Below, one piece after another: positions 1 to 64,000 of a DNA stretch of 64,000 nucleotides. The notes beneath the pieces are model-generated. The model was not told the DNA's origin. It searched no databases and saw only the letters and a program-made list of their open reading frames with translations. Both the position numbers and the translations under genes were made by a program. This stretch comes from Streptomyces formicae (lineage in GTDB: Bacteria > Actinomycetota > Actinomycetes > Streptomycetales > Streptomycetaceae). Within the stretch, counting starts at the first letter, position 1. Each line of letters opens with the position of its first letter. Location of the stretch: assembly GCF_002556545.1 (NCBI RefSeq), contig NZ_CP022685.1:5992001-6056000 (forward strand), given 5' to 3'.

Positions 1-1
1 C

Positions 2-166
2 GCCACGCCCGCGCTCTCTGTGCCCGCCGGGTTCACGTCCGACGGGCTCCCTGTCGGGTTGCAGATCGTCGGACCCTCGCGCGCCGATCGGGCCGTCCTT
101 GAAGTCGGCGCCGCCTACGAGGCCGCGACCGGGCACGGGAGGCGCAGGCCGCAACTGCCTGAGTGA
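2..166 (+). CDS. Amidase signature-family enzyme, C-terminal end only
   Basis: The window opens inside this gene; 54 codons and a TGA stop are visible. The residues [17 protein letters not shown] are the conserved C-terminal strand and loop of amidase signature enzymes (GatA, AtzF and aryl amidases). The Ser-Ser-Lys catalytic core would lie upstream, outside the window. It ends three bases before the stop of the convergent GH65 gene. Which amide is cleaved cannot be told from this fragment. Confidence 0.85.
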
Positions 167-169
167 GCG

Positions 170-2941
170 TCAGCCAGTACTAGGAGAGGCGTGTTTCACC
201 GTGAGCTCCCGCAGCGATGGCGCCTTGTCGTCCGCCGCGCGGACCGTGATCCGTACGTAGCGGGCGGCCGGGGGGTTCGCGGTGGGTGTGTGCCAGGTGT
301 GTCCGTTCGTCGAGGTCCGCACGCGCTGACTCGCGGGCCGCACCGCCCACTTGGGGGTGATCGCGCCGAGCCGGGTCGGGCGGCCCAGGTCGACGGTCAG
401 GGAGGCGTTCCGTGCGGTCGGGGACCAGGTGGTGACCGGGTTGCCGTCCACCGCGGCCGCCGCGTACAGGCCCGGGTCCTCGGAGGTCGCCTTCGCCGGG
501 CGGCAGCGCGCCGCGTTGGTGGTGGGGGTCAGGTCAGGGCGTCGGGTCGTGAGCGTGGCGGGGGAGTGCGGGGTGGCGGTGAGTGTGCCGTCGCGCGGTG
601 AGGTGATGCGGAAGACGTCGCCCGAAGTCAGCCTGACCGTCGTCCTCTTGGGGCCGATCGTGATGTCGAACGTCCGCCCGCGCCACCGCATCCCGCGCAG
701 CGTCACGCCCTTCGCGAGCTGCGGCGGCAGCGTCGGGTCCAGGCGCAGCGCGTCGCCCTCGTGCAGCCTGAGCCCCGTGAGGCCGTGCGTGAACACTTGC
801 AGGAAGCCGCCCTTGCCGGTGAGGAAGTCCTGCGCGGGCGATCCGGCGAGCGCGTCGCCCGCGCCCGCCTTCGTGCCGCGCGACTCCGAGAAGAGCGCGA
901 ACGGGCCGCGCATGAAGGGGCGTACGGACCGCTGGAGGTACGTGTACGAGGCGCAGCCGGGCTCGCCGATCGCGGCCGCGTCGATCGCGTGCACGGAGTC
1001 CGTCATCGCGGGCCCTTCCGGGTCGGTGCGGGCGCTGTAGTGGTCGAGGGTGGCGGCGGCCGCGCCCTTCGGCATGGGCCAGTCCAGCGGGTAGGTCAGC
1101 AGGACGGTGTCGGCCTGCTTGATGGTCGACCCGTCGTAACCGGCGTACTGGAGATAGATCTTGCGCTTCTTGTCGTACGGGATGCGGATCCGGTCGGCGG
1201 TCCGGGTCCAGGACGCCGGTGCCCTCTCGCCGAGGACGCGGGCCGCGCGAGCCGCCGCGCGCAGGGAGGTCGCGGCGACGGCGTTGGTGTAGACGCCGTC
1301 GGTGACGCCGTTGCTGTACTCGTCGGGGCCCGCCACGTTCTGGATCGAGTAACTCCCGTCCGTGTTACGGGTGATGCGGGACATCCAGTACTCGGCGATG
1401 CCCTTCAGGAGCGGTCCGCCGCGCTCGCGCAGCCAGGCGCGGTCGCCCGTCGCCAGGTAGTACTGCCAGGCGGCGAGCGCGATGTCGCCCTGGAGGTGGT
1501 TCTGTTGGACGCAGTGCGGCGGGTACCAGCTCTGGCACTCCGACCACAGGGCGCCCCGGCTCGCGCTGGTCCACGGGTAGAAGAGGCCCTTGACGGACGT
1601 CTTGCGGGCGTTCTCGCGGGCCGCGTCGCGGGTGAAGTGCCGGTAGGCGAGGACGGGTTCGGCCAGTTCGGGGCGGGTCGCGAGCAGCGCCGGGAGCATC
1701 CAGGTCTCGGCGTCCCAGAAGATCATGCCCGCGTAGTTGTCGCTGGTCAGACCGGCGGGCGCGATGCTGTCGCGGGAGCCCGCGCGGGTGGACGACAGTA
1801 GTCCGTACTGCGCCGCACGCGCCCAGAGTTGGAGGTCGGGGCGCCCGGGGAGTTCGATGTCGGAGGTCCACAGGCGCCGCCAGGCCGCCGCGTGCGAGGC
1901 GAACAGCGCGTCCCAGCCGAGGGCGGCGGCCCGGCGTGACGCGCGCTGGGCGGCGGCGCGGGGTGAGTGGGGCGTGTGTGTGGCGCGGGTGGTGTCGACG
2001 CCCACGTACTTGGTGACGTCGTACGTCCCGCCGTCCCGGACGCGGAATTCAGCGGCCTGACTGTTGCTCAACTCCCTTGCTCGGCCTGCCGCATGTGTCA
2101 CCCCCGGCGCCTTGAGGGTCGACGCGACGGCGCCGTCCGCGCGGGTGCCGTCGGTGCGGAACGCCACGTCCATCGTCTTCTTGCCGCGCGGCCCGCCGCC
2201 CGTCTGCGCGATCCGTCGGGCGCCGCGCCCGTCGATGCGGTCGGTGACGGTGGCCGTGCCGGTCCAGTGCGGGGTCAGGCGCAGCCGTACGGCGCCGGTG
2301 TGCGCCCGGTCGCGGGCGGTCAGGACGTCGTACGTCAGGTCGGTGCGGCGCCCGTCGGTCGTTGTCCAGGTCAGCGAGGTGCGTACGAAGCCGCAGCGCA
2401 GGTTCATGGTCTGCCGGTAGCCGGAGACGTGGCTGTGCGGGCCGTAGGTCTCGCCGCCGACGGTGAGGTCGAGGGCGGTCCAGTGGGGGAGCGCGGCGAT
2501 GGCCTCGCGGTGGGCGGTGTTCTCGGGCCCGCGCGCGTAGAGCCCCGCCGCGAAGGCCCCGTCGTAGCGCGGGGTGTAGAGGGGCCAGCCGGTCTTCTCC
2601 CCCTTGTCGCCCGGGTCGGGCGGGCTGTAGCCGGTACCGGCGGGCGGCACGCGTACGCCCAGGTAGCCGTTGCCGACGTACGGGTTGTAGGCACCTTTCG
2701 CGGGGCTGCGGCGGGTGGCGGTCGGGGTCCAGGTCGGATCGCCCGGGGGGTCGCAGCGTGAATCGGGGCGAGGGGTGGGGGTGGAGTTGGGGTTGGGGTT
2801 GGGGTTGGCTGCGGGGGTGCCCGCGGAGGCCGTGGTGGTGCCCGTGGTGGTCAGGGTCAGGGCGGCGGCGGTCAGGAGGGCGGCGGCGAGGCGTGGCTTC
2901 ACGGACTGACGATGCTCCGTGGACCGGCCCGAGCGGGGCAT
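170..2941 (-). CDS. Secreted GH65-family glycoside hydrolase with C-terminal F5/8C (discoidin-like) domain
   Basis: 923 residues. A Sec-type signal peptide (hydrophobic 20-40, ending near ASAG) is followed by a Pro/Asn-rich linker at 45-60. The GH65 catalytic barrel carries FWDAETW at 408-414 and GPDEY at 538-542, whose Glu is the proposed general acid of GH65. The preceding YNPYVGNGYLG and the YRHFTRDAARENA segment resemble the acid trehalase/ATHL1 branch, which hydrolyses alpha-glucosides, more than intracellular phosphorylases. From about 800 to 915 there is an F5/8 type C-like carbohydrate-binding domain (AAVDGNPVTTWSPT, then YVRITVRA). It probably attacks an alpha-glucosyl substrate outside the cell; the substrate is unknown. 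A GTG at 2902 would give a shorter, tidier signal peptide and is a credible alternative start. Confidence 0.85.
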   Translation of the reverse strand: MPRSGRSTEHRQSVKPRLAAALLTAAALTLTTTGTTTASAGTPAANPNPNPNSTPTPRPDSRCDPPGDPTWTPTATRRSPAKGAYNPYVGNGYLGVRVPPAGTGYSPPDPGDKGEKTGWPLYTPRYDGAFAAGLYARGPENTAHREAIAALPHWTALDLTVGGETYGPHSHVSGYRQTMNLRCGFVRTSLTWTTTDGRRTDLTYDVLTARDRAHTGAVRLRLTPHWTGTATVTDRIDGRGARRIAQTGGGPRGKKTMDVAFRTDGTRADGAVASTLKAPGVTHAAGRARELSNSQAAEFRVRDGGTYDVTKYVGVDTTRATHTPHSPRAAAQRASRRAAALGWDALFASHAAAWRRLWTSDIELPGRPDLQLWARAAQYGLLSSTRAGSRDSIAPAGLTSDNYAGMIFWDAETWMLPALLATRPELAEPVLAYRHFTRDAARENARKTSVKGLFYPWTSASRGALWSECQSWYPPHCVQQNHLQGDIALAAWQYYLATGDRAWLRERGGPLLKGIAEYWMSRITRNTDGSYSIQNVAGPDEYSNGVTDGVYTNAVAATSLRAAARAARVLGERAPASWTRTADRIRIPYDKKRKIYLQYAGYDGSTIKQADTVLLTYPLDWPMPKGAAAATLDHYSARTDPEGPAMTDSVHAIDAAAIGEPGCASYTYLQRSVRPFMRGPFALFSESRGTKAGAGDALAGSPAQDFLTGKGGFLQVFTHGLTGLRLHEGDALRLDPTLPPQLAKGVTLRGMRWRGRTFDITIGPKRTTVRLTSGDVFRITSPRDGTLTATPHSPATLTTRRPDLTPTTNAARCRPAKATSEDPGLYAAAAVDGNPVTTWSPTARNASLTVDLGRPTRLGAITPKWAVRPASQRVRTSTNGHTWHTPTANPPAARYVRITVRAADDKAPSLRELTVKHASPSTG

Positions 2942-3013
2942 GCCGCGCCGGAGCTGTCCTGCGGACGGGTGGGCGCGTGGGTGTGCGGGGGTGAGGTGCG
3001 TGCCGGAGCGTAG

Positions 3014-3086
3014 CCGGGTGCGGGGTGCGGGGTGCGGGGTGCGGGGTGCGGGGTGCGGTGCGCCTGCGGTGCGGTGCGGTGCGGTC
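3014..3086. repeat. GGGTGCG and GGTGC microsatellites
   Basis: About six copies of a 7-bp unit GGGTGCG run from 3016 to 3058, followed by a run of the shorter unit GGTGC to about 3085. They lie upstream of the GH65 gene and outside any supported coding region. Confidence 0.8.
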
Positions 3087-3230
3087 GTGAGTGGGCCGTA
3101 CCCATGGGGGTGCCGACCACTGTGGCTGCCTCCCCGGGTGGGAGCTGTTTCCAGGGGGCGGGTAGCAGCAACTTGCGTTCGTCGGCGGGCATTTCGGCAG
3201 GGGGCACGTGCAGGGCCCGTGCTCGGCGTA

Positions 3231-3484
3231 GCGTCAGTGCTGCGCGGCGCCAGCGCCCTGCGCGGCGCCAGCGCCCTGCGCAGTGCCCGTGTTCCGCGCG
3301 GCGTCAGCGCCCTGCCTGCGTAGCGTCAGTGCTCCGCGTAGCGCCAGCGCCCTGCGCGGCATCAGTGCCCTGTGCAGCGCCAGTGCCCCGCGCGGCGTCA
3401 GCGCCCTGCGCAGCACCCGTGCCCTGCGCAGCATCCGTGCCCCAGGCAGCACCCGTGCCCCACGCAGCGCCCGTGCCCCGCGAG
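3231..3484. repeat. 18-bp degenerate tandem repeat array, about 14 units
   Basis: Imperfect units of the form GCGYCAGYGCCCYGCGCR follow one another with a period of 18 bp and one small indel around 3320. Because 18 is a multiple of three and the unit has no stop in most frames, it is open in several frames on both strands. In the minus-strand frame ending at 3304 it would encode a hexapeptide series such as GTGAAQ and GTDAAQ. Confidence 0.8.
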
Positions 3485-3792
3485 CGCCAGCGCCAGCACC
3501 CCGCGCCCACGCCCCGACCGCCGCATCGAGCCGCACGCCAACCCCGCCCACGGGACGTGTCGTCGCGGGCCCCACCGGACGGCCGGGAGCGCTGACGGCC
3601 GCCGCGTCGCCAGCGCGCCGACAGGACGTTTCCGGCCACGCCGAAGAGGCAGGCCCGTGCGCGGCCGCGCGTCGCGTCGAACCCGCGCCGGGCGGCGTAC
3701 TCCTGGAGCCGTGCCTCGGCCAGCAGGTCGCCCGCGGCGCCGGGCGCGCGCCCGGCGACGTACCCATGCGGCGCGGCCGAGCGGCGCACCAC
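3304..3792 (-). CDS. Possible hypothetical protein with C-terminal hexapeptide repeats
   Basis: Uncertain gene. The frame begins with GTG-GTG at 3792 and its first 75 codons are nearly all G/C at the third position, as in real genes here. The N-terminal part (HGYVAGRAPG, then LLAEARLQEYAARRGF) faintly recalls the start of serine-recombinase-like proteins, but I do not recognise a family. The C-terminal 70 residues are the translated 18-bp array (GTGAAQ-type repeats). Overlapping open frames on both strands make this call weak; it may be a decayed gene or non-coding. Confidence 0.25.
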   Translation of the reverse strand: MVRRSAAPHGYVAGRAPGAAGDLLAEARLQEYAARRGFDATRGRARACLFGVAGNVLSARWRRGGRQRSRPSGGARDDTSRGRGWRAARCGGRGVGAGCWRWRSRGTGAAWGTGAAWGTDAAQGTGAAQGADAARGTGAAQGTDAAQGAGATRSTDATQAGR

Positions 3793-4229
3793 CAGCGGTT
3801 CGAAGGCCGTCGCGTCCCGCGCGGCGCGGGACGGCAGGGCTTCGCCGCCAGCGGGGCCCGCCCGTTCGTCCGGTGTCAGGAGCCCGCCCTCCCGGACTGC
3901 GGGACGGCGGCCTCACCCCCTACTCGGCGGCGGACAACGGTGGCGTTCGCGAGACCCCTCCGTACGCACTCCGCACCCTTCGTGACAGTTCCTGACGACC
4001 TGGCATGACACCTGCCGGACAGTTGATTTACGTCTGAACCTGACTCTTGTGGGTCTCCTATGGATCCGCCAATCTTTCGTCCCGACGGAGGCAAGGATCG
4101 GCAAGCCACCTTGACATGTTCCTGTCCGAAGTCTCCGCGCGTGTGGGCGCCAACGGAACCAATGGCCCCAAAAGAACCAATGGCACCGAACCCCCACCAA
4201 CGCACCACCTATTGAGGAGGACCCCTCAG
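3793..4229. other. Leader/promoter region of the secreted protease
   Basis: About 440 bases without a supported gene. A TTGACA at 4111-4116 is a good -35 hexamer, but I see no matching -10 at the right distance. The last 25 bases contain the ribosome site GAGGAGG of the downstream gene. Nothing else is recognisable. Confidence 0.4.
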
Positions 4230-5804
4230 ATGGCAGTGATGCGTCACACCCGCCGAAGACTGGCCGGGATCAGCGCGACAGCGGTCGCGGCCCTCGCCCT
4301 CGGCATCGTCTCCGCCGTTCCGGCCAACGCGGGCCCGGACCGCGCGGAAGGCACGATCGAGAACGCCGGAGTCCCCGGCTCGATCAAGAACAGCTACATC
4401 GTGAGCCTCGACAAGGGCGCGCCGAAGGCCCGTTCCGCCGAGGGCAAAGCCCTCGCCAAGGCGTACGGCGCGAAGATCGAGCGGACCTACGACAAGGCCC
4501 TCAACGGCTACGCGGTCGAGCTCACCGAGTCCGAGGCGAAGAAGTTCGCGGCCGACCCGGCCGTCGACGCCGTCGTCCAGAACCGGACGTTCACTGCCAC
4601 CGCGACCCAGAACAACCCGCCGTCCTGGGGCCTGGACCGCATCGACCAGAAGAACCTGCCGCTCGACCAGAAGTACACCTACCCGGACTCCGCGGGCGAG
4701 GGCGTCACGGCGTACATCATCGACACCGGTGTCCGCATCAGCCACACCGACTTCGGCGGCCGCGCCTCCTACGGCTACGACGCCATCGACAACGACAACA
4801 CCGCGCAGGACGGCCACGGCCACGGCACGCACGTCGCGGGCACCGTCGCCGGAACCCTGCACGGCGTCGCGAAGAAGGCCAAGATCGTCGGCGTCCGCGT
4901 CCTCAACAACCAGGGCTCGGGCACCACGGCGCAGGTCGTCGCGGGCATCGACTGGGTGACCAAGAACGCGGTCAAGCCCGCCGTCGCCAACATGTCCCTC
5001 GGCGGCGGAGCCGACAGCGCGCTCGACACGGCCGTCCGCAACTCCATCGCGTCCGGCATCACCTACGCGGTCGCGGCGGGCAACGAGTCGACCGACGCGT
5101 CGACCAAGTCGCCCGCGCGCGTGGCGGAGGCCATCACCGTCGGTGCCACGACCAGCACCGACGCCAGGGCGAGCTACTCGAACTACGGCAGCATCCTCGA
5201 CATCTTCGCGCCGGGCTCCTCGATCACCTCGACGTGGAACACCAACGACACGGCGACCAACACCATCTCCGGTACGTCGATGGCGTCCCCGCACGTCGCG
5301 GGCGCGGCCGCGATCTACCTGGGCCTGAACCCCTCGTCGACCCCGGCGCAGGTCTCCGCGGGCCTGGTCAGTGCCTCCTCGACCGGCGTCGTCGGCAGCC
5401 CCGGCTCCGGCTCGCCCAACCGGCTCCTGAACGTCCCCGGCGGCACCACCAACCCGCCCGGCAAGTCGTTCAGCAACACCGACGACTACGCGATCAACGA
5501 CAACGCCACGGCCGAGTCGCCGATCACCGTCACCGGCGTCACGGGCAACGCGCCCGCGTCGCTCGCCGTCCCCGTCGTCATCCAGCACACCTACATCGGC
5601 GACCTCCAGGTCCAGCTGATCGCGCCGGACGGCACGGCGTACACCCTCAAGGGGTACGGGACCGGCGGCAGTTCGGACAACATCAACACCACGTACACCG
5701 TGAACGCCTCGTCCGAGGTGGCCAACGGCACGTGGAAGCTGCGGGTCAGCGACAACGCGGCGCAGGACACCGGGAAGATCGACTCCTGGGGTCTGCAGTT
5801 CTGA
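4230..5804 (+). CDS. Secreted S8 subtilisin-family serine protease with I9 propeptide and P-domain
   Basis: 524 residues from the ATG at 4230, chosen because GAGGAGG sits about 10 bases upstream and the next residues form a Sec signal (RHTRRR, hydrophobic stretch, PANAG). An Inhibitor_I9 propeptide covers about 53-120. The catalytic domain (about 130-400) has the triad Asp165 (IIDTG), His201 (GHGTHVAG) and Ser350 ([11 protein letters not shown]), as in proteinase K/aqualysin-type enzymes. A C-terminal proprotein convertase P-domain (about 415-524, with [13 protein letters not shown] and GTWKLRVSD) follows. It is likely an extracellular endopeptidase whose products could feed the peptide importers further along. 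It stands alone. Confidence 0.95.
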
Positions 5805-5914
5805 CGTTCTGACGTTCTGACTATGGTCCGTCCCGTTCGTTTCTCGCCTGGTTCGCTCCGGTCCGCGGGGCCGGAGCGGACCAGGTGTCCGAGATGTGAG
5901 CTTTGGGGCCGCAT

Positions 5915-5945
5915 TTGCCGTTTCGCCTTCGCTCCCGACTACGAT
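5915..5945 (+). promoter_or_regulatory. Candidate promoter of the DUF4190 gene
   Basis: TTGCCG at 5915-5920 and TACGAT at 5940-5945 are separated by 19 bases. This would start transcription about 35 bases before the GTG codon at 5989, which has AGGAG upstream. Confidence 0.4.
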
Positions 5946-5988
5946 GCGCCAAGCTCTCCGCATCGCCCACCCTCAGGAGCACGGCCCC

Positions 5989-6858
5989 GTGGACATACCG
6001 CCGCCGCCCGGCCCGTACGCGTCGGGCCCGCACCAGCACCCGCAGCCCTACCCCGGCCCGTACGGCCCGCCCGGACAGCCTCCGTACGGCCCGCAGGGAC
6101 AGCCCCCGTACCAGCAGTGGCCCGGCCCGTACTCGCCGTACTCCCGCCCGCCGGTGAACGGCTTCGCGATCGCCTCCCTGGTCTTCGGCATCCTGTGCTG
6201 CATACCCGGCATCGGCCTGATTCTCGGCCTCGTCGGCCTCTCACAGATCAAGAAGAAGGGTGAACGCGGCAAGGGCCTCGCGATCGCGGGCAGCATCCTG
6301 TCCGCGCTCGGCGTCGTGCTGCTCGTCATCGGCGTCACCACGGGCGCCGCGCGCGACTTCGTGGACGGCTTCAGGGAGGCCGCGCGCGAGTCCCGCAGCG
6401 GCTCCTTCCCCGTCGACAAGGGCGGCTGCTTCAACGTCCCCGACAGCGACCTCGACAGCGCGACGTACGAGTACGAGATCGACGAAGTGCCCTGCGCGCG
6501 CCCGCACGACGCCGAGGTCTTCGCGTCGTTCCGGGTGAACAACCCGTCCTTCCCCGGTGACGCGGCCGTCCAGGGCCTCGCCGAGCGCAAGTGCACGGCG
6601 TTCGCGACCTCGTACACGGAAGGGACGTCGGCCGACCTGAGCGGCGCCGAGGTCGTCTTCTTCGTCCCGGACCGCGAGACCTGGCGCCAGGGCAGCAGGC
6701 ACATCACCTGCCTGTACGCCGCCGCGGACCAGTCGCGCTCCCTGGAGGGGTCGTTGCGGGGCGACGGTACCGGTGGGCGCCCGGACGGTGACACGGACGG
6801 TGACACGGGCGGCGGCGCGGACGGTGGCGCGGACGGTGGCGACAGCGCCGAGGTCTGA
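5989..6858 (+). CDS. DUF4190 membrane protein with septum-formation-like extracellular domain
   Basis: 289 residues. The GTG at 5989 is preferred over upstream in-frame starts because CAGGAG lies about 10 bases before it. The N-terminal 45 residues are Pro/Gly/Tyr-rich (PPGQPPYGPQGQPP-type repeats). Two membrane helices forming a DUF4190 unit (FAIASLVFGILCCIPGIG and AIAGSILSALGVVLLVIG) follow. The C-terminal domain has CFNVPDSDLDS and VPCARPHDAEVFA, the two-cysteine pattern of the actinobacterial septum-formation family. The last 25 residues are Asp/Gly-rich. Function is unknown; such proteins are linked only loosely to cell envelope or division. Confidence 0.85.
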   Translation: MDIPPPPGPYASGPHQHPQPYPGPYGPPGQPPYGPQGQPPYQQWPGPYSPYSRPPVNGFAIASLVFGILCCIPGIGLILGLVGLSQIKKKGERGKGLAIAGSILSALGVVLLVIGVTTGAARDFVDGFREAARESRSGSFPVDKGGCFNVPDSDLDSATYEYEIDEVPCARPHDAEVFASFRVNNPSFPGDAAVQGLAERKCTAFATSYTEGTSADLSGAEVVFFVPDRETWRQGSRHITCLYAAADQSRSLEGSLRGDGTGGRPDGDTDGDTGGGADGGADGGDSAEV

Positions 6859-6976
6859 CCGGCGACGCCTGCGGGAGGGCGTGCGGCGCGTGCCCGCCGG
6901 GAGGTCGTGCGGTGCGGGTGTCGTCGAAACGCCCACCCTGAGGGCCTTTTGTCCGCTTCTGTGATATTTCTTCGGC

Positions 6977-8188
6977 GTGACGTCCGCCAAGCCGCCTCCC
7001 GCAGCGGCCCGCGTCCTGCTCCTCGCCGCCGGACTCCTGAACGCCACGCTGGCCGTCCTCGTCGCCGCCCCGCTGCCCCGCGTCCCGCTCCTGGTGCTCG
7101 TCGCGGCCGCCATCACCTCCTGGGGTCTGCTGCTCGTGCCGCCGGGTCTGCTCGGCCTCGCCGCCGCCGCGGCCGCGGGGCGGCGCCACCCCTGGTGCGC
7201 GGGTCTGGCCGCGCTCGCCTCCTTCGCCGCCCTGGTGTACGGCGTGATGCCGTACGCGGCGGCCCTGGGCGCCGCGGGGCGCGCGGGTCAAGAGCTCGGC
7301 GCGGCCCGGTACTTCGACGGCGTCAACTACGCCAAGGTGCCGGCCCGGGGGCGCTCCCTCACGTACGCGCGCGTGGGCGACGGCCACGGCGCGCGGCGCA
7401 AGGAGAAGCTCAAGCTGGACCTGTGGGCGCTGCCGAAGCGGCGCGCGGTCCGTCACCCCGTGGTGGTGTGGGTGCACGGCGGCGGGTGGAACAAGGGGCA
7501 CCGCAGTCAGACCCCCGAGTGGAACCGGTGGTTCAACTCGCGCGGGTGGTCCGTCTTCGACATCGACTACCGCCTCGCGCCCGGGGCCACCCAGCTCGAC
7601 CAGATCGGCGACGTGAAGTGCGCGGTGGGCTGGGTGCGCCGTCACGCGCGCGTGTACGGCGTCGACCCCGATCGCCTTCTCCTTGCGGGCAGTTCGGCCG
7701 GTGGCAACCTCGCGCTCTCCGCCGCGTACACGGAGGGTGACGAGCGGGTTCCGGCCTCCTGTGCCGTGCGCGACAGCTCCGTGGCCGGGGTGATCTCGCT
7801 CTACGGACCCACCGACATGCGCCGCCTGATCGCGGGGACCGTGCTGCGGCGCGACCCGATGATGCCGCGCCTGATGGGCGGTTCGGCGAACGCCGTGCCC
7901 GCTCGCTACCGCCTGGGCTCACCGGCGCGCCTGGTCAGGGGCGACGTGCCGCCGACGCTGCTGCTGCACGGCAGCGCGGACCGGGCGGTTCCGGTGAGTC
8001 AGGCGCGCGAGCTCGCGCGACGTCTGAAGGGGGCGGGGGCCCCGGCGACGTACGTCGAACTGCCGTGGGCCGACCACTGTTTCGACGTGAACTGGGGCGG
8101 GTGGGGCAGTCAGATCGCCCGCGGGGCGACCGAACGTTTCCTCACCACGCTTGAGCGATCGCTATATCCGGGGAAAGGCCCTGCGTAA
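6977..8188 (+). CDS. Membrane-anchored alpha/beta hydrolase (esterase/lipase, HSL-like)
   Basis: 403 residues. Two or three hydrophobic helices occupy the first 100 residues, placing the catalytic domain at or outside the membrane. The hydrolase domain has the oxyanion motif HGGGW, the nucleophile elbow GSSAGG, an acid in HGSADRAVPVS and the histidine in WADHCFD, the complete set of the hormone-sensitive-lipase/BD-FAE type. Physiological substrate unknown. The GTG start has no Shine-Dalgarno; GATATT at 6962-6967 about 9 bases upstream could make the mRNA leaderless. It is followed by a GntR regulator in the same direction. Confidence 0.88.
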   Translation: MTSAKPPPAAARVLLLAAGLLNATLAVLVAAPLPRVPLLVLVAAAITSWGLLLVPPGLLGLAAAAAAGRRHPWCAGLAALASFAALVYGVMPYAAALGAAGRAGQELGAARYFDGVNYAKVPARGRSLTYARVGDGHGARRKEKLKLDLWALPKRRAVRHPVVVWVHGGGWNKGHRSQTPEWNRWFNSRGWSVFDIDYRLAPGATQLDQIGDVKCAVGWVRRHARVYGVDPDRLLLAGSSAGGNLALSAAYTEGDERVPASCAVRDSSVAGVISLYGPTDMRRLIAGTVLRRDPMMPRLMGGSANAVPARYRLGSPARLVRGDVPPTLLLHGSADRAVPVSQARELARRLKGAGAPATYVELPWADHCFDVNWGGWGSQIARGATERFLTTLERSLYPGKGPA

Positions 8189-8206
8189 AGACCTGCGGGG
8201 AGAGAA

Positions 8207-8254
8207 ATCATCACTTCGGGTGATTCCTTGGCCTTGGGTTGCACCCAACAACCC
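8207..8254. promoter_or_regulatory. Two adjacent inverted repeats upstream of the GntR gene
   Basis: AATCATCACTTCGGGTGATT at 8207-8226 is a short hairpin. TTGGGTTGCACCCAA at 8234-8248 has 5-bp perfect arms, and GGGTTG at 8236-8241 also pairs with CAACCC at 8249-8254. They lie between the esterase stop and the regulator start, so they could be a weak terminator plus an operator for the GntR protein. Not testable by inspection. Confidence 0.45.
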
Positions 8255-8300
8255 ACGGTTGCCAGGCTGTTGCTGTCTGTCAACCTGATGGGAGTGGCCA

Positions 8301-9056
8301 GTGACTTTCGGTGAGCAGCCGGCGTATCTGCGTGTCGCGGGTGATCTCCGCAAGAAGATCGCCGACGGTTCGCTGCCGCCGCACACCCGGCTCCCCTCGC
8401 AGGCCAGGATCCGCGAGGAGTACGGAGTTTCGGACACGGTCGCCCTGGAGGCCCGGAAGGTCCTGATGGCCGAAGGGCTCGTCGAGGGCCGCTCCGGTTC
8501 GGGGACCTACGTGCGCGAGCGACCCGTCCCGCGCAAGATCGCCCGCACCGGTTACCGCTCCCTGACCGGCGGCTCCACGCCCTTCCGCCAGGAGCAGGCG
8601 GCCGACGGGGCGCGGGGCACCTGGGAGTCCCGCAGCGAGCAGGTGGAGGCGAACGCCCTGATCGCCGAGCGGCTCGGGATCCGCGTGGGCGACCGCGTGA
8701 TGTGCACCAAGTACGTCTTCAGGGACGCGGGCGAGGCGATGATGCTCTCCACCTCCTGGGAGCCCCTCGCCGTCACGGGGCGCACCCCCGTGATGCTCCC
8801 CGAGGAGGGCCCGCTCGGCGGCTGCGGCGTGGTGGAGCGGATGGCCGCCATCGACGTGATCGTGGACAACGTCGCCGAGGAGGTCGGCGCCCGCCCCGGC
8901 CTCGCCGAGGAGCTCACCTCGCTCGGCGGCGTCCCCGGCCACGTCGTCATCGTCGTCCAGCGCACGTACTACGCGTCGGGCCGCCCCGTCGAGACCGCCG
9001 ACGTCGTCGTACCCGCAGACCGCTACCGGGTCGCGTACCACCTGCCGGTCAAATGA
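8301..9056 (+). CDS. GntR-family transcriptional regulator, HutC/UTRA type
   Basis: 251 residues from a GTG with GGGAG upstream. The N-terminal winged helix (about 5-75, with LPSQARIREEYGVSDTVALEA and the wing GRSGSGTYVRE) is a classical GntR fold. The C-terminal UTRA ligand-binding domain (about 85-245) ends in the YYASGRPVETADVVVPADRY strand typical of HutC-type regulators. UTRA domains sense small molecules such as sugars or amino acids. The effector and targets are unknown; the inverted repeats just upstream suggest autoregulation. Confidence 0.9.
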   Translation: MTFGEQPAYLRVAGDLRKKIADGSLPPHTRLPSQARIREEYGVSDTVALEARKVLMAEGLVEGRSGSGTYVRERPVPRKIARTGYRSLTGGSTPFRQEQAADGARGTWESRSEQVEANALIAERLGIRVGDRVMCTKYVFRDAGEAMMLSTSWEPLAVTGRTPVMLPEEGPLGGCGVVERMAAIDVIVDNVAEEVGARPGLAEELTSLGGVPGHVVIVVQRTYYASGRPVETADVVVPADRYRVAYHLPVK

Positions 9057-9059
9057 CCC

Positions 9060-9087
9060 GTCGCGCGCCGTCGTGGCGGCGCGCGAC
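9060..9087 (+). terminator. Hairpin after the GntR gene
   Basis: Perfect 11-bp stem GTCGCGCGCCG / CGGCGCGCGAC with a 6-base loop, beginning four bases after the stop codon. No U-tract follows, as is usual in Streptomyces. Confidence 0.7.
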
Positions 9088-9256
9088 CGGAGGGTGAAGG
9101 GGCCCGCGCGCCCGCTGTCGGGGCGGGGTCCGGATGCTCCGGCCCGACCCTCGCGCCCCTCGGGCGCGCCCCCGCCGTTGCCCGCCCGTTGGCCGATTGC
9201 GCACCTCCTGCGTATCTCTTTGTGCAAACTCGTATCCGCTGAGTAAAGGTCGGGCG

Positions 9257-9262
9257 TAGGCT
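9257..9262 (+). promoter_or_regulatory. Candidate -10 element TAGGCT of a leaderless transcript
   Basis: TAGGCT is followed by exactly 7 bases and an ATG at 9270, the geometry of leaderless actinobacterial mRNAs. I see no good -35. Confidence 0.5.
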
Positions 9263-9269
9263 CGGGCAT

Positions 9270-9341
9270 ATGCGGATTGCGGTTTCCTTACTGATCGAGG
9301 CGTGGGGCGCGCCGGGGGCGGCGAGCGGAGGGGCGCGATGA
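9270..9341 (+). CDS. Possible 23-residue leader peptide containing a TTA codon
   Basis: Reads MRIAVSLLIEAWGAPGAASG then GAR and stop. It would start at the first transcribed base after the TAGGCT box, contains a TTA leucine codon at 9288-9290, and its TGA overlaps the ATG of the next gene (ATGA at 9338-9341). Coupled translation would let the peptide gate expression of the SPOR-like protein. No homology is recognisable; it could be an ordinary 5' leader. Confidence 0.35.
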   Translation: MRIAVSLLIEAWGAPGAASGGAR

Positions 9342-9523
9342 ACGACGGGACGGTTCTGCTGCCCTGGCTCGTCATACGCCAGGACGACAACGGCAACCGC
9401 TACCGCGTGGGCAGGTACGCGACCAAGGCCGAGGCGCAGAAGATCGCGGACAGCCTCGACGACCGCGGCCACCAGCAGCTGTACTGGATCGAGAAGCTGA
9501 GCCCGAGCGGCAGCGGACGGTAA
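9338..9523 (+). CDS. Small SPOR-like domain protein
   Basis: 61 residues. The ATG at 9338 is chosen because GGAGGGG lies just upstream. The sequence LVIRQDDNGNRYRVGRYATKAEAQKIADSLDDRG has the strand-helix pattern of a SPOR-like fold (a property residue pair such as YRVG followed by KAEAQKIADSL). There is no signal peptide or membrane helix, so unlike typical SPOR proteins it is probably cytoplasmic. Function unknown. It overlaps a possible leader peptide by four bases. Confidence 0.8.
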   Translation: MNDGTVLLPWLVIRQDDNGNRYRVGRYATKAEAQKIADSLDDRGHQQLYWIEKLSPSGSGR

Positions 9524-9566
9524 CGAGGGCGGCCCGCGGATTTCGAACCGGCCGCAGCGGAGCGCC

Positions 9567-9572
9567 TAGGCT
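9567..9572 (+). promoter_or_regulatory. -10 element TAGGCT of a leaderless Nudix mRNA
   Basis: TAGGCT stands exactly 7 bases before the ATG at 9580, and no Shine-Dalgarno is present, so transcription probably begins at the A of the start codon. Confidence 0.55.
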
Positions 9573-9579
9573 CCGGCCC

Positions 9580-9981
9580 ATGAACGATCGCATCGTGGTG
9601 GGCGCCGCCCTGTACGACGACGAGGGCCGCCTGCTCGCCGCGCGGCGCTCCGCCCCGCCGGAACTGGCGGGCGGCTGGGAGCTCCCCGGCGGCAAGGTCG
9701 AGCCCGGCGAGCGCTGCGAGGACGCCCTCGTGCGCGAGCTCCGCGAGGAGCTGGGCGTCGAGGCCGTACCCCTGGAGCGCGTGCCCGGGCAGTGGCCGCT
9801 GCCCAAGGGGTATGCGCTGCGGGTGTGGAAGGCCCGCCTGGTCTCCGGAGAGCCGGAGCCCCTGGAGGATCACGACGCGCTGCGCTGGCTGACGCCGGAC
9901 GAGGTCTGGTCGGTGGACTGGCTGGCCGCCGACGTGCCCGCGGTCTCCGCGGCGCTCGCGGTGCCGGGCGCCGCGGACTGA
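9580..9981 (+). CDS. Nudix hydrolase (MutT-like)
   Basis: 133 residues. The Nudix box GX5EX7REUXEEXGU is complete: GGKVEPGERCEDALVRELRE then ELGV at about 34-57, with the metal-binding Glu residues present. Length and the LLAARRSAPPELAGGWELPGG lead-in match the MutT/CTP pyrophosphohydrolase branch, which removes oxidised or non-canonical nucleoside triphosphates; the exact substrate cannot be read from sequence. Likely leaderless and monocistronic. Confidence 0.9.
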   Translation: MNDRIVVGAALYDDEGRLLAARRSAPPELAGGWELPGGKVEPGERCEDALVRELREELGVEAVPLERVPGQWPLPKGYALRVWKARLVSGEPEPLEDHDALRWLTPDEVWSVDWLAADVPAVSAALAVPGAAD

Positions 9982-10107
9982 CTCCGCCTACGCCGTTCGT
10001 GCCACAGTGCGCCCAGGTAAGCGGTAATCCTGCCGGGATATCGGGTATGTGCCCATTAACCCCATGAAACCGGACAGGTTCCGCATCTGGTCTGGAAGTG
10101 ATTCGGC

Positions 10108-10515
10108 GTGATCGACACCGAAGGCGACTGCGCCGAATGGGATTTTCCCGCGGACCCCGGCGCCGTCCGCACCGCCCGCGCCGTCGTCCGTGAGCAATTG
10201 GGCGACTGGGGCCTCGCGCCGCTCGGCGACGTCACCGTGTTGCTCGTGAGCGAGTTGGTGACCAATTCCCTGCGCTATGCGTCAGGGCCCATCGGCGTAC
10301 GCCTCGTACGTCCCGTGGACCCCATGGGCACGCTGCGTGTGGAGGTGTCCGACCCGCTCCCCGACCCCCCTCTGGAACGGAACGCGGGGCCCGACGACGA
10401 GGGCGGCAGGGGCCTCCAGCTGGTGGCCCGCTCGGCCAGGAGCTGGGGCACACGTCCGGGCCGGACGGGCCGGACGGGAAAGACGGTGTGGTTCGAGCTG
10501 GCGCTGCCGGGTTAG
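10108..10515 (+). CDS. Stand-alone HATPase_c protein (RsbW/SpoIIAB-like anti-sigma kinase)
   Basis: 135 residues. N-box SELVTNSLRYA, a G1-like VEVSDPLPD, and DEGGRGLQLV plus GKTVWFELALP form the Bergerat ATP-binding fold of actinobacterial RsbW-like proteins. These bind sigma factors or phosphorylate anti-anti-sigma factors. The next gene ends in a domain with nearly the same closing motifs, so the two probably act on the same kind of partner. GTG start, with GGAAG upstream. Confidence 0.85.
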   Translation: MIDTEGDCAEWDFPADPGAVRTARAVVREQLGDWGLAPLGDVTVLLVSELVTNSLRYASGPIGVRLVRPVDPMGTLRVEVSDPLPDPPLERNAGPDDEGGRGLQLVARSARSWGTRPGRTGRTGKTVWFELALPG

Positions 10516-10688
10516 AAGACTTGCAGTGTGCGAAAGGTGTCGGGCACAAGGGCGGCACGGGCCAAAAGGAGTCGAGTCCGTGCTGTGATCGTGAACGCCG
10601 TGTGGCGCGGTGCCGTAGTGCTGGATACTGCGGGCAGCCGTATGCGGTGACCGGTGCCGGACGCGGTGAGCTGGAGGGGACGGTTCGC

Positions 10689-13346
10689 GTGAGCGAGATA
10701 CCAGCGAAGGCGACGGGGCCGAGCGGCCCGTCGGGCGACGCGACTGCCGAGGGTGTCGGCGACGGCATGGCCGACGAGCCAGGTGGCGCCGGGGCCGAGG
10801 GGCCCGCGGAAGCGACGGCGGACGAGACCTGGCAGAGCAACCCACCCGGCTCGATCTACGACTACATCAAGGTCGCCTCGTTCTCGATCGGCGCCGACGG
10901 CCTCGTCGACCAGTGGAGCGTGCGTGCCGAGCGGCTGTTCGGCGTGGCCGCGCGGGACGCCGTGGGCAAGGACCCGATCGAGGCGTTCGTGCCGCCCGAG
11001 CTGCGCGCGGGCGGTCACCGCAAGATGGCGGAGATCCTCGACGGGCGGGAGTGGACGGGCGTCGTCCCCTTCCGTTTGCCCGAAGGGGGCCGGCTCGACG
11101 GCGGCGGCACGGAAGGCATCGCCGAGGTCTACGTGATGCCGACCGAGACGGAGGACGGTGAGCGGGCCGCGGTCTGCATCGTCGTCGACGTCCGCGCGCT
11201 CCGGCAGATCGAGACGGACCTCGCGGCCTCGCAGGCCATTTTCGGCCAATCTCCGTTCGGCTTCCTGCTGTTCGGCACCGACCTGAAGGTGCAGCGCGCC
11301 AACCGCCGCTTCGTCGAGGTCTTCGGCGGCGGCGCCGAGGACCAGCGCGGCCGCACTGTGCACGACTACCTGCCGCGCCACGAGGCCGACCGCATGTCCG
11401 CCGCCCTCAAACGGGTCCTGGAAACCGGCGACGCCGTGACGGACATGCAGATCGTGGGCCCCACGCCCGGCGGCACCGACCGCAGGCACTGGTCGATCAA
11501 CCTCTACCGCGTGCACAGCGGTTCGGGCCGCCCGATCGGGGTCGCGGGCCTCGGCACCGACGTCACCAGGCGGCACGCGGCGGCCCGCGAAGCCGCCCAC
11601 GCCCGCCGCAACCTCGCACTCCTGAACGAGGCGGGCGCCCGCATCGGCAACTCCCTCGACCTGGAGACCACCGCGAGGGAACTCCTCGACGTCGCCGTCC
11701 CCGGCTTCTGCGACCTCGCGTCCGTGGACCTCTACCAAGGGCTCCTCGACGGCGACGAGACTCCGCCCGGACTCGCCGACGGCAGCGCGGAGCTGCGCAG
11801 AGTGGCCTTCGCGAGCGCCGTCGCGGACGCTCCGTTTCCGGCGGGGACCGGGCCCGTGGACGTGGGCGCCGTGCACCGCTACGCGTTCACGTCGCCGTGC
11901 GCCGACGCGCTGCGCACGGCACGGCCCCGGCTGATCACGGCAGGTGACGACGAGTCCGCGAGCCGCCTCACCGGCGGCCTCATCCAGTCGACGCTCGCCG
12001 TGCCGATGGTCGCGCACGACACCGTGGTCGGCCTCGCCCAGTTCTCCCGTACGAAGGGCAGCGAACCCTTCGGCGAGCGCGACAGGGCCCTCGCCGTCGA
12101 GCTGGCCGCGCGCGCCGCCGTCTGCATGGACAACGCCCGCCTCTACCGCAGGGAGCACGAGCGCGCGCTGATACTGCAACGCTCCCTGCTGCCGCCCGGC
12201 GACCCGGAGGCGTCCGGGCTCGACATCGCCTGCCGCTACCTGCCGGGCAACGCGGCCACCGAGGTCGGCGGCGACTGGTTCGACGTCATCGAGCTCCCGG
12301 GGCACCGCACCGCGCTGGTCGTCGGCGACGTCATGGGCCGCGGCCTGCGCGCCGCCGTCGCCATGGGCGAACTGCGCACCGCCGTACGCACCCTGGCCCT
12401 GCTCGACCTGGAGCCCGCCGACGTCCTCTCCGCCCTCGACGAGATCGCCCGCGGCCTCGGCAACCCCGCGGGGCCCCAGCAGGCCACCCGCGCGGCCCGC
12501 AAGGCCGCGGACGCGGACCTCAGTGAGGTGTACCTCGCCACCTGCGTGTACGCGGTCTACGACGCCGTCACGCGACGCTGCACCTTCGCCAACGCGGGCC
12601 ACCTGCCGCCCGTGCTCGTCGAGCCAGGCGAGTCCGCGCTCATGCTCGACGTGCCCCCCGGCATGCCGCTCGGCGTGGGCGGCGAGCCCTTCGAGGACGT
12701 CGAGGTCGAACTCCCCGAGGGTGCCCTGCTCGCGCTCTACACCGACGGCCTCGTCGAATCCCGCGACCATCCGCTGGACGAGGGCCTGAACGCGTTCGTC
12801 CGCGCGCTCAGCGACGCGCCACCGGCCCTGGAGGACGTCTGCGACCACGTCCTGAGCACCCTCGACACCCACCACGGAGAGGACGACATCGCGCTCCTGA
12901 TGGCGCGCGTCGAGGGACTGCCCGCCGAGCACGTCGGCGACTGGACGCTGCCGCGCGACCCCAAGTCCGTGGGCCGCGCCCGCGAACTGGCCTGCGAACA
13001 GCTGCGCTCCTGGGACCTGGAGCGGCTCTGCGACACGGCGGAACTCCTGGTCAGCGAGCTCGTCACCAACGCGCTCAGATACGGCGAGGGCGACATCAGA
13101 CTGCGGCTCCTGCTGGACCGCACCCTGGTGTGCGAGGTGTGGGACGGCGGCTTCGTGCAGCCCCGTCGGCGCCGAGCTCGCGACACCGACGAGGGCGGGC
13201 GCGGACTCCAGCTCGTCGGCCTCCTGAGCGCGGCCTGGGGCTCGCGCAGGACGCCGCACGGCAAGACGGTCTGGTTCGAACTGGCGTTGCCGAACGGGGA
13301 AGTGGAGCCGATGGACGCGGCGGAGGCGTTGCTCAGTCTGTTCTGA
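10689..13346 (+). CDS. PAS-PAS-GAF-PP2C(SpoIIE)-HATPase multidomain signalling protein
   Basis: 885 residues from the GTG at 10689, chosen over upstream starts for the GGAGGGG just before it. After a Gly/Ala-rich 50 residues come two PAS domains (about 55-165 and 175-295), a GAF domain (about 310-490), a PP2C/SpoIIE phosphatase (about 500-735, with GGDWFDVIELPG, VGDVMGRGLRAA and LYTDGLVESRD supplying the metal-binding Asp/Gly residues), and a C-terminal RsbW-like HATPase (about 755-870, SELVTNALRYG and GGRGLQLVG). Having both a phosphatase and a kinase-type domain, it should control an anti-anti-sigma factor in response to a signal sensed by PAS or GAF. No membrane segment is visible, so it is cytoplasmic. 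The target sigma factor is not encoded here. Confidence 0.92.
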   Translation: MSEIPAKATGPSGPSGDATAEGVGDGMADEPGGAGAEGPAEATADETWQSNPPGSIYDYIKVASFSIGADGLVDQWSVRAERLFGVAARDAVGKDPIEAFVPPELRAGGHRKMAEILDGREWTGVVPFRLPEGGRLDGGGTEGIAEVYVMPTETEDGERAAVCIVVDVRALRQIETDLAASQAIFGQSPFGFLLFGTDLKVQRANRRFVEVFGGGAEDQRGRTVHDYLPRHEADRMSAALKRVLETGDAVTDMQIVGPTPGGTDRRHWSINLYRVHSGSGRPIGVAGLGTDVTRRHAAAREAAHARRNLALLNEAGARIGNSLDLETTARELLDVAVPGFCDLASVDLYQGLLDGDETPPGLADGSAELRRVAFASAVADAPFPAGTGPVDVGAVHRYAFTSPCADALRTARPRLITAGDDESASRLTGGLIQSTLAVPMVAHDTVVGLAQFSRTKGSEPFGERDRALAVELAARAAVCMDNARLYRREHERALILQRSLLPPGDPEASGLDIACRYLPGNAATEVGGDWFDVIELPGHRTALVVGDVMGRGLRAAVAMGELRTAVRTLALLDLEPADVLSALDEIARGLGNPAGPQQATRAARKAADADLSEVYLATCVYAVYDAVTRRCTFANAGHLPPVLVEPGESALMLDVPPGMPLGVGGEPFEDVEVELPEGALLALYTDGLVESRDHPLDEGLNAFVRALSDAPPALEDVCDHVLSTLDTHHGEDDIALLMARVEGLPAEHVGDWTLPRDPKSVGRARELACEQLRSWDLERLCDTAELLVSELVTNALRYGEGDIRLRLLLDRTLVCEVWDGGFVQPRRRRARDTDEGGRGLQLVGLLSAAWGSRRTPHGKTVWFELALPNGEVEPMDAAEALLSLF

Positions 13347-13378
13347 CGGTCACGTTCATGTGGCGGCCTTGAGAGGGT

Positions 13379-14092
13379 TCAGGTGGTCGCCTTGAGGGCG
13401 GCGAGGCGGGCTTCGACCTCCGCCGCGTCGCCCAGGCCGTCCAGCTCCTCGAACTGCGCGTCGAGCGAGGAGGCGGCGAGTTCCTGCCTGCCGAGCGCCC
13501 GTGCCTCCTCGCGCCGCACCTTCTCCTCGAAGCGGCTCAGCTCGCTGGTCGGATCCAGGACGTCGATGTTCCGGGCCGCGTCCAGCATCTGGTTCTGGGC
13601 CTCGGCGGTCTTGGCGCGGGCCACCAACTGGTCTCGGCGTGCGCGCAGTTCCGTCAGCTTGACCTTCATCCGGTCCAGCCCGGACCGCAGCTTGTCCACG
13701 ATCTCGGTCTGCGACGCGATCGTCGGCTCGGCCTCCTTGGCCTCCTTCTCGGCCTGGAGCTGTCGGCCGAGCGCCACCTTGGCGAGCCGGTCGAACGTGT
13801 CGGCCTCCGCGGCGTTCCCGTCCGCGCGCAGCTCGTCGCCCTTCCTGCTCGCGGCGAGCGCCTTGGCACCCCACTCCAGGGCCGCGTCCTGGTCCTCCTT
13901 GTGGTCCTGCTCCAGCATCCGGAGATTGCCGATGGTGGCGGCCACCGCCTCCTCGGCCTCCTTGATGTTGTCCGTGTAGTCGCGGATCAGCTGGTCGAGC
14001 ATCTTCTGCGGGTCCTCGGCCTGGTCGAGGAGCGCGTTGATGTTCGCCTTGGCGAGCTGGGCGACGCGGCCGAGGATGGTCTGCTTGGTCAT
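13379..14092 (-). CDS. pspA: PspA/IM30 family phage-shock protein
   Basis: 237 residues, essentially one long coiled coil (25-215) with the family start MTKQTILGRVAQLAKANINALLDQAEDPQKM-type amphipathic segment. PspA/IM30 proteins assemble ESCRT-III-like polymers on damaged membranes. AGAGGCGAG lies before the ATG. The gene lies 103 bp downstream of the TPM-domain gene on the same strand, an arrangement seen in other Streptomyces, which supports a joint membrane-stress role. It ends convergently with the SpoIIE-type gene, 32 bases away. Confidence 0.93.
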   Translation of the reverse strand: MTKQTILGRVAQLAKANINALLDQAEDPQKMLDQLIRDYTDNIKEAEEAVAATIGNLRMLEQDHKEDQDAALEWGAKALAASRKGDELRADGNAAEADTFDRLAKVALGRQLQAEKEAKEAEPTIASQTEIVDKLRSGLDRMKVKLTELRARRDQLVARAKTAEAQNQMLDAARNIDVLDPTSELSRFEEKVRREEARALGRQELAASSLDAQFEELDGLGDAAEVEARLAALKATT

Positions 14093-14195
14093 GAGCTCGC
14101 CTCTTTGCGTTGGTCTTCGCGTGGGTCTTTGCGTTGGTCTTCTTACGAGGGGGCCTTGGAGCTAGCCGTCAGGGCTGGTCAGAGCCGGTGGAAGG

Positions 14196-16295
14196 TCAGA
14201 ACCTGCCGCCTCCGCCCCGGCGCCCCCGCGTCCCGCCGCCACCGAAGCTCCCGGGTCCGCCGCCACCGAAACCGCCCCCTCCGTAGTGACCGCCTCCGCC
14301 GCCCGCGCCGCCGCCCATGCCCCGGCCCATGCCTCCGAGGAGTTCGCCGAGGATGATCCCGCCGAGCACCGCGCCACCCGTACCGCCGCCCCGGCCACCG
14401 CCACCGCCGAGCCCTCCGTAGGGGTTGCCGTAGCCCCGTACGTCCCGCTCGGCGAGCTGCTGCGCCTGCCGGGCCAGCGCGTCCGCCTGCTGGGCGTCGG
14501 CGAGCGCGGCCGTGGCGTCGTCGTCCTGGGCCGCCTCCGCCTGCCCGAGGTGGCGCTGTGCCTCGGCGAGACGGGTCCGCGCCTCGCTGCCGACGGCGCC
14601 GCGGTGCGTGGTCACGAAGTCCGCCGCGACGCCGACGGCGCTGCGCGCGGTGAGCAGGGCCTGGGCGAGCAGGGACCGGGCGCGGCGGTCGGTGACCTCG
14701 CGCTCGCGGGCGCCCGCGAGCGCCGCGTCGAGTGCGGCGTCGGCCTCCTCGACGCGGCGCAGGGCCTCGATGGGGTCGTAGGGGCCCGCGGACGTCCGCC
14801 CGCGCACCTCGGCGACCACAGACTCCGCGCGGGCGACACGGCCCCGCAGATCGGCCGTGGAGACGCCTTCCGCGGTGCCCTCCAGGAGGCCGCGCGCGTC
14901 GGCGAGGTCGGCCTCGGCGTCGGTGAGCGCGGCGGTCAGCTTCTCAGCGGCCCGCGCGAGCTCGTCGGCGAGGCGGTCGACGGCGTCCACGAAGGTGCCC
15001 GCCTGGTCGACGGCGCCCTCGGCGGCCCGCAGATGGACGGCGGCGTTCCCGCTCTCGCCCGCGTCCAGGGACTGCCGGGCCTGGTTGAGGTGCGTGGTGG
15101 CGAAGACCAGGCGGTCCTTGGCCTGCTCGACATGGCCGACGACGGACGCGGACGCGCTCGGCGCGTACGTCGCACGGAGGGCGTCGAGGGTCTCGCCTGC
15201 CGCGTTGGTACGCCCCGCCACCTGCCGGAACACGGTTTCCGCGTGCTCCAGGGCCGCCGGGGCGTTCTTCTCCAGGGCGCGCAGCTGGTCGAAGCCCGCC
15301 GTCTCGGCGTCGAGGCGGCGGCCCGCCTCCGTGCAGCGCGCGACGATCTCGTCCAGCATGCGGCGCCTGGTCGGGTCGTCCTCGGGGAAGGCGTCGTCGA
15401 GCTCCTGCCGCAGCCGGAACGCGGCCGTCAGTTCGGCCTGTGCGTACGTCAGCGCGGCGCTGAAGGGCTCGGCCGCCTCCTCGCCGTACTGGGCGGTGGC
15501 GAAGCCGAGCTCCTCGGTGCTGGTGCGGATCGCGTCGTCGGTCTCCACGAGCAGGCGGCTGGCCTGCTGGTCGAGCTCGGGCAGCGGGGTGAGGTCCTTG
15601 CCCGTGCCGCGGCCCCGACCGCCGCCGGGCGTCGTGCGCGTGGTGACCCGCTTTCTGCGCCGCTTGTACGCGACCGTCGCCGCGATCCCGGCCGCGCCCA
15701 CAGCGACCACGGGGAGCACCAGGTCACCGGCGGTGGAGCCGTCGTCGTCGGCCCCGGGGTCGGCCGAGCCCGGCGTGATCGCGGGGGTCGGCACCGGCTG
15801 CCCGGCGAGGACCGCGCGGTAGCCGTTCGCGGCGCCGACGGCGGCTCCCGCCCAGTCGTTCTCGCGCAGGGCGGGCCTGATCGCGGTGGTGGCGACGTCC
15901 CGGAGCTGTGCGTCGGTGAGCCGCGAAGCGTCGTCCACGGAGTAGGCGAACTGCCGGTCGCGGGTGGCGACGGCGAGCAGCACGTCGTCGATGCCGAGGC
16001 CGTTGCGCCGGGCGGTGGCATCCGCCCAGCTCTGCGCGGAGCGGCCGGAGAAATCGCGCACGTAGGCGACGAAGAGCTGCACGCCGCGGTCGTCGTAGAG
16101 TCGGTCGAGTGCCTGCTCGGCGGCGTCCTTCCGGTCCCCGAGCGCGCCCGCCTTGTCGGTGATCTGGCCGGTGCGGGAGAGCGTGACCGGATCGTCGGCG
16201 AACGCGCGCGGGGGACACAGCAACGGGAACCAGGCGAGCAGCACGGCCACCGCGGCCGCTGCCGCCCGCCCGGCCAGGTGCGAGGGCGGCGTCAC
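14196..16295 (-). CDS. TPM-domain membrane protein with coiled coil and Gly-rich tail
   Basis: 699 residues. Sec signal (1-34, ending near AFADD), an extracytoplasmic TPM/Psb32-like domain (about 40-165, with DRGVQLFVAYVRDFSG and DDVLLAVATRDRQFAYSV), a membrane helix (LVLPVVAVGAAGIAATVAY, about 190-210) followed by KRRRKR, then a long cytoplasmic Ala/Glu-rich coiled coil (about 240-620) and a C-terminal glycine-rich tail (GGGG and GGMGRGMGG blocks). The TPM domain is found in phosphatase-like and photosystem-repair proteins. Placed upstream of pspA, it may pass envelope signals to the PspA coat; this is inference. Confidence 0.87.
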   Translation of the reverse strand: MTPPSHLAGRAAAAAVAVLLAWFPLLCPPRAFADDPVTLSRTGQITDKAGALGDRKDAAEQALDRLYDDRGVQLFVAYVRDFSGRSAQSWADATARRNGLGIDDVLLAVATRDRQFAYSVDDASRLTDAQLRDVATTAIRPALRENDWAGAAVGAANGYRAVLAGQPVPTPAITPGSADPGADDDGSTAGDLVLPVVAVGAAGIAATVAYKRRRKRVTTRTTPGGGRGRGTGKDLTPLPELDQQASRLLVETDDAIRTSTEELGFATAQYGEEAAEPFSAALTYAQAELTAAFRLRQELDDAFPEDDPTRRRMLDEIVARCTEAGRRLDAETAGFDQLRALEKNAPAALEHAETVFRQVAGRTNAAGETLDALRATYAPSASASVVGHVEQAKDRLVFATTHLNQARQSLDAGESGNAAVHLRAAEGAVDQAGTFVDAVDRLADELARAAEKLTAALTDAEADLADARGLLEGTAEGVSTADLRGRVARAESVVAEVRGRTSAGPYDPIEALRRVEEADAALDAALAGAREREVTDRRARSLLAQALLTARSAVGVAADFVTTHRGAVGSEARTRLAEAQRHLGQAEAAQDDDATAALADAQQADALARQAQQLAERDVRGYGNPYGGLGGGGGRGGGTGGAVLGGIILGELLGGMGRGMGGGAGGGGGHYGGGGFGGGGPGSFGGGGTRGRRGGGGRF

Positions 16296-16394
16296 ATTTG
16301 GGAGCGTATGGCGGTATTCGGGGGGACGCGACCGGGCCGGGTGGCGGCACTCCGAAGCAGCGCGTGGCCACCGCGCGCCCTCCCACGCGTCCCC

Positions 16395-17819
16395 TCAGAT
16401 GCTGAAGCGCTCCTTGGCGAGCAGCGGCCGCACGCGCGTGGCGAAGCCGCCGGTGCGGAACGGCGCCTGCAGCAGTCCGGGCCGCAGTTCCTGGGCGAGG
16501 GCCGCAGCGATCATGCCCTGGTCCAGGGCGAGCGCGAAGTCGCTGACCCGTCCGCTGCGCACGTCCACGGAATCGCGGAATCCGTACGTCTCGTCGTACG
16601 CCCCGAAGTCGCGCTCCAGCGCCTTCAGGTTGTCGATGGCCGCCCCGCGCGCGTGGGGGAGCGCCAGGAAGGAGGCGTGCGGCGTGACGACGCCGAGGGA
16701 GTGGTAGCCGTCGACCTGCATGCCGATCGCGTCGACGCCGTACTCGCGGTACCCGCCGTCGGGGATGTTCGCGGGGGAGAAGCCCCAGTAGCCGTACCTC
16801 TCCTCGATCAGACCGTGTTCGATCTGGGCGCGCACATAGCGGTCGTGCGTGGTGCCCCACGCGCGCGGGGACCACTCGGGCTCGGGCACGAAGAGCGGCA
16901 CCATGAGCGCCTCGAACATCGAGCCGCCCCAGGTGGGCACGAGCTTGCGCCCCCGGTAGGTGTAGTGGCCCTGCCAGACGCGGACGCCGTCGATGGTGAC
17001 GTAGCCGCCGCCGGGCCGCTGTTCCTGCTCGTGCTCGGGGAGCATGGTGCGCAGCAGGTGCCAGTAGTGGTCGGCGGGGATCGAGCCGTCCGCGATGCCG
17101 AGGTAACTGGCCATGCGCGGCTCGGTGTTGAGGGCGCCGTAGTGATGGGCGGTCGGCTCGCCGGTGTCGGTCCAGAACCCGCCGCGCAGCTGTCCGGGGC
17201 CCGCGACCGGGTCCGCCGGGTCGTACGGCGTGTAGAAGTACGACCAGTCCGCGCCCGCCAGCAGCTTCGCGACGCGGGGGCGCAGGGCGGGGTCGGCGTG
17301 GGCGGCGATGCGCAGACCGGTGACCAGCCAGGCGTTGTCGACGGACGACAGGAACGGGCGGACCGGGTCGCCGGTGCCCGGCCAGCTGGTGAGGACCGAA
17401 CCGTCGTGCGCGTCGTACCAGTTGAGCCAGAAGCCGTGGTGCCGCTCCAGCTTCTCGACGGCCGCGACGGTGCGGGCGAGGCGGCGGTGCATCGCGCCGT
17501 CGCCGATGACGCCGAGGCCGCGGGCGGCGACGGTGGTCCAGAGCCCGCAGCCGATGTTGGTCGGCGAGGTCTGGCGCGAGGGGACCGGGGTGCCGGGGCC
17601 GCTGACGTCGATCTTGTCGGCGGCGAGACCGAGGTCGGTCGTCATTGCCTCGATCGAGTGATGCGTGGCACGGAACCACTTCCGCAGCAGCGGTGTATCA
17701 GAGGTATGAGGACGAAACGAAGGAACCCGCGGGGCCGCTGCGGCGGCCGGTGCGCCACCGAGGGCCAGGGCAGCGGCCCCGGCTCCCGCCCCGGCGGCGA
17801 GGAATGTACGACGATCCAT
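16395..17819 (-). CDS. Tat-exported Glycoamylase-family (GH144-like) glucanase
   Basis: 474 residues. The N-terminus MDRRTFLAAGAGAGAAALAL is a twin-arginine signal ending near AAAAP. The body shows the Pfam Glycoamylase (PF10091) signature in order: TSPTNIGCGLWTT, HHGFWLNWYDAHDG, SSVDNAWLVTG, WGGSMFEALM, YGYWGFSPAN, GYREYGVDAIG and the late ALDQGMIAAAL. Characterised members include GH144 endo-beta-1,2-glucanases, and the fold also forms part of cyclic beta-1,2-glucan synthase. GGGAG precedes the ATG. It lies 132 bp downstream of a GH1 beta-glucosidase and a sugar ABC importer, so it probably cuts an external glucan into imported oligosaccharides. The beta-1,2 linkage is inferred from the family, not seen. 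Confidence 0.85.
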   Translation of the reverse strand: MDRRTFLAAGAGAGAAALALGGAPAAAAAPRVPSFRPHTSDTPLLRKWFRATHHSIEAMTTDLGLAADKIDVSGPGTPVPSRQTSPTNIGCGLWTTVAARGLGVIGDGAMHRRLARTVAAVEKLERHHGFWLNWYDAHDGSVLTSWPGTGDPVRPFLSSVDNAWLVTGLRIAAHADPALRPRVAKLLAGADWSYFYTPYDPADPVAGPGQLRGGFWTDTGEPTAHHYGALNTEPRMASYLGIADGSIPADHYWHLLRTMLPEHEQEQRPGGGYVTIDGVRVWQGHYTYRGRKLVPTWGGSMFEALMVPLFVPEPEWSPRAWGTTHDRYVRAQIEHGLIEERYGYWGFSPANIPDGGYREYGVDAIGMQVDGYHSLGVVTPHASFLALPHARGAAIDNLKALERDFGAYDETYGFRDSVDVRSGRVSDFALALDQGMIAAALAQELRPGLLQAPFRTGGFATRVRPLLAKERFSI

Positions 17820-17951
17820 GAAGGTCCAACTCCCAGTGACAGGTGTGCCGGTGACAGGTATGGAAGGGGAGGTTCGTGGCGTGCGGCGGTGATACGGGGA
17901 CCGACCGCTGTCAGGTGCGGTCGGCCCCCGAGCTGGGGAGGGTGCGCTGAA

Positions 17952-19157
17952 CTAGTCGGCCAGGCGCGGGAGTTCCCGCGTGCGGCCGAGCCCGCCCAGC
18001 CAGTGCGCGGACGGCTTCGGCGTGCGGGCGAACGTCTCGCGGTCCCAGGCGATCAGTCCGAACGCGGGCGCGTAGGAGCCCCACTCGTAGTTGTCCAGGG
18101 CGCTCCAGGCCAGGTAGCCGCCGATGTTGAGGCCGTCCTCCAGGCAGGCGGCGACCTCGTCGAGCGCGCCCTTGTAGTAGTCGACGCGGCGCGCGTCGTC
18201 GTCCGTGGCGATGCCGTTCTCGGTGACGATCAGGGGCACTCCGGCATCGGCGAGCACGGCGGCGGTGTGGCGCAGCGCGTGCCCGACGGCGGCCGGGTAG
18301 TACTCCCACTGCGTGAGGGTCCGCTCGGCGTCGTCCGGCGCCGGTATCGGACCCTCGGCGCCGATCCGGGTGCGCGTGTAGGACTGCACGCCGATCCAGT
18401 CGTCGCCGCGCGCGGCCTCGATGAAGACGTCCTCGCGCGGGTGGCGGTACGCGGCGGTGACCTCCTCCGCGCCGGGCAGCGCCTGGTAGACCTGGTTGGC
18501 GACGGTCCAGCCCACGCGGATGGCCGGGTCGATCGCCCTGACCTCCTTCACGGCGGCGTGGTGCGCGGCGATCACCGCGTGCGTGGTCTCGTCGTCCGGG
18601 GTCGGCAGCCCCGCGGGCGGGAAGCCGATGTCGCCGCGCTTGGCCTGCCCGGCCATGACGGCGATCATGTTGGGCTCGTTGATGGTGCACACGTACGGCA
18701 CACCGTCGGCGATGACGGGCGCGCAGGCGGCGACGTACCGCGCGAACAGTTCGGCGGAGTCCTCGGCCGTCCAGCCGCCCCGCGCCTCGAACCACTGCGG
18801 CACGGTGAAGTGGTGCAGGGTGACCATCGGCCGCAGACCGCGCTCGATCGCGCCCTCGACCATCCGCCGGTAGTGCGCGAGCTCCGCCCGGGAGAACCGG
18901 CCCTCGGCGGGTTCGATGCGGGCCCACTCGATGCTGAACCGGTAGTCGGTGAAGCCGAGTTCGGCGAGCAGGTCCATGTCCTTGGGCCAGCGGTGGTAGC
19001 TGTCGCAGGCGTCCAGGCTGGGTTCCTGGATGTGGGTGCCGGTGCTGTGCTCCTTCACCCACCAGTCGCTGTTGGTGTTATTGCCCTCGATCTGGTGGGC
19101 GGCGGTGGAGGCGCCCCACAGAAAGCCTTCGGGGAACGGGATCGGGGTGTGCGTCAT
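17952..19157 (-). CDS. GH1 family beta-glucosidase, intracellular
   Basis: 401 residues, no signal peptide. GH1 landmarks are all present: FPEGFLWGASTAAHQIEG at the start, TLHHFTVPQWF, the acid/base in TINEPN (about residue 165), the nucleophile in IVTENGIA (about 315-322) and the YLAWSALDNYEWG loop near 350. It should hydrolyse the imported beta-linked gluco-oligosaccharide in the cytoplasm to glucose. It follows the second permease gene by 63 bp and precedes the exported glucanase, as bglC follows cebEFG in cellobiose loci. The linkage specificity is not readable from sequence. Confidence 0.9.
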   Translation of the reverse strand: MTHTPIPFPEGFLWGASTAAHQIEGNNTNSDWWVKEHSTGTHIQEPSLDACDSYHRWPKDMDLLAELGFTDYRFSIEWARIEPAEGRFSRAELAHYRRMVEGAIERGLRPMVTLHHFTVPQWFEARGGWTAEDSAELFARYVAACAPVIADGVPYVCTINEPNMIAVMAGQAKRGDIGFPPAGLPTPDDETTHAVIAAHHAAVKEVRAIDPAIRVGWTVANQVYQALPGAEEVTAAYRHPREDVFIEAARGDDWIGVQSYTRTRIGAEGPIPAPDDAERTLTQWEYYPAAVGHALRHTAAVLADAGVPLIVTENGIATDDDARRVDYYKGALDEVAACLEDGLNIGGYLAWSALDNYEWGSYAPAFGLIAWDRETFARTPKPSAHWLGGLGRTRELPRLAD

Positions 19158-19220
19158 CGCGAGATGTCTTTCTCTTGCAAGGTGGGGGAGTGCCGGGCGG
19201 GGCGAGCGGCGCCCGTGGGG

Positions 19221-20057
19221 CTACTTCATGCCCGCGGTGGCGATGCCCTGGGTGAAGTACCGCTGCAGCACGGCGAAGACGATCAGGACCGGCAGCACGA
19301 TCAGGAACGCCCCGGCCATCAGCATCCCGTTGGATCCGGACGACTTGTTGGGGTCGGTCGCGAAGGTGGCGAGGGCGACCGGGAGGGTGTACTTGTCGGG
19401 GTCGTTGGTCGCGATCAGGGGCCAGACGAAGTTGTTCCAGGACCCGAGGAACGTGAAGATCGAGAGCGTCGCGAGGGCGGGCTTCACCAGCGGCATCACG
19501 ATCCGCCAGAAGATGTACCACTCGCCGGCGCCGTCCATCCGGGCCGCTTCGAGGAGCTCGTCGGGGATCGACTGCATGAACTGCCGCATGAGGAAGACCC
19601 CGAAGGCACCGGCCGCGAAGGGCAGCACCAAGGCGGCATAGGAGTCGATCAGTTGCAACTTGCTCATCAGCACGAACAAGGGCAGCAGCATCAGGTTGCC
19701 GGGCACCATCAGGGCGCCGAGCACCAGGGCGAAGATCTTGTTCCGGCCGATGAAGTTCAGCTTGGCCAGTGCATATCCGAGCATCGAGCAGAAGACGAGA
19801 TTGGCGACGGTGACGAGCACCGCGACAATCACCGAATTCATGAAGTAGAGCGGCAGATCGAGCTTGTCGAGCAGCCGGTGGAAGCTGTCCAGGGTCCACT
19901 CGGACGGAATCCAGACGGGCGGACTCGCGGTCAGTTCCTCGGCCGACTTGAAGGCCGAGAGGGCCATCCAGAGGAACGGCGCGGACATGACGAGAAGTCC
20001 GGCGGAAAGGAGCACATAGACGAGCGGCCGCTTCATCACCTGGGACTTGGCGCTCAT
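19221..20057 (-). CDS. Carbohydrate ABC transporter permease, MalG type
   Basis: 278 residues with six predicted membrane helices. The EAA loop EAARMDGAGEWYIFWRIVMP lies at about 185-205 and contacts the ATPase. Its ATG overlaps the stop of the preceding permease gene (ATGA), indicating coupled translation. No ATPase is encoded nearby, which is normal for Streptomyces sugar importers served by the shared ATPase MsiK. Confidence 0.92.
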   Translation of the reverse strand: MSAKSQVMKRPLVYVLLSAGLLVMSAPFLWMALSAFKSAEELTASPPVWIPSEWTLDSFHRLLDKLDLPLYFMNSVIVAVLVTVANLVFCSMLGYALAKLNFIGRNKIFALVLGALMVPGNLMLLPLFVLMSKLQLIDSYAALVLPFAAGAFGVFLMRQFMQSIPDELLEAARMDGAGEWYIFWRIVMPLVKPALATLSIFTFLGSWNNFVWPLIATNDPDKYTLPVALATFATDPNKSSGSNGMLMAGAFLIVLPVLIVFAVLQRYFTQGIATAGMK

Positions 20058-21085
20058 TTGGTGTTGTCCTTCAGCAGTCGGAGCTGGAGCACCGTGATGC
20101 CCATGATCACCACGAAGAGGACGTACGCCATGGCGCTGGCATAGCCCATGTGGAAGAAGTTGAAGCCCTCGCGGTACATGTTCAGCGACACGGTGAGCGT
20201 GGAGTCCGAAGGACCGCCCTGCGTCATGACGAACGGCTCCTCGAAGACATTGAGATAGCCGATCGTGGTGATCACCGTGGCGTAGAGCAGCGTGGGCCGC
20301 AGCAGGGGAACGGTGATCCGGCGGAGTTCCTGCCAGGCGCCGGCCCCGTCCAGCTTGGCGGCCTCGCGGACCTCGGTCGGAATGGCCTGCAGTCCGGCGA
20401 TGAAGAGCACCATCACCGTGCCGAGGTTGCGCCAGACGGCCATCGCGATGAGCGAGGGCATGGCGAGCGTCTCGCTGCCGAGGAAGTCCGGTGCGGTGAG
20501 CCCGAGTTCGGCGCAGAGTCCGGCGATGAGCCCGTCGCTCGGGTCGAGCACGAACCGCCAGACGACGGCCACCGCGACGATGGAGGTCACGACAGGTGCG
20601 TAGAACCCGACCCGGAAGAAGGTCCGGGCGCGATCGATCCCGTTGTTGAGGAGGACGGCCACGAGGAGCCCGAGGAAGAGGGTGAGCGGAACGCCGATCA
20701 CCACGAAGTACCCGGTGTTGAAGAGGGCCGTGAGGAACTTCTCGTCGCCGAAGAGCTTGGTGTAGTTCTCGAAGCCGATGAAGTTCGCTTCCCAGGGCCG
20801 GGTCACGTTGCGCAGCCCGAAGTCGGTGAAGCTCATGGCCAGCGTGGCGACGATGGGGAACGCCATGAAGACGGTGAACAGGACCAGGAAGGGGGTGGAG
20901 AAGAGCCACCCGGCCCAGTTCTGAACGCCCAGGCCGCGCTTGCGTCCGCGTCCGTGCTCGCGTCGTCGGCCGTCGGGGCCCTCGCGGCCGTCCTCGGAGC
21001 CGGTGGCCGGGGACGGAGCAGTCCCCGGGCCGCCGCCCCGCGCTCCGGCCACCGGTGCGGCGGCCTTTCCGCTAGTGGTGCTCAT
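20054..21085 (-). CDS. Carbohydrate ABC transporter permease, MalF type
   Basis: 343 residues. A charged, Gly/Arg-rich cytoplasmic N-terminus of about 55 residues precedes six helices. The EAA motif EAAKLDGAGAWQELRRITVP is at about 250-270. It overlaps the next permease gene by four bases and starts 9 bp after the binding-protein gene, so all three are co-transcribed. Confidence 0.92.
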   Translation of the reverse strand: MSTTSGKAAAPVAGARGGGPGTAPSPATGSEDGREGPDGRRREHGRGRKRGLGVQNWAGWLFSTPFLVLFTVFMAFPIVATLAMSFTDFGLRNVTRPWEANFIGFENYTKLFGDEKFLTALFNTGYFVVIGVPLTLFLGLLVAVLLNNGIDRARTFFRVGFYAPVVTSIVAVAVVWRFVLDPSDGLIAGLCAELGLTAPDFLGSETLAMPSLIAMAVWRNLGTVMVLFIAGLQAIPTEVREAAKLDGAGAWQELRRITVPLLRPTLLYATVITTIGYLNVFEEPFVMTQGGPSDSTLTVSLNMYREGFNFFHMGYASAMAYVLFVVIMGITVLQLRLLKDNTK

Positions 21086-21094
21086 GATCGCTGC

Positions 21095-22339
21095 CTACTT
21101 CACGAGGTTCTCGATCTCGGACTGCGCCTTCTCGGCGGCGTCCTCGGCGGAGGCCTTGCCCTGGGTCACCGACTCGATGGCCGCGTCGACCTTGGAGGTC
21201 ACCTCGGTCCACTTGGCCAGCGCGGGCGAGGTCTTGGCGGTCTCCATCTGCTTCTTGAAGACCTGCAGATCGGGGTTGTCGGCGAGTTCGCCGCTCTCCC
21301 ACGCCTTGGTGTTGGCGGGCAGGTCGCTGGTGCGCTCGAACCAGTCGGCCTGGCCCTTGGTGTCGGTCAGGTGCTGGATGAACTCCTTGGCGGCGGCCTT
21401 GTGCGGGCTGTCCTTGGAGATCACCAGGCTCGATCCACCGGCCATCGACGTGGAGGTCTTGTCGGCGGGCACGGGAGCGACGCCCCACTTGCCCTTGAGG
21501 CCGGGGTACTGGTCCTTGATCAGCGTGCTGATCCAGGGTCCTGAGAAGAACATCGGGACGTCGCCGGTGTTGAAGTCCTTCAGCGGGTCGTAGCCGGGCT
21601 GCGAGCTCTTCATGCTGAGCCCGTCCTTCATGTACGCGCCGTACTCCTTGAGGGCCTTCACCGTGGCGGGGCTGTCGAAGGCGGCCTTGCCGTCCCCGTC
21701 GACGATCTCGCCGCCCGCCGAGTACAGGAAGGGGTAGAAGGACTGCACGGTGTCGAGGCCGCGGGGCTGGAGGTAGATGCCCCACTTGCCGTCGCCCTTG
21801 TCCCGCAGGGCCGATGCCATGTCCCGCAGCCCCTTCCAGTCGGCCGGGGGCTTGCCGACGCCCGCCTTCTTCGCGAGGTCGGTGCGGTAGTAGAGCACGC
21901 GGGTGTCCACGTACCAGGGCACGCCGTACGAGGTGCCGTCCACCTCGCCCTGCTGCCAGCCCGCGGGGAAGAAGTCCTTCTTGTCGAAGGTCTTGGTGTC
22001 CACCGGCTCCAGGACGCCGAGTTCGGCGAACTCGCCGAGGTAGCTGCCGCCCATCTGGGCCACGTCGGGCAGCTTGCCCGCGGCGGCCGCGGAGACCAGC
22101 TTCTGGTGGGCGACGTCCCAGCCGACGGGGGTGACCTTGACCGTGATGTTCGGGTTCGCCTTCTCGTACTTCTCGGCGACCTCCGCGAGCTTCTCGCCCT
22201 CGGCACCCATGGCCCAGACGGTGAGCGTCTGCTTCTTGTCGGCGGCGACTTCGTCACCGGCGGAGCTGCCGCACGCGGTGACGGCGAACGCCGTCGCGAG
22301 TGCGATGGCGACCGAAGCGGTTCTGGCGGCGCGGTGCAT
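21095..22339 (-). CDS. Sugar-binding lipoprotein of the ABC importer (family 1)
   Basis: 414 residues from the ATG at 22339, which has AAGGAGGAG about 10 bases upstream; the longer upstream frame lacks support. Lipobox FAVTACGSS with Cys at about 24. The mature part is a MalE/CebE-like periplasmic-type receptor (WAMGAEGEKLAEVAEKYEKAN; MFFSGPWISTLI; TSMAGGSSLVIS). It captures an oligosaccharide at the cell surface and hands it to the two permeases. The upstream 352-base gap holds a LacI-type operator. Neighbouring GH1 and Glycoamylase enzymes point to a beta-gluco-oligosaccharide ligand. Confidence 0.92.
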   Translation of the reverse strand: MHRAARTASVAIALATAFAVTACGSSAGDEVAADKKQTLTVWAMGAEGEKLAEVAEKYEKANPNITVKVTPVGWDVAHQKLVSAAAAGKLPDVAQMGGSYLGEFAELGVLEPVDTKTFDKKDFFPAGWQQGEVDGTSYGVPWYVDTRVLYYRTDLAKKAGVGKPPADWKGLRDMASALRDKGDGKWGIYLQPRGLDTVQSFYPFLYSAGGEIVDGDGKAAFDSPATVKALKEYGAYMKDGLSMKSSQPGYDPLKDFNTGDVPMFFSGPWISTLIKDQYPGLKGKWGVAPVPADKTSTSMAGGSSLVISKDSPHKAAAKEFIQHLTDTKGQADWFERTSDLPANTKAWESGELADNPDLQVFKKQMETAKTSPALAKWTEVTSKVDAAIESVTQGKASAEDAAEKAQSEIENLVK

Positions 22340-22390
22340 GGACGGCTCCTCCTTGAGCTTCCCTGACGTCCCGGCGTCTTGCGGTGCCGG

Positions 22391-22419
22391 ATGTATGCGC
22401 TGTCTGTAAGCGCATACAT
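22391..22419. promoter_or_regulatory. LacI-type operator upstream of the sugar importer
   Basis: Perfect 10-bp inverted repeat ATGTATGCGC at 22391-22400 and GCGCATACAT at 22410-22419. Inside it, TGTAAGCGCATACA (22405-22418) is a one-mismatch LacI/GalR palindrome. On the minus strand it lies just downstream of TTGCGG-N18-CAGAGT, a plausible promoter for the binding-protein gene, where a repressor would block transcription. Confidence 0.7.
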
Positions 22420-22610
22420 CACTCTGTGGCAGTGTCCCTGGTGACCGCAAGAGGGTCTTGGTCACACTCCCGTAACGGGGGTGACATGGGAGGCGTGGGC
22501 GAAGTGCGTGGCTTGAGCAAGCTATGCGGGATGTTTGCATCCTGAAAGGAAATGTGGCGGTTGCCTCATGCTCCGCAGTCCAGTTGGCGCCGGGTGGCCT
22601 GAGCCTCGCC

Positions 22611-22676
22611 GGTCCGGGCCACGCCGAACCTTGGTCCGGGCCGCATCGGTCCCTGGTCCGGGTCGCGCCGGGCCCT
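22611..22676. repeat. Three direct 22-bp repeats upstream of the esterase
   Basis: GGTCCGGG begins at 22611, 22633 and 22655, exactly 22 bp apart, and the bases between are partly conserved (for example CGCCG and a final CCT). Two helical turns per unit would put all copies on one face of the DNA, as expected of an activator-binding array. Confidence 0.6.
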
Positions 22677-22679
22677 CGT

Positions 22680-22685
22680 TAGGGT
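22680..22685 (+). promoter_or_regulatory. -10 element TAGGGT of a leaderless esterase mRNA
   Basis: TAGGGT is six bases before the ATG at 22692; no ribosome site is visible. Confidence 0.5.
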
Positions 22686-22691
22686 CGCCGC

Positions 22692-23702
22692 ATGCCCGCG
22701 TTCTCGCACGACTTCCCCTTCGACCCGGCGTACGGCCACACCCTCGACGACCTCCTCGCGGTGCCCGCGCCGCCCGCACCGGCCGACTTCGCCGCCTTCT
22801 GGCGGGCCCGCCACGAGGCCGCCCGCGCGGTTCCGACCGCGCCCGTCGTCGGCCCCGTGGAAGAGGTGCGCGACGGGGTCCGTGTGCACGGGGTGACGTA
22901 CACGTCGGTCGGTGGAGTGCGCGTCGGGGGCTGGCTCGTGCTGCCCGACGACGGTCCCGTGGAGCACGGCCCCGTGGAGCACGGCTTCGTCGTCGGGCAC
23001 GGCTACGGCGGACGCGATGAACCGGGCCCGGACGTCCCGCTTCCGCTGCCCCGTTCGGCCGCGCTGCTGCCCTGTGTCCGGGGCATGGAGACCCGGGGCC
23101 GTCGGCCCGGCATCCCGAGCCGGGCCGACGAGCACGTGCTGCACGGCATCGGGTCCCGCGACACCTACGTGCTCGCGGACTGCGTGGCCGACCTCTGGTG
23201 TGCGGCGTCAGCGCTGCTCGAACTGGTTCCCGGGCTGACCGGGGGCGACGGGGGAGAGAGGCAGCCTTCCCTGGGCTACCTCGGGGAGAGCTTCGGCGGT
23301 GGCCTGGGCGCGCTCGCCCTGCCCTGGGACGACCGTTTCGCCGCCGCGCAGCTGACCGTGCCCACCTTCGGCAACCACCCGCTCCGGCTCACGCTCCCGT
23401 GCGTGGGCAGTGGGGAGGCGGTCCGCGCGTACCACCGGGAGCACCCCGAAGTCACCGGTGTGCTGCGCTACTTCGACGCGGCGACGGCGGCGACGTACCT
23501 CCGCGTACCGACCCTGACGGCGCCCGCGCTCTTCGATCCCTCGGTCCCGCCGCCGGGCCAGTTCGCGGTGCACAACGCGATCGCGGGCCCGCGCGAACTC
23601 CATGTCCTGGAGGCGGGCCACTTCGCGTACGAAGGCACGGAGCGGGAGACGAAGGCGCTGCGGGACGCCCGCGAGAGGTTCTTCGCCGAGCACCTCGACT
23701 GA
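22692..23702 (+). CDS. Acetyl xylan esterase / cephalosporin-C deacetylase family (CE7-like) esterase
   Basis: 336 residues, no signal peptide. The first 60 residues (FPFDPAYGHTLDDLLAV, DFAAFWRARHEAA) are the typical CE7 N-terminal segment. The nucleophile elbow is GESFGGG at about 197, the acid probably in ALFDPSVPP and the histidine in LEAGHF. The family's usual RGQ motif reads RGME here and the elbow has E-F instead of the common S-Q, so the substrate may differ from xylan acetate. A 15-bp tandem duplication gives GPVEHGPVEHG at about 95. It is divergent from the importer operon and convergent with the LacI gene, suggesting deacetylation of an imported sugar. Confidence 0.82.
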   Translation: MPAFSHDFPFDPAYGHTLDDLLAVPAPPAPADFAAFWRARHEAARAVPTAPVVGPVEEVRDGVRVHGVTYTSVGGVRVGGWLVLPDDGPVEHGPVEHGFVVGHGYGGRDEPGPDVPLPLPRSAALLPCVRGMETRGRRPGIPSRADEHVLHGIGSRDTYVLADCVADLWCAASALLELVPGLTGGDGGERQPSLGYLGESFGGGLGALALPWDDRFAAAQLTVPTFGNHPLRLTLPCVGSGEAVRAYHREHPEVTGVLRYFDAATAATYLRVPTLTAPALFDPSVPPPGQFAVHNAIAGPRELHVLEAGHFAYEGTERETKALRDARERFFAEHLD

Positions 23703-23750
23703 GGCCGGTCCGCACCGCCCCCCCCGCAGGAGAAGAGGCGCCCTATCGCC

Positions 23751-24878
23751 TTATTCGCGCCCGCACCCGCAGCTGGCCCGTCGCACCACGCTCACCGGCA
23801 GCATCAGATCGACGGGCTCCCGTTCGCGCTCCGCGCCGAGTCGGCGTACGAGCAGTTCGACCGCCTCCTCGCCGAGCTGGCGCATCGGCTGGCGCACGGT
23901 CGTCAGCGCGGGCCGCACCAGGCGGCTGAGCGGGATCCCGTCGAATCCGGTGACGGCGATGTCGTCCGGCACCCGCACCCCGCGCCGCTCCAGCGCGTGC
24001 AGCGCGCCGATGGCCATCTGGTCGTTGGCGAAGAGCATGGCATCGGGCGGCGGTCCGGCCGCGTCGGCCCGGTCGAGGAGTTCGTCGGCGGCCCGCGCCC
24101 CCTCCGCCTGGGTCATCATCTCGGCGCGCAGATCGGGCTCTTCGCGCACCGGAAGCCCGGCCGCCCGGCACGCCTCCCGATAGCCGAGGAACCGCGCCTG
24201 CGCGTCGGGCGAGCGCTCCTCACCGCCGACGAAGGCCAGCCGCCGCAGCCCGTGGTCCTCGACCAGGTGCCGGGTCAGCTCGCGCTGCCCGTCGGCGTTG
24301 GCGACCTCGATGTGGTCGAGGTGGTCGAGCTCGTCGTTCTCGCGGGGCCCGGCGAGCATCACGACGGGCAGCCGCCGCGAGATCACGTCGAGGTCCTCGG
24401 TCGGCACGGTCCTGGACAGCACGGCGAAGCCGTCGACCCGCCCCGCGACCTTGGCGACCAGGCTCTCCGGGCCGCCCTTGAGGGAGGCGGCGATCAGCAG
24501 CGCGTACCCGTGCCGACGGGCGGCCCGCTCCATGCCGCGGATGATCTGGTCGGAGTAGAGCATGAAGGCGTGGTCGTCGTCGGCGTCGGCCGCGGCGGCC
24601 TCGGTCTCGGTGTCCGGGTCCGAGAGGTCGGGGAAGCAGAGCCCGAGCACGCCGGTGGAACGGCTGGCGAGCCCGCGGGCGTTCCCGCTGGGCACGTAGC
24701 CGAGCTCGCGGGCCGCGGCGAGCACCCGCTCGCGGGTCTTCTCACGGACCGAGTCCGGGGTGCGGTAGACGCGCGACACCGTCGCGATGGAGACGCCCGA
24801 CCGCTCGGCGACGTCGTACACCGTGGGAGTTGTGCTCACCCGATCGCCTGCTCGTTTCTCGCTGCTGATGTGCGTCAC
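23751..24878 (-). CDS. LacI-family transcriptional repressor of the sugar locus
   Basis: 375 residues. The helix-turn-helix TVYDVAERSGVSIATVSRVY (about 19-38) and hinge RELGYVPSGNARGLASR are standard LacI. The periplasmic-binding-like core follows, with the effector-domain ending FANDQMAIGAL and VTGFDGIPLSR. An Asp/Ala-rich insertion (ETEAAAADADDDH) sits at about 93-105. A GTG at 24839 with AGCAGG upstream, giving MSTTPTVYDV, is an equally credible start. It probably binds the TGWAAGCGCATWCA sites at 22405 and 24932, the second being upstream of its own gene. The CebR site TGGGAGCGCTCCCA is not present. Confidence 0.9.
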   Translation of the reverse strand: MTHISSEKRAGDRVSTTPTVYDVAERSGVSIATVSRVYRTPDSVREKTRERVLAAARELGYVPSGNARGLASRSTGVLGLCFPDLSDPDTETEAAAADADDDHAFMLYSDQIIRGMERAARRHGYALLIAASLKGGPESLVAKVAGRVDGFAVLSRTVPTEDLDVISRRLPVVMLAGPRENDELDHLDHIEVANADGQRELTRHLVEDHGLRRLAFVGGEERSPDAQARFLGYREACRAAGLPVREEPDLRAEMMTQAEGARAADELLDRADAAGPPPDAMLFANDQMAIGALHALERRGVRVPDDIAVTGFDGIPLSRLVRPALTTVRQPMRQLGEEAVELLVRRLGAEREREPVDLMLPVSVVRRASCGCGRE

Positions 24879-24931
24879 TGACGCCTTCGATGCCCGTCAC
24901 CGACGCCTTGCGGAACCGGCCTCGGCCGGAT

Positions 24932-24945
24932 TGAAAGCGCATTCA
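24932..24945. promoter_or_regulatory. Second LacI-type operator, between lacI and the SUKH gene
   Basis: TGAAAGCGCATTCA matches the importer-operator core in 12 of 14 positions. It lies about 55 bp before the lacI-family start and overlaps the -35 position of the divergent SUKH gene promoter, whose -10 is TACGGT at 24957-24962. Confidence 0.65.
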
Positions 24946-24956
24946 CAGTAGGCGCG

Positions 24957-24962
24957 TACGGT
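24957..24962 (+). promoter_or_regulatory. Candidate -10 element (TACGGT) of the SUKH gene
   Basis: TACGGT lies 57 bases before the GTG start at 25020; the expected -35 position is covered by the LacI-type operator. Confidence 0.4.
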
Positions 24963-25019
24963 GACCGTGAGCAAGGCCGGGTCCCCTTCCGGGGGTGGCG
25001 GGAACGGGGAGGAGCGCAG

Positions 25020-25757
25020 GTGGGCGGGGTCTGGGCAGGGGTGCGCGAGCGGGTGCTCGCGCTGCGCGCCGCGCCGAACCGGCGGGCGGTCTTCGGCGCG
25101 TACTTCAAGGAGTGCGGCCACGGTTTCGCACTGCGCCCGGTGCTGACCGAGGAGCAGGTCGAGGCCGTGGAGCGGCGGCGCGGGGTGACCTTCCCCGCCG
25201 AGTACCGCGCTTTCCTCCTGGAGGTGGGGGCGGGCGGTGCGGGCCCGGACTACGGGCTGTTCCCGGTGGATCCCGGCGAGGACGCGGCCCCGTCGGGAAC
25301 CGACGCCGACGCCGACGCCGATACCGATGCCGACACCGATGCCGACATCGACACCGCACCCCCGCTGTTCCGCCCCGAGCGCACCGCGGAGTGGGAGGAG
25401 CACCAGTCGGCCGAGCCCCAGCGGTCCGCGTACGGCGACACGGCAGGGGAGGCGGCGAGGTTCCGCGCGGACCACGCGGCCTGGGACGCGCGCGACGACG
25501 AACTCCTGGCGGCCCTGACCGACGGCGCCCTCTACGTGAGCGAGCAGGGCTGCGCCTACTACACGCTGCTCGCCCTCACCGGACCCGAGCGCGGCACGAT
25601 GTGGCACGACGCCCGCGCGGCCGCCGAGGGGGTGATCCCCGTCGAACTCGCCGGCAGCGCGGAGAGGGTCACGTTCGCCCAGTGGTACGTCCACTGGCTG
25701 ACGATCGCGGAACGCCGGGCGTGGGAGGAGCCCGCGCGGAAGGAAGCCGGGGCGTAG
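25020..25757 (+). CDS. SMI1/KNR4 (SUKH) family protein
   Basis: 245 residues from GTG with GGAGGAG just upstream. LTEEQVEAVERRRGVTFPAEYRAFLLEVGAGGAGPDYGLFPV (about 40-85) is the SUKH core; an acidic Asp/Ala/Thr repeat (DADADADTDADTDAD) interrupts it at about 95-115; the C-terminal part keeps VSEQGCAYYTLLALTGPERG. SUKH proteins often act as immunity proteins or regulators, but no toxin gene is adjacent. It is expressed divergently from the LacI gene and ends 4 bp from the convergent lipoprotein gene. Confidence 0.85.
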   Translation: MGGVWAGVRERVLALRAAPNRRAVFGAYFKECGHGFALRPVLTEEQVEAVERRRGVTFPAEYRAFLLEVGAGGAGPDYGLFPVDPGEDAAPSGTDADADADTDADTDADIDTAPPLFRPERTAEWEEHQSAEPQRSAYGDTAGEAARFRADHAAWDARDDELLAALTDGALYVSEQGCAYYTLLALTGPERGTMWHDARAAAEGVIPVELAGSAERVTFAQWYVHWLTIAERRAWEEPARKEAGA

Positions 25758-25761
25758 CCCG

Positions 25762-26703
25762 CTACCCCTGCTTCCGCCCCCAGATCAGCAGCCCCGGCAG
25801 TTCCCCCGTCTTGTCGTTGTCACCGGGGCGCAGCCCTGACTTGGCGCTGTTCTTCCAGGTCATCGTGACGAGCGGGGTTCCGCCCTCGCCGACGGTCACC
25901 TTCGAGCCCGCGTAGCGCTCGCCGGGGGCCGTCTTCTCGCGCAGCCGGGCCGCGATGGACTCGGCCGCCCGTTTCGACGCCGTACGCGCGCACAACTTCT
26001 CCGAGGACGACGCGGACGACGAGGACGACGCGCCGCCCTTGCCGAGGCGCCCGCCGATCGCGAAGAGCACGGCGTCCGCGTCCTCGCGCTCGGCGTAGTA
26101 CGTCGCTTCGTACACGTCCCCCAGGCAGTCCGCGATCTCCGCGTAAGCGTCCTCGTCCAGCAGGGACTTGTCGGGTTCGGCGAGCCCCAGCTTCACGTCC
26201 GAGCGGATGCTGACGCGAGTGGAGTCGGACACCTCGTAGGTCGTGGCGTCACCGGACTTCTTGTAGCGGGTGCCGCCGTCGGCGTCGGTGGCCCGGTAGC
26301 CCCGCTTCTTCATCGCGCGGGCGACCGCGTCCGTGTCGAAGCGGCCGGTGAGCAGCGAGCCGTCGCCTACCTGGACCGACGCCCGTACGTCCTTCGCGTC
26401 GAACCCCCAGTCCGCGCGGACGTTGCCGCCCGTGTACCCGTGCTGGACGACTTCGAGGATTCCGTAGCCCGCGAGGCCCCGGTAGAGCGCGGGGTCCGCG
26501 GCCACGAGTCGGCGCGTGGTGCGCACGTCGCGGTAGGTCACCGCCTGGTCGGAGGCGGACGCCGGGACCGCGTCGAGGGCCTGTTCGAGGCCCGTGCCGT
26601 CGTCGCCGTCCCCGTCGTCCCCGCCGGGGAGGGAGCAGGCCGCCGCGCTCGCGCTCAGCGCGCCGGTGAGCAGGAGGGCCAGGAAGGGGCGGGGTATGCG
26701 CAT
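25762..26703 (-). CDS. Hypothetical lipoprotein
   Basis: 313 residues. The signal MRIPRPFLALLLTGALSASAAAC ends in a lipobox with Cys23, followed by an acidic Gly/Asp linker. No family recognised. The mature part has mixed strands and helices (TYRDVRTTRRLVAADPALY; LLTGRFDTDAVARAMKKRGY) and a Ser-rich loop near 230. Pairs of RF/DT...VARAMKKRGY-like segments resemble the tandem domains of other Streptomyces surface lipoproteins. It starts 37 bp after the hydrolase gene on the same strand and is probably co-transcribed with it. Confidence 0.8.
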   Translation of the reverse strand: MRIPRPFLALLLTGALSASAAACSLPGGDDGDGDDGTGLEQALDAVPASASDQAVTYRDVRTTRRLVAADPALYRGLAGYGILEVVQHGYTGGNVRADWGFDAKDVRASVQVGDGSLLTGRFDTDAVARAMKKRGYRATDADGGTRYKKSGDATTYEVSDSTRVSIRSDVKLGLAEPDKSLLDEDAYAEIADCLGDVYEATYYAEREDADAVLFAIGGRLGKGGASSSSSASSSEKLCARTASKRAAESIAARLREKTAPGERYAGSKVTVGEGGTPLVTMTWKNSAKSGLRPGDNDKTGELPGLLIWGRKQG

Positions 26704-26740
26704 GCGCGGCAGTGTGGCACAAGGGGCGGAGCGGGGAGGC

Positions 26741-28000
26741 TCAGCCGGTGAACTCCACCTCCGGGTAGCGCTTCGACGGCTCGTCGAGCAGGCCGTCGTC
26801 CTTCCCGCGCAGCCACCGGTCGAAGAACGAGGCCACGTACGCCCGTTGGGCCGCCACCGCCCGCGCCGGGTCGATCGTGCCGATGTTCTCCTCGACGGTC
26901 CCCCGGTCGACCCCGGCCTGCGGCAGGAGCGCGGAGAGGTCCGTGTACGCCTGGTGCCGCGAGCCCCGCAGCGTCAGGTCGCGCTGCCATCCGGTGCCGT
27001 GCGACAGGAACGCGCGCCAGGACGGCTCGGTCGGGCGGTCGCTGCCCATCAGCAGGAACGGGCGGTCGAGGCCGTGCCGCGCGACCGGCATCAGGTTCGT
27101 GCCGATCGGATCCGGGTTGAACTCCAGCGTGCCGTCCAGGTTGACGCCCGCCCTGACCCTGCGGTCCTCGTACATCGTCTCCGCGGCGGCGATTCCGCCC
27201 GCGGAGTGGCCGAACATGCCCACGCGCCGCCGGTCGACGATCTTTGAAAGGCCGTGGGGGAGCGAACCGAGGCTGTCGAGCAGGAACGTGGAGTCGGCGA
27301 CCCGTACGTCGGTGGTCTTCTTGAGGAATTCCGGCACGGCGTCGTTCTTCCGCGCCTCCTCGAACGCCTCCATCAGCGGCGCGAAGTCCTTGACCGAGCC
27401 GTCGGGGAACTGCACGGCCGGGCTCTCGTAGGTGTGGTCGACGGTCACGACGACGTATCCCCGGCTGGCCATCTCCTCGACGAGCGAGGTCCCCCAGGTG
27501 CGCGGGTCGCCCGCACCCGCGGCGTACACGAGCACGGGGCGCCGCCCGCCCCGCGCGTCGGCGGGCGCCCCCTCGCGGGCGTGGGTACGCGTGGCGGCGA
27601 AGTCGAGCGCGCCCTTCGGGACGCCGTGCGGCGACATGGCGTCCCAGCGGGTGGCGGCGCCCGGCGCCATGTAGTGCGCGCGGGCGCGGTCGTCGCCGGA
27701 GCCGGGCGCGGCCGGGTACCAGACGCTGATCATCAGCTCGCGGTACGGCCGTGCGGGCACCCACGGGTCGTGGCGCGAACGGTCGACGAGCCGCGCCGAG
27801 ACGGTTCCGATGCCGTACGGGCCGGTGGGCGCGGGGAGTTGGGCGGCGGGGGCCCCGGCCGCCGCGGCCGCACGCGCCGACCCGGGCGCGGACGTGGACG
27901 CCGAGGCGGACACCGGCAGCAGCGCCGCCGCGAGCCCGGTGGCCGCGATTCCCATCAACGTACGACGCGTCAAAGCGGAGGAAGCCGTGGAAGAAGTCAT
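26741..28000 (-). CDS. Tat-exported alpha/beta hydrolase, PAF-acetylhydrolase (isoform II)-like
   Basis: 419 residues from the ATG at 28000, which gives a clean twin-arginine signal (ALTRRTLMGIAATGLAAALL); the longer frame upstream lacks a ribosome site. The YRELMISVWYPAAPG segment, the long cap with YESPAVQFPDGSV, and the nucleophile elbow GHSAGG (about 250) match the family that includes PAF acetylhydrolase and polyester-degrading cutinase-like lipases. The acid and histidine are probably in LEFNPDP-to-MGSDRP and the SRHQAYTD loop. Extracellular ester hydrolysis is likely; the substrate is unknown. Confidence 0.85.
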   Translation of the reverse strand: MTSSTASSALTRRTLMGIAATGLAAALLPVSASASTSAPGSARAAAAAGAPAAQLPAPTGPYGIGTVSARLVDRSRHDPWVPARPYRELMISVWYPAAPGSGDDRARAHYMAPGAATRWDAMSPHGVPKGALDFAATRTHAREGAPADARGGRRPVLVYAAGAGDPRTWGTSLVEEMASRGYVVVTVDHTYESPAVQFPDGSVKDFAPLMEAFEEARKNDAVPEFLKKTTDVRVADSTFLLDSLGSLPHGLSKIVDRRRVGMFGHSAGGIAAAETMYEDRRVRAGVNLDGTLEFNPDPIGTNLMPVARHGLDRPFLLMGSDRPTEPSWRAFLSHGTGWQRDLTLRGSRHQAYTDLSALLPQAGVDRGTVEENIGTIDPARAVAAQRAYVASFFDRWLRGKDDGLLDEPSKRYPEVEFTG

Positions 28001-28055
28001 GCCCCCATGCTGCTTCCGGGCGGTCCGCCGGACCATGGGGGCGATCACGAGAATC

Positions 28056-28079
28056 CCCCTGGGGGATTACCCCCAGGGG
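28056..28079. terminator. Hairpin after the sdh operon
   Basis: CCCCTGGGGG and CCCCCAGGGG form a perfect 10-bp stem with loop ATTA, 20 bases after the sdhB stop on the minus strand and upstream of the hydrolase gene. Confidence 0.65.
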
Positions 28080-28098
28080 CCCGCCCGCCGGACAGACC

Positions 28099-28869
28099 CT
28101 AGTCCCCCCGCCGCCGGATCTTGTTCCCCAGCCACACCAGCGGATCGTACTTCCGGTCGACCGCCCGTTCCTTCAGGGGAATCAGCGCGTTGTCCGTGAT
28201 CTTGATGCCCTCGGGGCACACCTCCGTGCAGCACTTGGTGATGTTGCAGTAGCCGAGCCCGTGCTCGTCCTGCGCGGTGCGTTTGCGGTCGAGGCCGGAG
28301 TCCGCCGCCGCGTCCAGCGGATGCATGTCCAGCTCGGCGACCCGCATCAGGAAGCGCGGCCCGGCGAAGGCGCCCTTGTTCTCCTCGTGGTCGCGCACCA
28401 CGTGGCAGGTGTCCTGGCACAGGAAGCACTCGATGCACTTGCGGAACTCCTGCGAGCGGTCCACGTCCGCCTGTTGCATGCGGTACTCGCCGGGACCGAG
28501 GTCGGCGGGCGGCACGAAGGCCGGGACCTCGCGCGCCTTCGTGTAGTTGAAGCCGACGTCCGTCACCAGGTCGCGCACCACGGGGAAGGCCCGCAGCGGT
28601 GTCACCGTGATGAGCTCGTCGGGCTCGAAGACCGACATGCGCGTCATGCACATCAGCCGGGGCCGCCCGTTGATCTCCGCCGAGCACGAACCGCACTTGC
28701 CCGCCTTGCAGTTCCAGCGCACCGCGAGGTCGGGCGCCTGGGTGGCCTGGAGGCGGTGGATGATGTCGAGGACGACCTCGCCCTCGTTGACCTCGATGGT
28801 GAAGTCCTCCAGGGCGCCGCCGCCGGTGTCCCCGCGCCAGACCTTGAATCGCGCGTCGTACGAACTCAC
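28099..28869 (-). CDS. sdhB: Succinate dehydrogenase/fumarate reductase iron-sulfur subunit
   Basis: 256 residues. The GTG start overlaps the sdhA stop (GTGA) and GAGGAG lies 8 bases upstream, which is decisive against the longer frame. The [2Fe-2S] motif is CKAGKCGSC (about 61-69), with the fourth Cys in LMCMTRM; the [4Fe-4S] and [3Fe-4S] ligands are in CIECFLCQDTCH and CNITKCCTEVCP. It passes electrons from the flavoprotein to the membrane quinone site. The FrdB-like brevity matches the second, non-housekeeping Sdh set known in Streptomyces. Confidence 0.93.
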   Translation of the reverse strand: MSSYDARFKVWRGDTGGGALEDFTIEVNEGEVVLDIIHRLQATQAPDLAVRWNCKAGKCGSCSAEINGRPRLMCMTRMSVFEPDELITVTPLRAFPVVRDLVTDVGFNYTKAREVPAFVPPADLGPGEYRMQQADVDRSQEFRKCIECFLCQDTCHVVRDHEENKGAFAGPRFLMRVAELDMHPLDAAADSGLDRKRTAQDEHGLGYCNITKCCTEVCPEGIKITDNALIPLKERAVDRKYDPLVWLGNKIRRRGD

Positions 28870-30809
28870 TCGTACAGCTCCTCTTCGGCCAGGTACTTGA
28901 CCAGCTCCTCCTTCTCGAAGAGGGCGAGCAGGTCCGGGCGGATGGGTTCGGTGGTCACGCGGACGAGGTCGATCTGGCCGCGTACGGGATCGGTGGCCGC
29001 CAACCCGCCGCTGGGATCGGTGAGTTGGCAGAGCAGGTTGACGCGGCGCCATTCGCGGCTCATCGCGGGATGGTCCTCGCGGGTGTGGCCGCCGCGGCTC
29101 TCCGTGCGCTCCAGGGCGGCCCGTGCCACGCACTCGCTGACGAGCAGCATGTTGCGCAGGTCGAGCGCCAGGTGCCAGCCGGGGTTGAACTGCCGGTGCC
29201 CCTCGACCCCGGCCCGCCGGGCCCGCACCCGCAGGTCGGCGAGCTTCTCCAGGGCCTGCGCCATCTCGCCCTCGCGGCGGATGATGCCGACCAGGTCGTT
29301 CATCGTCTGCTGGAGTTCCTGGTGAAGGGTGTACGGATTCTCCGGCGTCGCCCCGTCCTCGGGCCCCTCCGCGCTGAACGGCCGCAGCGCCTCGGCCGCC
29401 GCGGTGTCCACCTGCACCTCGTCCACGGCGGGCCGCGCCGCAAGGCCCGCGGTGTACCTGGCCGCGTGCAGTCCCGCGCGCCGTCCGAAGACGAGCAGGT
29501 CGGAGAGCGAGTTGCCGCCGAGCCGGTTGGAGCCGTGCATGCCGCCCGCGACCTCACCCGCGGCGTAGAGCCCGGCGACGCGGCGCGCTGCCGCGGTGTC
29601 GGAGTCGACCGCGATGCCGCCCATCACGTAGTGGCAGGTCGGCCCGACCTCCATCGCCTCCGCGGTGATGTCGACGTCGGCGAGTTCCTTGAACTGGTGG
29701 TACATGGACGGCAGTCGGCGCTTGATGACCTCGGCGGGCATGCGCGTGGAGACGTCGAGGAAGACGCCACCGTGCGGTGAGCCGCGGCCCGCCTTCACCT
29801 CGGAGTTGATGGCGCGCGCGACCTCGTCGCGGGGCAGCAGCTCGGGCGGGCGGCGGTTGTGGTCCGGGTCGTCGTACCAGCGGTCGCCCTCCTCCTCCGA
29901 CTGCGCGTACTTCTCCTTGAAGACGTCGGGCACGTAGTCGAACATGAACCGCTTGCCCTCGGAGTTCCTGAGGACGCCGCCGTCGCCGCGCACGGACTCG
30001 GTGACGAGGATGCCCTTCACCGACGGCGGCCAGACCATGCCGGTCGGGTGGAACTGCACGAACTCCATGTTCAGGAGCGGTGCCCCGGCGAGCAGCGCGA
30101 GCGCGTGCCCGTCACCGGTGTACTCCCAGGAGTTCGACGTCACCTTGAAGGACTTGCCGATGCCGCCGGTCGCCAGGACCACGCTCGGCGCCTCCAGGAC
30201 GAAGAAGCGCCCGGACTCGCGGTCGTAGCAGAAGGTCCCGCAGACCCGCCCGCCGCCGTCGCCGGTCTCCTCCTTCAACACCCGGGTGACCGTGCACTCC
30301 TGAAAGACCTTCAGGCGTGCTTCGTAGTCGCCGAATTCGCGGTAGTCCTCCTGTTGGAGGGCGACGATCTTCTGCTGGAGGGTGCGGATGAGTTCGAGGC
30401 CCGTGCGGTCGCCGACGTGGGCCAGGCGCGGGTACTCGTGTCCGCCGAAGTTGCGCTGGGAGATCCGGCCGTCGGGCGTGCGGTCGAACAGGGCGCCCCA
30501 GGTCTCCAGCTCCCAGACGCGGTCGGGCGCCTCGCGGGCGTGCAGCTCGGCCATCCGCCACTGGTTGAGGAACTTGCCGCCGCGCAGGGTGTCCCGGAAG
30601 TGGACCTGCCAGTTGTCGCCGGAGTTCACGTTGCCCATGGAGGCCGCGATGCCGCCCTCGGCCATCACCGTATGGGCCTTGCCGAAGAGCGACTTGCAGA
30701 TCACCGCGGTCCGCGCGCCCTGCTCACGGGCCTCGATCGCGGCCCGCAGCCCGGCCCCGCCCGCGCCCACCACGACGACGTCCCACTGCTGCCGTTCCAC
30801 TGGAGACAT
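28866..30809 (-). CDS. sdhA: Succinate dehydrogenase/fumarate reductase flavoprotein subunit
   Basis: 647 residues, beginning WDVVVVGAGGAGLRAAIEA, the FAD dinucleotide-binding fold. SMGNVNSGDNWQVHFRDTLRGG, the substrate-loop MEFVQFHPTGM and the late MHGSNRLGGNSLSDLLVFGRRAG are standard Sdh/Frd signatures. The ATG at 30809 overlaps the sdhC stop (TGATG), and the gene overlaps sdhB by 4 bases. The longer frame to 31085 overlaps sdhC and lacks support. Works at the inner face of the membrane in the citric acid cycle or as a fumarate reductase. Confidence 0.94.
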   Translation of the reverse strand: MSPVERQQWDVVVVGAGGAGLRAAIEAREQGARTAVICKSLFGKAHTVMAEGGIAASMGNVNSGDNWQVHFRDTLRGGKFLNQWRMAELHAREAPDRVWELETWGALFDRTPDGRISQRNFGGHEYPRLAHVGDRTGLELIRTLQQKIVALQQEDYREFGDYEARLKVFQECTVTRVLKEETGDGGGRVCGTFCYDRESGRFFVLEAPSVVLATGGIGKSFKVTSNSWEYTGDGHALALLAGAPLLNMEFVQFHPTGMVWPPSVKGILVTESVRGDGGVLRNSEGKRFMFDYVPDVFKEKYAQSEEEGDRWYDDPDHNRRPPELLPRDEVARAINSEVKAGRGSPHGGVFLDVSTRMPAEVIKRRLPSMYHQFKELADVDITAEAMEVGPTCHYVMGGIAVDSDTAAARRVAGLYAAGEVAGGMHGSNRLGGNSLSDLLVFGRRAGLHAARYTAGLAARPAVDEVQVDTAAAEALRPFSAEGPEDGATPENPYTLHQELQQTMNDLVGIIRREGEMAQALEKLADLRVRARRAGVEGHRQFNPGWHLALDLRNMLLVSECVARAALERTESRGGHTREDHPAMSREWRRVNLLCQLTDPSGGLAATDPVRGQIDLVRVTTEPIRPDLLALFEKEELVKYLAEEELYE

Positions 30810-31645
30810 CAGAACAACCTCGGATCGTCGAAGGCGCCGGACGCGAGCAGGTACACATAGAAGTCGGCGAGCGCCACGCTCACCAACGACGCCCAGGCGA
30901 GCAGCATGTGACGGGCGTTCAGCTTTCCGACCCACTGCCACATGCGATAGCGGACCGGATGCTTGGAGAAGTGCTTGAGCTTGCCGCCGACGATGTGCCG
31001 ACAGGAGTGGCAGGAGAGCGTGTACGCCCAGATCAGCGAGATGTTGACGACGAAGATCAGGGTGCCGAGGCCCATGTGGCCCCACGCGTAGTGCTCGTCA
31101 CGGAAGGAGAGCGCGGTGTCGTACGTGAGGATGCCCGCGACCGGCACCGCCGCGTAGAAGAAGTACCGGTGGATGTTCTGGACGATCAGCGGGAAGCGGG
31201 TCTCACCGGAGTACTTCTTGTGCGGCTCGGCGACCGCGCACGCCGGTGGTGAGGCCCAGAAGCCGCGGTAGTACGCCTTGCGGTAGTAGTAGCAGGTCAG
31301 CCGGAAGCCGAGCGGGAAGATCAGGATGAGCAGCGCGGGGGACAGGCCCCACCAGCTGCCGAAGATCTCCCAGTTGGGGCCCGAGCGCATCGGCGCGCAG
31401 TTGTCGGCCAGGCAGGGCGAGTAGAACGGCGACACGTAGGGCGCCTGGTAATAGTCCGCGTTCGCGAAGGCCCGCCACGTCGAGTAGACGACGAAGGCGA
31501 GCAGCCCGGCGGCCGTCACCGCGGGCGCGAGCCACCAGCGGTCGGTCCGCAGATGGGCAGCGCCGATCGCGGCGCGCGTGCCGTCGCGCACGCCGCCTGC
31601 CGGGGTCCTGCCGCTTTTCGGTTGGGGTTCCGTGCCGGTGGCCAA
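30809..31645 (-). CDS. Succinate dehydrogenase membrane subunit (cytochrome b-type)
   Basis: 278 residues if the TTG at 31645 is the start; GAAGGAG lies 10 bases before it and no better start exists in frame. Five membrane helices. Candidate haem ligands include the His in VQNIHRYFFY, in HYAWGHMG and in SCHSCRHIVGG. The family (single fused C/D-like subunit beside FrdA/FrdB-type subunits) anchors the complex and binds quinone. It has two Cys pairs in the outer loop (SPCLADNCAP). Confidence 0.85.
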   Translation of the reverse strand: MATGTEPQPKSGRTPAGGVRDGTRAAIGAAHLRTDRWWLAPAVTAAGLLAFVVYSTWRAFANADYYQAPYVSPFYSPCLADNCAPMRSGPNWEIFGSWWGLSPALLILIFPLGFRLTCYYYRKAYYRGFWASPPACAVAEPHKKYSGETRFPLIVQNIHRYFFYAAVPVAGILTYDTALSFRDEHYAWGHMGLGTLIFVVNISLIWAYTLSCHSCRHIVGGKLKHFSKHPVRYRMWQWVGKLNARHMLLAWASLVSVALADFYVYLLASGAFDDPRLF

Positions 31646-31698
31646 CGAGGCTCCACTCCTTCTTCCACGGTTGGGGGAGGGGCTCTGAGGGGCGTGGC

Positions 31699-32001
31699 TC
31701 AGGGCGCGCGGCGGTCGCGGGCGCCCAGGCCCTCGTCGTCGGAGTCCGTCCACAGAGCGCTGTCGTACGGCGTGTCGGGGATCGTCACCAGGTCCGGCCT
31801 GCGTGGCGCCCCGCCGGGAACGGGGGCGGCCGCGCGCAGCAGGGCGACGCTCTCCCGCAGATGGTCGGTGTCCGTGCGCACCCGGCGTACGTCGACGCTG
31901 TCCGCCAGCTCGTCACCGGCCTGCCGCTCCAGCTTGCCGACGGTGCGGACCAGGTCGTCGACGCAGCGCTGAAGATCCGTCAATTCATCGTGCAGAGCCA
32001 T
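31699..32001 (-). CDS. Small coiled-coil hypothetical protein upstream of sdhC
   Basis: 100 residues from the ATG at 32001 (TGAGGC just upstream). MALHDELTDLQRCVDDLVRTVGKLE is a heptad coiled coil extending to about 50; the C-terminal half is Pro/Asp-rich. I do not recognise a family. It stands 53 bp upstream of the sdhC start on the same strand and may be the first gene of that operon. Confidence 0.7.
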   Translation of the reverse strand: MALHDELTDLQRCVDDLVRTVGKLERQAGDELADSVDVRRVRTDTDHLRESVALLRAAAPVPGGAPRRPDLVTIPDTPYDSALWTDSDDEGLGARDRRAP

Positions 32002-32357
32002 CACTTGCCTCACTTCAGGTGTGCGGTGGCAACGCTCATGCGCCTGCGAGTGTCGCGCGTCACATCCCGGCTTGTGAAGGGATCTGCACCGATTGCCGGG
32101 TCGACGGCCGTGAATGCGCCGGATCACGCGCCGGTCGCGTCGACAGGGACCGAAAGTGATCGCCGGTGACCGCGCCGTTGGGCCGCACGAGTGGGATCTG
32201 CGCGCCCCCACGTCGTGCCTCCGCCGCACCACCGATCCCGTCCCCTTCAGTGGGGCGATAGATGTGATCAGCTCCATATACCCCCAAACGTGATCAAACC
32301 CGGCCCGGACCTGGCAGCGGGCGGCCGGGCGAGCCCCGCACCCCGGAGGTACCAGCC
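32002..32357. other. Intergenic region between divergent genes
   Basis: About 355 bases. It holds two GTGATCA heptamers at 32264-32270 and 32290-32296 (26 bp apart) directly in front of the peptide-binding gene, and an otherwise ordinary GC-rich sequence. It should contain divergent promoters, but I cannot assign convincing -35/-10 pairs. Confidence 0.5.
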
Positions 32358-34724
32358 ATGTCCCACGACCGCGTCAGAGTCAGATCTGTCGTGTTTCTCG
32401 CGACGGGGGTACTGGCTCTGCCCGCCCTCGCCGGATGCAGCTCGAACGACGAGGCAGGACGGCCGACGGCGGGCCAGGACGTCGCACCCGCGGCCCGGGA
32501 CCTGGTCGCCGACGGGGGAACCGTGAAGTGGGCGGTCGACGCCCTGCCCGAGACCCTCAACTCCTTCCAGGCCGACGCCGATCCGGGCACCTCGCGGGTC
32601 GCGGGCGCGGTCCTGCCCTCGCTGTTCAGGATCGACGCGCAGGGCAGGGCGCAGGCCAACCCCGACTTCCTGGAGTCGGCCGAGGTCGTGGAGAGCGAGC
32701 CCAAGCAGGTCGTCCTGTACAAGCTCAACCAGCAGGCGGTCTGGAGCGACGGCCGGGAGATCGGCGCCGACGACTTCGCCGCGCAGTGGCGGGCCCTCTC
32801 CGGCAAGGACACCGCGTACTGGACGGCGCGGAACGCGGGCTACGACCGCGTCGAGAAGATCGAGCGCGGCGCGAACAACCTGGAGGTGCGGGTCACCTTC
32901 GCCAAGCCGTACGCCGACTGGCGCTCCCTGTTCTCGCCGCTGTACCCCAAGCAGGTCATGGGGACCCCCGACGGCTTCAACGACGGCGCGCGCCGCAAGC
33001 TCAAGGTGACCGCGGGACCCTTCGCGCTCTCCGACGTCGACCGCAAGGCGGGCGACGTGACGCTGACGCGCAACCCGCGCTGGTGGGGCAGGCCCGCCAA
33101 GCTGGACAAGCTCGTGCTGCGCGAGGTGCCGCGCGACGAGCGGGCCAAGGCGCTCGCCGACGGCGACGTCGACCTGGCGGAGATCGACCCGGCGGAGGCG
33201 GACCGCATCACGCTGGCCGCCCGCGACAAGGGCGCGCAGGGGCCACTGGCGCACGGCCCCGGCTCGACGATCACCCCGGGCAGGGCGCTGCGCTCCTGGG
33301 CGATCGCACACGGCTCCGACGAGGAGGCCGCGGAGACAGAGGCGGCGGCGCGCTCCAAGACGCGCAAGGCCGTCAAGAAGTACGCGAAGGAGCAGACGGG
33401 CCTGCGCGGCTACGTGGTCCGCAAGTCCCTGGAGCCCGCCTACACCCAGCTGGCGCTCAACGGCTCGGAGGGCCCGCTCGCGGACGACCGGGTGCGCCGC
33501 GCGGTGGCCCGCGCCCTGGACAGGGAGCAGCTCGCCGAGACCGTGCTCAAGCCGCTCGGCCTGCCCGCGAAGCCGGTCGGCAGCCACCTCGCGCTGGCCG
33601 GGCAGCAGGCGTACGCCGACAACAGCGGGGCCCTCGGTGAGCAGGACACCACCGAGGCCAGGGCGCTGCTCGCGGACGCGGGCTGGATGCCGGGCGCCCC
33701 GCTCAAGGACAAGAAGGCCAAGACCGCGGGCAGCGAGGCGGACCGCAAGAAGAAGGCGCGCGAGTCCGACGAGGGCGAGGGCTCAGAGAACTCCGAGGCT
33801 TCGAACTCCGAGACTTCGAACTCCGAGACTTCGGGGGACGACGGCACGTACATCGTCGGCGAGGACGACGGGAAGCCCGGCGACAGCGGCACCACCGTGC
33901 TCGCCCCGGCCCCCGCCGCCGCCTACCAGCGGGCCGCGCTGAACCGGCAGGCCGACGTGCTGGGCCTGCCCGGCGAGGCCGAGAAGGAACAGAAGAAGAA
34001 GGACCCGGGCGGCCAGGCCAAGCAGCACGCCGAGAAGCAGTCCGCGGCCAAGTCCCACACCGGCTCCCACACCGGCTCCCACGACCAGGCCAAGGGCGGC
34101 GCCCCCGGCGCCTACGCGCCCCGGGGCACCGCGGCCCCCGCGGCGGTCGGCGGACCGCTCGCCAAGGACGGCAAGCCGCTCACGCTGCGCTTCGTGCTCC
34201 CGTCGGGGGAGGGCTCCGAGCCGCTGCGCGCGGTGGCCGACCGGATCACGCGGATGCTGGAGCGGATCGGGGTGCGCACCGAGATCTCCAAGGTCGCCGA
34301 CGAGAGCTACTTCAAGGACCACATCGCGTCAGGACAGTACGACCTGGCGCTCTACTCCTGGCCCGCCTCCGCCTTCCCGGCCACCGACGCCCGCCCGATC
34401 TTCGCCAAGCCGGTCCCGGCCGCGGACGGCTCGCTGAACGTCGAGCAGAACTACACGCGCGTGGGCACGGACCACATCGACCAGCTCTTCGACCAGGCGG
34501 CGGGGGAGCTCGACGAGGAGACCGCCCGTTCCCTGGTCAGGAAGGCCGACGCCCGCATCTGGGCGGAGGCGGGCTCCATCCCCCTCTACCAGCGCCCCCA
34601 GCTGGTGGCGGCCAGGCCGAATCTCGCGAACGCCGGAGCCTTCGGCTTCCAGTCCCCGGAATTCGAGGACATCGGCTTCCTGAAGCCGGGCGCCAAGCCG
34701 TCGGTGAAGCCCTCGGAGAAGTGA
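32358..34724 (+). CDS. Peptide-binding lipoprotein (SBP family 5) with large low-complexity insertion
   Basis: 788 residues; family members usually have 530-600. Lipobox ALAGCSS, Cys near 27. The receptor body (VDALPETLNSFQADADPGTSR, AVWSDGREIGADDFAAQW, RNPRWWGRPAKLDKLVLREVP; ending SIPLYQRPQLVAARPNL) is a DppA/OppA-type fold. Between about 450 and 600 the sequence is replaced by charged, Ser/Lys/Ala-rich repeats (NSETSNSETSG; SHTGSHTGSH), unlike any receptor core, probably a surface-exposed linker. No permease or ATPase is adjacent, so it is an orphan receptor that could serve the importers downstream. A TGA stop and an 11-bp terminator follow. Confidence 0.87.
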   Translation: MSHDRVRVRSVVFLATGVLALPALAGCSSNDEAGRPTAGQDVAPAARDLVADGGTVKWAVDALPETLNSFQADADPGTSRVAGAVLPSLFRIDAQGRAQANPDFLESAEVVESEPKQVVLYKLNQQAVWSDGREIGADDFAAQWRALSGKDTAYWTARNAGYDRVEKIERGANNLEVRVTFAKPYADWRSLFSPLYPKQVMGTPDGFNDGARRKLKVTAGPFALSDVDRKAGDVTLTRNPRWWGRPAKLDKLVLREVPRDERAKALADGDVDLAEIDPAEADRITLAARDKGAQGPLAHGPGSTITPGRALRSWAIAHGSDEEAAETEAAARSKTRKAVKKYAKEQTGLRGYVVRKSLEPAYTQLALNGSEGPLADDRVRRAVARALDREQLAETVLKPLGLPAKPVGSHLALAGQQAYADNSGALGEQDTTEARALLADAGWMPGAPLKDKKAKTAGSEADRKKKARESDEGEGSENSEASNSETSNSETSGDDGTYIVGEDDGKPGDSGTTVLAPAPAAAYQRAALNRQADVLGLPGEAEKEQKKKDPGGQAKQHAEKQSAAKSHTGSHTGSHDQAKGGAPGAYAPRGTAAPAAVGGPLAKDGKPLTLRFVLPSGEGSEPLRAVADRITRMLERIGVRTEISKVADESYFKDHIASGQYDLALYSWPASAFPATDARPIFAKPVPAADGSLNVEQNYTRVGTDHIDQLFDQAAGELDEETARSLVRKADARIWAEAGSIPLYQRPQLVAARPNLANAGAFGFQSPEFEDIGFLKPGAKPSVKPSEK

Positions 34725-34785
34725 CGTACACCGCCTTCCGGAAAGTGGCGTACACCGCCTTCCGAAAAGCGGCGTACACCGAGTC
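34725..34785 (+). repeat. 24-bp tandem repeat, about 2.4 copies
   Basis: Units beginning GCGTACACCGCCTTCCG start near 34728, 34748 and 34772, immediately after the binding-protein stop codon. Confidence 0.6.
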
Positions 34786-34819
34786 TTCACGCGTCTGACG
34801 CTCAGATTCCGCTCAACTC

Positions 34820-34850
34820 CCTTGCCCGCCGCACACCCCGGCGGGCAAGG
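34820..34850 (+). terminator. Terminator of the orphan binding-protein gene
   Basis: Perfect 11-bp stem CCTTGCCCGCC / GGCGGGCAAGG with a 9-base loop. Because it is symmetrical it can serve either strand. Confidence 0.75.
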
Positions 34851-34959
34851 TCGTGCCTACCCATTGACCTGCGCTTTTCCCCTTCACCCCAGCTGCTCCC
34901 CGCACCCCGTCGAAGACGGCGCCCAGACCCCCGCGGAGGCCGCCTCCGCGCGAGCCACG

Positions 34960-34965
34960 TAGACT
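34960..34965 (+). promoter_or_regulatory. Candidate -10 (TAGACT) of typA
   Basis: TAGACT lies about 95 bases before the typA ATG; the -35 is weak. The remaining 300 bases between the repeat and typA show nothing else. Confidence 0.35.
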
Positions 34966-35059
34966 GGGGTAAGGCCGTGGCGTGTTGTCTGCCCGGCAGG
35001 GCACGCGTACCGGACCGTACGCGCCGCCGTCCACTCTTCCCGGGAGAAGCGCAGCTCGT

Positions 35060-36934
35060 ATGCCCACGCGCCATGACATTCGTAACGTCGCCATCGTCGC
35101 CCACGTCGACCACGGCAAGACGACCATCGTCGATGCCATGCTCAAGCAGGCCGGTGCCTTCGCCGCGCATGCTGCTGAGTCGCTCGACGACCGCATGATG
35201 GACTCGAACGACCTGGAGCGTGAGAAGGGCATCACGATCCTGGCCAAGAACACGGCCGTCAAGTACCACCCCAAGGATGGCGGCGACGTCATCACGATCA
35301 ACATCATCGACACCCCCGGCCACGCCGACTTCGGTGGCGAGGTCGAGCGCGGCCTGTCGATGGTGGACGCGGTCGTCCTCCTCGTCGACGCCTCCGAGGG
35401 TCCGCTGCCGCAGACCCGCTTCGTGCTCCGCAAGGCCCTCCAGGCCCGGATGCCGGTCATCCTGTGCATCAACAAGACCGACCGCCCGGACTCCCGGATC
35501 GACGAGGTCGTCAACGAGACGTACGACCTCTTCCTCGACCTGGACGCCGACGAGGACCAGATCGAGTTCCCGATCGTCTACGCCTGCGGCCGTGACGGCA
35601 TCGCCTCGCTGACCAAGCCGGAGGACGGCACCGTCCCAGCGGACAGCACCAACCTGGAGCCGTTCTTCTCGACGATCCTGGAGCACGTCCCGGCTCCGGA
35701 GTACGACGAGGAGGCCCCGCTCCAGGCCCACGTCACCAACCTCGACGCGGACAACTTCCTCGGCCGCATCGCCCTCTGCCGTGTCGAGCAGGGCGAGCTG
35801 AAGAAGGGCCAGACCGTCACGTGGATCAAGCGTGACGGCACGATGCAGAACGTCCGCATCACCGAGCTGATGATGACCGAGGCGCTCACCCGCAAGCCCG
35901 CCGAGAAGGCCGGCCCCGGTGACATCTGCGCCATCGCCGGCATCTCGGACATCATGATCGGCGAGACCCTCGCCGACCCCGAGAACCCGATCGCGCTGCC
36001 GCTGATCACGGTCGACGAGCCCGCGATCTCCATGACCATCGGTACGAACACCTCGCCGCTGGTCGGCAAGGGCGGCAAGGGCCACAAGGTCACCGCCCGC
36101 CAGGTGAAGGACCGCCTGGACAAGGAGCTGATCGGTAACGTCTCGCTCCGCGTCCTGGACACCGAGCGCCCCGACGCCTGGGAGGTCCAGGGCCGTGGTG
36201 AGCTCGCGCTCGCCATCCTGGTCGAGCAGATGCGCCGCGAGGGCTTCGAGCTGACCGTCGGCAAGCCCGAGGTCGTCACCAAGCAGGTCGACGGCAAGAC
36301 GCACGAGCCGATCGAGCGCATGACGATCGACTCGCCCGAGGAGCACCTCGGCGCCATCACGCAGCTCATGGCGACCCGCAAGGGCCGCATGGAGACCATG
36401 ACGAACCACGGTTCGGGCTGGATCCGCATGGAGTGGATCGTCCCGTCGCGCGGCCTCATCGGCTTCCGTACGGAGTTCCTGACCCAGACCCGCGGCACCG
36501 GCATCGCGCACTCGATCTTCGAGGGCCACGAGCCGTGGTTCGGCGAGCTGCGCACCCGTCACAACGGCTCGCTGGTCGCCGACCGCTCGGGTTCGGTCAC
36601 GCCGTTCGCGATGGTCAACCTCCAGGAGCGCGGTGTCATCTTCACCGAGGCCGGCACCGAGGTGTACGAGGGCATGATCGTCGGCGAGAACTCGCGCGCC
36701 GACGACATGGACGTGAACATCACCAAGGAGAAGAAGCTCACCAACATGCGTGCGGCTTCCGCGGACACGACCGAGAACGTCGTGCCCGCCCGCAAGCTCT
36801 CCCTGGAGCAGTCCCTGGAGTTCTGCCGCGACGACGAGTGCATCGAGGTGACCCCGGAGACCGTGCGCATCCGCAAGGTCGTCCTGGACCAGAAGCAGCG
36901 CGGCCGCACCGCCTCGCGCGCCAAGCACAGCTGA
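35060..36934 (+). CDS. typA: TypA/BipA ribosome-associated translational GTPase
   Basis: 624 residues, family length about 610-635. G1 HVDHGKTT (about 15-22), the DTPGHADFGGEVER G3 region and NKTDRPDSRIDEV G4 are intact, followed by domain II, the EF-G-like III and V domains and the TypA-specific C-terminus. The ATG at 35060 is preferred over 34982 since GGGAGAAG lies before it and the sequence starts MPTRHDIRNVAIVAHVDHG as in other actinobacteria. It assists 50S biogenesis and growth under stress. Transcribed alone, ended by strong hairpins. Confidence 0.96.
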   Translation: MPTRHDIRNVAIVAHVDHGKTTIVDAMLKQAGAFAAHAAESLDDRMMDSNDLEREKGITILAKNTAVKYHPKDGGDVITINIIDTPGHADFGGEVERGLSMVDAVVLLVDASEGPLPQTRFVLRKALQARMPVILCINKTDRPDSRIDEVVNETYDLFLDLDADEDQIEFPIVYACGRDGIASLTKPEDGTVPADSTNLEPFFSTILEHVPAPEYDEEAPLQAHVTNLDADNFLGRIALCRVEQGELKKGQTVTWIKRDGTMQNVRITELMMTEALTRKPAEKAGPGDICAIAGISDIMIGETLADPENPIALPLITVDEPAISMTIGTNTSPLVGKGGKGHKVTARQVKDRLDKELIGNVSLRVLDTERPDAWEVQGRGELALAILVEQMRREGFELTVGKPEVVTKQVDGKTHEPIERMTIDSPEEHLGAITQLMATRKGRMETMTNHGSGWIRMEWIVPSRGLIGFRTEFLTQTRGTGIAHSIFEGHEPWFGELRTRHNGSLVADRSGSVTPFAMVNLQERGVIFTEAGTEVYEGMIVGENSRADDMDVNITKEKKLTNMRAASADTTENVVPARKLSLEQSLEFCRDDECIEVTPETVRIRKVVLDQKQRGRTASRAKHS

Positions 36935-36935
36935 C

Positions 36936-36965
36936 GCGGGCCCCTCCGGGGGCACGGGGGCCCGC
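36936..36965 (+). terminator. First hairpin after typA
   Basis: GCGGGCCCC and GGGGCCCGC form a 9-bp stem two bases after the stop. Confidence 0.65.
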
Positions 36966-37014
36966 TGCGGGCCCCGCACAACTGAGGCTGGCACACAGCC
37001 AGTTCGGGCTTCAG

Positions 37015-37060
37015 AGGCCGGTTTCCGACGCTCCTGCGGGGGCGGGGGAAACCGGCCTTT
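37015..37060 (+). terminator. Second typA terminator
   Basis: AGGCCGGTTTCC and GGAAACCGGCCT form a perfect 12-bp stem followed by TT, a near-canonical terminator. Confidence 0.75.
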
Positions 37061-37494
37061 CGCGTAGCCGGGGACGGTACGGTGGCGCTTCTCGCCGCCC
37101 ACCCGGTGACGCCTCGGCGACTCCAGGTCTCGAAGGTGACGCGAAGTGTCTCTCAGCAACCGGATTTCGGGCACCGAACGTCCGCTATGCGGACGTCACT
37201 GACCGTTAGATGTGTAACACGTCCGTTTCGCAACCATCTATCTCGGATCGGTTTGTCCGGATTTTGGAAGTTGTACGTGCCAGGTGTGATTGAACCGAGA
37301 CCAAAAGGGTGTGGTCGGGCGGTACCTCATGGCTAATAGTTGACCGCGTATAGCTCGGGTCAATGGGTCACGCGCTGTGGGGAGCGCCGACTCACGAGCA
37401 CACTGGGGTACACGATCTTCGCCGTCAGGGGTGTCGGCGGGATTTCTCGTACCCCCTCTTGTAGTGAACAAGTGGACTCATGAGGAGGAACCCC
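37061..37494. other. Long upstream region of the first peptide importer
   Basis: About 430 bases with no gene. An inverted repeat TTGACC...GGTCAA occupies 37340-37363 (12-base centre), and a small hairpin CTTGTAGTGAACAAG (37458-37472) lies just before the ribosome site AGGAGG. The combination suggests regulation of the importer. Confidence 0.5.
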
Positions 37495-39120
37495 ATGCGT
37501 GGTGCCAAGAGCGCCAAGTGGGTCGCGATAGCCGGTGTTGTGGCGCTGACTGCCACCGCCTGTGGCGGCGGCGACAGTGACAGCAAGGGCAGCGGCAAGG
37601 TCGACCCCAAGGGGATCGTCAGCTACGCCAACGGTGAGCCGCAGAACGCTCTGCAGCCGTCCAACACCATGGAGGCGTACGGCAGCGTCGTCATCGACGC
37701 CCTCTTCACGGGCCTGGTGTACTACGACAAGCAGGGCAACATCACCTATGAGAACGCCGAGTCGGTCAAGCCCGACAAGGCGAACAAGGTGTGGACCGTC
37801 AAGCTGAAGCCGGGCTGGAAGTTCCACAACGGCGAGGCCGTCACCGCCAAGTCGTACGTCGACGCCTGGAACTGGGCCGCCGACCCGGCCAACGGCCAGC
37901 AGAACAGCTCCTGGTACCGCGACATCGTCGGCTACGACGACGTCCACCCGGCGAAGGGCAAGGCCAAGAAGAAGGCCATGTCCGGTCTGAAGGTCGTCGA
38001 CGAGAACACCTTCACCATCACGCTGAACTCCGGCATCCCGTACTACGCGTACAAGCTGGTCTACAAGCCCTTCTACCCGATGCCCTCGGCCGCGCTGAAG
38101 GACCCGAAGAAGTACGGCGAGGCCCCGGTCGGCAACGGTCCCTACAAGTTCAAGAGCTGGGACCACAAGAAGTCGATCAAGGTCGACGCCTGGTCCGGCT
38201 ACAAGGGCGAGGACAAGCCGAAGAACGGCGGCATCGACTTCAAGGCGTACACGACGCCGCAGGCCGCGTACAACGACCTGCGCTCGGACAACGTCGACAC
38301 GATGCCGCTGATCCCGGACAGCGAGCTCGCCAACTTCAAGCAGGACTTCGGCGACCGCGCCATCGAGCAGGACTTCTCGGCGATCAACACGGTCAACCCG
38401 GCCTTCTACAGCAAGACGTTCAAGGACATGGACGTCAAGGTCATCCAGGGCCTGTCGATGGCGATCGACCGCGACACCATCGCGAAGACCACCTTCGCCG
38501 GTACGCGTGAGTCCGCCTCGGGCTGGGTCGCCAAGGGCGTCAAGGGCTACAAGGCCGGCGCCTGTGGCGAGTACTGCAAGTTCGACCCGAAGAAGGCCAA
38601 GCAGTTCGTCAAGGACGGCGGCGGCGTTCCCGGCAACAAGATCTCGATCCAGTACAACGCCGACCAGCCGCACAAGGGCTGGGTCACGGCGGTGTGCAAC
38701 TCCATCACCAAGTCCACCGGCGTCAAGTGCGTCGGCGACCCGAAGACCGACTTCCAGGCCGACACCGAGGTGCGGGACAAGAAGCAGGTCAAGGCGATGT
38801 ACCGGTCGGGCTGGGTGCTCGACTACCCGTTCAACGGCAACTTCCTCGCCGACCTCTACGGCACCGGCGTCGACGGCAACAAGGGCGGCTTCTCGAACAA
38901 GAAGTTCGACGAGCTGACCAAGAAGGCCGACGCGGCCAAGACGATCGACGAGTCCGCGGCGCTCTACCAGAAGGCCGAGGAGTCCCTGCGGGACAGCTTC
39001 CCGGGCATTCCGCTCTGGTACAACAAGACGCTTTCCGCGCACTCCAAGAACGTGAAGAACGTGGTGTTCGACCAGGCCGGTGACCCCGTCCTGTCCGACA
39101 TCGAGGTCTTCGAGAAGTAG
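37495..39120 (+). CDS. Oligopeptide-binding lipoprotein (SBP family 5), first importer
   Basis: 541 residues from the ATG at 37495; the ATG at 37480 overlaps the AGGAGG ribosome site itself. Lipobox ALTATACGGG with Cys at about 23. DppA/OppA-type body (VDAWNWAADP; RQGLSMAIDR-like QGLSMAIDRDT; GIPLWYNKTL near the end) with paired Cys in CGEYCKF and VCNSITKSTGVKCVG. Paralogous throughout to the binding protein at 51762. First gene of a five-gene importer; an extraordinarily stable hairpin separates it from the permease genes. Confidence 0.94.
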   Translation: MRGAKSAKWVAIAGVVALTATACGGGDSDSKGSGKVDPKGIVSYANGEPQNALQPSNTMEAYGSVVIDALFTGLVYYDKQGNITYENAESVKPDKANKVWTVKLKPGWKFHNGEAVTAKSYVDAWNWAADPANGQQNSSWYRDIVGYDDVHPAKGKAKKKAMSGLKVVDENTFTITLNSGIPYYAYKLVYKPFYPMPSAALKDPKKYGEAPVGNGPYKFKSWDHKKSIKVDAWSGYKGEDKPKNGGIDFKAYTTPQAAYNDLRSDNVDTMPLIPDSELANFKQDFGDRAIEQDFSAINTVNPAFYSKTFKDMDVKVIQGLSMAIDRDTIAKTTFAGTRESASGWVAKGVKGYKAGACGEYCKFDPKKAKQFVKDGGGVPGNKISIQYNADQPHKGWVTAVCNSITKSTGVKCVGDPKTDFQADTEVRDKKQVKAMYRSGWVLDYPFNGNFLADLYGTGVDGNKGGFSNKKFDELTKKADAAKTIDESAALYQKAEESLRDSFPGIPLWYNKTLSAHSKNVKNVVFDQAGDPVLSDIEVFEK

Positions 39121-39137
39121 TCGACGGAGGTCCGTTC

Positions 39138-39174
39138 CCGAAGCGACGCCCGGGTACCCCGGGCGTCGCTTCGG
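39138..39174 (+). terminator. Intra-operon hairpin, first importer
   Basis: A perfect 17-bp stem (CCGAAGCGACGCCCGGG / CCCGGGCGTCGCTTCGG) with a 3-base loop lies between the binding-protein and permease genes. It can stop most transcripts or protect the upstream mRNA, giving excess receptor over permease. Confidence 0.8.
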
Positions 39175-39201
39175 ACGGCTCCGGATTGGACGGAGGCACC
39201 A

Positions 39202-40131
39202 ATGGGGCGCTACGTCGCACGGCGACTGCTCCAGATGATCCCGGTCTTCATCGGGACAACCCTGCTGATCTTCATCATGGTCAACGTGCTCCCCGGCGAT
39301 CCCGTACGGGCGCTGTGGGGGGACAAGCCGCCGGACCCCACCCAGGTGGCGCAGATCCGGCACGACCGTGGTCTGGATCTGCCGCTGTGGCAGCAGTATC
39401 TGCATTACATGGGCGGTTTGCTGCAGGGAGACTTCGGCAACACCATCGCCGGCAACCGACCGGTGCTCGACGAGATCACCCAGGCCTTCCCGGTCTCCAT
39501 GAGACTGGCCTCGATGGCCTGGACGTTCGAACTCATCGTCGGCATCACCCTCGGTGTCCTCGCGGGCATCCGGCGCGGTCGGTTCGTCGACAACACGGTC
39601 ACCCTCTTCACGCTCCTGGTGATCTCCGTCCCGATCTTCGTGGTCGGCCTGCTCTGCCAGCTGTTCTTCGGCAACGAGCTGGGGTGGATCACACCCACGG
39701 TTCAGGACTCCGAGAACATGGGGCAGCTGCTCGTGCCCGCCCTGGTGCTCGGCATGGTCGGTCTCGCCTACGTGGCGCGCCTGACCCGTACGTCCATCGC
39801 CGAGAACCGCCAGGCCGACTACATGCGCACCGCGGTCGCCAAGGGCCTGCCGCGCCAGCGCATCATCACCCGGCACCTGCTGCGCAACTCGCTGATCCCC
39901 GTGGTCACCTACCTCGGTACGGACGTCGGCGCCCTGATGGGCGGCGCGGTCATCACCGAGGGCATCTTCAACGTGACGGGCGTCGGCAACCTGCTCTTCC
40001 AAGCGCTGGCGCGCCGTGAGGGTGCAGTCATCGTGGGCATCGTCACCGTCCTGGTGCTCGTGTACCTCGTAGCCAGCCTGATCGTCGACCTGCTTTACGC
40101 GGTCCTGGACCCGAGGATCCGTTATGCCTGA
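39202..40131 (+). CDS. Oligopeptide ABC permease, DppB/OppB type
   Basis: 309 residues, six helices. The N-terminus MGRYVARRLLQMIPVFIGTT is the DppB signature; the EAA-type loop is RTAVAKGLPRQRIITRHLL at about 210. GGAGGCACC precedes ATG. Overlaps the next permease by 8 bases. Confidence 0.94.
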   Translation: MGRYVARRLLQMIPVFIGTTLLIFIMVNVLPGDPVRALWGDKPPDPTQVAQIRHDRGLDLPLWQQYLHYMGGLLQGDFGNTIAGNRPVLDEITQAFPVSMRLASMAWTFELIVGITLGVLAGIRRGRFVDNTVTLFTLLVISVPIFVVGLLCQLFFGNELGWITPTVQDSENMGQLLVPALVLGMVGLAYVARLTRTSIAENRQADYMRTAVAKGLPRQRIITRHLLRNSLIPVVTYLGTDVGALMGGAVITEGIFNVTGVGNLLFQALARREGAVIVGIVTVLVLVYLVASLIVDLLYAVLDPRIRYA

Positions 40132-41086
40132 CCTCACCAAGACCTCCACGACGGACGAGACAGCCGCGGCGCAGGACGAAGTCGTGGCGGGTACCTCGGT
40201 CTCGGCCAAGGCCTCTTCGGGCAAGCCGCGCAGCCTCTGGGGCGACGCGTGGCGCGAGCTGCGGCGCAATCCGCTCTTCGTGATCTCCGCGGTCCTGATC
40301 CTGATCCTGCTTCTGGTGGCGGCCTTCCCCGGCATGTTCACCAGCACGAATCCGGAGACCGGCGACCAGGTCAACCACTTCCTCGGCAAGCCGAACCTCG
40401 GGCACTTCTTCCAGGCGGACTGGTTCGGTTACGACAGGACGGGCCGCAGCATCTACGCCCGCGTGGTGCACGGTGCGCGCAACTCCATCCTGGTCGGCGT
40501 CGGCGTGACTGCCCTCGTCACCCTGTTCGGTGGCCTGTGCGGCATGCTCGCCGGTTACTTCGGCGGTTTCTGGGACAGCCTCATCTCGCGTCTCATCGAC
40601 GTGTTCTTCGGCATCCCGTTCCTGCTCGGCGCGATGGTCGTCCTGAACGCCTTCACCGACCGCACCGTCTGGGTCGTGATGGGCGCCCTGGCCTTCCTGG
40701 GCTGGACGCAGATCGCCCGCGTGATGCGCGGCGCGGTGATCACGACGAAGCACGCGGACTACGTGGTGGCGGCACGCGCCCTCGGCGCGGGAACCAAGCG
40801 GATCCTCTTCCGCCACATCCTGCCGAACGCCATCGCCCCGGTGATCGTCGTCGCGACCATCTCCCTCGGCACGTACATCGTCGCCGAGTCGACCCTGTCG
40901 TACCTGGGCCTCGGCCTCGGCGACGGTGCCATCTCGTGGGGTGGCGACATCTCCGACGCCACGCAGGACATCCGGAACAACCCGCACACGCTGTTCTTCC
41001 CAGCAGGAATGCTGAGTATCACGGTGCTGGCGTTCATCATGATGGGTGACGCCGTACGCGAAGCCCTCGACCCGAAGCTGCGCTGA
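40124..41086 (+). CDS. Oligopeptide ABC permease, DppC/OppC type
   Basis: 320 residues. A cytoplasmic N-terminal extension of about 45 residues, then six helices; EAA loop VAARALGAGTKRILFRHILP at about 220. Ends with the DppC-type GDAVREALDPKLR. Translationally coupled to the gene before it. Confidence 0.94.
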   Translation: MPDLTKTSTTDETAAAQDEVVAGTSVSAKASSGKPRSLWGDAWRELRRNPLFVISAVLILILLLVAAFPGMFTSTNPETGDQVNHFLGKPNLGHFFQADWFGYDRTGRSIYARVVHGARNSILVGVGVTALVTLFGGLCGMLAGYFGGFWDSLISRLIDVFFGIPFLLGAMVVLNAFTDRTVWVVMGALAFLGWTQIARVMRGAVITTKHADYVVAARALGAGTKRILFRHILPNAIAPVIVVATISLGTYIVAESTLSYLGLGLGDGAISWGGDISDATQDIRNNPHTLFFPAGMLSITVLAFIMMGDAVREALDPKLR

Positions 41087-41097
41087 GGGAGGCGTAC

Positions 41098-42159
41098 ATG
41101 ACCAGCATCGACATCAAGGAAGACTCGATCCCCGCCCCCCGCTCGGGCGAGGAGCGGAGCGGCAGGCTCCTGGACGTGAAGGACCTGCACGTCGAGTTCC
41201 ACACCCGAGACGGTGTGGTCAAGGCCGTCAACGGCGTCAACTACAGCGTGGACGCGGGCGAGACGCTCGCCGTTCTCGGTGAGTCGGGCTCCGGCAAGTC
41301 GGTCACGGCCCAGGCCATCATGGGCATCCTCGACATGCCGCCGGGAAAGATCCCGCAGGGCGAGATCCTCTTCCGCGGCCAGGACATGCTGAAGATGTCC
41401 AACGAGGAGCGCAGGAAGACCCGCGGCCGCAAGATCGCCATGATCTTCCAGGACGCGCTGAGCTCCCTGAACCCGGTTCTCTCGGTGGGCTACCAGCTCG
41501 GCGAGATGTTCCGCGTGCACGAGGGCGCGAGCCGCAAGCAGGCCAAGGCCAAGGCCATCGAGCTGATGGACAAGGTCAAGATCCCGGCCGCCAAGGAGCG
41601 GGTGAACGACTACCCGCACCAGTTCTCCGGCGGCATGCGCCAGCGCATCATGATCGCGATGGCGCTCGCCCTGGAGCCGGACCTGATCATCGCCGACGAG
41701 CCCACCACGGCCCTCGACGTGACGGTCCAGGCGCAGGTCATGGATCTGCTCGCGGAGCTCCAGCGCGAGTACAACATGGGCCTGATCCTGATCACCCACG
41801 ACCTCGGCGTCGTCGCCGACGTCGCGGACAAGATCGCGGTCATGTACGCGGGTCGGATCGTCGAGACGGCGCCGGTGCACGAGCTGTACAAGCGCCCGGC
41901 GCACCCCTACACCCGGGGTCTGCTCGACTCGATCCCGCGCCTTGACCAGAAGGGCCACGAGCTCTACGCGATCAAGGGCCTGCCGCCCAACCTGCTCAAG
42001 ATCCCCGGCGGTTGCGCGTTCAACCCGCGCTGCCCCAAGGCGCAGGACATCTGCCGTACGGAGATCCCGGCCCTGGTGCCGGTCACCGAGCAGGACGGCG
42101 CGGAGCTGGCCGGCCGCGGCAGCGCCTGCCACTTCTGGAAGGAGACGATCCATGGCTGA
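41098..42159 (+). CDS. Oligopeptide ABC ATPase, DppD/OppD type
   Basis: 353 residues. Walker A GESGSGKS (about 60), signature SGGMRQR, Walker [14 protein letters not shown]-loop ITHDLG. The C-terminal [14 protein letters not shown] motif is the oligopeptide ATPase tail with its Cys ligands of an iron-sulfur cluster. Overlaps the next ATPase gene by 8 bases. Confidence 0.94.
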   Translation: MTSIDIKEDSIPAPRSGEERSGRLLDVKDLHVEFHTRDGVVKAVNGVNYSVDAGETLAVLGESGSGKSVTAQAIMGILDMPPGKIPQGEILFRGQDMLKMSNEERRKTRGRKIAMIFQDALSSLNPVLSVGYQLGEMFRVHEGASRKQAKAKAIELMDKVKIPAAKERVNDYPHQFSGGMRQRIMIAMALALEPDLIIADEPTTALDVTVQAQVMDLLAELQREYNMGLILITHDLGVVADVADKIAVMYAGRIVETAPVHELYKRPAHPYTRGLLDSIPRLDQKGHELYAIKGLPPNLLKIPGGCAFNPRCPKAQDICRTEIPALVPVTEQDGAELAGRGSACHFWKETIHG

Positions 42160-43306
42160 GCCGAAGAAGCTCTCGAAGGCCGACGAGCCGCAGGACGCGA
42201 CGCCCAACGTCTCCGAGGTGGAGACGGTCGACGCGGCCACCGCCGAGGAGGCCGTCGCGGCCATCGAGGCGCCGGTCGAGCGCGGCGAGCCGATCCTCCA
42301 GGTCCGCAACCTGGTGAAGCACTTCCCGCTCACGCAGGGAATCCTCATCAAGAAGCAGGTCGGCGCCGTCAAGGCCGTCGACGGCATCTCGTTCGACCTG
42401 TACCAGGGCGAGACGCTGGGCATCGTGGGCGAGTCCGGCTGTGGCAAGTCCACGGTCGCCAAGCTCCTGATGACCCTGGAGCGGGCCACCGCCGGTGAGG
42501 TCTTCTACAAGGGCCAGGACATCACCAAGCTGTCCGGGCGCGCGCTGAAGGCCGTCCGCCGCAACATCCAGATGGTGTTCCAGGACCCGTACACGTCCCT
42601 GAACCCCCGCATGACGGTGGGCGACATCATCGGGGAGCCCTTCGAGATCCACCCCGAGGTGGCTCCCAAGGGCTCGCGCCGCCAGAAGGTCCAGGACCTC
42701 CTGGACGTGGTGGGCCTGAACCCGGAGTACATCAACCGCTACCCGCACCAGTTCTCGGGCGGTCAGCGCCAGCGCATCGGCATCGCGCGCGGTCTGGCCC
42801 TCAACCCCGAGATCATCATCTGCGACGAGCCGGTCTCGGCCCTGGACGTCTCCGTCCAGGCCCAGGTCATCAACCTGATGGAGAAGCTCCAGGACGAGTT
42901 CAACCTCTCCTACCTCTTCATCGCGCACGACCTGTCGATCGTCCGGCACATCTCGGACCGCGTGGGCGTGATGTACCTCGGCAAGATGGCGGAGATCGGC
43001 TCGGACGAGCAGATCTACGAGCACCCGACGCATCCGTACACGCAGGCGCTGCTCTCCGCGGTGCCGGTGCCGGACCCGGAGGCTCGTGAGGGCCGCGAGC
43101 GCATCATCCTCACCGGTGACGTGCCGTCCCCGGCGAACCCGCCCTCCGGCTGCCGCTTCCGCACCCGCTGCTGGAAGGCGGAGGACAAGTGCGCGAAGGA
43201 GGTCCCGCTGCTCGCGATCCCGCAGCGGTTCGCGGGGCAGGACACGCCCGCGGCGCACGAGTCGGCGTGCCACTTCGCCGAGGAGAAGGCGGTGCTGGTC
43301 GGCTAG
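42152..43306 (+). CDS. Oligopeptide ABC ATPase, DppF/OppF type
   Basis: 384 residues from the ATG at 42152 (GGAAGGAG upstream). An acidic, Ala/Glu/Val-rich extension of about 45 residues precedes the ATPase. Walker A GESGCGKS, signature SGGQRQR, Walker [12 protein letters not shown] (Cys where Ala is usual). C-terminal [14 protein letters not shown] tail. Its product should form a heterodimer with the DppD-type subunit to energise peptide uptake. Hairpin at 43331 ends the operon. Confidence 0.93.
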   Translation: MAEPKKLSKADEPQDATPNVSEVETVDAATAEEAVAAIEAPVERGEPILQVRNLVKHFPLTQGILIKKQVGAVKAVDGISFDLYQGETLGIVGESGCGKSTVAKLLMTLERATAGEVFYKGQDITKLSGRALKAVRRNIQMVFQDPYTSLNPRMTVGDIIGEPFEIHPEVAPKGSRRQKVQDLLDVVGLNPEYINRYPHQFSGGQRQRIGIARGLALNPEIIICDEPVSALDVSVQAQVINLMEKLQDEFNLSYLFIAHDLSIVRHISDRVGVMYLGKMAEIGSDEQIYEHPTHPYTQALLSAVPVPDPEAREGRERIILTGDVPSPANPPSGCRFRTRCWKAEDKCAKEVPLLAIPQRFAGQDTPAAHESACHFAEEKAVLVG

Positions 43307-43330
43307 CGCACGACCCAGCCGTACCTGACG

Positions 43331-43367
43331 GGGAGCGCCCGGGACCTGATCGGTCCCGGGCGCTTCC
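43331..43367 (+). terminator. Terminator of the first importer operon
   Basis: GGGAGCGCCCGGGACC pairs with GGTCCCGGGCGCTTCCC around a short loop (one G-T pair). It lies where the N-terminal coding part of the following acetyltransferase would be expected. Confidence 0.75.
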
Positions 43368-43407
43368 CGTTCCGCCCGCGGTCCTCGCCGCCTTCCGCGC
43401 GCCGCTG

Positions 43408-43860
43408 ATGGAGCGCCAGGCGGACGAGCCCGTCGACTCGGCGGAGGCGGCGGGCCGCTGGATCGCCCGGCGCGAGGCGGAGCGCGCGGTGGACTCGGCG
43501 TACGCCTTCGCCGTCGTGGATGCCGGGGACCGGCCCCTCGGCCAGGTCGCGGTGGGGGCGGTCAACCGCGCGCACGGCACCGGCTGGGTGTCGTACTGGA
43601 CGGTGCCGCGCGCCCGCGGCGGGGGCGTGGCGGTACGCGGCTGCGCGGCGCTCGCCCGCTGGGCCTTCACCGAACTCGGCCTGTTCCGCCTGGAGCTGGG
43701 CCACCGCACCGACAATCCCGCCTCGTGCGGCGTGGCCCGCGCCGCAGGGTTCGCCGTGGAGGGGGTGCAGCGGCAGAAGCTCGCGTACGACGGGGTGCGG
43801 TACGACGTGGAGCTGCACGCCAGGCTCGCCTCCGACCCGGTGCCGGGAAGTCGTCTGTAA
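43408..43860 (+). CDS. GNAT acetyltransferase, start uncertain, possibly N-terminally truncated
   Basis: The frame is open much further upstream (into the ATPase gene), but the only plausible start is the ATG at 43408, giving 150 residues. GNAT motif A is seen in WTVPRARGGGVAVRGCAALARWAF, with motif B in RLELGHRTDNPASCGVARAAGF. A normal family member begins with a strand and helix (LRPW..DLPAVLAAFR); here only PAVLAAFR precedes the start, and the upstream coding region is replaced by a terminator hairpin. It may be a 5'-truncated gene or use a non-standard start. Substrate unknown. Confidence 0.6.
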   Translation: MERQADEPVDSAEAAGRWIARREAERAVDSAYAFAVVDAGDRPLGQVAVGAVNRAHGTGWVSYWTVPRARGGGVAVRGCAALARWAFTELGLFRLELGHRTDNPASCGVARAAGFAVEGVQRQKLAYDGVRYDVELHARLASDPVPGSRL

Positions 43861-43887
43861 CATCCCGCGTCCGCCCGGCGTGTATGA
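43856..43887 (+). promoter_or_regulatory. Candidate ECF-type promoter of the sigma factor gene
   Basis: TGTAACAT (43856-43863) and GTGTATGA (43880-43887) are about 16 bases apart. ECF sigma operons of this group often have an AAC-type -35 and a GT-rich -10 recognised by their own product. The acetyltransferase stop codon lies inside the -35. Confidence 0.45.
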
Positions 43888-43939
43888 GTCAGAAGCGGCG
43901 GGCGGAGGCGCGCGCCGGACGAGGGATGGACGGGGGACG

Positions 43940-44479
43940 ATGACGACGCGGTCCGAAGAGGCAGAGCGGGGACAGGGCGCCGACTTCGACGCGTTCTACG
44001 CCGCCACGGCCAAACGCCTGGTCGCCACGGTCTACGCGATGACCGGCGACCTGGCGGAGGCGGAGGACGCGGTGCAGGAGGCGTACGTACGGGCGTGGCA
44101 GCGGTGGGAGCGGCTCACCTGGGAGGGGGATCCGCTGCCGTGGGTGCGGACGGTGGCGTCCCGGCTTGCCATCAGCACCTGGCGGCGTACGCGGAACCGG
44201 GTGCGCGCGCAGTTCAAGCACGGGCCCGGCGACGACGTCCCCGAACTGTCCGCCGATCGGGTGGCGTTGGTGGAGGCTCTGCGTCAACTCCCGCCCCAGC
44301 AGCGGCAAGTGGTGGTCCTGCACCACCTCCTCGACCTCCCCGTGGAGCAGGTCGCACGGGAGACCGGCGCCTCCAACGGCGCCGTCCGCACCCGGCTGAG
44401 CCGGGCCCGCAAGGTATTGGGCGAACGCCTCACCGACACGACGGCGTTCCGCACGGAAGGGGCGGCGAACCATGGCTGA
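43940..44479 (+). CDS. ECF RNA polymerase sigma factor, SigE70-type
   Basis: 179 residues from the ATG at 43940, with GGGGGACG before it. Region 2 (VATVYAMTGDLAEAEDAVQEAYVRAWQRW) and region 4 (ALRQLPPQQRQVVVLHHLLDL and VARETGASNGAVRTRLSRAR, helix-turn-helix) are complete, linked by a short WVRTVASRLAI segment. Directs transcription of a small regulon; its own promoter may be the TGTAACAT site upstream. Translationally coupled to the next gene, its likely antagonist. Confidence 0.92.
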   Translation: MTTRSEEAERGQGADFDAFYAATAKRLVATVYAMTGDLAEAEDAVQEAYVRAWQRWERLTWEGDPLPWVRTVASRLAISTWRRTRNRVRAQFKHGPGDDVPELSADRVALVEALRQLPPQQRQVVVLHHLLDLPVEQVARETGASNGAVRTRLSRARKVLGERLTDTTAFRTEGAANHG

Positions 44480-45170
44480 GATCAGGGGGCGGCAGGCCCG
44501 GGTCGAGGAGCTGCTCGACGACGTTCCGCTGCGCATGCCGGACGGCGCGGAGCTGCGGGCCAGGGGCGGCAGGCGGCAGACCAGGCGTCGCGTGGCGCTG
44601 TCCGCGGCGGCGGTCGCGGTCGTGGCGGGCGCGGTGGTGTGGGCGGCGGGGCCCGGGGGCGGGGACGGGGGCAGAGACGTGCGTCCGGCGGGGCCCTCGC
44701 GTTCGTACGGACAGGGCGACACCCCGTACAAGAAGGACGGTGTCGTGCACCTGCTGCGGGCCAAGGAGCTGCCGCTGTACGGAACGTGGCACTGGCAGGA
44801 GCGGGACCGCGGCGGCGACGTGGACCTGCCCCTGGGGAAGGTCGGCATCGACGACGTCGGCTGCACGCCCACCGGAGGGGGGAAGGAGCCCGACCAGAGC
44901 CGCTTCACCCGCATGTACCGGGGCGACGAGAACGCCGCCGCCCGTCACCGCTACGCGGAGTTCCGCTCGGCCACCGACACCGACGCGGTCGTCCGCCACC
45001 TGCGCAACGTCCTCGGCGACTGCGGCATGGAGCGGCGCGGGAAGGGCGCGGACGCGTACTACACGGGCACGGGTACGGGCCCGAGGTCCCACCTGCGCGT
45101 GTACCTGGAGCACGGGCGCACGTGGGTCTCGGTGGTGGAGACGGTGGACGACTTCGACCGGTCGTCCTGA
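44472..45170 (+). CDS. Membrane protein coupled to the ECF sigma factor, probable anti-sigma or cognate lipoprotein-like sensor
   Basis: 232 residues, overlapping the sigma gene by 8 bases. A cytoplasmic N-terminus (about 1-40, RQARVEELLDDVPLRMPDG, charged RRQTRRR), one membrane helix (VALSAAAVAVVAGAVVWAAG, 43-62) and an extracytoplasmic domain of about 160 residues with two cysteines (VGCTPTGGG, GDCGMERRG). No zinc-binding HXXXCXXC motif, so it is not a ZAS anti-sigma factor. Its coupling suggests signal-dependent control of the sigma factor; the mechanism is inferred. Confidence 0.78.
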   Translation: MAEIRGRQARVEELLDDVPLRMPDGAELRARGGRRQTRRRVALSAAAVAVVAGAVVWAAGPGGGDGGRDVRPAGPSRSYGQGDTPYKKDGVVHLLRAKELPLYGTWHWQERDRGGDVDLPLGKVGIDDVGCTPTGGGKEPDQSRFTRMYRGDENAAARHRYAEFRSATDTDAVVRHLRNVLGDCGMERRGKGADAYYTGTGTGPRSHLRVYLEHGRTWVSVVETVDDFDRSS

Positions 45171-45176
45171 GGGTGG

Positions 45177-45234
45177 CCCGGCTCCGGGCGCCGCGCCCAG
45201 CTCGGGTCAGGGGGAGGCGCGGGCCGGAGCCGGG
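45177..45234. terminator. Bidirectional terminator
   Basis: CCCGGCTCCGG (45177-45187) and CCGGAGCCGGG (45224-45234) form a perfect 11-bp outer stem with further pairing inside, between convergent genes. Confidence 0.75.
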
Positions 45235-45246
45235 TCGCTGTGCGGG

Positions 45247-46287
45247 CTACAGCGACTTGCGGGCCGCCGGGATCGCCAACTCGGAGGCAGGCTCGGGGAA
45301 GTGGCACGCCGTCAGGTGGCCGTCCCGGTTGCCGTCGAGCTGGAGCAGCGGCGGGCTGTCCGTCGCGCACTTGGCCTCCGCCTTCCAGCAGCGCGTACGG
45401 AAGCGGCAGCCGGAGGGCGGGTTGACCGGGGACGGCACGTCGCCGGTCAGCAGGATGCGTTCGCGGCGCGGCACGTCGTCCGCGGTCGCCTCGGGGACGG
45501 CGGACAGGAGCGCCTTGGTGTAGGGGTGGCGCGGATTCCCGTACAGGTCCTCGCGGTCCGCGATCTCCACGATGCGGCCGAGGTACATCACGGCGACGCG
45601 CTGCGAGAAGTGCCGCACGACGGCCAGGTCGTGGGCGATGAAGAGGAACGCGATGCCCAGGTCCTGCTGGAGCTGCTGGAGCAGGTTGACCACCTGCGCC
45701 TGGATGGAGACGTCCAGGGCGGAGACCGGTTCGTCCGCGACGATCAGCTTGGGTTCGAGCGCCAACGCCCGTGCCACGCCGATGCGTTGGCGCTGTCCGC
45801 CGGAGAACTCGTGCGGGAAGCGGTTGAAGTGCTCGGGGTTGAGCCCGACCGTCTCCAGGAGTTCGCGGACGCGCGCCTCCCTGCCGCCCGGCGGTTCGAT
45901 GCCGTTGACCTCCATCGGCCCTGAGATGATCTTGCCGACCGTCTGCCGGGGGTTCAGCGAGGCGTACGGGTCCTGGAAGATCATCTGGATCTCCGAGCGG
46001 ACCGGCGCCAACTGCTTGCGCGTGGCGTGCGCGATGTCCTGCCCGCGGTAGGAGATCTTGCCCGCGGTCGGCTCCAGGAGGCGCGTGACGAGGCGCCCCG
46101 TCGTCGACTTGCCGCAGCCGGACTCGCCGACCAGGCCGAGGCTCTCGCCCTCGGCGACGGTGAAGTCCAGGCCGTCCACGGCCTGCACCGCGCCGATCCT
46201 GCGCCGGAACGGGAAGCCGCCCATCACCGGGAAGTGTTTGGTCAGCCCGCTGACATCCAGGAGAGGAGTGGGAGTGGTGCTGCTCAT
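45247..46287 (-). CDS. bldKE: BldKE-like oligopeptide ABC ATPase (OppF type)
   Basis: 346 residues from the ATG at 46287. Walker [10 protein letters not shown], signature SGGQRQR, Walker [13 protein letters not shown] and the C-terminal [14 protein letters not shown] tail. Last gene of a minus-strand operon ordered permease, receptor, permease, ATPase, ATPase, the same order as bldKABCDE of S. coelicolor. BldK imports an extracellular peptide signal needed for aerial growth. The symbol rests on gene order and neighbourhood (typA and mshB nearby), not on a sequence comparison. Confidence 0.88.
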   Translation of the reverse strand: MSSTTPTPLLDVSGLTKHFPVMGGFPFRRRIGAVQAVDGLDFTVAEGESLGLVGESGCGKSTTGRLVTRLLEPTAGKISYRGQDIAHATRKQLAPVRSEIQMIFQDPYASLNPRQTVGKIISGPMEVNGIEPPGGREARVRELLETVGLNPEHFNRFPHEFSGGQRQRIGVARALALEPKLIVADEPVSALDVSIQAQVVNLLQQLQQDLGIAFLFIAHDLAVVRHFSQRVAVMYLGRIVEIADREDLYGNPRHPYTKALLSAVPEATADDVPRRERILLTGDVPSPVNPPSGCRFRTRCWKAEAKCATDSPPLLQLDGNRDGHLTACHFPEPASELAIPAARKSL

Positions 46288-46313
46288 CGTCGTGAAGTCC
46301 CGTCTCTTGTACG

Positions 46314-47339
46314 TCAGTCGGTGCGCGTGCCCGCGAAGTCGGCGAAGAACTCGGTGCGCTGTTCCGCCGTGAGGTGACAGGCGGCGCCGCGGCCCTCGGA
46401 GAGCGACAGGAGCGGCAGTTCGTCCGCGCAGCGCGTGCCGCCCACCTGCTCGGTGAACGTGCACCTCGGATGGAAGCGGCAGCCCGTGGGCGGGTTGAGG
46501 AGGCTCGGCGGGGTGCCGGGGATGGGCGAGAGCGGCACGTCCACCGGACCTTCGAGCGAGGGCATGGATCCCAACAGGCCCCAGGTGTAGGGGTGCTGGG
46601 GCGCCCGCAGGACCTCCTGCTTGGTGCCGCGCTCCACGCACCGGCCGCCGTACATCACCAGGACGTCGTCCGCGATGTCCGCGATCACGCCGAGGTCGTG
46701 CGTGATGAAGATGATCGACGTGCCGAACTCCTGCTGGAGTTCCTTGAGCAGGTCCATGATCTGCGCCTGGACCGTCACGTCGAGCGCCGTCGTCGGCTCG
46801 TCGGCGATCAGCAGCGACGGGTCGCAGACCAGCGCCATCGCGATCATCGCGCGCTGGCGCATGCCGCCGGAGAACTGGTGCGGGTAGTCGTCCACGCGCA
46901 GATCGGGCTGCGGGATGCCGACCTTCTTCAGCATCTCGATCGACCGGTCGCGCGCCTCCTTCTTGGAGGCGCCTGTGTGCTTGCGGAACGTCTCGCCGAT
47001 CTGGCGGCCGATCGTGTGGTACGGCGACAGCGAGGCGAGCGCGTCCTGGAAGATCATCGCCATCTTGTTGCCGCGCAGCCGCTCCAACTCCCGCTCGGTG
47101 GCGGTGAGCAGCTCCTGGCCGTCCAGCAGGATCTCGCCGTCGATGACGGCACTGTCCTTGTGGTGCAGGCCGAGGATGGCGAGGTTGGTCACGGACTTGC
47201 CGGAGCCGGACTCGCCCACGATGCCGAGGGTCTTGCCCTGTTCGAGGTCGAAGTCGAGGCCGTCGACGGCCTTGACCATGCCGTCCTCGGTGGAGAAGTG
47301 GACGTGCAGGTCGCGCACGGACAGGAAGGGGGTACTCAT
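46314..47339 (-). CDS. bldKD: BldKD-like oligopeptide ABC ATPase (OppD type)
   Basis: 341 residues. Walker A GESGSGKS, signature SGGMRQR, Walker [14 protein letters not shown]-loop ITHDLG, and the [13 protein letters not shown] tail with CADELP and CHL cysteines. It begins 20 bp after the permease gene. Pairs with the downstream OppF-type ATPase as a heterodimer. Confidence 0.9.
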
Positions 47340-47359
47340 CAGTTCTCGCTCCCTGAGCC

Positions 47360-48340
47360 CTAGGCCAGCCGCACGCGCGGGTCGATCAGCGCGTACAGGG
47401 CATCGACGATGATGTTGAAGACGACGATCGCCGCCGCGGCCACCAGGACCACGCCGAGCAGCAGGGGCAGGTCGCTGGTGTCGACCGCCTTCACGGAGAG
47501 TTCGCCGATGCCGTGCAGGGCGAAGGTCTTCTCGGTGATGATGGCGCCGCCGAGCAGCACCCCGAGGTCGAGGCCGAAGATGGTGACGATCGGCCCCATC
47601 GCGCCGCGCCAGGCGAAGCGGAAGAACACCGTGCGGCGCGAGAGCCCCTTGGCCCTGGCCGTGCGGACGTAGTCCTCGTTCATCGACTCGACCAACTGGG
47701 AGCGCGCCATGCGCGTGTAGTTCGCCGTGAAGATCAGCGCGAGCACCAGCCAGGGGATCAGCAGCCCGGAGAACCAGGCGGCGGGGTTCTCGGAGACCGG
47801 CGTGTACGAGGGCCGGTCCAGGAGGTGCAGCTGGTCGGTGAAGACGTAGACGGCGAAGACGCCGACGACGTAGATCTGCATCGACGACGCGATCAGCGAC
47901 GCGGACGAGGCGATCTTGTCGACGGCCTTGCCCTGCTTGATGGCGGCCAGCATGCCGGTGCCCACGCCGAAGACGACGAACACCACGGCGGCGCCGAGCG
48001 AGAGGGACACGGTGGTCGGGAAGCGGTCCAGGATGGTGGCGAGGACGGGCTCGCGGTTGCGGAACGAATAGCCGAGGCACGGCGCGTCGCAGAAGCCGTA
48101 GGTGTCGTAGTCGCGGCCGACGAACAGGCCCTCGAACCAGTGCCAGTACTGCACCGGCACCGGGTCGGCGATCCCCAGGTTGTGCTTCACCAGCGCCAGC
48201 GTCTCGGGCGGGCAGACCTTGCCGCAGGCCAGACGCGCGGGGTCGCGCGGGGCGGTGTAGAAGAGGAGGAAGACGATGGCGCTGATGATCAGCAGGATCA
48301 CCGCGCCGCCGACGATGCGGCGAATGAGGAAGCGGAGCAT
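47360..48340 (-). CDS. bldKC: BldKC-like peptide ABC permease (OppB type)
   Basis: 326 residues with six predicted helices. The N-terminus MLRFLIRRIVGGAVILLIIS and the C-terminal LIDPRVRLA are DppB/OppB-type. A large outer loop near 60-95 has four cysteines (CGKVC and CDAPC), absent in the other two importers here, which could form disulfides. The coupling loop is RTARAKGLSRRTVFFRFAW. Confidence 0.9.
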   Translation of the reverse strand: MLRFLIRRIVGGAVILLIISAIVFLLFYTAPRDPARLACGKVCPPETLALVKHNLGIADPVPVQYWHWFEGLFVGRDYDTYGFCDAPCLGYSFRNREPVLATILDRFPTTVSLSLGAAVVFVVFGVGTGMLAAIKQGKAVDKIASSASLIASSMQIYVVGVFAVYVFTDQLHLLDRPSYTPVSENPAAWFSGLLIPWLVLALIFTANYTRMARSQLVESMNEDYVRTARAKGLSRRTVFFRFAWRGAMGPIVTIFGLDLGVLLGGAIITEKTFALHGIGELSVKAVDTSDLPLLLGVVLVAAAAIVVFNIIVDALYALIDPRVRLA

Positions 48341-48448
48341 GGGAGTTGGGATTCCTGACGGATGCCGTTAGGGGGTGGTGTCCGGGGCGGACGCCCGTGC
48401 GGGAGTCCGCCCCGGGGGCCGGTCGTCAGACCTCGACGTACACCGTGG

Positions 48449-50233
48449 TCAGGCCTTGACGAACACCTTGGAGAGCAGCGTGGCCGCGAACTGCGGGTCG
48501 TGGATGGCGCCGCCGACCTTGGAGCCGTGCAGGTACCAGCGGCGCTGGAAGGTCTCCGGGATGATCGGCACGACCTCCTTCATGATCCGCTTGTCGAGCG
48601 CGGCCCAGGCCTTGCCCGCTTCCTGGGGGTCGGAGATGACCGAGTTCTTCTTGATCGCCTCGTTGATCCAGGGGATGTTCACCTGCGAGACGTTGTTCTG
48701 ACCGTCGCCGATCGCGTCGCCGTCGAACAGCGGCTGCATCATGGTGTAGGCGGTCGGCCAGTCCGGGGACCAGCCGAACCACATCACGTCGAACTTGTTG
48801 TCCAGGCGCTGGGCCTGGTCGTAGAAGTCCGTCGAGTTGAGCGGCTTGATGACCGGGTCGAAGCCCGCGGCCCGCAGGTTCTTCTCGATGACGATCTTGG
48901 TCTTGTCGTACGTGGGGCGCCGCGGGAAGGCGTACACGATCTTCGTGCCGAGCTTGCCCGCCTTCTTCAGGATGTCGTGCGCGCGCTTCACGTCGCCCTG
49001 CGGCTTGTCGAGCTTGCCGTACAGGTCGAACTTCTCGCGGCCGATGATGTCGGGGCTGAGGATCGTCGTCGCGTACTCGCCCGCGCTGGTACCGCCGTAG
49101 ATCTTGCGGCTCTGCTCCAGCGGCCAGGCGATCAGGAGGGCCTTGCGGACTTCCAGGTCGGGCACCCGCTTCATGTTGATGGCGAAGTAGTAGGTGCCCG
49201 TCGACAGGCCGCTGAAGCTGCGCGCCTTGATGTCGGGCGTGGTGAGCACCTTCTGCATGCGCTCGGCCGGGATGGGCTCGTAGATGGCGACCATCTGCTT
49301 GTCGTTGCCCTGGTCCGCGATGAAGCGGTCGCAGGACTCGAGGCCCGTCGGACCGAACTCGAACTCGAAGCCGTCCGGGTAGCCGTTGCGGATCGGGTCG
49401 GTCTTCGGGTCCCAGTGCTTGTTGCGCGTCAGCGTCATCGACTTGTCGATGGAGCGGGCCTTGAGGATGTACGGGCCGCAGGAGAAGGGCGCCTTGTCGT
49501 ACTTCTCCTTGGTGTCGTGCTTCACCGGGGTGGGGGAGTACGAGGTCATCGCCAGCGTGAAGTTGAAGTCCGGGCGGGCTTCCTTCAGCTTGAAGGTGAT
49601 GGTCTTCTTCGCCTTGTCGGTGACGATCGAGTCCAGGTGCTTGCCCTTGTACGGGCCTTCGTACTCGTCACGCCACTTGGCGCCCTTGCCGGTCAGCGCC
49701 ATCTGGACGAAGGTGGCGCTCTCGGTGATGAACGAGGCCCACAGGCGCTCGATGCCGTGCCGGACGTCGTCGACCGTCAGCTCGCTGCCGTCCTGCCACT
49801 TCAGGCCGTCCTTCAGCGTGAAGGTCCAGGTCTTGTTGCCGTCGGACGCCTTGCCGGTGTCGGTGGCGAGGTCGCCGACGAGGGTCTGGCGGCCCTTCAT
49901 GTCGGTCTTGTAGCCGGTGAGGGCGCGCGCGAAGAGCATGGCGATCGAGGAGTTGTACGCGAAGTAGATGCGCTGCGGGTCCATGTGCGACACGTCGTCC
50001 TCGGCGACGCCGTAGATCGTGCCGCCCTTCTTCGCGCCGGGGACCTCGGCGGCGGGGCCAGTGGAGTCCTCCGCGGTGCCGATCTTCACGTTGGCGCCCG
50101 TGTACTCCGTGGCCCCGCCGTGCGAACCGCCCTTGCCGCCGCCCGAGTCACCGCTGCTGCACGCGGAGAGGACGAGCGAGCCGCCCGCCGCCACCGATGA
50201 GGCGATGAGGAGGTTTCTGCGGGAGATTGCCAT
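48449..50233 (-). CDS. bldKB: BldKB-like peptide-binding lipoprotein (SBP family 5)
   Basis: 594 residues from the ATG at 50233. Signal ISRRNLLIASSVAAGGSLVLSAC with a Tat-like arginine pair and lipobox Cys at 25. Mature body is family 5 (GKASDGNKTWTFTLKDGLKWQDGSELTVDDVRHG-like start; TRNKHWDPKTDPIRNGYPD; WFGWSPDWPTAYTMMQPLF). It differs clearly from the other two receptors in the window. The receptor of S. coelicolor bldK is about 600 residues and is likewise second in its operon. An imperfect 13-bp-stem hairpin precedes it within the operon. Confidence 0.9.
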   Translation of the reverse strand: MAISRRNLLIASSVAAGGSLVLSACSSGDSGGGKGGSHGGATEYTGANVKIGTAEDSTGPAAEVPGAKKGGTIYGVAEDDVSHMDPQRIYFAYNSSIAMLFARALTGYKTDMKGRQTLVGDLATDTGKASDGNKTWTFTLKDGLKWQDGSELTVDDVRHGIERLWASFITESATFVQMALTGKGAKWRDEYEGPYKGKHLDSIVTDKAKKTITFKLKEARPDFNFTLAMTSYSPTPVKHDTKEKYDKAPFSCGPYILKARSIDKSMTLTRNKHWDPKTDPIRNGYPDGFEFEFGPTGLESCDRFIADQGNDKQMVAIYEPIPAERMQKVLTTPDIKARSFSGLSTGTYYFAINMKRVPDLEVRKALLIAWPLEQSRKIYGGTSAGEYATTILSPDIIGREKFDLYGKLDKPQGDVKRAHDILKKAGKLGTKIVYAFPRRPTYDKTKIVIEKNLRAAGFDPVIKPLNSTDFYDQAQRLDNKFDVMWFGWSPDWPTAYTMMQPLFDGDAIGDGQNNVSQVNIPWINEAIKKNSVISDPQEAGKAWAALDKRIMKEVVPIIPETFQRRWYLHGSKVGGAIHDPQFAATLLSKVFVKA

Positions 50234-50296
50234 GTTGCTACCAACCCTGTGTGTGAAGGAGGAAGAGCGGAGAAGGCTGAGAAGGCGGAGAAGGTG

Positions 50297-50329
50297 GACC
50301 GGCACGCCCCCCCGTCGGGCGGGCCGGTC
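50297..50329 (-). terminator. Intra-operon hairpin before the BldKB-like gene
   Basis: GACCGGCACGCCC and GGGCGGGCCGGTC pair with one mismatch around 7 bases, between the permease stop and the receptor start. It may attenuate or stabilise the receptor transcript. Confidence 0.6.
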
Positions 50330-50338
50330 ACGAGAGCG

Positions 50339-51364
50339 TCAGCGCCTGGTCTTCGGGTCGAGCGCGTCGCGCACCGAGTCGCCGAGGAGGTTGAAGGCGA
50401 CCACGAAGATCACCATGGCCAGACCGGGGAACACCATGAAGGTGATGTCGTCCTGGTAGTACTTCGAACCGTTCTGGATCATCACGCCCCAGTCCGGCGT
50501 GGGTTCTTCGAGTCCCACGCCGAGGAAGGCGAGTCCGGCCTCCGCGGTGACGAACAGCGGCAGTGCGAGGGTCGCCTGGATCAGGATCGGCGTCCACAGG
50601 TTGGGCAGCAGCTCCTTGAAGATGATGCGCGCGGGAGACGCTCCCGTGACCTTCGCCGCCTCCACGAACTCCCTTTCTCGCAGGGCGAGTACCTCACCCC
50701 GAAGGAGCCGTGCCATGGGCGCCCAGCCGAACGCGGTCATCACCGTGATGAGGCTGGTGACGATCAGCCACATCGGGGTCTTGTCCTCGGGGCTGACCAG
50801 GATCGAGATCATCACCGGGAAGAAGGCGATGTAGAAGAGCGTGGAGGGGAAGGCGAGCAGGATGTCGATGATCCGGCCGATGAGGTAGTCGGTCTTGCCG
50901 CCGAGGTATCCGGCGGTGATGCCGACGACCACCCCGAGCAGCGTCACCAGGAGCGTCGTGACGGCCGCGATCAGCAGGGAGTTGCGGATTCCGTAGAGCA
51001 GGAAGGTGAAGACGTCGCGGCCCAGGGTCGGCTCGACGCCGAACCAGAAGTTGCCGTCGATGCCGCCGTTCGCCTTGACCGGATAGCCGAACTCGTTGAG
51101 CAGCGAGGGGTCGTCGAGCCCGTACGTCGTGTACGGGTCCTTGCCGTACGCCTTCGCGATCAGCGGCGCGCACAGGGCGATCACGAAGAAGAAGACGACC
51201 ACGCCGGCGGCGATGACGCCGGACTTGTCCCGCTTGAACCGGGTCCAGGCGAGCCGTCCGGGTGAACGGCCCTTGCTGCCCTGGTCGTTGGGCGAGGCAG
51301 ACGCGCTGTCGACGGCGTCCGTCACTTCAAGCGTGGCGGCATCGACGGGAGTTGGCGAGGTCAT
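50339..51364 (-). CDS. bldKA: BldKA-like peptide ABC permease (OppC type)
   Basis: 341 residues; first gene of the minus-strand operon. A cytoplasmic N-terminus of about 45 residues, then six helices; the EAA loop is EAAKVTGASPARIIFKELLP (about 225-245). Ends in GDSVRDALDPKTRR as OppC proteins do. GGAG precedes the ATG. Divergent from the second plus-strand importer across 397 bases. Confidence 0.9.
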   Translation of the reverse strand: MTSPTPVDAATLEVTDAVDSASASPNDQGSKGRSPGRLAWTRFKRDKSGVIAAGVVVFFFVIALCAPLIAKAYGKDPYTTYGLDDPSLLNEFGYPVKANGGIDGNFWFGVEPTLGRDVFTFLLYGIRNSLLIAAVTTLLVTLLGVVVGITAGYLGGKTDYLIGRIIDILLAFPSTLFYIAFFPVMISILVSPEDKTPMWLIVTSLITVMTAFGWAPMARLLRGEVLALREREFVEAAKVTGASPARIIFKELLPNLWTPILIQATLALPLFVTAEAGLAFLGVGLEEPTPDWGVMIQNGSKYYQDDITFMVFPGLAMVIFVVAFNLLGDSVRDALDPKTRR

Positions 51365-51761
51365 GGCACTCCAGGCCCGGCAGGGTCGTCAGGAATCCGC
51401 AGGACAACCGGGCGCCTACGGGCTAGGCGCGACTTTCGCAAGGCATTTCCCGCGCGGTCAATGAATCGTCGGGCCCCTTGAGTCGACCTTGGGATCCTTT
51501 ACCGCAACTTTGCGCAAGGTTGGCATGCCCATTGCCTTGGCGTAATCAAGCGTGATGGACAACTCGGATTGTTCATGACAAGCCGGGCAATGAGTCCGTT
51601 ATACGGGCGCCACTGTCTCGGAATGCGTACATCCGGATGGGCTCCGACTCGTACGGGTGGGCTAAATATGCGGTTCATTCCTCCTGCGGCGATATTTGGC
51701 GGTAAGTGAGACAGGTCACGTATCGCGGAGCTTCAGGACAGCTTCAGGACAGGAGGACTCC
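51365..51761. promoter_or_regulatory. Divergent control region of the bldK-like and second importer operons
   Basis: 397 bases with no gene. A near-perfect 16-bp palindrome AACTTTGCGCAAGGTT is at 51506-51521 (TTGCGCAA core) and could be an operator for both operons. Just before the right-hand operon, the 11-mer AGCTTCAGGAC is exactly duplicated (about 51729-51750) in front of AGGAGG. AT-rich runs near 51660-51710 are likely promoter sequence. Confidence 0.55.
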
Positions 51762-53393
51762 ATGCGTGGAGCCACGCACGCCAAGTGGGCCGCAGGTGCG
51801 GTCGCCGTCGCCCTCGCGGCGACGGCCTGTGGTGGCGGGGGGAGCAGCGGCGGTGGCGGCGACGGCTCCGGCATCGTGAGCTCCTCCTGGGGCGACCCGC
51901 AGAACCCGCTCGAACCCGCGAACACCAACGAGGTCCAGGGCGGCAAGATCCTCGACATGGTCTTCCGCGGCCTGAAGCGGTACGACCCGAAGACCGGCGA
52001 GGCGAAGGACATGATCGCCGACTCGATCGAGACCAAGGACGCGCAGAACTTCACGGTCAAGATCAAGGACAACTGGAAGTTCAGCGACGGCGAGAAGGTC
52101 ACCGCCAAGTCCTTCGTGGACGCCTGGAACTACGGCGCGAACCTCAAGAACAACCAGAAGAACGCCTACTTCTTCGGTTACATCGATGGCTACGACAAGG
52201 TCCACCCGGAGAAGGGCGACGCGAGCGCCCAGACCCTCTCCGGGCTCAAGGTCGTCGACGACAAGACCTTCACGGTCAAGCTCAGCCAGAAGTTCTCCAC
52301 CTGGCCCGACACCCTCGGCTACCCGGCCTTCTCCCCGCTGCCCAAGGCGTTCTACGACGACCACGACAAGTGGCTCTCCAAGCCCGTCGGCAACGGCCCG
52401 TACACCGTGGACTCGTACACCAAGGGTTCCAAGATGTCCCTGCGCAAGTGGGACGGGTACCCCGGCGACGACAAGGCGCAGAACGGCGGTGTGGACATGA
52501 AGGTCTACACCGACAACAACACCGCCTACACCGACCTGATGGCGGGCAACCTCGACCTCGTCGACGACGTCCCGGCCTCGCAGCTCAGCAACGCCAAGAA
52601 CGACCTCGGCGACCGCTACATCAACACCCCCGCGGGCATCATCCAGACCCTCGCCTTCCCGTTCTACGACAGCAAGTGGAACAAGCCGGGCACGGAGAAG
52701 GTCCGCCAGGGCCTGTCCATGGCGATCAACCGCGAACAGATCACCGAGGGCATCTTCCAGAAGACCCGCACGCCCGCCACCGACTGGACCTCGCCCGTCC
52801 TCGGCGACGACGGCGGCTACAAGGACGGGCTCTGCGGCGACCCCTGCACGTACGACGCGGCGAAGGCCAAGAAGCTCGTCGCCGAGGGCGGCGGCATCCC
52901 CGGCGGCCAGCTCAAGATCTCGTACAACGCGGACACCGGCTCCCACAAGGAGTGGGTCGACGCCGTCTGCAACTCCATCAACAAGGCGCTCGGCAACGAC
53001 AAGGCCTGCGTCGGCAACCCGGTCGGCACCTTCGCCGACTTCCGCAGCAAGGCGTCCAAGCAGGAGCTGGACGGCGCCTGGCGCGCGGGCTGGCAGATGG
53101 ACTACCCGCTGATCCAGAACTTCCTCCAGCCGACGTACTACACGGACGCCCCGTCCAACGACGGCAAGTACGACAGCAAGGAGTTCGACAAGCTCGTCGA
53201 CCAGGCCAACGCGGAGACCGACAAGGCCAAGGCCGTCAGTACCTTCCAGGACGCCGAGAAGGTCCTGGCCAAGGACATGCCGGCCATCCCGCTCTGGTAC
53301 CAGAACGGCAGCGCCGGCTACTCGGACAAGGTCTCCGACGTCGCGCTGAACCAGTTCAGCGTGCCCGTCTACAACGAGATCAAGGTCAACTGA
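51762..53393 (+). CDS. Oligopeptide-binding lipoprotein (SBP family 5), second importer
   Basis: 543 residues from the ATG at 51762, with AGGAGG upstream. Lipobox LAATACGGGG with Cys near 23. Highly parallel to the receptor at 37495: the MRGA-KW start, PQNPLEPANTNEVQGG, VDAWNYGANL, QGLSMAINREQ, CGDPCTYD and VCNSINK cysteines, and GIPLWY-like AIPLWYQNG. The two probably arose by duplication and then diverged in ligand. A 14-bp hairpin follows. Confidence 0.94.
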   Translation: MRGATHAKWAAGAVAVALAATACGGGGSSGGGGDGSGIVSSSWGDPQNPLEPANTNEVQGGKILDMVFRGLKRYDPKTGEAKDMIADSIETKDAQNFTVKIKDNWKFSDGEKVTAKSFVDAWNYGANLKNNQKNAYFFGYIDGYDKVHPEKGDASAQTLSGLKVVDDKTFTVKLSQKFSTWPDTLGYPAFSPLPKAFYDDHDKWLSKPVGNGPYTVDSYTKGSKMSLRKWDGYPGDDKAQNGGVDMKVYTDNNTAYTDLMAGNLDLVDDVPASQLSNAKNDLGDRYINTPAGIIQTLAFPFYDSKWNKPGTEKVRQGLSMAINREQITEGIFQKTRTPATDWTSPVLGDDGGYKDGLCGDPCTYDAAKAKKLVAEGGGIPGGQLKISYNADTGSHKEWVDAVCNSINKALGNDKACVGNPVGTFADFRSKASKQELDGAWRAGWQMDYPLIQNFLQPTYYTDAPSNDGKYDSKEFDKLVDQANAETDKAKAVSTFQDAEKVLAKDMPAIPLWYQNGSAGYSDKVSDVALNQFSVPVYNEIKVN

Positions 53394-53399
53394 GACGCC

Positions 53400-53442
53400 G
53401 GGAGCGGCCGCCGTCCCCGCGCGGGCACCGGCGGCCGCTCCC
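53400..53442 (+). terminator. Intra-operon hairpin, second importer
   Basis: Perfect 14-bp stem GGGAGCGGCCGCCG / CGGCGGCCGCTCCC with a 15-base loop, in the same place as the hairpin at 39138 but with a different sequence. Confidence 0.8.
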
Positions 53443-53460
53443 CCTAATTCCGGAGCCCCC

Positions 53461-54384
53461 ATGGGACGTTATGTGATCCGGCGTCTGCTGCAGATGATCC
53501 CGGTCTTCTTCGGCGCCACGCTGCTGATCTTCCTGATGGTGAACGTGATGGGCGACCCCGTCGCGGGCCTGTGCGGCGACCGCAAGTGCGACCCCGCCAC
53601 GGCCATGCAGCTGAAGAAGGAGTTCGGCCTCGATAAGCCGGTGTGGCAGCAGTACCTGACGTACATGGGCAACGTCTTCACCGGTGACTTCGGCACCGCC
53701 TTCAACGGCCAGAAGGTCACCGAACTGATGTCGGCGGCCTTCCCCGTCACCATCCGGCTGACCATCGTCGCGATCGTCTTCGAGATCGTCATCGGCATCT
53801 CGCTCGGCGTGCTCACGGGGCTGCGGCGCGGGCGCCCGGTCGACACCGTCGTCCTGCTCGTGACGCTCGTGGTGATCTCCGTGCCCACCTTCGTCACCGG
53901 GCTCGTGCTCCAGCTGGTGCTCGGCGTCCAGTGGGGGGTCATCAAACCCTCGGTGTCCAGCGAGGCGCCCTTCGACGAACTGCTCGTCCCCGGACTCGTC
54001 CTCGCCTCGGTCTCCCTGGCGTACGTCACCCGGCTCACCCGCACCTCCATCGCGGAGAACCGGCGCGCCGACTACGTCCGCACCGCCATCGCCAAGGGCC
54101 TGCCACGGCGCCGCGTCATCACCCGGCACCTCCTGCGCAACTCCCTGATCCCCGTCGTCACCTTCATCGGCACGGACGTGGGCGCGCTGATGGGCGGCGC
54201 GATCGTCACCGAGCGGATCTTCAACATCCACGGGGTCGGCTTCCAGCTCTACCAGGGGATCCTCCGCCAGAGCACGCAGACCGTCGTCGGCTTCGTGACC
54301 GTCCTCGTCCTGGTCTTCCTGGTGGCCAACCTCATCGTCGACCTCCTGTACGCCGTACTCGACCCGAGGATCCGCTATGCCTGA
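53461..54384 (+). CDS. Oligopeptide ABC permease, DppB/OppB type
   Basis: 307 residues, six helices. Begins MGRYVIRRLLQMIPVFFGAT, nearly identical to the permease at 39202, and shares RTAIAKGLPRRRVITRHLLRN and the DPRIRYA end. An outer loop has CGDRKCDP. Overlaps the next gene by 8 bases. Confidence 0.94.
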   Translation: MGRYVIRRLLQMIPVFFGATLLIFLMVNVMGDPVAGLCGDRKCDPATAMQLKKEFGLDKPVWQQYLTYMGNVFTGDFGTAFNGQKVTELMSAAFPVTIRLTIVAIVFEIVIGISLGVLTGLRRGRPVDTVVLLVTLVVISVPTFVTGLVLQLVLGVQWGVIKPSVSSEAPFDELLVPGLVLASVSLAYVTRLTRTSIAENRRADYVRTAIAKGLPRRRVITRHLLRNSLIPVVTFIGTDVGALMGGAIVTERIFNIHGVGFQLYQGILRQSTQTVVGFVTVLVLVFLVANLIVDLLYAVLDPRIRYA

Positions 54385-55348
54385 ACCCAAGGAGCCGCAG
54401 GGCGCCATCGCCGCGACCGGTGCGGGCGGCGCGATGGACCTCGCCACCAGCGAGGCGACCTCCCTGACCCCGGGCGGGCCCGACGGCACGGGCCCTTCGG
54501 CGCCCGCGCGCAGCCTGTGGTCCGACGCCTGGCGGGACCTGCGGCGCAACCCGATCTTCATCGTCTCGGGCCTGATCATCGTCTTCCTCGTCGTCATCTC
54601 CCTGTGGCCCTCGCTGATCGCCTCCGGCAACCCGCTCGACTGCGACCTCGCCAACCGCCAGAAGGGCTCGTCGCCCGGGCACCCCTTCGGCTTCAACGAG
54701 CAGGGCTGCGACGTCTACACGCGGGTCGTGTACGGCACCCGGGTCTCGGTCACCGTCGGCGTCTGCGCCACGCTCGGCGTCGCGATCCTCGGCAGCGTGC
54801 TCGGCGGGCTCGCCGGGTTCTTCGGCGGCGCGTGGGACGCGATCCTCTCCCGGATCACCGACATCTTCTTCGCCATCCCGGTCGTCCTCGGCGGTCTGGT
54901 GCTCCTGTCGGTCGTCACCAGCTCCACGGTCTGGCCCGTGGTCGGCTTCATGGTGCTGCTCGGCTGGCCGCAGCTCTCCCGCATCGCGCGCGGCTCCGTC
55001 ATCACCGCCAAGCAGAACGACTACGTGCAGGCGGCGCGGGCCCTCGGCGCCTCCAACTCGCGGATGCTCCTGCGCCACATCGCGCCGAACGCCGTCGCCC
55101 CGGTGATCGTCGTGGCGACCATCGCCCTGGGTACGTACATCGCGCTCGAAGCCACGCTCTCCTACCTCGGCGTCGGCCTGAAGCCGCCGACGGTGAGCTG
55201 GGGCATCGACATCTCGGCCGCGTCCCAGTACATCCGCAACGCCCCGCACATGCTGCTCTGGCCGGCCGGCGCGCTGGCGATCACGGTGCTCGCGTTCATC
55301 ATGCTCGGCGACGCGGTGCGCGACGCCCTCGACCCCAAGCTGAGGTAG
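54377..55348 (+). CDS. Oligopeptide ABC permease, DppC/OppC type
   Basis: 323 residues, paralogous to the gene at 40124. Cytoplasmic N-terminus of about 50 residues rich in Ala/Gly/Pro, six helices, EAA loop QAARALGASNSRMLLRHIAP, and the outer loop DCDLANRQKGSSPGHPFGFNEQGCD with two Cys that the first importer lacks. Confidence 0.94.
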   Translation: MPEPKEPQGAIAATGAGGAMDLATSEATSLTPGGPDGTGPSAPARSLWSDAWRDLRRNPIFIVSGLIIVFLVVISLWPSLIASGNPLDCDLANRQKGSSPGHPFGFNEQGCDVYTRVVYGTRVSVTVGVCATLGVAILGSVLGGLAGFFGGAWDAILSRITDIFFAIPVVLGGLVLLSVVTSSTVWPVVGFMVLLGWPQLSRIARGSVITAKQNDYVQAARALGASNSRMLLRHIAPNAVAPVIVVATIALGTYIALEATLSYLGVGLKPPTVSWGIDISAASQYIRNAPHMLLWPAGALAITVLAFIMLGDAVRDALDPKLR

Positions 55349-55354
55349 GCGGAC

Positions 55355-56401
55355 ATGGCAACCGTGGCATCCGAGGCCGTCGTACCCGGGGCGCCGGGGG
55401 CGGACACGCTCCTCGAAGTACGCGATCTGCACGTGGAGTTCCGCACCAGGGACGGGGTCGCCAAGGCCGTCAACGGCGTCGACTACAGCGTCGCGGCGGG
55501 CGAGACGCTCGCCGTCCTCGGCGAGTCCGGATCCGGCAAGTCCGTCACCGCCCAGGCCATCATGGGCATCCTCGACGTCCCGCCGGGCAGGATCACCGCG
55601 GGCGAGATCCTCTTCCGGGGCAGGGACCTCCTCACGCTCAAGGAGGAGGAGCGGCGCAAGGTGCGCGGCGCCGGAATGGCGATGATCTTCCAGGACGCGC
55701 TGTCCTCGCTGAACCCGGTGCTCAGCGTCGGCGAACAGCTCGGAGAGATGTACGTCGTCCACAAGGGGCTGTCCAGGAAGGACGCCAAGGCCAAGGCCGT
55801 CGAGCTGATGGACCGGGTGCGCATCCCGGCCGCCAAGGAGCGGGTCGGCCAGTACCCGCACCAGTTCAGCGGCGGCATGCGCCAGCGCATCATGATCGCC
55901 ATGGCGATGGCGCTCGAACCCTCGCTGATCATCGCCGACGAGCCGACCACCGCCCTCGACGTCACCGTCCAGGCGCAGGTGATGGACCTCCTCGCGGAAC
56001 TCCAGCGCGAGATGAACATGGGCCTGATCCTCATCACCCACGACCTCGGGGTCGTCGCGGACGTCGCCGACACCATCGCCGTCATGTACGCGGGCCGCAT
56101 CGTCGAGAAGGCCCCCGTCCACGAGATCTACCGGGCGCCCGCCCACCCCTACACCCGGGGCCTGCTCGAATCCATCCCGCGCCTGGACCAGAAGGGCCAG
56201 GACCTCTACGCGATCAAGGGCCTGCCGCCGAACCTGATGAACATCCCGCCGGGCTGCGCCTTCAACCCGCGCTGCCCCATGGCCCAGGACATCTGCCGCA
56301 CCGACGAGCCACCGCTCGCGCAGGTCACGTACGAGGGCCTCGTCGCCGACCGCAGGAGTGCCTGTCACTTCTGGAAGGAGACGATCGATGCGACACGGTG
56401 A
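55355..56401 (+). CDS. Oligopeptide ABC ATPase, DppD/OppD type
   Basis: 348 residues. Walker A GESGSGKS, signature SGGMRQR, Walker [14 protein letters not shown]-loop THDLG, and [14 protein letters not shown] tail. Overlaps the next ATPase gene by 14 bases. Confidence 0.94.
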
Positions 56402-57452
56402 AGGCGGCGAACCCGTGGGCGACAAGCCGGCCCAGGAGCCCATCCTCCAGGTGCGCGGCCTGGTCAAGCACTATCCGCTGACCCAGGGCATCGTCGTCCG
56501 CAAACAGGTCGGCGCGGTCAAGGCCGTGGACGGCGTCGACTTCGAGCTGACCCAGGGCGAGACGCTCGGCATCGTGGGCGAGTCGGGCTGCGGCAAGTCG
56601 ACCGTCGCGAAGATGCTCGTCAACCTGGAGCGGCCGACCGCGGGTGAGATCCGGTACAAGGGCGAGGACATCACCAAGCTGTCCGGGCGGGCCCTCAAAG
56701 CGGTCCGGCGCAACATCCAGATGGTGTTCCAGGACCCCTACACCTCGCTGAACCCGCGCATGACGGTCGGCGACATCATCGGGGAGCCGTACGAGATCCA
56801 CCCCGAGGTGGCCCCGAAGGGCTCGCGCCGCCGGAAGGTGCAGGAGCTGCTCGACGTGGTCGGGCTCAACCCCGAGTACATCAACCGCTATCCGCACCAG
56901 TTCTCCGGCGGCCAGCGCCAGCGCATCGGCATCGCGCGCGGTCTCGCGCTCAGGCCCGAGGTGATCGTCGCCGACGAGCCGGTCTCCGCGCTCGACGTCT
57001 CGGTGCAGGCCCAGGTCATCAACCTCCTGGAGAAGCTCCAGAACGAGTTCGACCTGAGCTACGTCTTCATCGCCCACGACCTCTCCATCGTGCGGCACAT
57101 CTCCGACCGGGTGGGCGTGATGTACCTGGGGCGCATCGTCGAGATCGGTTCGGACGAACAGATCTACGAGCACCCCACGCACCCCTACACCCAGGCGCTG
57201 CTCTCCGCCGTGCCGGTGCCCGACCCCGAGGCGCGCGAGCACCGGGAGCGGATCATCCTGAGCGGCGACGTGCCCTCGCCCGCCAACCCGCCCTCCGGCT
57301 GCCGCTTCCGCACCCGCTGCTGGAAGGCACGGGAGCGGTGCTCCCTCGAAGTGCCCGAGCTCGCGGTGCCCGCGGAGTTCCGCATCGGCGGCGGACCGGC
57401 CGCGCACGACTCGGCGTGCCACTTCGCGGAGGAGAAGCAGGTCGTGCCGTAG
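56388..57452 (+). CDS. Oligopeptide ABC ATPase, DppF/OppF type
   Basis: 354 residues from the ATG at 56388 (GAAGGAG upstream), starting inside the previous gene. Lacks the acidic N-terminal extension of the paralogue at 42152. Walker A GESGCGKS, signature SGGQRQR, Walker [27 protein letters not shown] tail. Ends 13 bp from the convergent S9 peptidase gene. Confidence 0.94.
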
Positions 57453-57465
57453 CCGGTCCGGTCCT

Positions 57466-59649
57466 TCACAGGCCCAGCGAGCGCTTCAGGAAGTCCACCT
57501 GGAGCAGGAGCAGGTTCTCCGCGACCTGCTCCTGCGGCGTCATGTGCGTGACGCCGGACAGCGGGAGCACCTCGTGCGGGCGGCCCGCGGCGAGCAGCGC
57601 CGATGACAGCCGCAGGGTGTGCGCCACCACCACGTTGTCGTCGGCGAGGCCGTGCACGATCAGCATCGGGCGGTGCGGCTCGGCCGCGTCCACGATGCCG
57701 TCGTCCCAGACCAGGGAGTTGTGGCGGTAGACGTCCGGAGACTTGTTCGGGTCGCCGAGGTAGCGCTCCTCGTAGTGGGTGTCGTAGAGCCGCATGTCCG
57801 TCACCGGGGCGCCGACCACGGCCGCGTGGAAGACGTCGGGGCGGCGCAGCGCGGCCATCCCTGCCAGGTAGCCGCCGTAGGACCAGCCGCGGATCGCCAC
57901 CCGGTCCAGGTCGAGGGGGTACTCCCCGCTCGCCGCGAGCGCGTGCAGCGCGTCGACCTGGTCCTCGAGGGTCAGCGTCAGGTCGTTCTTGATCGACTTC
58001 TCCCAGCCGGGGGAGCGGCCCGGGGTGCCCCGGCCGTCCGCCACGATCACCGCGAAGCCCTGGTCGGCGAACCACTGGGAGGTGAGGAAGATGTTGTGCG
58101 CATGCTGAACGCGCTGACCGTGCGGGCCGCCGTACGGATCGAGCAGTACCGGAAGCGGCCCGTCCGTCGCCTGGTATTCCGTGGGGAGCAGGACGGCGCA
58201 CGGGATCTTCCGTGCGCCCCCTTCGGTGAGCGTCACGCGCGGCGTGAGCCCCGGGCGCCGCGCGTGTGAGGCGACGGTCGCCACCTGCTTGCCGTCGCGC
58301 AGCACCCGCACCTGGGAGCCCGGGCGGTCCAGCGAGGCGGAGACGAGGACGGTGAGGCCGCCCGCGCGGACCGCCGAGTGCACCCCGGGCTCCTGGGAGA
58401 AGCGCTCCACGCCCAGTTCGTTGACGCGGTAGACGTGGATCTCGCCGGTCTCGGGATCGGCCGCGGCCTCGCCCGCCGACGCCGAGATCAAGACATCTTC
58501 CTCGGTCACGTCGAGGACCGCGCGGACGTGCAACTGCGGCCCCGTGAGCGGCCGTTCGCCCCACGCGAGGACCCGGGCGCCGCCCTCGTCCACGATGCGC
58601 ACCAGCTTGCCGCTGGGGGACCAGCAGGGGGCGCCGGGGAAGAGGTCGAGCCAGGCCGTCTGTGGATCGGCGTCCTCCGCGTGCACCATCCCCGTGGAGC
58701 CGTCGGCCGGGTTCACCGCGAGGTAGAGCTGGCCGCACTGGTCGCGCGACTGCACGAGCAGCAGCGGCGCACCATCCGCCGACCAGTGCACACGTGCGAG
58801 ATAGGGGAAGCGGACCCGGTCCCAGACCACCTCGGTGCGGGTGCCGTCCAGGCCGAGCACGAAGAGGCGTACGTCCGCGTTGTCCGTGCCCGCGGCCGGG
58901 TACGCGACCCGCTGGGGCGCACGCTCCGGGTGCGCGGGATCGGCGATCCACCAGCGCCGCACGGGGGAGTCGTCGACCCGGGTCACCAGCAGCCGGTCGG
59001 ATTCGGGCGACCACCAGAAGCCGCGGTAGCGCGCCATCGACTCGGAGGCGACGTGCTCGGCGAGACCGTATGTGACGGTTTCTTCCTGGCCGGATTCAGG
59101 CGCCGCGAGCGCCCTGTCCCCGGTGCCGTCGGCGCCCGTCACGCGCAGCGCGCCCCCGGCGACGTAGGCGATGTGCCGCCCGTCGGGCGACGGCCGCGGG
59201 TCGAGCACGGGCCCCGGAGCGGGGAGTTCGCGCGTCGTGCCCGCGCGCAGCTCGGCCGCGAAGAGCCTGCCCGACAGCGCGAAGGCCGCCAGCTCCACGG
59301 CGGCGTCCGTCGCGTAGCCGACGATGCCCGACGCGCTCTCCCTGCTGCGCTCGCGTCGCGTGCGCTCCTGCGCCGAGAGCTGCTCCCGCGCGCCGCCGAG
59401 CAGCGCCCCCGGATCGGCCGCCACGCGCTCGCCGCCGCCGTCCGCCACGTCGAGGACCCAGAGCTGGTGCGTGCGGTCCGTACCGGACGGGGAGCGCAGG
59501 AAGGCGACCCGCGACCCGTCGGGCGCCACCGTGAACGCACGCGGCGCGCCGAGCGTGAAGCGCTGCGTGCGGGCATGCTCGCGCGGGAAGGAGAGCCGCT
59601 GTGCCGGGCTCTCGTCGGGCCTGGTGATTCCGGGGTTCTCGGTGGTCAT
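57466..59649 (-). CDS. S9 family prolyl oligopeptidase-type peptidase (dipeptidyl-peptidase IV-like)
   Basis: 727 residues, no signal peptide. The first 440 residues are a beta-propeller (repeats such as SPDGRHIAYV and WSPESDRLLV) that restricts access to short peptides. The catalytic domain has GWSYGGY (Ser near 575), the acid in HGLADDNV and the histidine in GVTHM. VLLDPYGGPHGQRVQ is the typical lead-in. It would trim imported oligopeptides in the cytoplasm, fitting its place beside the importers. GGGGG lies just before the ATG. Confidence 0.93.
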   Translation of the reverse strand: MTTENPGITRPDESPAQRLSFPREHARTQRFTLGAPRAFTVAPDGSRVAFLRSPSGTDRTHQLWVLDVADGGGERVAADPGALLGGAREQLSAQERTRRERSRESASGIVGYATDAAVELAAFALSGRLFAAELRAGTTRELPAPGPVLDPRPSPDGRHIAYVAGGALRVTGADGTGDRALAAPESGQEETVTYGLAEHVASESMARYRGFWWSPESDRLLVTRVDDSPVRRWWIADPAHPERAPQRVAYPAAGTDNADVRLFVLGLDGTRTEVVWDRVRFPYLARVHWSADGAPLLLVQSRDQCGQLYLAVNPADGSTGMVHAEDADPQTAWLDLFPGAPCWSPSGKLVRIVDEGGARVLAWGERPLTGPQLHVRAVLDVTEEDVLISASAGEAAADPETGEIHVYRVNELGVERFSQEPGVHSAVRAGGLTVLVSASLDRPGSQVRVLRDGKQVATVASHARRPGLTPRVTLTEGGARKIPCAVLLPTEYQATDGPLPVLLDPYGGPHGQRVQHAHNIFLTSQWFADQGFAVIVADGRGTPGRSPGWEKSIKNDLTLTLEDQVDALHALAASGEYPLDLDRVAIRGWSYGGYLAGMAALRRPDVFHAAVVGAPVTDMRLYDTHYEERYLGDPNKSPDVYRHNSLVWDDGIVDAAEPHRPMLIVHGLADDNVVVAHTLRLSSALLAAGRPHEVLPLSGVTHMTPQEQVAENLLLLQVDFLKRSLGL

Positions 59650-59718
59650 CCCCCGAGCCTAGGCCGCATGCGCCCCCCTGTGCTGCCGTGCTCCGACTCA
59701 TGCGTCCACACGGATAGT

Positions 59719-59724
59719 TATGAT
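59719..59724 (+). promoter_or_regulatory. Candidate -10 (TATGAT) of the small membrane protein gene
   Basis: TATGAT lies about 80 bases before the start codon; no good -35 is seen. Confidence 0.35.
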
Positions 59725-59800
59725 CCGTAGCGCTTGGTGGGTATGAACCTGCTGGCGTGCGTCCGCACTGGGTTACGGCAACGACTTGGAGGTGACCGCC

Positions 59801-59995
59801 GTGGCACTCTCGATTTCGGCGGTGGTGCTGCTGGCGATCATCGTCTTCCTGTTGGTCAAGAAGTCAGGGCTGAAAGCCGGGCACGCGGTGGTCTGTACGC
59901 TGCTCGGCTTCTACCTGGCGAGCTCGTCGGTCGCGCCGACGATCAGCGAGCTGACGACCAACGTGGCGGGGATGATCGGCGACATCAAGTTCTGA
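59801..59995 (+). CDS. Small membrane protein, two helices, unknown function
   Basis: 64 residues from the GTG at 59801; the ideal ribosome site GGAGGTGA 6 bases upstream decides this start over the TTG at 59786. Helix 1 is ALSISAVVLLAIIVFLLV, helix 2 HAVVCTLLGFYLASSSV; the C-terminus TISELTTNVAGMIGDIKF is amphipathic. Similar small proteins are widespread in Streptomyces, but I know of no assigned role. It precedes mshB by 31 bp. Confidence 0.85.
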   Translation: MALSISAVVLLAIIVFLLVKKSGLKAGHAVVCTLLGFYLASSSVAPTISELTTNVAGMIGDIKF

Positions 59996-60014
59996 CCCCT
60001 CCCCGTGGTGCTCG

Positions 60015-60020
60015 TAGGGT
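60015..60020 (+). promoter_or_regulatory. -10 element TAGGGT of a leaderless mshB mRNA
   Basis: TAGGGT stands six bases before the ATG at 60027, with no ribosome site. Confidence 0.5.
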
Positions 60021-60026
60021 GGTCCC

Positions 60027-60950
60027 ATGACGGAACTGCCCGCCCGGCGCCTGCTGCTCGTGCACGCGCACCCCGACGACGAGTCGATCACCACCGGCGC
60101 GACCATGGCCACGTACGCGGCCGACGGCGCCCACGTCACGTTGGTGACCTGCACGCTCGGCGAGGAGGGCGAGATCATCCCGGCCGAGCTCGCCCATCTC
60201 GCCGCCGACCGCGAGGACTCCCTGGGCGCCCAGCGCATCGGGGAGCTCGCGGCCGCCATGCGGGAGCTGGGGGTCACCGACCACCGCTTCCTCGGCGGCA
60301 CCGGGCGCTACCGCGACTCCGGGATGATGGGCGCCGAGCAGAACCACCGGGCGGGCGCCTTCTGGTCGGCCGACCTCGACGAGGCGGCCGCGTACCTCGT
60401 CGAGGTGATCCGCGAGGTCCGCCCGCAGGTCCTGGTGACGTACGACCCGGACGGCGGCTACGGCCACCCCGACCACATCCAGGCGCACCGCGTCGCGATG
60501 CGGGCCGCCGACCTCGCCGCCGAGCCCGCCTTCCGCGCGGACCTCGGCGAGCCGCACACCATCGCCAAGATCTACTGGAACCGCGTCCCGCGCTCCGTCG
60601 CCGACGAGCGCTTCGCGCGCCTGCCCGACGCGCTGCGGTTCTCGCCCTTCACCACCCCTGCCGTCGTCGAGGACGTGCCGGGCGTCACCGACGACGAGCG
60701 CGTCACCACCGAGATCGACGGCACCGCCGTCAAGGCGGCCAAGGCGGCGGCGATGCGCGCCCACGCCACCCAGATCCAGGTCAGCGAGCCGCTCTTCATC
60801 CTCTCCAACGACCGCGCGCAGCCGATCTTCGAGGTGGAGTACTTCGAGCTGGTGCGGGGAGAAGTGCCGACGGGGGACGGTGGTCGTGAGCACGATCTGT
60901 TCGCCGGCCTCGAAAGGGTGACGGATGTGGCTGAGGTGACCGCGCTGTGA
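60027..60950 (+). CDS. mshB: GlcNAc-inositol deacetylase MshB (mycothiol biosynthesis)
   Basis: 307 residues. The LmbE-type zinc motif AHPDDE is at 14-19 (His15, Asp18 bind zinc; Asp17 would be the base), with the second ligand in GHPDHIQAH near 155. The ending EYFELVRGE and the [20 protein letters not shown] segment are those of MshB rather than generic PIG-L enzymes. It removes acetate from GlcNAc-inositol to give GlcN-inositol, an essential step to mycothiol. Overlaps the next gene by 4 bases. Confidence 0.93.
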
Positions 60951-61486
60951 GTACGCGTTCTCGTGCGTCGTCGGGAGCCGGTGCTCCCAAGCCCTCGAAG
61001 ACTCCTGCCGGTGCCGGTGCCGGTGCCGGTGCCGGTGCTAGTGCTGGTGACTCCGGTTCCGGTTCCGCTTCTGGTGCCGCGGCCGCCGTGCCGGCCGGGA
61101 GCTTCCTCGCACAGCCCCTGCGGGCGGGGCGACTTGCCGCCTACGCCGGGCTCTTCGTGCTCGGCGCCCTCGTCGGTGTGGCCGGGGCCCTCGTCCAAGG
61201 CGGCTTCTTCCCCGCCGGGTTGCTGCTCGGGCTCCTCGGCGCCGCCGGCGCCTTCTACGGCGGCGCGTGCGCGATCGGCACCAGAGCGGGCGCCGTGGCG
61301 CCCGCCGCGGGCTGGCTCGTCGCCGTCGTCCTGCTGACGTCCACCAGACCCGAAGGCGACTTCGTCTTCGCCGCGGGACTCGGCTCCTACGGCTTCCTGC
61401 TCGGCGGCATGGCGGTGGCTGTGATGTGTGCCACGCTCGCCCGGCCGTCGCAACCGGGCGGCTCCGCCGCCCGACTTGGCAAGTGA
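60947..61486 (+). CDS. DUF6113-like membrane protein
   Basis: 179 residues; the GTG overlaps the mshB stop (GTGA). The first 55 residues are Ala/Gly/Ser-rich, partly from a GGTGCC repeat (61015-61038). Four membrane helices follow: [49 protein letters not shown], and [19 protein letters not shown]. Such proteins commonly follow mshB in Streptomyces; the role is unknown. Confidence 0.8.
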
Positions 61487-61577
61487 CGTACCACTTCGGC
61501 CCGTGTCCCGCACGGGTTTGACGCCGGTCACAGGATGAGTGCCGACGGCGGCCAGTATGGTGGTGCGGCCGCCGAGC

Positions 61578-61607
61578 CTCCCCCACCTCCGGCCGGGGGG
61601 ACCCCCT
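61578..61607. repeat. Hairpin-rich CCCCC/GGGGGG element
   Basis: CCCCCACCTCCGGCCGGGGG pairs with itself and continues into GACCCCC. Elements of the form CCCCCA...GGGGGGACCCCC occur repeatedly in Streptomyces intergenic DNA; here it lies 46 bases before the start of the PG-binding protein gene. Confidence 0.5.
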
Positions 61608-61652
61608 GCGAGAGGCCGAGACGGGCGGCGGAACCAACCGGGAGAACCTGCC

Positions 61653-63830
61653 TTGAGTCGTGAAACTGACAGTTCGTCCTCCGGGCCCCAGGGGCGCGGT
61701 GGAGCCGCATACCCTTCGGGGACGCCGCCGTACGGCTCCCCCGCACAGGGCGCTGCCGGTGACGGCGGCGCGGACGGTGCGCGGCGGCAGGCCGCCGACG
61801 AGCGGCCGGACGAGCCCGAGACCCAGACCACACTGACCACGCGGATCCGGATCAACATCCCCGGATCGCGCCCCATCCCGCCGGTCGTCATGCGGACGCC
61901 CGTCGGTGAAGGTGACGCCTCGCGCGGGGACGACGAGGACCGCCGTGAGCCCCCCGCGCCGGGCGCTCCGGGCGCGGCCGAGGCGGGCCAGGACCCGTCG
62001 GCCGGGGGCTCGCTGGCCTCCGGCGGCGGCGCGGGTGCCCGCCGTGCGGCCGGTGACTCGCTCGGTTCCGGTTCGGCTTTCGCCACGGGTGCGTCGCAGG
62101 CTTCGTCCGGTGGCGTCGGCGGTGCGTCGGCCGGTGCGGGTGGCGCGGCGGCCGAGGAGAAGACCAGCGACTGGTTCGCGCCGCGCAAGTCCGCGCCGCG
62201 CGGCGGCGAGGGCGCGCCGGGCACGGGCGCGGGCCCGTCGGCCAACGGCGGCTCCCCGGGCGCCGGTTCGGGGGCTTCCGGCGCGGGCGGCTCGGGTGCC
62301 TACGACGTGTCCGGCGCGGTGGCGTCGGGCCCCCTCGGCGCCGGTGCCCCGCAGGGCGGTGACCCGACGCGCGGCGACCTGCCGTACTTCTCCGGCGGCG
62401 CGGACGACTTCCGCGGTCAGGGCGCGCGCGGTCCCGCGGGCCCGACGGGCGGTCCGGTGACCGGCGACAGCCCGCTGGGGCCGCCCACGCCCCCGGGAGG
62501 CCCCACGGGCCCCGGCGGGCCCCAGGGCGCCGCCAACTCGGCGGGCAGGACGCCCCGTTCCGGCGGCATGAGTGACGACACCGCGATCCTGACGCCGCAG
62601 AAGGCGGGGCCCGTCTCGCCGCCGCCCGGCGGCCCGCGTCCGCCCGCCTCTGGCGGTCCCGAATCCCTGCCCGGCGGCCCCGGCGCGCCCACGCCCGGCG
62701 GCAATGTCTCCGGCGAGACGCTGACCAGCGGCATCCCCGTCGTACCGCCCGCCCAGGACACCTCCCCGTTCGCGCCGGGCGCGCAGGCGGACGGGCCGGG
62801 CGCGCACACCCCGCCGAAGCTGCCCGAGCCGGTCCGCTCGGACGTGCCGCCCGCCGCGCCCGCGGCGAAGAAGGCGAAGAAGAAGGGCCGCAGCAAGCTG
62901 GTCCTCGTCGTGGTCGCCGCGGTCGTCGTGGGTTGCGGGGCGTACGGCGCGGGGCTCTTGATGAACCACGCCGACGTACCGAAGGGCACCACGGTGCTCG
63001 GCGTCGACATCGGCGGCGGCACCCGCGACGAGGCCGTCAAGAAGCTCGACGCGGCGCTCGGCGAGCGCGTGACCAAACCCCTGAAGCTGTCGGTGGCGGG
63101 CACGCCCGTCACCCTCAAGCCGGACCAGGCGGGGCTGACCCTGGACAGCCAGTCGACCGTCCGCGAGGCCGCGGGCAGCGACTACAACCCCGTCTCGGTG
63201 GTCGGCTCGCTGTTCGGCGGCGAGCGGGTCGTCGAACCGGTCATGCCCGTCGACGAGGAGAAGCTGGCGGCCGCCCTGGAGCGCGCCGCGGGCGGCTCGG
63301 GCTCGGCGAAGGAGGGCACGGTCAAGTTCGTGCCCGGCAAGGCCGTCCCCGTCTACGGCAAGGTCGGCAAGGGCATCGACGCGGGCGCCTCGGCGACCGC
63401 CGTCGCGCAGGCCTACAAGAAGCAGGTCGAGACCGGCAGCGCGGGCACCGTCCAGGTCCCGGTCACCACGCGCAAGCCGACGGTCGCCAAGGCCGAGGTC
63501 GACAAGTTCATGACCACCTTCGCCAAGCCCGCGATGTCCGCCAACGTCACGATCTCGGCGGGCGGCAAGTCGATCCCGTTCGGCCCGGCGAAGTCGCTGC
63601 CGAAGATCCTGGAGACGAAGGTCCTCAAGGACGGCACGCTCCAGCCGCACTACGACCTCGAAGAGCTCAAGAAGCTCTACGGCAACGTCTTCGACGGCGT
63701 GCTGATCCAGCGCGGCAACGGCGACAAGACGCCGGTCCAGCCGACCGACGTGGCCCAGGCGATGGGCAAGGCGCTGCTCGGCAAGACGCCCGCCGAGCGG
63801 GTCGGCGTCATCGAGACGAACGCGAGCTAG
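61653..63830 (+). CDS. Membrane protein with disordered Pro/Gly-rich N-terminus and VanW-type PG-binding domains
   Basis: 725 residues from a TTG at 61653, with GGGAG 9 bases upstream; longer in-frame starts have no such site. Residues 1-405 are Gly/Pro/Ala-rich and probably disordered in the cytoplasm. A basic patch (AAKKAKKKGRSK) precedes one membrane helix (LVLVVVAAVVVGCGAYGAGLLM, about 415-437). The outer part has the PG_binding_4 fold twice (VLGVDIGGGTRDEAVKKLDAAL, then YGKVGKGIDAGASATAVAQAY). It probably binds peptidoglycan on the cell wall side; the role of the large cytoplasmic region is unknown. Confidence 0.85.
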   Translation: MSRETDSSSSGPQGRGGAAYPSGTPPYGSPAQGAAGDGGADGARRQAADERPDEPETQTTLTTRIRINIPGSRPIPPVVMRTPVGEGDASRGDDEDRREPPAPGAPGAAEAGQDPSAGGSLASGGGAGARRAAGDSLGSGSAFATGASQASSGGVGGASAGAGGAAAEEKTSDWFAPRKSAPRGGEGAPGTGAGPSANGGSPGAGSGASGAGGSGAYDVSGAVASGPLGAGAPQGGDPTRGDLPYFSGGADDFRGQGARGPAGPTGGPVTGDSPLGPPTPPGGPTGPGGPQGAANSAGRTPRSGGMSDDTAILTPQKAGPVSPPPGGPRPPASGGPESLPGGPGAPTPGGNVSGETLTSGIPVVPPAQDTSPFAPGAQADGPGAHTPPKLPEPVRSDVPPAAPAAKKAKKKGRSKLVLVVVAAVVVGCGAYGAGLLMNHADVPKGTTVLGVDIGGGTRDEAVKKLDAALGERVTKPLKLSVAGTPVTLKPDQAGLTLDSQSTVREAAGSDYNPVSVVGSLFGGERVVEPVMPVDEEKLAAALERAAGGSGSAKEGTVKFVPGKAVPVYGKVGKGIDAGASATAVAQAYKKQVETGSAGTVQVPVTTRKPTVAKAEVDKFMTTFAKPAMSANVTISAGGKSIPFGPAKSLPKILETKVLKDGTLQPHYDLEELKKLYGNVFDGVLIQRGNGDKTPVQPTDVAQAMGKALLGKTPAERVGVIETNAS

Positions 63831-63842
63831 CCGCCGCCCGAC

Positions 63843-63874
63843 GACTCCGGCATGACAGATGTCATGCCGGAGTC
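63843..63874 (+). terminator. Terminator of the PG-binding protein gene
   Basis: Perfect 14-bp stem GACTCCGGCATGAC / GTCATGCCGGAGTC with loop AGAT. Confidence 0.8.
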
Positions 63875-63925
63875 ACCACAGTCGACACTGCCGCCCCCAC
63901 CTGCGCCTTCGCGACGATGGACGGC

Positions 63926-64000
63926 ATGACGACGACCTCAGCGGCGAACGGCGCCCCGGCCGTGAGCTTCGAACGGGTGACCAAGAGCTACGGCGACGTG
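63926..64000 (+). CDS. ABC transporter ATPase, N-terminal fragment
   Basis: Only 25 residues are visible, MTTTSAANGAPAVSFERVTK and SYGDV. The VSFERVTKSYGDV strand is the typical start of the ABC ATPase core, and the short Ala/Thr-rich lead resembles polyamine importer ATPases (PotA), which is only a guess. An ATG at 63917 in the same frame is an alternative start. Confidence 0.7.
   Translation, partial: MTTTSAANGAPAVSFERVTKSYGDV

Follow-up and report, generated by a model that had tools for sequence, protein, structure and literature searches.

A probable beta-1,2-glucan utilisation operon with its own LacI-family repressor in Streptomyces formicae

Gene content of the locus

The window, which is the whole 64,000-nucleotide stretch of DNA that was analysed, comes from a 9.6-Mb, single-contig genome whose nearest relatives are Streptomyces. 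It carries a minus-strand operon in the order lipoprotein binding protein, permease, permease, GH1 enzyme, and exported Glycoamylase-domain enzyme. An AXE1-domain esterase gene is divergently oriented to the operon, and on its far side is a LacI gene. All seven genes had been named in a preliminary description of this DNA, and each was found on the strand given there. The features are as follows.

16395..17819, minus strand: predicted GH193-type beta-1,2-glucanase, exported (Tat-like signal), Glycoamylase domain
17952..19157, minus strand: predicted GH1 sophoro-oligosaccharide beta-glucosidase, cytoplasmic; match to SGR_2426 (8KAP), with 4 subsite residues identical
19221..20057, minus strand: second ABC permease; its start overlaps the 3' end of the first permease gene
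20054..21085, minus strand: first ABC permease (PF00528, 51.6 bits)
21095..22339, minus strand: lipoprotein sugar-binding protein, Lin1841-like (match to 5ysb Lin1841)
22391..22419, minus strand: 11-bp perfect inverted repeat with a 7-bp spacer, containing the operator
22405..22418, minus strand: predicted LacI operator TGTATGCGCTTACA, upstream of the binding-protein gene
22692..23702, plus strand: AXE1-domain esterase, divergent
23751..24878, minus strand: LacI-family repressor (PF00356, 63.3 bits; PF13377, 138.1 bits), likely start near 24839
24932..24945, minus strand: predicted operator TGAATGCGCTTTCA, upstream of the LacI gene; exact in the window and in 60 of the 61 relatives with upstream DNA

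Two of the gene starts in the preliminary description have to be moved, while the genes themselves stand. Comparison with the starts of homologues puts the most likely start of the LacI protein near 24839. For the binding protein, the most likely start is 22339 and not 22540: from 22339 it reads MHRAAR... with a lipoprotein-type signal, and AGGAGGAG lies immediately upstream. The operator at 22405-22418 is thus placed upstream of the gene, though within the mechanical open reading frame.

Between positions 16000 and 25200, no Rfam families were found. A simple sigma-70 scan for promoters was negative, and terminator-like sites are no commoner than in shuffled sequences. The gene directly downstream of the operon (14196-16295, minus strand) encodes an apparently unrelated TPM-domain protein. 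A GH65-family protein with an F5/8 type C domain is encoded some 13 kb away (170-2941, minus strand), and no link between it and the operon was seen.

The variation of the locus was followed in 69 of 80 fetched relatives, namely those whose DNA extends 8.5 kb or more upstream of the GH193 (Glycoamylase) gene. The binding protein and both permeases are present in 67 of these loci and the LacI gene, within the fetched stretch, in 62, so that the gene order is not due to chance. Orthologues of the second permease are 76 to 92% identical where the cluster is kept and 73% identical in the most distant locus.

Predicted pathway and its substrate

These genes very probably form an operon that serves the utilisation of beta-1,2-glucan (sophoro-oligosaccharides) and has a LacI repressor of its own. 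Outside the cell, the Tat-exported GH193 enzyme would cleave beta-1,2-glucan to short sophoro-oligosaccharides, which the Lin1841-like lipoprotein and the two permeases would bring in, powered by a presumably MsiK-like ATPase encoded elsewhere; the cytoplasmic GH1 enzyme would then free glucose from them. LacI is predicted to bind TGTATGCGCTTACA and, upstream of its own gene, TGAATGCGCTTTCA, and an imported sophoro-oligosaccharide would release it from these operators. The specificity of the GH1 enzyme has been shown in S. griseus; the homology, active-site residues, synteny, and operator pattern described here come from sequence.

According to PMC12369401, S. griseus SGR_2422-2427 has the same arrangement of an esterase gene, ABC transporter genes, GH1, and GH193. 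The binding protein, GH193, LacI, and GH1 proteins of this S. griseus locus (L055) are 75 to 86% identical to those in the window. The preliminary description had proposed that an exported glucanase, an importer, and a beta-glucosidase act together on beta-1,2-glucan, and this proposal gains support from the GH1 homologue of SGR_2426, the GH193 orthologue, and the Lin1841-like binding protein. Its statement that this substrate is little described in Streptomyces has been overtaken, since a 2025 paper describes the cluster of S. griseus (PMC12369401); the pathway as such is therefore not new. In Listeria innocua, lin1838-lin1843 has in common with the window a LacI gene, a sophoro-oligosaccharide-binding ABC transporter, and a beta-glucosidase, but it includes a GH94 phosphorylase and a GH3 glucosidase, and no exported GH193 is named in the available parts of PMC3960220 and PMC12369401.

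The esterase contains an AXE1 domain (PF05448) with a score of 63.9 bits, above the Pfam cut-off, and shows no signal peptide by eye. CE7 enzymes are characterised by the motifs RGQ, GxSQG, and HE, which are not intact here (RGM, GESFGG, and GHF). The basis of the earlier label "CE7-like" is the Pfam domain and not the motifs, and the S. griseus counterpart is said to be in no CE family (PMC12369401). The esterase gene was found in 38 of the 69 loci, in 36 of them divergent and no more than 700 bases from the binding-protein match, and no such gene was found in the other 31. Thus, the esterase is not required everywhere: it is common but dispensable. These data bear on the possibility that the actual substrate is a beta-1,2-glucan with acyl groups or other decoration, or a sophoroside, from which the esterase would strip acyl groups. 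Succinyl and acetyl groups have been noted on such glucans (PMC11842490), modified sophoro-oligosaccharides have been speculated on (PMC12369401), and the gene adjoins the operon in those 36 loci. However, its absence from the fetched DNA of the other 31, the missing signal peptide, and the altered motifs make such a substrate rather unlikely, although it is the least unlikely of the alternatives to plain beta-1,2-glucan.

The exported enzyme consists of 474 residues. Read by eye, its N terminus (MDRRTFLAA..., then a hydrophobic segment) is consistent with a Tat signal, and a Pfam scan shows no extra domain. Its identity to the copy in the S. griseus locus L055, where the gene order is the same, is ~77%, and the published text files that copy, SGR_2427, under GH193 (PMC12369401). 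By this orthology, the enzyme belongs with GH193 as judged from its sequence. It had previously been likened to GH144 but is not closer to GH144 than to the other families of the clan. Its best matches are GH189 domains, yet the GH189 nucleophile is missing, and membership in GH144 was not borne out.

Glu233 aligns with E1356 of TiCGSTg, and Asp161 aligns with D149 of EeSGL1, given an assumed one-residue chain offset. The general acid Glu233, the candidate base Asp161, a Phe, and a Tyr do not vary among the aligned relatives (14 of 14 in one alignment, 45 of 45 in the other); candidates for both the acid and the base looked for in GH193 (the residues of the beta-1,2-glucanase clan) are present. 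The product of 16395-17819 is best regarded as a putative glucanase. Structure comparison places a GH189 domain as the closest fold, followed by glucanases of the same clan. A model built from close relatives alone was poor (pLDDT 61.4) and was set aside. The GH189-type top matches in both sequence and structure would suit a transglycosylase or cyclase that remodels beta-1,2-glucan and does not degrade it. In GH189, however, the catalytic nucleophile is E1442 of TiCGSTg (PMC11842490), whose position is taken here by Pro349, invariant in both alignments; SkSGL of Sanguibacter keddieii, a GH193 member, is an anomer-inverting hydrolase (PMC12102758); and the operon includes an importer and a glucosidase. 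A remodelling enzyme is thus highly improbable.

SkSGL is likened to the enzyme in the window on two grounds: the S. griseus orthologue has been placed in the same family in print, and the types of catalytic residues are shared. SkSGL differs by a C-terminal Ig-like domain (PMC12102758). In a motif scan, none of 120 proteins listed by way of a Micrococcales relative has D160 and E246 as SkSGL does, though a spacing of 85 to 87 between these two residues (86 in SkSGL) is common.

Among solved structures, the binding protein best matches 5ysb, Lin1841 (5.4e-65), with the sugar-binding protein 3uor nearly tied (1.7e-64). Lin1841 is the sophoro-oligosaccharide binder of L. innocua (PMC3960220 and PMC12369401), suggesting that the importer might be specific for the same sugars. 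A scan of the cluster genes revealed no ATPase. The source genome encodes two proteins that carry a MalK-type OB domain, one of which may be MsiK.

The GH1 protein is a close homologue of S. griseus SGR_2426 (8KAP; 785.8 bits), and the alignment shows that all four +1-subsite residues of the latter, Met171, Asn228, Gln229, and Trp291, are identical in it. SGR_2426 is specific for sophoro-oligosaccharides, with kinetics published in 2025 (PMC12369401). The same source says that Asn228 is not conserved in other clusters, so that this residue is the weakest marker of specificity.

A LacI repressor, a binding protein, two permeases, a cytoplasmic GH1 enzyme, and an ATPase encoded elsewhere are also features of the cellobiose system cebR-cebEFG-bglC (PMC4890002). 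The window might therefore be taken for a second locus for cellobiose or cello-oligosaccharides, and its gene types and order match those of that system except for the exported enzyme. The operator is different, however. As the preliminary description had noted, the window contains no CebR site TGGGAGCGCTCCCA; the four matches with 3 mismatches are at the shuffle level (at least 4 in 91 of 100 shuffles). The single exact TGGGAGCGCTCCCA in the source genome lies 2.5 Mb away, at a CebR-like locus (L155) whose proteins are 25 to 35% identical to those described here. As the activity of the S. griseus GH1 homologue on cellobiose is also nearly nil (PMC12369401), a second cellobiose locus is extremely unlikely. 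Beta-1,2-glucan loci could nevertheless be misread as cellobiose loci.

Predicted operator and LacI regulator

Plain word counts over the DNA that precedes the binding-protein gene in 72 loci (the window and 71 of the 80 relatives fetched) brought out the operator, whereas a search of the same region for perfect palindromes gave nothing common to the loci. TGTATGCGCTTACA precedes the binding-protein gene in all 72, exactly in 69 and with one mismatch, a final G, in three (L071, L076, and L079). Column identity is about 1.00 within the operator, compared to 0.62 to 0.72 in its flanks. The inverted repeat at 22391-22419 is perfect in 58 of the 72 loci and lacks its full second arm in 14; it is therefore not essential, though it could be a double operator. 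LacI genes are present in 65 relatives, of which 60 have an exact site upstream of this gene (52 with TGAATGCGCTTTCA and 8 with TGAATGCGCTTACA), four end at the locus edge (L004, L010, L038, and L060), and one (L078) lacks the site.

With at most one mismatch, the pattern TGWATGCGCTTWCA has just two sites in the 9.6-Mb genome, both at the locus: one precedes the binding-protein gene and the other lacI. The reversed pattern, used as a control, has one site. Exact matches to the pattern are found in 41 of 199 Streptomyces genomes, and those to the reversed control in a single one (G058). The GH193 query matches 38 of these genomes, 35 of them, including the source genome, over nearly the full length. 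The remaining three matches are weak (G045, E = 6e-4) or fragments (G061 and G132), and these genomes have no operator. The operator is found in all 35 genomes with a near-full-length GH193, as against 6 of the 164 others (Fisher's test, 4e-33, a value overstated by the relatedness of the genomes). Coordinates compared by hand place it within 7 kb of the GH193 gene in 33 of the 35 genomes and on a separate contig in 2.

Four of the six operator-only genomes (L149, L150, L151, and L153) combine the operator with LacI and transporter genes and have no GH193 match. The other two, G162 and G188 (L152 and L154), have nothing related in 19 kb, and their sites are probably there by chance. The operator thus provides a testable marker that locates the cluster even without GH193, and the 35 of 199 genomes with a near-full-length GH193 suggest that the use of beta-1,2-glucan is widespread in Streptomyces.

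These sequence comparisons strongly support the operator as a conserved element. We infer that the LacI protein of this locus binds it, because the two co-occur and a site precedes the LacI gene itself. The DNA-reading helix is IATVSRVYR in this protein, versus GRGTVSRVIN in the genome's CebR-like protein. The inducer would be the imported sophoro-oligosaccharide. The S. griseus locus L055 also has the LacI gene and the operator; the available text of PMC12369401 names neither a LacI regulator nor an operator, although its Figure 6a may show a regulator. In Listeria, the neighbouring LacI gene has already been suggested as a possible cluster regulator (PMC3960220). In the part of PMC12102758 available, LacI occurs as a bacterial family name in a reference and not as a mention of a regulator. 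A literature search, which may have missed names printed with a comma, found no description of the operator or of the regulator assignment.

Two lone GH193 genes differ in this respect. The one in S. albidoflavus (L070:9753) has an exact operator upstream and no cluster LacI or transporter gene in 21 kb; the one in L073 has no operator.

GH1 and GH39 at the same position

GH1 is found in 52 of the 69 loci and a GH39 protein in 13, never both; two loci have the transporter but neither enzyme, and two have none of these genes. The GH39 gene occupies the slot of GH1, between permease and GH193, in L007 (7941-9788), L008, L019, L020, L032, L067, L071, L074, L075, L077, L078, L080, and L081. Its product, a cytoplasmic protein of ~615 residues, shows no signal peptide by eye. 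E295 and E391, which we take to be the positions of the GH39 catalytic pair, are invariant in the aligned sequences (8 of the 13).

On a GH193 tree of 81 rows, the GH39 label changes five times, with at least four of the changes forced by well-supported branches, which points to repeated exchange or loss, as expected if the two enzymes share one job. Standing in the place of GH1 and never beside it, this protein is suggested to be a candidate sophorose-acting GH39. No description of such an activity or of the GH39 exchange was found in the literature search; in the available part of PMC12369401, GH39 occurs once, in a reference title on a GH39 beta-glucosidase. The exchange thus predicts a GH39 activity for which no description was found and, together with the operator and the regulator assignment, is what appears new relative to the literature found.

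The evidence leaves evenly balanced a further proposal, that LacI serves specifically to sense beta-1,2-glucan, by way of TGWATGCGCTTWCA, and that these proteins are the first sophoro-oligosaccharide-specific branch of GH39. Further exact operators lie ~75 bases upstream of GH3 genes (L071:16642, L076:17920, and L079:15589) and, in L077 (14442), 67 bases before the start of a gene with a GH35 domain. If LacI is such a sensor, these genes would enlarge the regulon. Another copy of the operator, by a short-chain dehydrogenase gene in L075, fits poorly and may be due to chance.
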